21,970 bases of DNA from a virus, in the IMG/VR virus record IMGVR_UViG_3300025132_000352, positions 1 to 21,970 of that record; one strand, given 5' to 3'. This document shows positions 1 to 21,970 of the stretch, one piece after another. Position numbers and translations under genes: made by a program. Under the pieces are notes generated by a model. That model searched no databases. It saw nothing but the letters and a program-made list of their open reading frames with translations, and was not told where the DNA came from. Within the stretch, counting starts at the first letter, position 1; every line of letters starts with the position of its first letter.

Positions 1-1537
1 GTGCAAGTGTATCCAACCTATCGTCATGTTTGACTGCACCTTTCTCACGACACATCCGACTCATCTGGTAAAAGAGCATATAGAGGAGGCGACTCTCAGA
101 TGGACTGTCTTGATTCGACCTATAGTCCCAGTCGATAACAGCACGATCCACAATAAGACGATGCTGGTTAAGGACAGGTTCAAGAGCATCAATAATCCTG
201 TCTTCTTTCCGGACATTTGCACGAATCTCTTCGATATCAATATGTTGCCCTGTTTGTTGAATATGTTTTTTAAATAGTTCACTTACCATTCCATCTCCAA
301 AGTTTGTTTCAATTACAAGTTTAGTCACTTTATACTTCTTACATCCTCTAAGTATATTAAGAAGTGTCTTGTCACTATAGCCGTCTCTGTAGGCTCTCAT
401 TTCATGTAGGTATAGAAAACCATTACGTTGACTTAAGAAGGCTGCTGCAGTTTCGTCTGAGCCTCTTCCAGAGGGGTCTATACTACATATTGTCTCAGCG
501 TAAGGTCCCCACTCTCCTTGCAACTGCATTGGGCTATAGAAGTAGTCTCCCGGTAAGCCAACGGTAGGTGCATCTTTGATAACATTTGCTGGATCTGAAC
601 ACCAGACCACGTTATCAGGAGCAGTAGTAGGATTGACACTAGTAACCACAAGGTCAGCCATTTTAAGAGGGAACTTTTCTGCATCTGATAAGCTTGTGTC
701 AAGTTGAAACTGAAGCATGTAGTTGCTTCGACCCATAGCTGCTTCTCTTTCAAGTAGGTCGTCTTCACTAAATCTGTCTGGATCTGTAACTTCCCACTCT
801 TCTGCACCCATATCTAGATCTTCTTGAATCTGTGGTGCTAGGAGTCCTTCGTACTGACTGAGTTTTTTACGTCTTGGGTATCTGCTGGGCCAAACAAAGG
901 GACGATACGAACGCTCTGCCAGCTTACGATAAACAGTAAAAGTAGTCTGAGGAGTCCCGAGATACATAATACGGCTATCGTCTTTCGGGGTAAGGATCGA
1001 CTCCGCTTCAGTACATAGTTGTAGTAATTTTTCACGCATTAACTCCGTCATACTGTTTCCCGGTACTTCTACGTCATCTAGTACAATTAAGTCTGCACGA
1101 GATCCTGTAAGTTGTCCGGTAATACCTACTGACTTAACAGAAGGTGCTTGGTGAGGTGCACAGTTTACATCAAATGATATACGTGACCATCTGCTTTCAT
1201 CTGACCTTGGCTGTAAGTATGTTAACCATGGTGTGTCTATAATAAGTTTCTGTAAAAAGATAGACATGTTATCTGCACGTTCTTTCGACGCAGAGATAAT
1301 CATGATCTTTCTTTCGGGGTCATTAAATAAAGTCCATAGAACAAAAGCACCAGTAATCCAGCTCTTACCAACTCCCCGAAATGCCTGGATTTGTAATCGC
1401 TTGGGACCATTCTGCAAGTAATCTGCAATAGCATATTGTGCCCTCGTAGGTTGTGGCAGACCTAGCTCTTCCCACAGTGCTTGTAGGAAAAGCTTGAAGT
1501 CTTGTTTTAAGCTATTTATTATTTGATTCTCATTCAT
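1..1537 (-). CDS. terL: Terminase large subunit, T7 gp19-like (3' end cut by window)
   Basis: This is the ATPase/nuclease motor that packages concatemeric phage DNA into procapsids. My translation stays open for 512 codons from ATG 1537 to the window edge. It shows a Walker A motif (FRGVGKS, residues 53-59), the T7-type block VKSVGITGQLTGSRAD followed by a Walker B-like LIVLDDVE, the LGTPQT coupling motif, and the RNase H-fold nuclease acidic residues in SIDPSGRG, IETNFGDG and the terminal HDDRLDTLA. T7 gp19 continues roughly 70 residues past HDDRLDALA, so only the C-terminal tail is missing. The start ATG overlaps the stop of the upstream 622-codon gene as ATGA, which implies translational coupling. 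The colinear similarity to T7 gp19, as I recall that protein, leaves little doubt. Confidence 0.96.
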   Translation of the reverse strand, partial: MNENQIINSLKQDFKLFLQALWEELGLPQPTRAQYAIADYLQNGPKRLQIQAFRGVGKSWITGAFVLWTLFNDPERKIMIISASKERADNMSIFLQKLIIDTPWLTYLQPRSDESRWSRISFDVNCAPHQAPSVKSVGITGQLTGSRADLIVLDDVEVPGNSMTELMREKLLQLCTEAESILTPKDDSRIMYLGTPQTTFTVYRKLAERSYRPFVWPSRYPRRKKLSQYEGLLAPQIQEDLDMGAEEWEVTDPDRFSEDDLLEREAAMGRSNYMLQFQLDTSLSDAEKFPLKMADLVVTSVNPTTAPDNVVWCSDPANVIKDAPTVGLPGDYFYSPMQLQGEWGPYAETICSIDPSGRGSDETAAAFLSQRNGFLYLHEMRAYRDGYSDKTLLNILRGCKKYKVTKLVIETNFGDGMVSELFKKHIQQTGQHIDIEEIRANVRKEDRIIDALEPVLNQHRLIVDRAVIDWDYRSNQDSPSESRLLYMLFYQMSRMCREKGAVKHDDRLDTLA

Positions 1538-3402
1538 CTACGTCTTCTCTTTGGGTTTACAACACTTTTAATAACTTGATCTAAAAGTTCAGGTTCAGCT
1601 AAATCTTCAAACAAACCCATTTGACCTGCACCTTGATTTTGCATTCTTACATCAAATTTATCAAGTATTCTTCTAAATTTAGCACCACTAACTCCTTTAC
1701 TTCCATATAGCTGTTCAATTCTTGCAACTAATTTTTGGAAACTTTTTTGACTTCTAAGAAGTTGAGGACTAAATAATATCTCATCTATTAATTTAGGAGT
1801 TCCAGTTGGTACAGCTTTATGTATAAGAGCTATATCTTCTATTAACTTGTCGAACTGACGTACGTTATAACCACCTCTTTCTGCGGTTTCTCTAATAATA
1901 GGTTTGTAGTTTACATTATTTAATTTAACAAATCCAAGTTTTTTGCTAGTTACTAATCTTTCTAAAGTATTTTGTATATCTTTAAAATCTGTAGCTAGTG
2001 CTGCATCAGCAAGTCGTCTGTAAGCTTCTTGTGCTTGTAAAGCTACCTTTTCAGAGTCAGCTACAATTCTTCCTAACTCTCTAGCTTTAGATATGCGGTA
2101 ACCATCATCTAGATTCATTTTAAGTAACACATCTTCTGTAAAAAAGTTTTCTCCACGTGTACCTAAAGCTTCATCTAAAAAGAAATGTGCAAGCTGGTGT
2201 GGAGATCCTTTATCAGCTGTGCCACCTACCAAACGTATAAGATTAGCTCTCTCAGCCCCCATACCACCTAATGATTCTTTCATAGCATCATTTACTTTTT
2301 TAAACATTGGACTGTTAAAACCTAGTCCATCATATATACCCATAGTACCTTTTAAGGCTGCAATATGATGTACGTTAGATACGTCCATACGACCAATCGT
2401 ACGCAGTAGTTTTCCATCTGGACCAAGTGTTCGATTACCAGTCAGTCCTAACAGTTCTGCTGCTGGCCTAAAGGTTTCACGAAACTCAGCTATATCAAAC
2501 TCTCTAAAAGTTTTAGTACCTTTACCAGCATCAGGTGCAAAACTTGTTGGCTTTAATATAGTATCTAAATCACTTTCAAATAACTGTATATAAGCTCTAC
2601 CATGCTGTTTAGGCCGCATACTATCTTTAAATAAATTATAGTCAAAATATAAAAAGCCGTCATCATTTCTTCTGACGTATTCTGGTACTTGCCTAGCAGC
2701 TGCACGTAGTCTTTTATAAAATGGGCTTTTTGGATCTATGTTAGCTTTTCTAAGTGACTCATCGGCTACATCATAGCGGTTAGATTTACTTAATAAAAAC
2801 TCATCTAAATCTACATCGTCTGGAATACTACCTCCACCTTTCATGTTAAACCCAGATCCGGCTTTCCTATTACCTTTAGACATCATCATCATAGGCATTT
2901 CTAAGCCTTCTGGTGTAACAGGTCTTTTAAATATACTGTTAGCTGAGTCAAAAGCTTCATCAACAAGTCTTCGAGCTGTAATAGCTTTTAGAGTAGCACC
3001 AATATCAGGAAATGTTTTTACAGCTATACCAGCATCCATCACCATGTCTACTAAAAACTCAGTTGTTTCTTTAGGATCTGTAAGGTCAGGAAAATACTCT
3101 GATATAGTTTTATACTGCTCAAATGCTCGATTAGGTTGATTAAATCTAAATGCGTTATTTAGGTCTCTATTTTGTTCATATATAGGTTCACCAGTACGCA
3201 TATCTCGATCAGGAGCTGGTGCAAAGTCTCCAGTTTTATCTGGTATAAACTTTTCACCAGTGTTACCACCAGTTTGAGTCTTTCTTAATCGTTTTCGTTT
3301 ATCTCGATTAGCTTTGTACGTACCATCGGATAAACGATCCCTCTTATCACGTGTGCCCTCTTCCTGATTCTCCTCTTCGTTGTTTGTTTTGTCTTCGCTC
3401 AT
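1534..3402 (-). CDS. Unknown 622-aa protein between HNH and TerL; HNH-like motif
   Basis: I do not recognise this family as a whole. The protein is soluble, with no signal peptide or membrane span. The N-terminus (residues 1-60) is very charged and probably disordered, and the C-terminus ends in a KRRRR basic tail. The middle contains NVHHIAAL (His345-His346), then RANLIRL (Asn387), then HQLAHFF (His402, His406). That order and spacing resemble HNH/beta-beta-alpha-metal nucleases (HH...N...H), but about 40 residues separate the HH from the Asn, so this is an inference. A methionine run lies at 169-174. QMGLF (594-598) resembles a sliding-clamp-binding peptide. It overlaps the HNH gene upstream (ATGA, 3402-3399) and TerL downstream (ATGA, 1537-1534), so it is probably made with the packaging proteins. 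A virion or packaging accessory role is possible. Confidence 0.85.
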   Translation of the reverse strand: MSEDKTNNEEENQEEGTRDKRDRLSDGTYKANRDKRKRLRKTQTGGNTGEKFIPDKTGDFAPAPDRDMRTGEPIYEQNRDLNNAFRFNQPNRAFEQYKTISEYFPDLTDPKETTEFLVDMVMDAGIAVKTFPDIGATLKAITARRLVDEAFDSANSIFKRPVTPEGLEMPMMMMSKGNRKAGSGFNMKGGGSIPDDVDLDEFLLSKSNRYDVADESLRKANIDPKSPFYKRLRAAARQVPEYVRRNDDGFLYFDYNLFKDSMRPKQHGRAYIQLFESDLDTILKPTSFAPDAGKGTKTFREFDIAEFRETFRPAAELLGLTGNRTLGPDGKLLRTIGRMDVSNVHHIAALKGTMGIYDGLGFNSPMFKKVNDAMKESLGGMGAERANLIRLVGGTADKGSPHQLAHFFLDEALGTRGENFFTEDVLLKMNLDDGYRISKARELGRIVADSEKVALQAQEAYRRLADAALATDFKDIQNTLERLVTSKKLGFVKLNNVNYKPIIRETAERGGYNVRQFDKLIEDIALIHKAVPTGTPKLIDEILFSPQLLRSQKSFQKLVARIEQLYGSKGVSGAKFRRILDKFDVRMQNQGAGQMGLFEDLAEPELLDQVIKSVVNPKRRRR

Positions 3403-3725
3403 CGAATGTGTGATAGAATAGTTTGTTCTCTTTCTGTTTCACCGAATGTCGACCTCATCCAGTCTTGCCATTCTCTACTACCTTTTTCCTGATTGCATCG
3501 TCGACACGAGGGTACAACATTCGTCGTAACATCTGTCCCCCCTTTGCATTTGGGGCGTACATGGTCGATTGTAAGATTTTGTAATTCATGAAATTCTCCG
3601 CAATAAACGCATTGACAATTAAAGTGCTCTTTGATAGCTCTTCTCCAGAGCCGTTTCGATTCTGAACTTGTCATCGTTATTAAATTGTGTAAATAGTAAT
3701 CAGGGTTTGGTAGTAATGGTGTCAT
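3399..3725 (-). CDS. HNH endonuclease
   Basis: This is a 108-residue HNH nuclease with paired zinc-binding CxxC motifs: C39-V-Y-C42 and C74-R-R-C77. The catalytic region reads TIDHVRPKCKGG (Asp54-His55), then TTNVVPSC (Asn69) and CNQEKGS (Asn78), which is the canonical HNH order. The start at 3725 overlaps the previous stop as TAATG; an internal ATG at codon 18 (MTSSESKR) is a possible alternative that would give a tighter domain. It lies between the two terminase genes. HNH proteins next to terminase genes are known to take part in DNA packaging in some phages (HK97 gp74 type), while free-standing HNH genes can also be homing endonucleases. Context favours a packaging role here, but the sequence alone cannot decide. 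Confidence 0.93.
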   Translation of the reverse strand: MTPLLPNPDYYLHNLITMTSSESKRLWRRAIKEHFNCQCVYCGEFHELQNLTIDHVRPKCKGGTDVTTNVVPSCRRCNQEKGSREWQDWMRSTFGETEREQTILSHIR

Positions 3726-3991
3726 TAAGCTCTTCTCGCTCCGCCTCTACCTCGGTTTGCTTTACGGCTTTCTGCCACGATCTTGCCACCTTTATGTGAC
3801 ATATCAGTCTGACTGCCGGGTTTGCGTGCTCTACGTATTTTCATTAGATCACGCCTATACGCTTTTTTAGTTGGCGTATCATTTATTTTAGCATTATCAC
3901 GTCTATGTTTTTCACGTGACTCCTTATTTTTACGATAGAACTTAGCTGTTCTACCGGGATTAGGGCTGAGTTTAGGTCCTGTTTTTCCCAT
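3725..3991 (-). CDS. Small basic protein of unknown function
   Basis: This 88-residue protein is extremely basic throughout, rich in Lys and Arg (KFYRKNKESREKHRRD, MKIRRARKPG), and ends in RKANRGRGGARRA. It has no membrane segment or signal peptide. Similar short basic proteins with an SHKGG...R.NR..G-type tail occur, from memory, in several marine phages without an assigned function. The composition suggests nucleic-acid binding, which is an inference. Its start overlaps the small terminase gene by 20 bases and its stop overlaps the HNH start as TAATG, so it is expressed with the packaging genes. Confidence 0.8.
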   Translation of the reverse strand: MGKTGPKLSPNPGRTAKFYRKNKESREKHRRDNAKINDTPTKKAYRRDLMKIRRARKPGSQTDMSHKGGKIVAESRKANRGRGGARRA

Positions 3992-4238
3992 ATAATCTAG
4001 TTTTAACTAAAGATGGATCTATTTTTGGTATGACTGAAGCTAACCTATCTAAAGGACTGCCCTCAAGAGCAACACCAGTAATGTCGTTGGTTTTTAACCA
4101 GTCACACGCTGCTTTTAGATCTTGAGTTGTAGCTTCGCCACTTTTGATTCTACGTAAGAAATCTTCAGTCACAAGATAGTGCAACTCATTAAAACTTTCT
4201 TCCGCCGCTTTTTTTGGTATTACTCTTGTTTCGCTCAT
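3972..4238 (-). CDS. terS: Terminase small subunit, T7 gp18-like
   Basis: This 88-residue protein is likely the DNA-recognition subunit of terminase. It is predominantly helical by eye. Residues 25-50 (FLRRIKSGEATTQDLKAACD and following) look like a helix-turn-helix-type segment of the kind found in small terminases, and the region continuing through GSPLDRLASVIP resembles small terminases of other cyanopodoviruses as I remember them. T7 gp18 is also about 90 residues and lies upstream of gp19. Its ATG overlaps the stop of the preceding 52-codon ORF (ATGA at 4238-4235). The assignment comes from size, position and the helical pattern; no catalytic motif is expected in this family. Confidence 0.72.
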   Translation of the reverse strand: MSETRVIPKKAAEESFNELHYLVTEDFLRRIKSGEATTQDLKAACDWLKTNDITGVALEGSPLDRLASVIPKIDPSLVKTRLYGKNRT

Positions 4239-4393
4239 TCGATGTTTAATCCTTTTTTAACTATTTGTAATGCTCTGTCATCAAGCTCGTTATCTGTCGA
4301 TTCTACTAATTTTTCTAGCAATTCAACTACAAACTTTTTAAACTTGTCACTTTTTAAACTTGTTAATACAAGCGGTTTAATAAGTGCTAACAT
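4235..4393 (-). CDS. 52-aa hypothetical protein
   Basis: This 52-codon reading frame begins MLALIKPLVLTSLKSDKF and continues as an amphipathic helical stretch (FKKFVVELLEKLVES) to a C-terminus ending KKGLNIE. The ATG at 4393 overlaps the upstream stop (TAATG) and its own stop overlaps the TerS start (ATGA). This perfect threading between two coupled genes is the main reason to believe it is real. The N-terminal hydrophobic patch is short, so a peripheral membrane or helical-bundle protein is possible. I do not recognise a family. Confidence 0.7.
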   Translation of the reverse strand: MLALIKPLVLTSLKSDKFKKFVVELLEKLVESTDNELDDRALQIVKKGLNIE

Positions 4394-4497
4394 TACTCTT
4401 CTCCGGGTGTGATGATTTCTTTTTTAACAGCCTTTTTCTTAGGCTTCTTTTTTGCAGCTTTTTCACGTGCTGCTATTTGATCTGATAGGGTGCTCAT
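4393..4497 (-). CDS. 34-aa lysine-rich ORF
   Basis: This 34-codon reading frame starts MSTLSDQIAAREKAAKK, has a Lys-rich core (KKKPKKKAVKKE) and ends in TPGEE. Both ends use TAATG overlaps: with the stop of the exported protein upstream (4499-4495) and with the 52-codon ORF downstream (4395-4391). The basic core recalls small DNA- or RNA-binding peptides, but composition alone cannot give a function. Reality is supported by the two coupled junctions rather than by homology. Confidence 0.6.
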   Translation of the reverse strand: MSTLSDQIAAREKAAKKKPKKKAVKKEIITPGEE

Positions 4498-5063
4498 TAA
4501 AATAACTTAAATTTTTTTTCTTTAGGTTTAGGTTTAGGTGGTAACAACGATTGTATAGGTACAATGTCCTGACATAAAAAAGCTACACGTGTATTAGGTC
4601 TTATGGTGAAACCTTGACGTTGTAACTCTGCACATTTAAGTGCTCGTACAAGTTCGTAATCTAATTGCATTTTCTCCTCTTGACGCTTGGCAATACGTCT
4701 GCATTGCTCAAGACCACTCTTATCTAGAGGAACCATAAAGTTTATCTGAAAACCCCAGTTCTCGTTTAGTTGATAACTTGAAGGATGTAGTCCTTGCATA
4801 TCTTCTTTTTCAGAGTAAGGGTTTGCATGATTACCCATATAAAATGGGCTGAATGTCATTGTAGATCCGTTGCATGATATGTTTGGACCGTACATTTGAC
4901 GGGACGATGCTCCGTTGTTTTGAAACTGCACCGCCTGATTTGTTACATTACCTGTAGCGGCTGCTACCGGATTTGATGTATTATTTGTATCTCCTCCTTC
5001 AGCATATACTGGTATTATTGAGAGAAGACAGAAAGCGAGGTAGTAGTAGTATTTATATCCCAA
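4497..5063 (-). CDS. Exported cysteine-containing protein, probable TTG start
   Basis: The frame from 5063 encodes about 188 residues. With TTG 5063 as start, the N-terminus reads MGYKYYYYLAFCLLSIIPVYA then EGG, a good Sec signal peptide with a VYA cleavage site. The mature part is Asn/Thr/Gln-rich at first (about 50 residues), then carries four Cys (ISCNGST, EQCRRIAK, LKCAELQ, FLCQDIV) compatible with disulfides, and ends in a Pro/Lys tail (PPKPKPKEKKFKLF). The same frame is open up to 5405, but that stretch lies antiparallel in sense to nothing functional: it is a Ser/Arg-rich shadow of the 118-codon gene. No clear Shine-Dalgarno precedes TTG, so coupling or -1 frameshifting from the upstream gene is also possible. 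It lies in the T7 lysis region; an envelope-acting function is inferred. Confidence 0.72.
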   Translation of the reverse strand: MGYKYYYYLAFCLLSIIPVYAEGGDTNNTSNPVAAATGNVTNQAVQFQNNGASSRQMYGPNISCNGSTMTFSPFYMGNHANPYSEKEDMQGLHPSSYQLNENWGFQINFMVPLDKSGLEQCRRIAKRQEEKMQLDYELVRALKCAELQRQGFTIRPNTRVAFLCQDIVPIQSLLPPKPKPKEKKFKLF

Positions 5064-5371
5064 TCTGTTGTGGTATCTATTTGTTCTACTAATCCAGCTG
5101 CTCTTGATGTTATTTCTAATGTCCAGTCCGCTGCCGCATCTGTAACAGAATAACTTGTAGCTGCGTCTGCAATGTCTCCAGAAGGAGTTACATTTGAACC
5201 TGACCAGCTTTTGACTTCTGCTCCAAAGACTTGGGTTTGTTTGACCTCTTGGACTGTTTGGGTTGTTGTTGTCGTACTGTTCATTGACCCTTGTGTAAAC
5301 TGAGGCGTGACAGTATTTGCTCTCGCTACTGCGGGTGACAACAGTGCTAAGAGAAGAATCCATTTCTTCAT
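5015..5371 (-). CDS. Small exported Ser/Thr-rich protein
   Basis: This 118-residue protein has a clear Sec signal peptide, MKKWILLLALLSPAVARA, with predicted cleavage before NTVTP. The mature chain is rich in Thr, Ser, Val and Asp with little charge (for example STTTTTQTVQEVKQT), suggesting a beta-rich or extended periplasmic polypeptide. It has no cysteine, so it is not a lipoprotein. Its ATG overlaps the stop of the holin-like gene (ATGA, 5371-5368). Its last 49 bases overlap the start of the next exported protein in another frame. Two exported proteins in overlapping frames behind a holin-like gene recall Rz/Rz1 spanin organisation, but neither has a lipobox or coiled coil, so I do not call them spanins. 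Confidence 0.8.
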   Translation of the reverse strand: MKKWILLLALLSPAVARANTVTPQFTQGSMNSTTTTTQTVQEVKQTQVFGAEVKSWSGSNVTPSGDIADAATSYSVTDAAADWTLEITSRAAGLVEQIDTTTDWDINTTTTSLSVFSQ

Positions 5372-5655
5372 GTTTTTGGTTTTTGTTCTTTGTCCTTTTT
5401 ACCATTACCTGTAGTCAAACCAAATGTGGCAAGTGCTCCAGTAAAGACACTGGCTACGAAAGTAATATCTGCTGAAGTACCTGACTTTTTGACCATGGGC
5501 AACTCTACATAATTTAGAGTTATAATAAATCCTGACCAGATAACAACACCTAGACGCACCATTGCGCCTAGTATTTGCATCTGTTCATCGTGATCATCTA
5601 TGTTTTCTTTGAGCTTTGTAAAGAGTCCCTTTTTTTCTTCCGGTTTTCTTTCCAT
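5368..5655 (-). CDS. Holin-like two-span membrane protein
   Basis: This 95-residue protein has a charged N-terminal helix (ERKPEEKKGLFTKLKENIDDHDEQ), a first hydrophobic span around residues 30-52 (LGAMVRLGVVIWSGFIITLN), a short loop, a second weaker span around 63-82 (DITFVASVFTGALATFGLTT) and a Lys-rich hydrophilic C-terminus. Size, two spans and charged tail fit a class II-type holin, and its place between tail fibre and terminase matches T7 gene 17.5. Proteins with the DHDEQMQILGA motif occur, from memory, in other marine podoviruses. Its 5' end overlaps the proline-rich protein gene by 58 bases. Holin activity is inferred. Confidence 0.72.
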   Translation of the reverse strand: MERKPEEKKGLFTKLKENIDDHDEQMQILGAMVRLGVVIWSGFIITLNYVELPMVKKSGTSADITFVASVFTGALATFGLTTGNGKKDKEQKPKT

Positions 5656-5999
5656 TTGTTTATTTTGCCTTGTAAAAACTTTTGTAGTTTCTTTTTTATA
5701 TTCTCTATAATAGGTTGGGTAAACGTGGTAGCTGCTACTGCTGTAATAGCTGCTATGCTAGTTGTAATCAACACCTCATTAGAAGGTATAGGAATAGGTG
5801 GTAAGGGTGGTAAATTAAGTGTTGGTTGTGGTGGTGGTTGTTCAGTATTCTCTTTAGCTGGCTTAGTACCCTTGGGTTCTCTAAGATCACTCGGAGGTAA
5901 TACTAAAGGTACATAACTAGGAACATCAGCAGTAGGTAAAGGTATTTCTACAGTCTCAATCGGTTGAATCGGTTGAATCTGTATCGTTAATATCTCCAT
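5598..5999 (-). CDS. Proline-rich single-span membrane protein
   Basis: This 133-residue protein has three parts. Residues 1-72 are Pro/Ile/Val-rich and lack internal charge clusters (IQPIQPIETVEIPLP, then PSYVPLVLPPSDLREP and repeated PP). Residues 74-93 form one membrane span (NEVLITTSIAAITAVAATTF). Residues 95-133 are strongly basic and helical (KKKLQKFLQGKINKWKEN). The positive-inside rule predicts a cytoplasmic C-terminus and an external proline arm. Proteins with a similar PSYxPLVxPPSDLR stretch occur, from memory, in T4-like cyanophages too, suggesting exchange between cyanophage families. It overlaps the preceding gene by 44 bases and the holin-like gene by 58. The function is unknown; lysis or envelope interaction is plausible from context. 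Confidence 0.78.
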   Translation of the reverse strand: MEILTIQIQPIQPIETVEIPLPTADVPSYVPLVLPPSDLREPKGTKPAKENTEQPPPQPTLNLPPLPPIPIPSNEVLITTSIAAITAVAATTFTQPIIENIKKKLQKFLQGKINKWKENRKKKRDSLQSSKKT

Positions 6000-6135
6000 C
6001 TTCTCTATCCTTTAAAACAGCTTGAATTTCTATAATACGTTGTTTAGCTTTTTGCTGTACATCTATAGCATCATTATGTCTTTTCACTAATTCTTGAATC
6101 TCAACTTTAAGAGCTTCGGTGGTTGGTCTTGTCAT
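5956..6135 (-). CDS. Small helical (coiled-coil-like) protein
   Basis: This 59-residue protein starts at ATG 6135 (MTRPTTEALKVEIQELVKRH). The frame is open 13 codons further upstream to 6174, but the 6135 start leaves a 2-base gap after the preceding stop (6140-6138) and is more natural. Residues 8-42 have heptad-like hydrophobic spacing (LKVEIQELVKRHNDAI...IIEIQAVL), so a short coiled coil is likely. The C-terminus is an acidic repeat, DTDSTDSTD. Those bases also encode the IQPIQPIE start of the next gene in another frame. Function is unknown. Confidence 0.72.
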   Translation of the reverse strand: MTRPTTEALKVEIQELVKRHNDAIDVQQKAKQRIIEIQAVLKDREDGDINDTDSTDSTD

Positions 6136-6137
6136 AA

Positions 6138-6422
6138 TTAGGATGGTTTGTTTGTGATAAGTTTTGTTTTCCAAGCAGTTTTAACATCTGTAGTCCAAAC
6201 TGCATTACATATTGCTGATACTTCAGCTGGTTCTCCTGATAAATCTGTATCTACAAGATTATCGGAAGCATCTAGTGTTCCGGGTCGTAGTACATATCTC
6301 TCAAAAGACCTTGTTAGTTCTTTGCCGTCTTTTTTGATGACTGTTGCTTTACGTACTTGTACGTGTTTGTATGGACCGACAACTTCTATCTTGTCGTATT
6401 CTATTGTTTCGGCTAATGCCAT
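6138..6422 (-). CDS. Conserved-looking 94-aa protein after tail fibre
   Basis: This 94-residue soluble protein begins MALAETIEYDKIEVVGPYKH and has alternating beta-like segments (HVQVRKATVIKKDGKEL, FERYVLRPG), then an acidic loop and a helical end (ICNAVWTTDVKTAWKTK). It has no signal peptide or membrane span. A GGAG lies about 10 bases upstream of ATG 6422. Small proteins of this form (VRKATVIKKDGKE...SFxRYVLxPG) sit just after tail-fibre or structural genes in other cyanophages, from memory, with no assigned role. It is the first gene after the 63-base gap behind the tail fibre. Confidence 0.78.
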   Translation of the reverse strand: MALAETIEYDKIEVVGPYKHVQVRKATVIKKDGKELTRSFERYVLRPGTLDASDNLVDTDLSGEPAEVSAICNAVWTTDVKTAWKTKLITNKPS

Positions 6423-6463
6423 TAGGATTAATCTCCGATTAAAACAGGTTTATGGCTTAGTTT

Positions 6464-6484
6464 ATAGACTTAGCTTCGGTCTAT
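6464..6484 (-). other. Hairpin after the tail-fibre gene
   Basis: The 63-base gap between tail fibre and the 94-aa gene holds a perfect 6-bp inverted repeat, ATAGAC/GTCTAT, with a 9-base loop, starting 1 base after the tail-fibre stop. No T-tract follows on the minus strand, so it is not a convincing intrinsic terminator. It could be an mRNA processing or stabilising element. Confidence 0.4.
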
Positions 6485-6485
6485 G

Positions 6486-8939
6486 TTAAATCCAAGCAGT
6501 AATCTGACCCCAAAGATAAGCAAGAGATGAGGCGGCTTGGGTTATATACCACTGATCAGCTGAGTTATAATAATTTGTTAATACTGTCATAGCACCAACA
6601 TTACTATAAGAAGATAAAGTTCCTGTCCAATGATTAGGTTGAGCACTAGAAGGAGTTGCAATAGGAAATCCTGTAATATATGTGTTAGCATTGAAAGATC
6701 CTAAGTTCGGTGCTGATAATCCACCAAATTCAATCCAATAGTGAACAACATTACCAATTTTTACATATCTACCTGCACCTGTACCCATGTTTGAGTGTGT
6801 ACCGTTTAAAGCAGGAGTCCAAGCGCCCTCTTCATAGTCATTTAGAGCATTTGCGGTTGCTGTATCACCATTAAAAGAAATACCTCCACCATTTTGAATA
6901 CGTAGTTCTTCATTTCCGGCTGTAGCAAAAGCAAGAACATTATCACTCGGTAAGTACATACCAGCACCCCTAGATCCGTTGTCCGCGTTTTGACCCGCAA
7001 AGCCATAAGCTGGATAATCAGGATTGTCTACTTCACCAGCTGCTAGAAATGTTGCTGTATTTGTAGCAGATGTGGTTTGACTTGTACCTGTTGTGTTAGT
7101 ACCAGTCGAAGCACTTTCAAACTTTTTAGTAGTATGCCATAGCTCAAAACCACCACCGGCAACAACTTTAGCTGCAACAGCACCAGAACTATTAGAAAGA
7201 AAATGTAATGGTCCGCTTTGAATTTTTATATAATTAACATTGCTGTCATGATAAATTGATAGTGGGTGTGTTGCTGTAAGAACATTACTTGCTGAACCTG
7301 AACCTATCTCTATTTTGCTTTTAGCAAAAATACCATTTGATATAATACGCGCATCAGCGTGATTTCTAGCTAAAATTATATTTTGGCCGTAATCGTTAGT
7401 ACCTATTCCTGATTTGTCAGACTGATAGATATGAGAGATGCCTGTATTTGTATCTGGATGATAAAACATCATTCCATCTGGATCAGATGCTCTCATAATA
7501 ACATTTGACTGTCCTGAGTTATCTTTATCTTGCAGCATCATATACAATCTGCCAGCTTGTATTTCAGTAACGTGTCCCAGAGTAGTACTATTAAGTTCAG
7601 TGGTTGTAGGAGAACTCGGTAAACCTAAATTACCATGACCTAAATTAATCCTGTTAAGGGAGCTAGGAACATTTTCTCCATCAGTTATACCGCCTCTTAC
7701 TGATGAAATTTCCATAGTAGAAGCGATGTTGTTTGTATTACCAACACCAAAACGTATCAATAAATCTTTACCTTCTAATTGAGCAGTGTTAGATGTACTA
7801 CCTATGTTTGGACCGTTAAATGTATAAATACTAGCTGTTGAAGTATCACTTGCATTAGCCCTTAAAAATGAACCTGAGTCTAAACTATTAAGAGTAGTAG
7901 CATTATTAGTACCAGTAACTGTTAAGTTACCAGTAACTGTTAAGTTATCGTCAACTGTGGTTGTACCACCAGCTGAGTCGATAGTTAGATTTCCGCTGGT
8001 TGTATCAATTTCATTCGCATTTATATGGATATTATCAGCAGTCAGATGACCATTAACATCTAAATGCGTATTTACAACTGCATTATTTACGTGTAATGTA
8101 GTTCCGTTTGCAGTTAAGTTACCACTAACAATTAAGTTATCGTCAACTGTGGTTGTACCACCAGCTGAGTCGATAGTTAAATTCCCTGAACTTGTATCTA
8201 TTTCGTTGTTAGCAGTAACACCTATTTGAATATCATCTATCGTTGCTCCGCCATTTGCATCAAGTAATCCAGATACATTAACTGCTGCTAATGTTGAAGT
8301 TCCAGATACATTAACTGCTGACAATGTTGTAGCTCCGTCAACATTTAATGTACCATCTAAATCTGTATTACCAGTTACATCGAGAGTTCCGGGTACATCA
8401 ACGTTGCTTGTAAATTCAACATCTGTACCATTAGCAGCAGTTTGTAGTAATTGTCTTGCTGAACCATTAGCTAGTTTGCTAACTGCTATTTCAGCTGTAC
8501 TGCTTATATCAGCATCTACAATGGTTCCATCAGCAATCATTGCTGAAGTAACTGTTCCAACATTACCAGTATGAACAACAGTTCCACCAGAAGTGGTGGT
8601 AAAAACATCAAAGCTACTAATATAGCGTTGATTTACTTCTTGAGTAACAAACAGGTTTTGCGTAAAATTATCGTTTAGATCTTCTGATTTAATTGCGGAT
8701 CCGGGATAAAATGTAGCTGTTAGATCGTCGATACCGGTTTCTCTAAATATTTTGATTTTAACTCCACTACTTGGAGCAGTATTAAATTGTAACGTGGTTG
8801 CGTTAGGCAATGTAAATGCCGTAGTTACCACACCGTCGAGACTTGCTTTGATGTCCGAGGTCTTAAGATATGGAAATGTAAAGGAATAGGTTGTTTTACT
8901 ATTGTCTCCCGTATATTCGTTTAATGTAACAGCACTCAT
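6486..8939 (-). CDS. Tail fibre protein, T7 gp17-like
   Basis: This 817-residue receptor-binding fibre has three visible parts. Residues 1-110 are the T7 gp17-type N-terminal anchor (YTGDNSKTTYSFTFPYL, LQFNTAPSSGVKIKIFRETG, FYPGSAIKSEDLNDNF) that attaches to the tail. Residues 180-345 are a repetitive shaft with imperfect repeats such as NLTIDSAGGTTTVDDNL and NVSG. Residues 700-817 are a C-terminal domain beginning YEEGAWTPAL and containing GRYVKIGNVVHYWIEF, a fold common at the tips of marine phage fibres. There is no intramolecular chaperone. A strong Shine-Dalgarno (GAGGAG) lies 9 bases before the ATG, partly inside the gp16 3' end. T7 gp17 is 553 residues; the extra length is in shaft and tip. 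Confidence 0.94.
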   Translation of the reverse strand: MSAVTLNEYTGDNSKTTYSFTFPYLKTSDIKASLDGVVTTAFTLPNATTLQFNTAPSSGVKIKIFRETGIDDLTATFYPGSAIKSEDLNDNFTQNLFVTQEVNQRYISSFDVFTTTSGGTVVHTGNVGTVTSAMIADGTIVDADISSTAEIAVSKLANGSARQLLQTAANGTDVEFTSNVDVPGTLDVTGNTDLDGTLNVDGATTLSAVNVSGTSTLAAVNVSGLLDANGGATIDDIQIGVTANNEIDTSSGNLTIDSAGGTTTVDDNLIVSGNLTANGTTLHVNNAVVNTHLDVNGHLTADNIHINANEIDTTSGNLTIDSAGGTTTVDDNLTVTGNLTVTGTNNATTLNSLDSGSFLRANASDTSTASIYTFNGPNIGSTSNTAQLEGKDLLIRFGVGNTNNIASTMEISSVRGGITDGENVPSSLNRINLGHGNLGLPSSPTTTELNSTTLGHVTEIQAGRLYMMLQDKDNSGQSNVIMRASDPDGMMFYHPDTNTGISHIYQSDKSGIGTNDYGQNIILARNHADARIISNGIFAKSKIEIGSGSASNVLTATHPLSIYHDSNVNYIKIQSGPLHFLSNSSGAVAAKVVAGGGFELWHTTKKFESASTGTNTTGTSQTTSATNTATFLAAGEVDNPDYPAYGFAGQNADNGSRGAGMYLPSDNVLAFATAGNEELRIQNGGGISFNGDTATANALNDYEEGAWTPALNGTHSNMGTGAGRYVKIGNVVHYWIEFGGLSAPNLGSFNANTYITGFPIATPSSAQPNHWTGTLSSYSNVGAMTVLTNYYNSADQWYITQAASSLAYLWGQITAWI
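7911..7946 (-). repeat. 18-bp tandem duplication in tail-fibre gene
   Basis: Two exact adjacent copies of an 18-base unit (7911-7928 and 7929-7946) encode NLTVTG twice in the fibre shaft. The unit length is a multiple of three, so gain or loss keeps the frame. Confidence 0.9.
7940..8179 (-). repeat. 48-bp direct repeats in tail-fibre gene
   Basis: A 48-base segment at 7940-7987 is repeated exactly at 8132-8179. Both copies encode the shaft segment LTIDSAGGTTTVDDNL (residues 254-269 and 318-333). The 192-base period equals 64 codons. Exact DNA identity, rather than only protein similarity, indicates recent duplication or ongoing gene conversion. Confidence 0.92.
8269..8328 (-). repeat. Imperfect 33-bp tandem repeat in tail-fibre gene
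   Basis: Two near-identical units begin at 8269 and 8302 (period 33 bases, 11 codons). They encode the ALSAVNVSGTS / TLAAVNVSGLL ladder of the shaft. The units differ at a few bases. Confidence 0.75.
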
Positions 8940-8944
8940 AAATG

Positions 8945-11900
8945 CTATCTCCTCATGTTAAGTATGTTTTGAGTGGCTTCGTTTCGTTTTTGTGCTCGAA
9001 TAGCACTTTGTACATCTCCTTGACTCATACTTTCATTAGCTCGTTGCTGATTTAGTATAACTGATTCGATGTCAGGTCTTTCTCGTAATAATTTAAGCTC
9101 TGCTATTTTTTGAGCATTTTTAACAATGTTGTTAATTTCTTTAAATACAGGTAATTTTTCTGTATGTAATTTAACACGCTCATCGCTAAAGTCAGAATTA
9201 TTTTGACGATATAATTTTAATTGTTCTATCTCTTTCTGGTATCTTGGGTTTTTAATAATACGTTCTAACTGTCTATACATCTGTTGCTCGCCAATATACT
9301 TATTGATAAGTTCACGTTCATCAGGAGTATAATCATAAGATCCTGTGGAATCTTTTTTTAGCATAGATAATCCATTCCAACCAGTTTCTTGTAACCAGAC
9401 TCTCCAAGGCTCCCTAGTTCCACTAACTTGCACAGGACTGACAGCATTTAATATTCTTAAAAATGGGTTGTCGACATCATTAAGAGGTTGACCTGTCCAT
9501 ATATCTATCTGTTCTGGTAGTGTACTTGAAAATCCGGGTAGTCTGTTTTTAATTACAGAAGTGACCTCTGCTTCTATATCTTTCTGTGATGATGTAATAG
9601 CATTGCTAAGTACTCCAGCTCCACCAGATAGTGGTAAGAACGATCTAAGTGTGTTTGCAGTCAGCCTACTCCATCCTGTTAAATCACCGTTAGTCACCGA
9701 TATAAGCGGCTCTAAGCCCTGTAAAGGTGTCTGGTTTAAGAATGTAGCAGCAACGGTCCATGTAAGCTTAGACGTAAAGTTCTCAAGCATTGATTCATCC
9801 ATATCTCTAGCATAATATGCCATGTCTCCAAGAGGTGCAAGTATATGTTCGATACCTATTATACCTTCATAACTTACCCAAGAGTTACCAATTCGTACAG
9901 TCTTAGGTTCATAACCCATTTGGTTACGTTCCTTGTTTCTACGTGACGCATTATAATGACCATTACCACGTATGTTACCAGCCATAGCATATTGCCATAA
10001 CGTACCAACTAACATGCTACTAAATGCCATTCTACCTGTATACTCAGCTCTTAGGTTTTCCCATATCACTCGAGCATTAGGTGTTCTAGCCATATCAATA
10101 CCGTGCTCTAATAAAGCAGCAGCAATGTCATCATCTGTTTTAGCGTATAAAGTTTTACTATATTTATTGATTCCGGGTATTAAGCTGATAGGAGTCCACG
10201 AAGATGCGGCCTTAATATAGTTACTACTTGTACGTGGAAACATCATCAAGAACTTTACAAAAGGATATGCAGTAGTACCTTGGTTAATCCAACGTGCTAA
10301 ACCATCATCCAAGTTAAGTTGTACTTCTCCAGCAGTAGCTCGTAATACATCATCTTTAATTAAACCATTATCGTCAAACATAGATTTATAATGATTTTTT
10401 TCAGCTTTAAATATTTCAGTCCAATCAGCAAATCCTTTATCACTAAAGACGTCATCGTAAGCTCTGGTACGTGATAGATAATGTGCTAAGTGAGTAGATG
10501 TAAAGACGTCAGGAAAGACCATGCCGGTCATACCATATCTCATCCATTTAAATTGTCCAAGCTGTTTAAGTCTGGTAGCTACATCTAGTTGTAACATTCT
10601 ACCATAGTTACCTTCAGCTTCATATACTTTACGCATATCTTCCATAATATCCCAAGCTCTATCGCTTTTAAACACAAAGTCTTTACGATAAGCTTTAATC
10701 ATCATGTCAGGATCTTGATGAGCTTTTTTCATCATTGTAAACGCATCTGATAATGCTCTACGATTAGTTTCAAAAACTGCACCATTATAATAAAAAGTAC
10801 GTTGTAAGCCTGCAAAGTCATCCGACAAACCATAGAAACCATGTCCAAGCACTGCTGTCATAGGTTTTAGTATTAACTGTGTGCCGTTACCAATACCAGC
10901 TCTAAACGCAGACAAGCCTGATAATACATTGTTATAAACAACACTCCATGCACTTCTAGCAAACAAGTTTAATTGTTTAGGATCAGGACTTTTTAACATA
11001 CCTAAAGGTGTGATCTGATCTGCTGCCCATGTATGTAGTTTTGCTAAAGTGTCTACGTCACCATTTGTATGTGCAAACGCATCCATTAACGGACGTAATA
11101 CTAAAGGATTATCATTCTTAAGTTTTTTAAGTAGTTTAGTAAACTTAATGTTTTTAGCATGTATTGCATTCTCAGCTGTAATAAACTCGTTTGTTAAGGT
11201 CTCAATAACTTGATCTATGTTTCTAGGAGGTACTTGGTCAAACCAGTTTTTGTTACGTAATTGCCAACCGGATATATACTTATTAAGACCATACTCATCC
11301 ATAAGGAATTGCATCTTGTCAATAATAAGATCCATAACATGTGGCTCATCTATGTATGGTTGCATTTGTTGTAAAGATTCAGCCATAGTATTAGCTTCTC
11401 TTCCTAATGTATCCATAACTCTACCAGATGTTTCTGTAACTTCTCTACCTAAAAATCTATCAACTAGATCTCTCATAGCAAATGCGGCAGCACGTGCCTG
11501 TTCTTCGTTAATTACATCAACTTTAAATTTACCAAGTAATAAGTTTTTTACATCTCTGTTGTCATAGAACAAAGCTCTAACTTCATCCATGTCACCAGCT
11601 GCCATAATACTTGTGTATATATCCCAAGCAGCGGCATTCATCTGTTTAGTACTAAATCTAAAACCGTCAACAACAGCATTAAATCTACCTATGTCTCTAG
11701 CTTCTTCTGCTACACCCATCACAGCACCACGAGATCCGGGACCTACCATCAGTCCTTTACGTCTCATAGCTTCTGTTATAATAGGTGCTGGATCGCCCTC
11801 AGAGGCTCCGTTTTTAATAGCTGTAGTATCAGCCATATTTCGTGCTACATTGCCCGGAGGAGGCGTCTGCCTAGTCGTAGAAGCATCATCTAGTATGCCG

Positions 11901-13096
11901 GGGTTTATGTCACCGTCAAAACCATCAAATAATTCTAACTGATCTGGATTCTCGATCTTACGTATTGCAGCTTCTTGTGATTCTTTTCCCGCAGCTTCGT
12001 CAGCAATACGAGAAGCATCATCCATATTATCAATAATACCTAACTCATTTTCTAACTCAAGTTGTCTATTAATTAGAATGTTCTCGTTTTGTCGACTTAA
12101 ATTTTCACTGCCAAGAGCAAGTTGTGTTCTAACTTCTTGTAATTCTATAAGTTTATCATTATCACCACCTAACTCAAGCTGTGTTTGTTTATATTGCATT
12201 GCAGAATCGTCGAGTGGTTCAAACCAATCTAACATTTTTCTGCCAGCTAACTTATCTAAACCAGCTCCAATAATTGTACCAAAGACGGCAAATGGTGCTG
12301 CCTCTAGCATGTTTTTTCTTTTTCTTACGGCAGGGCTATCACTATCTTTAGTAACTACCCACTCTGGTAAAGGTATTCTGCCTTTTGGTCCGAATAAACC
12401 GGGTACATTATCAGCAAGAGCTTCAGCAACGTTGTTTTCTTCACCTACATCACTCAAACCAACAATAGCAGCATCTCCTAGACCTTGAGCTACCATTGTG
12501 TTAGTTAATTTCTGATACCATGGTTTACCTACATTAAAAGCATTAACACTGCCTTGTATCTTACCACCTGCATGTATAGATGGTAATACAACAGAAAGTA
12601 TGCTACGTAGTTTTTGATGTGTAGGATTATCAAGCTGTGTAGCTTTATCCCACTTTTCATCTAATCTGTTATACCCGGGTACAAGTGTACCAAGAGCATC
12701 GTTTGTAAAATCAGCATAGGATAGGCCGGGAACGGATAGACCTTGAAATACATTCTGTAATCTTTTAACAGGATTATAGTATGGGTCTTCAGACATAGCT
12801 TGCTGTTGAGCTGCTCTTTTGTCCTCAAGGCTCATACCATAGTATTTCTGGTGAAATTGCTCACCTATTTTATCACGTTCTCCACCTCTCTCCATTCTCC
12901 ACCAGTTTTCATACTCTTCTAACATTTTGTCATTGTTAGCCTTTTCACTAAGGTCGACAGTACTGTTACCGTATGAAGCACCGAATGCAGAAGGGTATAA
13001 CTGTTTTGCATTAGTTGGTATAGATTCTTCAAGAGTCAGCTCACTTTCTGGTAGAGTCTGATCTTCTTCTTCTATAAGTAGTTCTTCTTCATTCAT
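8945..13096 (-). CDS. Internal virion protein, T7 gp16-like
   Basis: This 1383-residue protein occupies the T7 gene 16 position and size (T7 gp16 is 1318 residues). In T7 it forms part of the internal core and is ejected to build the DNA conduit across the host envelope. The N-terminus is very acidic (NEEELLIEEEDQ). Hydrophobic helices are scattered through it, for example around residues 264-284 (EAAPFAVFGTIIGAGLDKLA), and the C-terminus is a charged helical tail. I see no lytic transglycosylase signature at the N-terminus, unlike T7. QLELF (386-390) and QLNLF (708-712) resemble clamp-binding peptides. The start overlaps the gp15-like gene by 8 bases; the stop is 5 bases before the tail-fibre ATG. 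Confidence 0.88.
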   Translation of the reverse strand: MNEEELLIEEEDQTLPESELTLEESIPTNAKQLYPSAFGASYGNSTVDLSEKANNDKMLEEYENWWRMERGGERDKIGEQFHQKYYGMSLEDKRAAQQQAMSEDPYYNPVKRLQNVFQGLSVPGLSYADFTNDALGTLVPGYNRLDEKWDKATQLDNPTHQKLRSILSVVLPSIHAGGKIQGSVNAFNVGKPWYQKLTNTMVAQGLGDAAIVGLSDVGEENNVAEALADNVPGLFGPKGRIPLPEWVVTKDSDSPAVRKRKNMLEAAPFAVFGTIIGAGLDKLAGRKMLDWFEPLDDSAMQYKQTQLELGGDNDKLIELQEVRTQLALGSENLSRQNENILINRQLELENELGIIDNMDDASRIADEAAGKESQEAAIRKIENPDQLELFDGFDGDINPGILDDASTTRQTPPPGNVARNMADTTAIKNGASEGDPAPIITEAMRRKGLMVGPGSRGAVMGVAEEARDIGRFNAVVDGFRFSTKQMNAAAWDIYTSIMAAGDMDEVRALFYDNRDVKNLLLGKFKVDVINEEQARAAAFAMRDLVDRFLGREVTETSGRVMDTLGREANTMAESLQQMQPYIDEPHVMDLIIDKMQFLMDEYGLNKYISGWQLRNKNWFDQVPPRNIDQVIETLTNEFITAENAIHAKNIKFTKLLKKLKNDNPLVLRPLMDAFAHTNGDVDTLAKLHTWAADQITPLGMLKSPDPKQLNLFARSAWSVVYNNVLSGLSAFRAGIGNGTQLILKPMTAVLGHGFYGLSDDFAGLQRTFYYNGAVFETNRRALSDAFTMMKKAHQDPDMMIKAYRKDFVFKSDRAWDIMEDMRKVYEAEGNYGRMLQLDVATRLKQLGQFKWMRYGMTGMVFPDVFTSTHLAHYLSRTRAYDDVFSDKGFADWTEIFKAEKNHYKSMFDDNGLIKDDVLRATAGEVQLNLDDGLARWINQGTTAYPFVKFLMMFPRTSSNYIKAASSWTPISLIPGINKYSKTLYAKTDDDIAAALLEHGIDMARTPNARVIWENLRAEYTGRMAFSSMLVGTLWQYAMAGNIRGNGHYNASRRNKERNQMGYEPKTVRIGNSWVSYEGIIGIEHILAPLGDMAYYARDMDESMLENFTSKLTWTVAATFLNQTPLQGLEPLISVTNGDLTGWSRLTANTLRSFLPLSGGAGVLSNAITSSQKDIEAEVTSVIKNRLPGFSSTLPEQIDIWTGQPLNDVDNPFLRILNAVSPVQVSGTREPWRVWLQETGWNGLSMLKKDSTGSYDYTPDERELINKYIGEQQMYRQLERIIKNPRYQKEIEQLKLYRQNNSDFSDERVKLHTEKLPVFKEINNIVKNAQKIAELKLLRERPDIESVILNQQRANESMSQGDVQSAIRAQKRNEATQNILNMRR

Positions 13097-15500
13097 TATA
13101 ATATTCTGGGTATTGTCGCCTTAATAAATCCTGATAAATCGGATTGGCTAATGTCATCCAAGCTGGTCGTGGTACAGGTTGTCTTGAATAACCACTGTTT
13201 TCCATATACTGCTTAATTAATGCAGCTGCCATATTTTCATACTTTACTGATCCTCCAGACACATATTCTGCGAAATCATGAGCACTCGCTGGCATGTTTG
13301 TTTTAAAACCTTGTAATCCTAAATACTGATTAACAACATGATGTGCGTTAGTTCCTCTAGGATAATAATTATCTAATAAATATTTTAAGTTTTTAGGTAG
13401 TGTTATATTATCTGTTCCACGTAACGCAGATTCAGCTAATAATCTAGTTTCACCATTACTAACAAGATTCTTTTGTGATAAGATTGCAGGTACTGATTTA
13501 CCTTGCTGTATAAGTCCGTCTATACCACGCTCTCCCATAGTTTCACCACGAGCATCAGCGTCACTAAACATTACAAATACAGTTTTATTTTCACCAGTTG
13601 CACCGGGTCTATTTTTAAATAAACCTTTACCTACAGTACCATCTTGACGGGGTGTATCACCTAGACCAAGCTGGTCTTCGAGTTGTTCTAGTGTAGTAAT
13701 ATATCTTTCGTTAGGATCTTCTATTTTACTATTAGCTCTGTATTTATTATAGAACCATAACTGTGCAGCTTCAGCAGCTTGTGTAGCTGTATCGTGCCTA
13801 GTCTGATCTATCATATTTTCTTTTACAGCAGCAGTAATTTTAGAAGATACATCTGTTTTAATTTTAGTCTCTATTGCATCATAGCTACCCGCCACTTGTT
13901 CAAGAGCGTCCATTGTTTTTTTAAATGGAAGTAAAACAGCTCCTTCTTTTTGCTCTTTAGTGAGTTTATCATATCTAAATATAAATTGAGAAAAGTCACC
14001 TTGTTGACCAGCTTGCAGTACATGATTAACTGTGTTTTGACTCAGACCATCTGCCTCATGAAAGTGCAGATAATTATAATAAACTTTTTTACCAGCAGGC
14101 GAAGCTTTTTTTATATCTTCATAAATAACATTAAAGTTTTCTTGATACTTACCACTAATTATAGCTTCTTTAGCAGCTTCAACATCTAATCTTTCTTGAC
14201 CTTTAGTAATTAGTCGCTCAGTATCATGTAAGTCTTTGTTTATTTTACCATACTCACCCATAATTTCAGCTTCAAGATACTCAAGCTTATCAAATATAGG
14301 TATAGGTTTCTCGTTACCTCTTGATGTAGGAAGTATATATCCGTTTTGTTCGTTAGCTATACCAAGAACTTCTCGTTTAAATAAATCTTTATTATCACGA
14401 TACCGAGGAGAGTAAGCTTGTGTTTTAGCCCACTCTACAAATGATGGTAACGGGTTGATAGTTAGACTAGGTGTAAGCGAACCACTCCTGTTTGTAGCAG
14501 GCATACCCATGCGGTCTATTATAATTCCTTTTACATGAGTCTGCGCTGCTTGATACTGATCGTTAGCAGTGTAGTTAGGACTTAATGGTTCTGACCACTC
14601 GCTACGTAATGTTTCAGTATTTGTTCTTTCGTCCTTCTCTGAATTTAGTTTATCTCTTTCAAGTTTATATTGATACTCTTTAACAGACGCTTTAGTGTCA
14701 AATAATTCTATAACTCTTAAACCTGTTGGAGACTTGACACTTATACCATGTTGTTTTAACCATTCATGCGCCCTAAATGAGTAGAGCTCTTTAACATTAG
14801 CACCTACCTGTATACCAGCTCTATCTCTTGCATAGTTTAATAGATCATTTTCAATACTGTCAAAATTAGTCTGTAAATGTCTAAATAATAATCGTTGTAA
14901 GTGTTTACTGTTGTTACGTTTAACACCTGATAAGTAATCAAATGTTGTTCTGTCTCCTACTGTTATAGAATTAAAACGTTGCTGTTCTGCATCTTCTAAA
15001 CTTTGTTGTTCTAGTTTACCAGTTGCTGCCCAGAAATCTTGAATTGTACCAAGTCTCCCATCTGCTTTCATCTGTGCATACTCAGCTTCAGCATACTGTA
15101 TATCAGCATACTCTGCAACGTTGTCAGCCATGTTTTGTAGGTTTCTAGCTAACTTTGGTGTAAGTTGTTGTATTGCAGCTGATTGCTTACGATACTCTTC
15201 AGCTTGTCTGTTTAGTGATTGAACTTCTCTTTGTCCTCGAAGAGCCGTAGCTTCTTGTTGTCTTTGTTGAACTTTGTTTTCTAAGTTCTGTAAGTCTTTT
15301 CTGTTTTGTGCTTCTCTTTTTAGTTTACTACCAAGGTCTCTCGTGTACATATCGTCACGTGCCTTTAGTTGTCTTTTTTGAGATTCGAGAGCACCTGTTA
15401 CTATTTGGGACTGATTCTGTATCTGTTGTATCCCAGCTCGGGATATATTAGATCCTTTAAATCGTCCCCCAGAAGCGTACTTCTTATAGTTTTTAGCCAT
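13089..15500 (-). CDS. Internal virion protein, T7 gp15-like
   Basis: This 803-residue protein matches T7 gp15 in position and length (747 residues). In T7, gp15 is an internal-core protein that forms part of the periplasmic tunnel after ejection. Residues 45-115 are a long charged coiled coil (KLKREAQNRKDLQNLENKVQ and following). The rest is mostly helical and soluble, ending in LRRQYPEYYNE. There is no signal peptide. It begins at a TAATG overlap with the gp14-like stop (15502-15498) and ends overlapping the gp16-like gene. Sequence similarity to T7 gp15 is weak by eye; synteny and architecture carry the call. Confidence 0.86.
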   Translation of the reverse strand: MAKNYKKYASGGRFKGSNISRAGIQQIQNQSQIVTGALESQKRQLKARDDMYTRDLGSKLKREAQNRKDLQNLENKVQQRQQEATALRGQREVQSLNRQAEEYRKQSAAIQQLTPKLARNLQNMADNVAEYADIQYAEAEYAQMKADGRLGTIQDFWAATGKLEQQSLEDAEQQRFNSITVGDRTTFDYLSGVKRNNSKHLQRLLFRHLQTNFDSIENDLLNYARDRAGIQVGANVKELYSFRAHEWLKQHGISVKSPTGLRVIELFDTKASVKEYQYKLERDKLNSEKDERTNTETLRSEWSEPLSPNYTANDQYQAAQTHVKGIIIDRMGMPATNRSGSLTPSLTINPLPSFVEWAKTQAYSPRYRDNKDLFKREVLGIANEQNGYILPTSRGNEKPIPIFDKLEYLEAEIMGEYGKINKDLHDTERLITKGQERLDVEAAKEAIISGKYQENFNVIYEDIKKASPAGKKVYYNYLHFHEADGLSQNTVNHVLQAGQQGDFSQFIFRYDKLTKEQKEGAVLLPFKKTMDALEQVAGSYDAIETKIKTDVSSKITAAVKENMIDQTRHDTATQAAEAAQLWFYNKYRANSKIEDPNERYITTLEQLEDQLGLGDTPRQDGTVGKGLFKNRPGATGENKTVFVMFSDADARGETMGERGIDGLIQQGKSVPAILSQKNLVSNGETRLLAESALRGTDNITLPKNLKYLLDNYYPRGTNAHHVVNQYLGLQGFKTNMPASAHDFAEYVSGGSVKYENMAAALIKQYMENSGYSRQPVPRPAWMTLANPIYQDLLRRQYPEYYNE

Positions 15501-16372
15501 TAGTTCTTAAACCCTGCGTTTTTGTTTCCGTAATAGTTACCGATCATTCCGGCTATACCAGAAATTGTATTACCCCATATACCTATTGAAGAGGCTCCTG
15601 ATGAAACCCTAGCTCCTTTAACTGGTTCTGGACCAAAGTCAAAGTCTTGAAGTTCTCGAGGATATATAAATGTTGATCTTGGTGTAGCTAAAGGTTGTAC
15701 TGGCATAGGTAATTCACCCGGATTTAGCATTCTAGCAGCCATAGCATTTAAGTCTGCTATTGATCTATCTAGACCTATTTGTGAAAGTGCTGAGTCCGCA
15801 GCGGCATCAGCATTATCAAGAGATGCGTTTATTAAAGTTAATTTTTTACCAGTATTAAAGGCTACACTCTGTGCAAGTTTGTCAGCGGATCGACCTACAA
15901 CTCCTCTTGCTCTTAGTTTACCTTCGGCTTCTATTGAATCTATATATGCTTCTTCTTTATCAAATCTCGATTCAGTATGTATTTCTCTCAGCTTTTGTAA
16001 TTCGTCATCTGTAGCTGCTTTTTGTTGTAAAGCATTCATATTCATTTGACTAGCATAAATATTTTCAGACTTTTCAAACATCTTGTTATTTGTTTCTTGC
16101 TGTTGATTACGAATTTGCAGATCAAAATTATATTGTGCTAAATTAGATGCGTCTTTATATGCGGCTATTTTTTCGTCTTCAGCAGCAGCCCTTTCTATTT
16201 CTTGAATTTGATATTCACGATTGGCAACCAACTGGTCACTTTTCATTTCCCACAATTCTTTATCATATTCATATTGGATCTCTAATGCTTCGTTTCGTGC
16301 GGCAGCCTCTTTGCCTGCTGCACGGCCAGCCCCAATAGCGCCAACTACGCTGCCAATTATTCCTAGTACCAT
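15500..16372 (-). CDS. Internal virion protein, T7 gp14-like
   Basis: This 290-residue protein has a glycine-rich hydrophobic N-terminus (MVLGIIGSVVGAIGAGRAAG), then a long Gln/Glu/Ala-rich helical region (about 25-150), then a Pro-rich segment, and a second Gly/Ile-rich hydrophobic stretch near the C-terminus (SIGIWGNTISGIAGMIGNYY). That layout fits T7 gp14, which is ejected and inserts into the host outer membrane; T7 gp14 is 196 residues, so this one is longer. It has one of the best Shine-Dalgarno sequences in the window (AGGAGG at 16386-16381, 8 bases before ATG), inside the gp12-like 3' end. Confidence 0.86.
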   Translation of the reverse strand: MVLGIIGSVVGAIGAGRAAGKEAAARNEALEIQYEYDKELWEMKSDQLVANREYQIQEIERAAAEDEKIAAYKDASNLAQYNFDLQIRNQQQETNNKMFEKSENIYASQMNMNALQQKAATDDELQKLREIHTESRFDKEEAYIDSIEAEGKLRARGVVGRSADKLAQSVAFNTGKKLTLINASLDNADAAADSALSQIGLDRSIADLNAMAARMLNPGELPMPVQPLATPRSTFIYPRELQDFDFGPEPVKGARVSSGASSIGIWGNTISGIAGMIGNYYGNKNAGFKN

Positions 16373-16374
16373 AG

Positions 16375-19300
16375 TTATGTCCTCCTGTAAAATCTAGGTG
16401 AGTATGTACCTTCCCACATCATAGAGTTTAAAGCTACCGGGAATGCTGTGTCGTTAAATAATCGTAATGTAAAGTTATCTGTTTTCTGATGTATAGGTAA
16501 CGTGAATACAGAATGATCTGATATAGGTATATCATTTCCTAAATACATATCAGCTGTTATTACAGGATTTACGTTATACCATTCATCCAGATAGACGAGT
16601 ATATCATCAGCACTATATACAAGTATGTTCTCTGCAGCTGCCGCTGGTGCAGTTGTAAAATGTATAAACCGTCCATTAATAACATAATCATCTGTAACAG
16701 TTTGTAAAGTAGCATCTCCTATAGGGGTAGTTGTACTCCAGTTAGCACCACCTATTTTAACTTGCATTTTTGATATATTTACCGGAGTAAAACCTAAATC
16801 AAATACTTTCGTACTACCATCACCAGTTAACCGTTTAAGTTCACTTGAAGCGTTAGTCAAAGTTATTTTAGGTAATGGTGAAGCTAAGGTATTTACAGTA
16901 TATGCAGAAGTAACAATATTATTTATCTTTACTTTAATCTGGTCATCATCAATATAATCAATATCTGTTGGATCCCATTCAAATTCTTTAGTTGTGCCAT
17001 CAGCTGTATAAGATCTTTCACCTTGACGCACACCTTTAGACTTAAGCTTAAAACCCATAATACCTGATAGACCTACAGCAAACTTCATACGTGCTACTGT
17101 AAGGTTAGCAGTAAAGTCTGATTGAGTTCCACCGTCATCCATTTTAAAATAAGTTTTAGGTAATATAACATCAAAGTCATATTTATAACCTACTATAACA
17201 TCAGTGGCTAAACTTGACAAGTCTTTTCCGGGAACTTTAAAATATGTTTGACCACTTTTAGCACCAGATGATTCAACTACACGCTCTGGTGTAATAGTAA
17301 ATCCAGACTCAATAAAGTTTCCGGTAGCTGTATTACCTTTAATAATAAGTACTGGAGTAAGATCTGTTGCATCAGCATAAGGTATAAAACACTTACTAAA
17401 ATTATTAGTGGAATCATATTCAACAGAGCTAGCCGTAGTATATAAATCTATACAAGGGTTAATCTTCTGGCCATCATTATTAACAATAATAGCATCTTCA
17501 GGACTTTGACTTAAGCTAGCTTTACATAATACAAATTGATTAGCTTGTTTTGTTACAGCATAAAATTCGTCAGAATCTGCTACTATAGTTTGTACGTTAC
17601 CGGGTGCTTGCCAGTTAAACCATGCCTGTACTAAGTTTCTTTCTCCATCACTATATGTTCTAAAGAAATATATGTATCGTGAGTTTTGTCCAGAAAGTGC
17701 AATAAATTGGTTTTGTGGACTTGATATAAATGTATCTACTGTTGATGGAATCCACTCATTTACAACTCTTCCTATGTCAAGAACCTGTGGGTTTTCGTTT
17801 TCTCCACGTGTTACCATAGAAAAAACACGAGTATAACTAGGAGTCTTACTTATAAAGTTAAGTGTAGTTCCTGTATCTACTGGTTCTATAACAGTATCCA
17901 TCTCGTAGTTAGAAATAGCACGAATACCAGCCGTAGCTGGTGTTAAGATGCCATCATTAGCTGACATTAAAAATTGTTGATTAGCACTAAATAGTACTAG
18001 ACCTTGAGTTGTAGGTATAACACTGTGTAATGCAGCTGGTCGAATTGCAGAAGCTGATACATCAATAGGGTCTGCATCTGTAACAGTCTGTGCAGAGGTG
18101 TGGTAAAAGTCAAAAAACTCACCTGCTTGACTTAAAGAAACAGTGTCACCTGAGATAAATCCTAACCTGTTGTTATGAAAAAATGCCCGTTTAATTTTGC
18201 TAGAAACAAAAGATGGATGTTTGTTAGTTTCATCATCTCCTACAGCTCTGTCAACATAATTAAGCTGTTTAAATTCAAAAGTATCTAAATTGGTATTTTG
18301 TAGCTCATGCGGCATTCTGCTATTCATAAGGCCAAGAGAGACTGATGGAGATACAGTTTCTGACCAGAATCCAGCACCTGATGTTCCGTTATCTGCGGTA
18401 TACTTCATAAAGTATGATGTACCTACAGCACCACTACTTAGTATTTTTACTACATGGCCATGTTTACTTTCATTAGGTAATTGAGCAAGCGAAGTTGCTT
18501 GGTCTTGAAAAATCGTAAGTTTATTACCAATCTTACCACCAGTACCTGTTATTGTAAAAGCACTTGTACGTGATAAATGTAAGCTATCTGCTGTTTGAGT
18601 TATAGTCAGACCAGATATACTTTTAGCAGTTATTGCATTTTTAAGTTCAGTTAAAATGTCTTCGTATTTATCAGTTGCACCACTTGTATGGTCAATATCT
18701 CCTGTATTGTTTACATTTATTTTGTACGGTGTAGAAGTACAATCATTTATTAATTTAATTGTAGCTTGAGATTTAGCTGTAAATGAAGGTGCAGCCATTG
18801 TACTGACTACTGCTCTTTTGTTTGTTATAATAGATGTGTCTTGTACAGTTAGTATGTCAAAATCTTCACGTGCTCCTAGAAGGTATCCCTGTGCGTCTGT
18901 ACCGTATGTAAAGCTAGAATTTGGTATCTTGACTCCAGTTGTAGCATTCCAGATGTGAATGGATCCTAAAGTCAGAGTAGCGACTACATTAGAACCAGTA
19001 CCTGCCGCACTGCTAGCTATTGTAACAGTATTACCAGTAGCATAACTTTGGCCCGCAGTATGTACTGTTATACCTGTTACCACTCCGCCAGAAGCGGTTA
19101 AATCTACGGTTAAACCGGTTCCCGATCCATTGGTTGTTGTAGCTAAATTTGTTTTATTTGTAGCATTGCTACCTCCGTTACCTGTTATGGTGAAGATACT
19201 CGGTGTGATACATCCTATATATTTTTCTGTTTCAGTTCTAGAAATATAGAACCATTTTGAGTTATCGTATGTAGTGCCTGTACCTAGAATGGATATAGCT

Positions 19301-19446
19301 TGAAGTCCGGGTCTTTTAGTAAGTCCAAAGGTTGGATCAGGATACCCATTAAGGCACTCCTCTACTTGACCGGGAAGTTTTTTATCATCTGATTGTCTAG
19401 ATACTCCGCCTAAATAGTTGTTAACTCTTTGTGTTACTGAAGGCAT
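16375..19446 (-). CDS. Tail tubular protein B (nozzle), T7 gp12-like
   Basis: This 1023-residue protein forms the lower tail tube. The N-terminus is diagnostic: MPSVTQRVNNYLGGVSRQSD, then EECLNGYPDPTFGLTKRPG. The C-terminus closes in WEGTYSPRFYRRT, the gp12-family end. The core contains the usual beta-propeller-like strands. It is longer than T7 gp12 (794 residues) because of two extra regions: a Gly/Thr/Ser-rich insert at about 88-161, and two tandem modules at about 809-944 opening YTADGTTKEF and LTGDGSTKVF, which resemble the tail-fibre N-terminal module. The ATG overlaps the gp11-like stop (TAATG, 19448-19444). Confidence 0.93.
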   Translation of the reverse strand: MPSVTQRVNNYLGGVSRQSDDKKLPGQVEECLNGYPDPTFGLTKRPGLQAISILGTGTTYDNSKWFYISRTETEKYIGCITPSIFTITGNGGSNATNKTNLATTTNGSGTGLTVDLTASGGVVTGITVHTAGQSYATGNTVTIASSAAGTGSNVVATLTLGSIHIWNATTGVKIPNSSFTYGTDAQGYLLGAREDFDILTVQDTSIITNKRAVVSTMAAPSFTAKSQATIKLINDCTSTPYKINVNNTGDIDHTSGATDKYEDILTELKNAITAKSISGLTITQTADSLHLSRTSAFTITGTGGKIGNKLTIFQDQATSLAQLPNESKHGHVVKILSSGAVGTSYFMKYTADNGTSGAGFWSETVSPSVSLGLMNSRMPHELQNTNLDTFEFKQLNYVDRAVGDDETNKHPSFVSSKIKRAFFHNNRLGFISGDTVSLSQAGEFFDFYHTSAQTVTDADPIDVSASAIRPAALHSVIPTTQGLVLFSANQQFLMSANDGILTPATAGIRAISNYEMDTVIEPVDTGTTLNFISKTPSYTRVFSMVTRGENENPQVLDIGRVVNEWIPSTVDTFISSPQNQFIALSGQNSRYIYFFRTYSDGERNLVQAWFNWQAPGNVQTIVADSDEFYAVTKQANQFVLCKASLSQSPEDAIIVNNDGQKINPCIDLYTTASSVEYDSTNNFSKCFIPYADATDLTPVLIIKGNTATGNFIESGFTITPERVVESSGAKSGQTYFKVPGKDLSSLATDVIVGYKYDFDVILPKTYFKMDDGGTQSDFTANLTVARMKFAVGLSGIMGFKLKSKGVRQGERSYTADGTTKEFEWDPTDIDYIDDDQIKVKINNIVTSAYTVNTLASPLPKITLTNASSELKRLTGDGSTKVFDLGFTPVNISKMQVKIGGANWSTTTPIGDATLQTVTDDYVINGRFIHFTTAPAAAAENILVYSADDILVYLDEWYNVNPVITADMYLGNDIPISDHSVFTLPIHQKTDNFTLRLFNDTAFPVALNSMMWEGTYSPRFYRRT
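16381..16386 (-). promoter_or_regulatory. Strong Shine-Dalgarno for gp14-like gene
   Basis: AGGAGG lies 8 bases upstream of the gp14-like ATG, within the last codons of the gp12-like gene. It supports the chosen start at 16372. Few genes in this window have such a good match. Confidence 0.8.
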
Positions 19447-20066
19447 TATCGTTGTAAAGCGTGAAATGGTTGATAGCTTTGATAGTAGTTCTGTTGTCCT
19501 TGTGGGTGTCCGAACATAGTAAACTGTCCTTGTTGGGTTTCGTACTCCATAGCTACAGCTCGAGCAAGTGATTCTTGTTGTAGTAATCTTTGATACTGAG
19601 CATTGTCTCCTACTATTCTACTAGATACAAATGTAGCAGCTCTGGATGTTATGTAATTTCGTATTGGTTCTGGTAGATCTACCCAATCAAAATACCAGAT
19701 TATGTCAAGATGAGGATCGTAGTCCCACTCGTATGTATGATCCTGTCTATCATAAAGTTTACCTGACCTTCTGACTCCATCGTGAGTAGCATTGTTAGCG
19801 TCTTCGCTTAACTTAATCTGTATAACATTATTAGGTATAAGTATGTGTTTATTCACATCAGGTGTGATAGCAGTATAATGATACTCCCTGTTGAAAGTCC
19901 ATCCTTCAGATTGTACCTCTCGTGACACCTGTAACAGTGTATCATAGGCAATCGCAACTTCCGGGTTGGTTTGGTCTAGTGTAGTTACAGGAGCCTGACC
20001 ACATGAAGTTAGTATTTGGTTAATAGCTGGTAGCTCTTTTGTAATGTTTGTGGTTGGAAAAGGCAT
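19446..20066 (-). CDS. Tail tubular protein A (adaptor), T7 gp11-like
   Basis: This 206-residue protein joins portal to tail nozzle. It starts MPFPTTNITKELPAINQIL, followed by TSCGQAPVTTL, the typical gp11 opening (EL.AIN..L...G..PV..L), and has the central GWTFNREY and LYDRQDHTYEW motifs of the family. T7 gp11 is 196 residues. The frame is open 30 codons upstream to 20156, but that extension would run through the terminator hairpin and into the capsid gene and looks non-native, so ATG 20066 is preferred. The C-terminus is Gln/Tyr-rich (QQNYYQSYQPF). It ends in a TAATG overlap with the nozzle gene. Confidence 0.92.
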   Translation of the reverse strand: MPFPTTNITKELPAINQILTSCGQAPVTTLDQTNPEVAIAYDTLLQVSREVQSEGWTFNREYHYTAITPDVNKHILIPNNVIQIKLSEDANNATHDGVRRSGKLYDRQDHTYEWDYDPHLDIIWYFDWVDLPEPIRNYITSRAATFVSSRIVGDNAQYQRLLQQESLARAVAMEYETQQGQFTMFGHPQGQQNYYQSYQPFHALQR

Positions 20067-20073
20067 AATATTA

Positions 20074-20105
20074 ATTAAAAAAAGAAAGGGGAGAATAAAC
20101 TCCCC
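20074..20105 (-). terminator. Intrinsic terminator between capsid and tail genes
   Basis: On the minus strand a perfect 6-bp stem GGGGAG/CTCCCC with a 6-base loop (20105-20088) is followed at once by TTTCTTTTTTTAATT. It lies 13 bases after the capsid stop and before the tail tube A ATG. T7 has its single late terminator T-phi at the same place, just after gene 10. Partial readthrough would let capsid protein be made in excess of tail proteins. Confidence 0.82.
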
Positions 20106-20118
20106 AGATATACTCGCA

Positions 20119-21270
20119 TTAGAATGCAGCGTTACCAGAAGATCCAGTAGCAGCACCAGCGATTAGTTCAACAGCAGCAGCTGGGTTAAGATAGTCTGCA
20201 CCCATGGCTAGTCTTCCTAAGATTACATCACCTTGGTATACAACTGATACGTCACCAGATGTTACTTGTACTTGAGGACCGATAGCCTCTACACAGCCTG
20301 CGGCTTCCTTCTGGAAGATAAGTCCACAGCTGTTTGCAAATTCAGTCTCTTCACCGTACTCGTTGTTGATACCTGTTACATCAGCAGCGGCATCTTCGAC
20401 ATCTTCGCTAACAAATGAACCTACGTTTGTAGGAGATGTGATTCCGGGGTTTGTTGCACCAGCAGAACCATACTTAGTACCATACTTACTGAAGAATGGA
20501 ATGTTCATTGACTTGTAGATCTTGATGCCTGCAATTTCAATGATACCTTGTCCAGACTGTAATGCTGTACCTTGTACGTCTCTGTTTACAAGACCGTTAG
20601 ATCCTACAGCTTGGATAAGCTCGTAGTACTGTCTTGGGTTTAGTACACCTACTCTTCCATCAGAAGAAACGCCTTTCTCATCTAGTGCAGCAGCTGCATC
20701 ATAGAAAGCGTTGATTAGGGAAGCAGCAACATAAGCATCAGATGCTTGGTTGTTTGTTCCTACACGTATTTGTGTACCGCCGGGCTCAACAAAGCCTGAC
20801 TTAGTGATTGGAGAAGCAGCCCTAGCACCACGAGCGATAGCTCTGAATACTAAACGGTCATACTTCTGAGCGAGAGCATATCCAATCTTCTTAGATATTT
20901 CTCCTCTTAGTTCATAGTGAGCAAGTGTCTCATCTAACTCGTAGACAAATGCTGAACTGATTAGAAGGTCATCAACTGTGATGGTCTTCTCAGCTACTGG
21001 AGGTGCTCCATCGGAGTTACCTAGTATGCTGTTACCGGGTGTATGAAACTCGGCTTTTGTGTGTCCTGTGTAGATGAACTGAAGTGACTTACCGTTTGTA
21101 AGTGTTCTCTTCATCACGAGATCTCTAGCTATAGCATTGTGCTGGAAGCCTTTGAACATCTCTCCACTGAACAGCTTTAAGTATAAGGCTCTAGCGTCAC
21201 CTGTGCTATTCGATTGACCCGGACGGGTTAACGGAGCAAGTTGACTAGAACCTGATTGTTGTTGTGCCAT
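20119..21270 (-). CDS. Major capsid protein, T7 gp10-like
   Basis: This 383-residue protein assembles the icosahedral shell (HK97 fold). It begins MAQQQSGSSQLAPLTRPGQS and carries family features LYLKLFSGEMFKGFQ, MKRTLTNGKSLQF and ISSAFVYELDETLAHY, ending in an Ala/Gly-rich tail. T7 gp10A is 345 residues. Codon use is noticeably more GC-rich and regular than in neighbouring genes, as expected for the most highly expressed product. There is no strong Shine-Dalgarno, only an A/T-rich leader. An intrinsic terminator follows, and a structured 155-base leader precedes it. Confidence 0.95.
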   Translation of the reverse strand: MAQQQSGSSQLAPLTRPGQSNSTGDARALYLKLFSGEMFKGFQHNAIARDLVMKRTLTNGKSLQFIYTGHTKAEFHTPGNSILGNSDGAPPVAEKTITVDDLLISSAFVYELDETLAHYELRGEISKKIGYALAQKYDRLVFRAIARGARAASPITKSGFVEPGGTQIRVGTNNQASDAYVAASLINAFYDAAAALDEKGVSSDGRVGVLNPRQYYELIQAVGSNGLVNRDVQGTALQSGQGIIEIAGIKIYKSMNIPFFSKYGTKYGSAGATNPGITSPTNVGSFVSEDVEDAAADVTGINNEYGEETEFANSCGLIFQKEAAGCVEAIGPQVQVTSGDVSVVYQGDVILGRLAMGADYLNPAAAVELIAGAATGSSGNAAF

Positions 21271-21425
21271 TGTTATGGATTAAAGAAATTGATATTGCTT
21301 AGTACTAAATTTTTTTCGATCGGTTTTTTGTGTGTCTATCCACACCGTCTAGACGGCATAAGGTGTCTCCGTAGAGGCTTGTGCCAATAGCAGGGGAGTC
21401 CGACTCTGAGGTGCTCCCCGTGCAG
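21271..21425 (-). promoter_or_regulatory. Structured untranslated leader ahead of capsid gene
   Basis: This gap holds no convincing ORF. From 5' to 3' on the minus strand it contains: a hairpin with stem GCA(C)GGGGAG/CTCCCCTGC (21423-21390); the 12-base palindrome CCGTCTAGACGG; an inverted repeat GTGTG/CACAC followed by an A-run; a second A-run; the palindrome TTAGTACTAA; and an A/T-rich run into the ATG. T7 has its phi10 promoter in the equivalent position, so a phage RNA polymerase promoter and processing site may lie here, but I cannot identify a promoter consensus from one copy. Confidence 0.55.
21390..21423 (-). other. Hairpin after 41-codon ORF
   Basis: A 9-bp stem with one bulged base (GCA-C-GGGGAG with CTCCCCTGC) encloses a 15-base loop and begins 2 bases after the 41-codon ORF stop. 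No T-tract follows, so it is not a standard terminator. Its core GGGGAG/CTCCCC is the same as the stem of the terminator beyond the capsid gene. An RNase processing site or 3'-end stabiliser is plausible. Confidence 0.6.
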
Positions 21426-21551
21426 TTAGTAAGAAGGAGTCTCTAATTGAGCATCTTCTTTCTTTTCTTCAGTTTTTGTAGGTTCGGGTATAGGTTCAAA
21501 ACTCACAGGATGAGCTTTACCAAATCCTCCACCTTCACTTTGTTGTGCCAT
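21426..21551 (-). CDS. 41-aa ORF coupled to riboswitch micropeptide
   Basis: This 41-codon frame starts MAQQSEGGGFGKAHPVSF, continues with a Pro/Glu/Lys-rich disordered segment (EPIPEPTKTEEKKED) and ends LETPSY. The ATG overlaps the stop of the 17-codon ORF (TAATG, 21553-21549), so its translation should follow that of the riboswitch-controlled peptide. Its first twelve bases are identical to those of the capsid gene (both encode MAQQ), which may reflect a shared translation-start sequence. No family is recognised, and no high-light-inducible motif is present. Confidence 0.65.
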   Translation of the reverse strand: MAQQSEGGGFGKAHPVSFEPIPEPTKTEEKKEDAQLETPSY

Positions 21552-21604
21552 TACTTAACGATTTTAGTATATGTAACACCACGGTAAACGTAAGTTACTG
21601 TCAT
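21551..21604 (-). CDS. 17-aa micropeptide, DUF4278-like
   Basis: This 17-residue ORF encodes MTVTYVYRGVTYTKIVK. A strong Shine-Dalgarno (GGAGG at 21614-21610) is 5 bases upstream of ATG 21604. The pattern M-x-V/L-T-Y-x-Y-R-G-V-x-Y matches the opening of the short cyanobacterial DUF4278 proteins (MxLTYRGxxY). Downstream-peptide riboswitches are known to precede ORFs as short as 17 codons in marine picocyanobacteria, which agrees with the RNA element just upstream. It is coupled to the 41-codon ORF. The peptide's function is unknown. Confidence 0.72.
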   Translation of the reverse strand: MTVTYVYRGVTYTKIVK

Positions 21605-21670
21605 AGCTTCCTCCGATACCTAGCCCCCGTTCCATGGCTAGATTGCATGCGTCGCATAGCGATGAACGGA
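21605..21670 (-). ncRNA. Downstream-peptide (glutamine-II class) riboswitch
   Basis: Between the psbA stop and the 17-codon ORF, the minus strand reads, in order: CCGTTC (21669-21664); a small hairpin TCGC-TAT-GCGA (21662-21652); a hairpin CTAGCC/GGCTAG (21641-21636 with 21625-21620) whose loop holds GAACGG (21632-21627); then GGAGGAAGC before the ATG. The loop GAACGG is exactly complementary to the upstream CCGTTC, giving an H-type pseudoknot. The CGTTCATC, CATGGAACGGG and GGAGGAAGC blocks match my memory of the Downstream-peptide motif of marine Synechococcus/Prochlorococcus and a cyanophage, shown to bind L-glutamine (Ames and Breaker). The Shine-Dalgarno lies at its 3' edge, so control is probably translational. 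Confidence 0.82.
21620..21641 (-). other. Riboswitch P2 hairpin with pseudoknot loop
   Basis: A 6-bp perfect stem CTAGCC/GGCTAG closes a 10-base loop that contains GAACGG, the 3' strand of the proposed pseudoknot with bases 21669-21664. This is the structural core of the riboswitch call. Confidence 0.8.
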
Positions 21671-21678
21671 CGTTTGAG

Positions 21679-21970
21679 TTAAGCTATTTGTGGTGCTGTA
21701 AGTGCTACGTTTGTAGACTCAGCTGAAGCTAAGTCGAGTGGGAAGTTGTGAGCATTACGCTCGTGCATTACTTCAAAGCCTAAGTTAGCTCTGTTTAATA
21801 CGTCAGCCCATGTTGGAATGACCTTGCCATTAACATCAACGACGGACTGGTTAAAGTTAAAGCCGTTAAGATTGAAAGCCATGGTGCAGATGCCCATTGA
21901 GGTGAGCCATATGCCAACCACGGGCCAAGTAGCCAAAAAGAAATGTAAGCTACGAGAATTATTAAAAGAG
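21679..21970 (-). CDS. psbA: Photosystem II D1 protein, C-terminal part (5' end outside window)
   Basis: The frame is open from the right edge and encodes the last 96 residues of D1. By alignment to cyanobacterial D1 numbering it begins at Ser264 ([11 protein letters not shown], including the non-haem iron ligand His272) and covers the last membrane helix ([12 protein letters not shown]). It retains the manganese-cluster ligands Glu329, His332, Glu333, His337, Asp342 and Ala344 in [18 protein letters not shown] 15-residue C-terminal extension ([15 protein letters not shown]) follows, to be removed by CtpA. Counting from Ser264 to the processing site gives exactly 344, so there is no indel. 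Phage D1 replaces damaged host D1 during infection to keep photosynthesis running. Its place ahead of the capsid gene matches other psbA-bearing cyanopodoviruses. Confidence 0.97.

Follow-up and report, generated by a model that had tools for sequence, protein, structure and literature searches.

The window, that is, the whole stretch of DNA that was analysed, is a 21,970-base viral fragment which carries on its minus strand the structural genes of a T7-like cyanophage, arranged in the order psbA (its end), riboswitch, 17-aa ORF, 41-aa ORF, capsid gene and onward (Table 1). The stop codon of psbA lies about 7 nt 5' of a Glutamine-II riboswitch match, and 13 nt 3' of that match begins the 17-aa ORF (ATG ACA GTA ACT TAC GTT TAC CGT GGT GTT ACA TAT ACT AAA ATC GTT AAG TAA); an earlier note on this DNA had singled out this ORF and its near-perfect Shine-Dalgarno sequence, and both are present as described. 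The 41-aa ORF is probably translationally coupled to the micropeptide.

Table 1: Features of the riboswitch-peptide-capsid region of the window.
Feature	Position	Strand	Basis or remark
psbA (photosystem II D1), 3' end	21679..21969	-	upstream gene in relatives has D1 homology
Glutamine-II (type 2, Downstream-peptide) aptamer	21618..21671	-	Rfam RF01704, full model 1-60
Candidate anti-SD UCCG, 5' flank	21667..21670	-	pairs with CGGA (21615-21612)
5' pseudoknot strand CGUUC	21664..21668	-	pairs with GAACG at 21632-21628
P1 hairpin UCGC-UAU-GCGA	21652..21662	-	Rfam alignment; loop can hold a whole ORF in relatives
P3 hairpin (AUCUAGCC / GGCUAGGU)	21618..21643	-	Rfam alignment
Shine-Dalgarno GGAGG	21610..21614	-	sequence; 5 nt 5' of micropeptide ATG
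Micropeptide ORF MTVTYVYRGVTYTKIVK, 17 aa, single YRGxxY unit, DUF4278-related	21551..21604	-	
41-aa ORF MAQQSEGG...QLETPSY	21426..21551	-	start overlaps micropeptide stop (TAATG, 21551)
Second conserved structured RNA, peptide-capsid gap	21330..21387	-	absent from Rfam
Major capsid protein gene	20119..21270	-	

The riboswitch control of the ORF that had been supposed agrees with what lies directly upstream: the RF01704 covariance model scores 54.0 bits (gathering cut-off 33; E 9.5e-11), which places the element in this class. All three helices, namely the H-type pseudoknot CGUUC/GAACG, P1 and P3, are found in the window, and both pseudoknot strands are present in 210 out of 210 unique viral cassettes, of which 150 are compact, like that of the window, and 60 are split (see below). 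When the 12 nt 5' of the pseudoknot strand, together with its first two bases, were set against the ribosome-binding region of the peptide, the cognate duplexes reached -6.97 kcal/mol versus -5.37 kcal/mol with shuffled partners; these duplexes covary between loci, and none of 5000 permutations was as good, a figure inflated by the kinship of the loci (by class, 0/5000 for GTA flanks and 107/5000 for the GTC class). Examples are the pairing of TTCTCCAAAG with CTTTTGGAGAA in L021, of TAATCTCC with GGAGATTA in L075 and of TTCGTAC flanks with GTACGAA. The candidate anti-SD of the window shares two bases with the pseudoknot strand, an overlap that would give an ON switch, in agreement with reports on type 2 glutamine riboswitches, in which glutamine binding activates expression (PMC6316151). 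Since thermodynamic folding with the pseudoknot strands blocked gave no consistent opening or closing of the start region, we infer the direction of switching from the literature, according to which the window riboswitch would switch ON with glutamine. A sigma-70 promoter scan near the cassette found three candidates versus 1.3 expected, none of them usable, and no simple intrinsic terminator was found between the peptide and the capsid gene.

The cassette recurs widely among related phages. A blastn search retrieved 28 phage records, including P-SSP7, P-SSP2, P-SSP3, P-GSP1, NATL2A-133, 9515-10a, S-TIP37 and S-RIP1/2; in all 14 cyanopodovirus records examined, the riboswitch lies between psbA and the capsid gene, with a YRGxxY ORF directly behind it. 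The short forms are never annotated in these 14 records, as expected from the earlier remark that the ORF is far shorter than the genes normally annotated; forms of 33–38 aa or longer are annotated in some of them. Patterns describing the riboswitch only matched 34 and at least 120 viral contigs, and the ORF is present in every match that has a genuine P3 hairpin and extends far enough downstream (with a GTG start in four), the remaining matches being contig ends or chance matches. The ORFs bear [LFY]xYRGxxY close to their C-terminal end and, as a conserved ORF of 17–100 aa directly behind the aptamer, correspond to what characterizes the Downstream-peptide class. No exception occurs among 118 unique viral cores for the YRG triplet, the second Tyr or the hydrophobic or aromatic character of position -2; YRG was partly selected by the filter, while the second Tyr (118/118) and the -2 residue (118/118) were unselected; the consensus is [LFY]-x-Y-R-G-[VI]-x-Y-x-[KR]. 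The core had been written as MxxTYxYRGxxY: its YRGxxY part holds throughout, while the N-terminal MxxTYxY is limited to the 17-aa subgroup. The in-frame dN/dS (Nei-Gojobori) is 0.27 over 96 cores, and 0.25 and 0.20 in two subgroups, versus 1.1–2.7 in the other two frames, a large contrast which, being calculated over all pairs with no tree, is a description rather than a formal test. To judge from these sequence comparisons, purifying selection acts on the reading frame and its YRGxxY core, and the 17 codons form a genuine phage gene rather than a product of chance, given the same layout in relatives, the invariant unselected residues and the in-frame constraint; conservation of the frame beside the same RNA element in related phages and coding constraint, the two points on which the earlier note had staked its proposal, thus both came out in its favour.

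The genomic position of the cassette is also conserved. A capsid gene follows within about 1.3 kb in 120 of the 126 viral loci with enough downstream sequence, and a search anchored on the capsid gene found the cassette in 34 (25 compact, 9 split) of the 36 contigs that extend at least 1.4 kb upstream, the cassette being absent from L332 and L341, where a psbA-length ORF stands directly before the capsid gene; an apparent loss of the riboswitch in some of the capsid-anchored contigs turned out, on inspection, to be mostly the split form. In some loci (e.g., L066, L110, L148), 1.5 kb of upstream sequence yielded no psbA, which ties the cassette to the capsid gene rather than to psbA. Two IMG/VR contigs of 32 and 51 kb (L002 and L012), not placed in the T7-like group, have the riboswitch and a 47-aa YRG peptide, with no capsid gene detected nearby; the L012 phage encodes DNA polymerase I and thymidylate synthase. 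The coupled ORF is swapped among relatives (window 21426-21551 (-), L311, L313, L317, L015, L326, L366), being a short acidic protein ending in ...QLETPSY or ...EEALSTL, a Cys-rich protein (CGHCGDKKPECRKQKKCLKGLL) bearing CGHCG, an outer-membrane-like protein (Phage_OMP), endonuclease I or none. That the peptide is kept while the following gene changes points to a function of its own.

A search for relatives leads to the host. Host proteins were gathered by a genome scan with the riboswitch pattern and by PF14105 searches, and those of Prochlorococcus and Synechococcus lying behind a Glutamine-II riboswitch mostly hold two to four YRGxxY-like units (two in 33 aa, three in 55–57 aa, up to four in 71–78 aa), many of them matching PF14105. 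With a profile built from 86 phage cores and a threshold of 10 bits, 31 of 36 host proteins are recovered and 0 of 3386 shuffles, which identifies the repeat unit as homologous to that of host DUF4278 members. Strict membership of PF14105 (gathering cut-off 25.3 bits) was judged on phage siblings of 20–60 aa, the 17-mer being below the length limit of the scan: two host forms scanned pass with 33.1 and 42.9 bits, phage siblings of 20, 21 and 33 aa give no match, and viral-contig siblings of 47 and 60 aa reach 17.3 and 22.9 bits, so that the closest siblings long enough for scanning are not members. The label DUF4278-like given earlier is therefore right as to the kinship of the YRGxxY unit and too generous as to the family cut-off; in terms of sequence, the multi-unit hosts and the profile matches make the phage peptide a single-unit relative of host DUF4278 microproteins, outside the Pfam family. 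The short phage peptides of 20–33 aa match no family in a Pfam scan and only phrog_5049, weakly, in PHROGs, and a PDB profile search with host DUF4278 proteins gave no match. An AlphaFold model of a host 57-mer has two separate beta-hairpins, at residues 3–12 and 48–55, corresponding to the first and last YRG units, with low confidence (mean pLDDT 71, pTM 0.23); on this prediction each YRG unit is probably a small beta-hairpin. The 33-aa peptide of the host RNA Yfr6 fits the 33-aa host form in length and riboswitch class (PMC2518516, PMC2864571), and the Yfr6/Yfr14 peptide appears to belong to the same DUF4278-type family. The part by which IF7 and IF17 bind glutamine synthetase (GS) is absent from the phage peptide, whose 17 residues hold the YRG unit alone; in IF17, GS inhibition is reported not to require the DUF4278 part, which is said to promote protein stability (PMC6316151).

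By its kinship, the peptide is probably a mimic or competitor of host DUF4278 microproteins. The earlier note was largely right as to the nature of the ORF; the regulatory role it supposed for the peptide, perhaps by mimicry of small host proteins in nitrogen assimilation, is a putative one. According to the mechanism proposed here, the aptamer would fold when glutamine is plentiful, the 5' flank would be released and the ribosome-binding site unmasked, and the peptide would be produced during structural-gene expression; in trans, it would mimic or compete with the host microproteins at their partner, candidates being PII and glutamine synthetase, and the high-glutamine response of the host would be altered while the phage builds its protein-rich virions. 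To the whole of this proposal, a peptide made under high glutamine and acting in trans as a mimic or competitor, we give an even chance. Should the peptide indeed be produced, a very small gene that ties the glutamine status of the host to virion production has been overlooked in nearly all T7-like cyanophages of the type sampled, and DUF4278, a domain of unknown function, is reduced to a testable 11-residue unit.

The peptide might also be a by-product of a leader ORF, the translation of which, set by the riboswitch, would serve reinitiation on the next ORF or the tuning of the capsid operon. The TAATG overlap in the window, the fixed position of the cassette upstream of the capsid gene and the ORF that starts between -4 and +8 nt from the peptide stop in 104 of 256 loci speak for such a role, and this last figure keeps it in consideration; yet in 118 of the 256 loci no ORF is found within 30 nt of the peptide stop, the capsid gene may be as close as about 240 nt or as far away as about 1260 nt, the amino acids of YRGxxY are held with synonymous change while the downstream partner varies, and the same unit is repeated in stand-alone host proteins, so that we regard such a leader function as rather unlikely. 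A different role in cis, that of an arrest peptide which halts the ribosome during its own synthesis and thereby acts back on the riboswitch or on the gene that follows, would suit a short ORF with a conserved motif near its C terminus beside a metabolite sensor, but seems highly improbable, since the residues after YRGxxY number 2–10 (22–50 in three cases), which leaves no fixed register with the peptidyl-transferase centre, and the host has tandem units within one protein.

The host RNAs provide the background for another explanation, namely that the peptide belongs to a toxin-antitoxin-like pair, an idea once put forward for Yfr6/Yfr14: Steglich et al. 2008 made this proposal for Yfr6, an RNA that holds a 33-aa peptide and is overlapped by an antisense RNA whose level rises on phage infection (PMC2518516), and the 5' UTR of Yfr6 has the Glutamine-II riboswitch class (PMC2864571). 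No conserved partner gene is found beside the phage peptide, however, and glutamine control and the association with nitrogen fit poorly with such a pair, for which we see very little likelihood. Finally, a reading frame of only 17 codons, under most annotation thresholds, might be no gene at all, being incidental or a host gene copy in decay. Taken over the whole class of such frames, the coding constraint contradicts an incidental ORF and, with the invariant residues among the cyanopodoviruses examined, makes the no-gene reading the most far-fetched of suppositions. The reading as a trans-acting relative of host DUF4278 microproteins is the one retained here.

The most surprising part of the finding is a split form of the riboswitch. 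Nine capsid-anchored contigs have the peptide and the 3' half of the riboswitch but no CGTTCA nearby; in those inspected, CGTTCA lies about 185–212 nt upstream, and the gap is filled by an ORF of about 54 aa with the core WPGGxPxEQ, belonging to phrog_628. A search by the inserted protein alone gave 80 loci, in all of which CGTTCAT stands just before the start codon (chance expectation for CGTTCANC, 0.6% of 25-nt stretches), and the riboswitch 3' half follows the stop of the inserted ORF in every locus, L405 ending within it; the split form comprises L348, L349, L352, L357, L358, L364, L366, L367 (S-SBP1) and L368-L447. P1 re-forms and covaries across the insert (UCUAUG/CAUAGA, UCUAUG/CAUGGA, UCCAAU/AUUGGA), also in more distant ORF lineages (UCUUCU/AGGAGA in L348, UCUUCU/AGAAGA in L349, UCCUGUGUU/AACAC-UU-AGGA in L358), its third pair alternating between U-A, U-G and C-G everywhere but in L382; one mismatch or bulge comes next in P1 in the UCCUAUG group, and the start codon of the inserted ORF usually falls inside P1. 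The inserted ORF is strongly constrained, with a dN/dS of 0.13 over 59 unique sequences, and of 1.5 and 2.3 in the other frames. The cultured phage S-SBP1 (MT424636.1, ~1985-2190) has the split form, gp32 being the inserted ORF, after which comes an unannotated 35-aa YRG peptide; neither half of the riboswitch accompanies the three phrog_628 homologues that were checked in T4-like cyanophages. Five split loci submitted to Rfam all score below the cut-off, so that standard annotation would miss the split form.

This split architecture, a conserved phrog_628 ORF between the P1 strands, is well supported by the sequence comparisons, and hints at the ability of a metabolite-sensing aptamer to accommodate an entire conserved gene in a loop. 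In the main split lineage the AUG lies within P1 (UCUAUG/CAUAGA) and the stop just after CGC, in the aptamer core, so translation of the inserted gene and glutamine sensing should exclude each other; we infer that the split form binds glutamine and that this exclusion operates. That such a riboswitch, carrying a whole protein gene in its aptamer, with translation and sensing mutually exclusive, would report both glutamine and ribosome traffic is an interpretation to which we incline.

Short ORFs behind Glutamine-II RNA have been known since 2010, when Weinberg et al. gave the RNA a name referring to the 17–100 aa peptides encoded behind it and noted their synonymous change (PMC2864571); the novelty thus resides in the phage variant. 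Reviews tie this RNA to DUF4278 and to nitrogen control (PMC6316151), and the systems described so far (PMC2864571; Klahn 2018 via PMC6316151) share with the present one an aptamer above cut-off, a short conserved ORF of 17–100 aa and the synonymous pattern. They were reported from cyanobacteria and marine samples, whereas the present cassette is phage-borne, stands beside the capsid gene and encodes a single-unit peptide, and, unlike in those systems, some phage relatives have a gene inserted in P1. The DUF4278 proteins (PF14105: the N-terminal part of IF17, PMM1846-type proteins, the Yfr6 peptide) have the YRGxxY unit and the same upstream riboswitch (PMC6316151, PMC2518516), but mostly two to four units, with many passing the Pfam cut-off, in contrast to the single unit of the phage, the tested siblings of which fail. 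Phage CP12 (PMC7760959) is likewise a small, phage-encoded version of a host metabolic regulator, but a full protein of demonstrated function, whereas the phage peptide is a 17-residue fragment and, judged from sequence, a putative regulator. A phage-borne glutamine riboswitch is reported in T4-like cyanophages (PMC9602691) and in the tmRNA of methylophage Melnitz (PMC9004378); in the parts of these two sources consulted, the riboswitches have a glnA-type motif or another gene context, and no peptide cassette is described. The open-access literature searched contained no description of the cyanopodovirus cassette, nor of an ORF inside a riboswitch loop.

The gap between peptide and capsid gene holds the second structured RNA, of the pattern UUGGC....GCC[stem]UACG[stem]GAUACC....GCCGUCUAGACGGU(G)GGGAUAGACCACA, with a UACG-type hairpin and CCGUCUAGACGG / GUGGGAUAGACCAC elements. 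It occurs in 147 of 262 viral loci by an exact-motif scan, which misses variants and contigs ending early. The UACG-type stem pairs fully in 26/26 distinct variants (mean 3.7 pairs versus 1.0 shuffled, maximum 1.8), and in the RNAalifold analysis both partners have changed in 5 of the 14 pairs. In many loci (L010, L038, L045, L125, L321) a hairpin resembling a tRNA T-arm (GGGAGGTTCGATTCCTCCC) lies 5' of this RNA; it is possibly a tRNA remnant, and in NATL1A-7 an annotated tRNA-Gly occupies its place. The window has a different hairpin, GGGGAGC/GCTCCCC, at ~21390-21425 (-).
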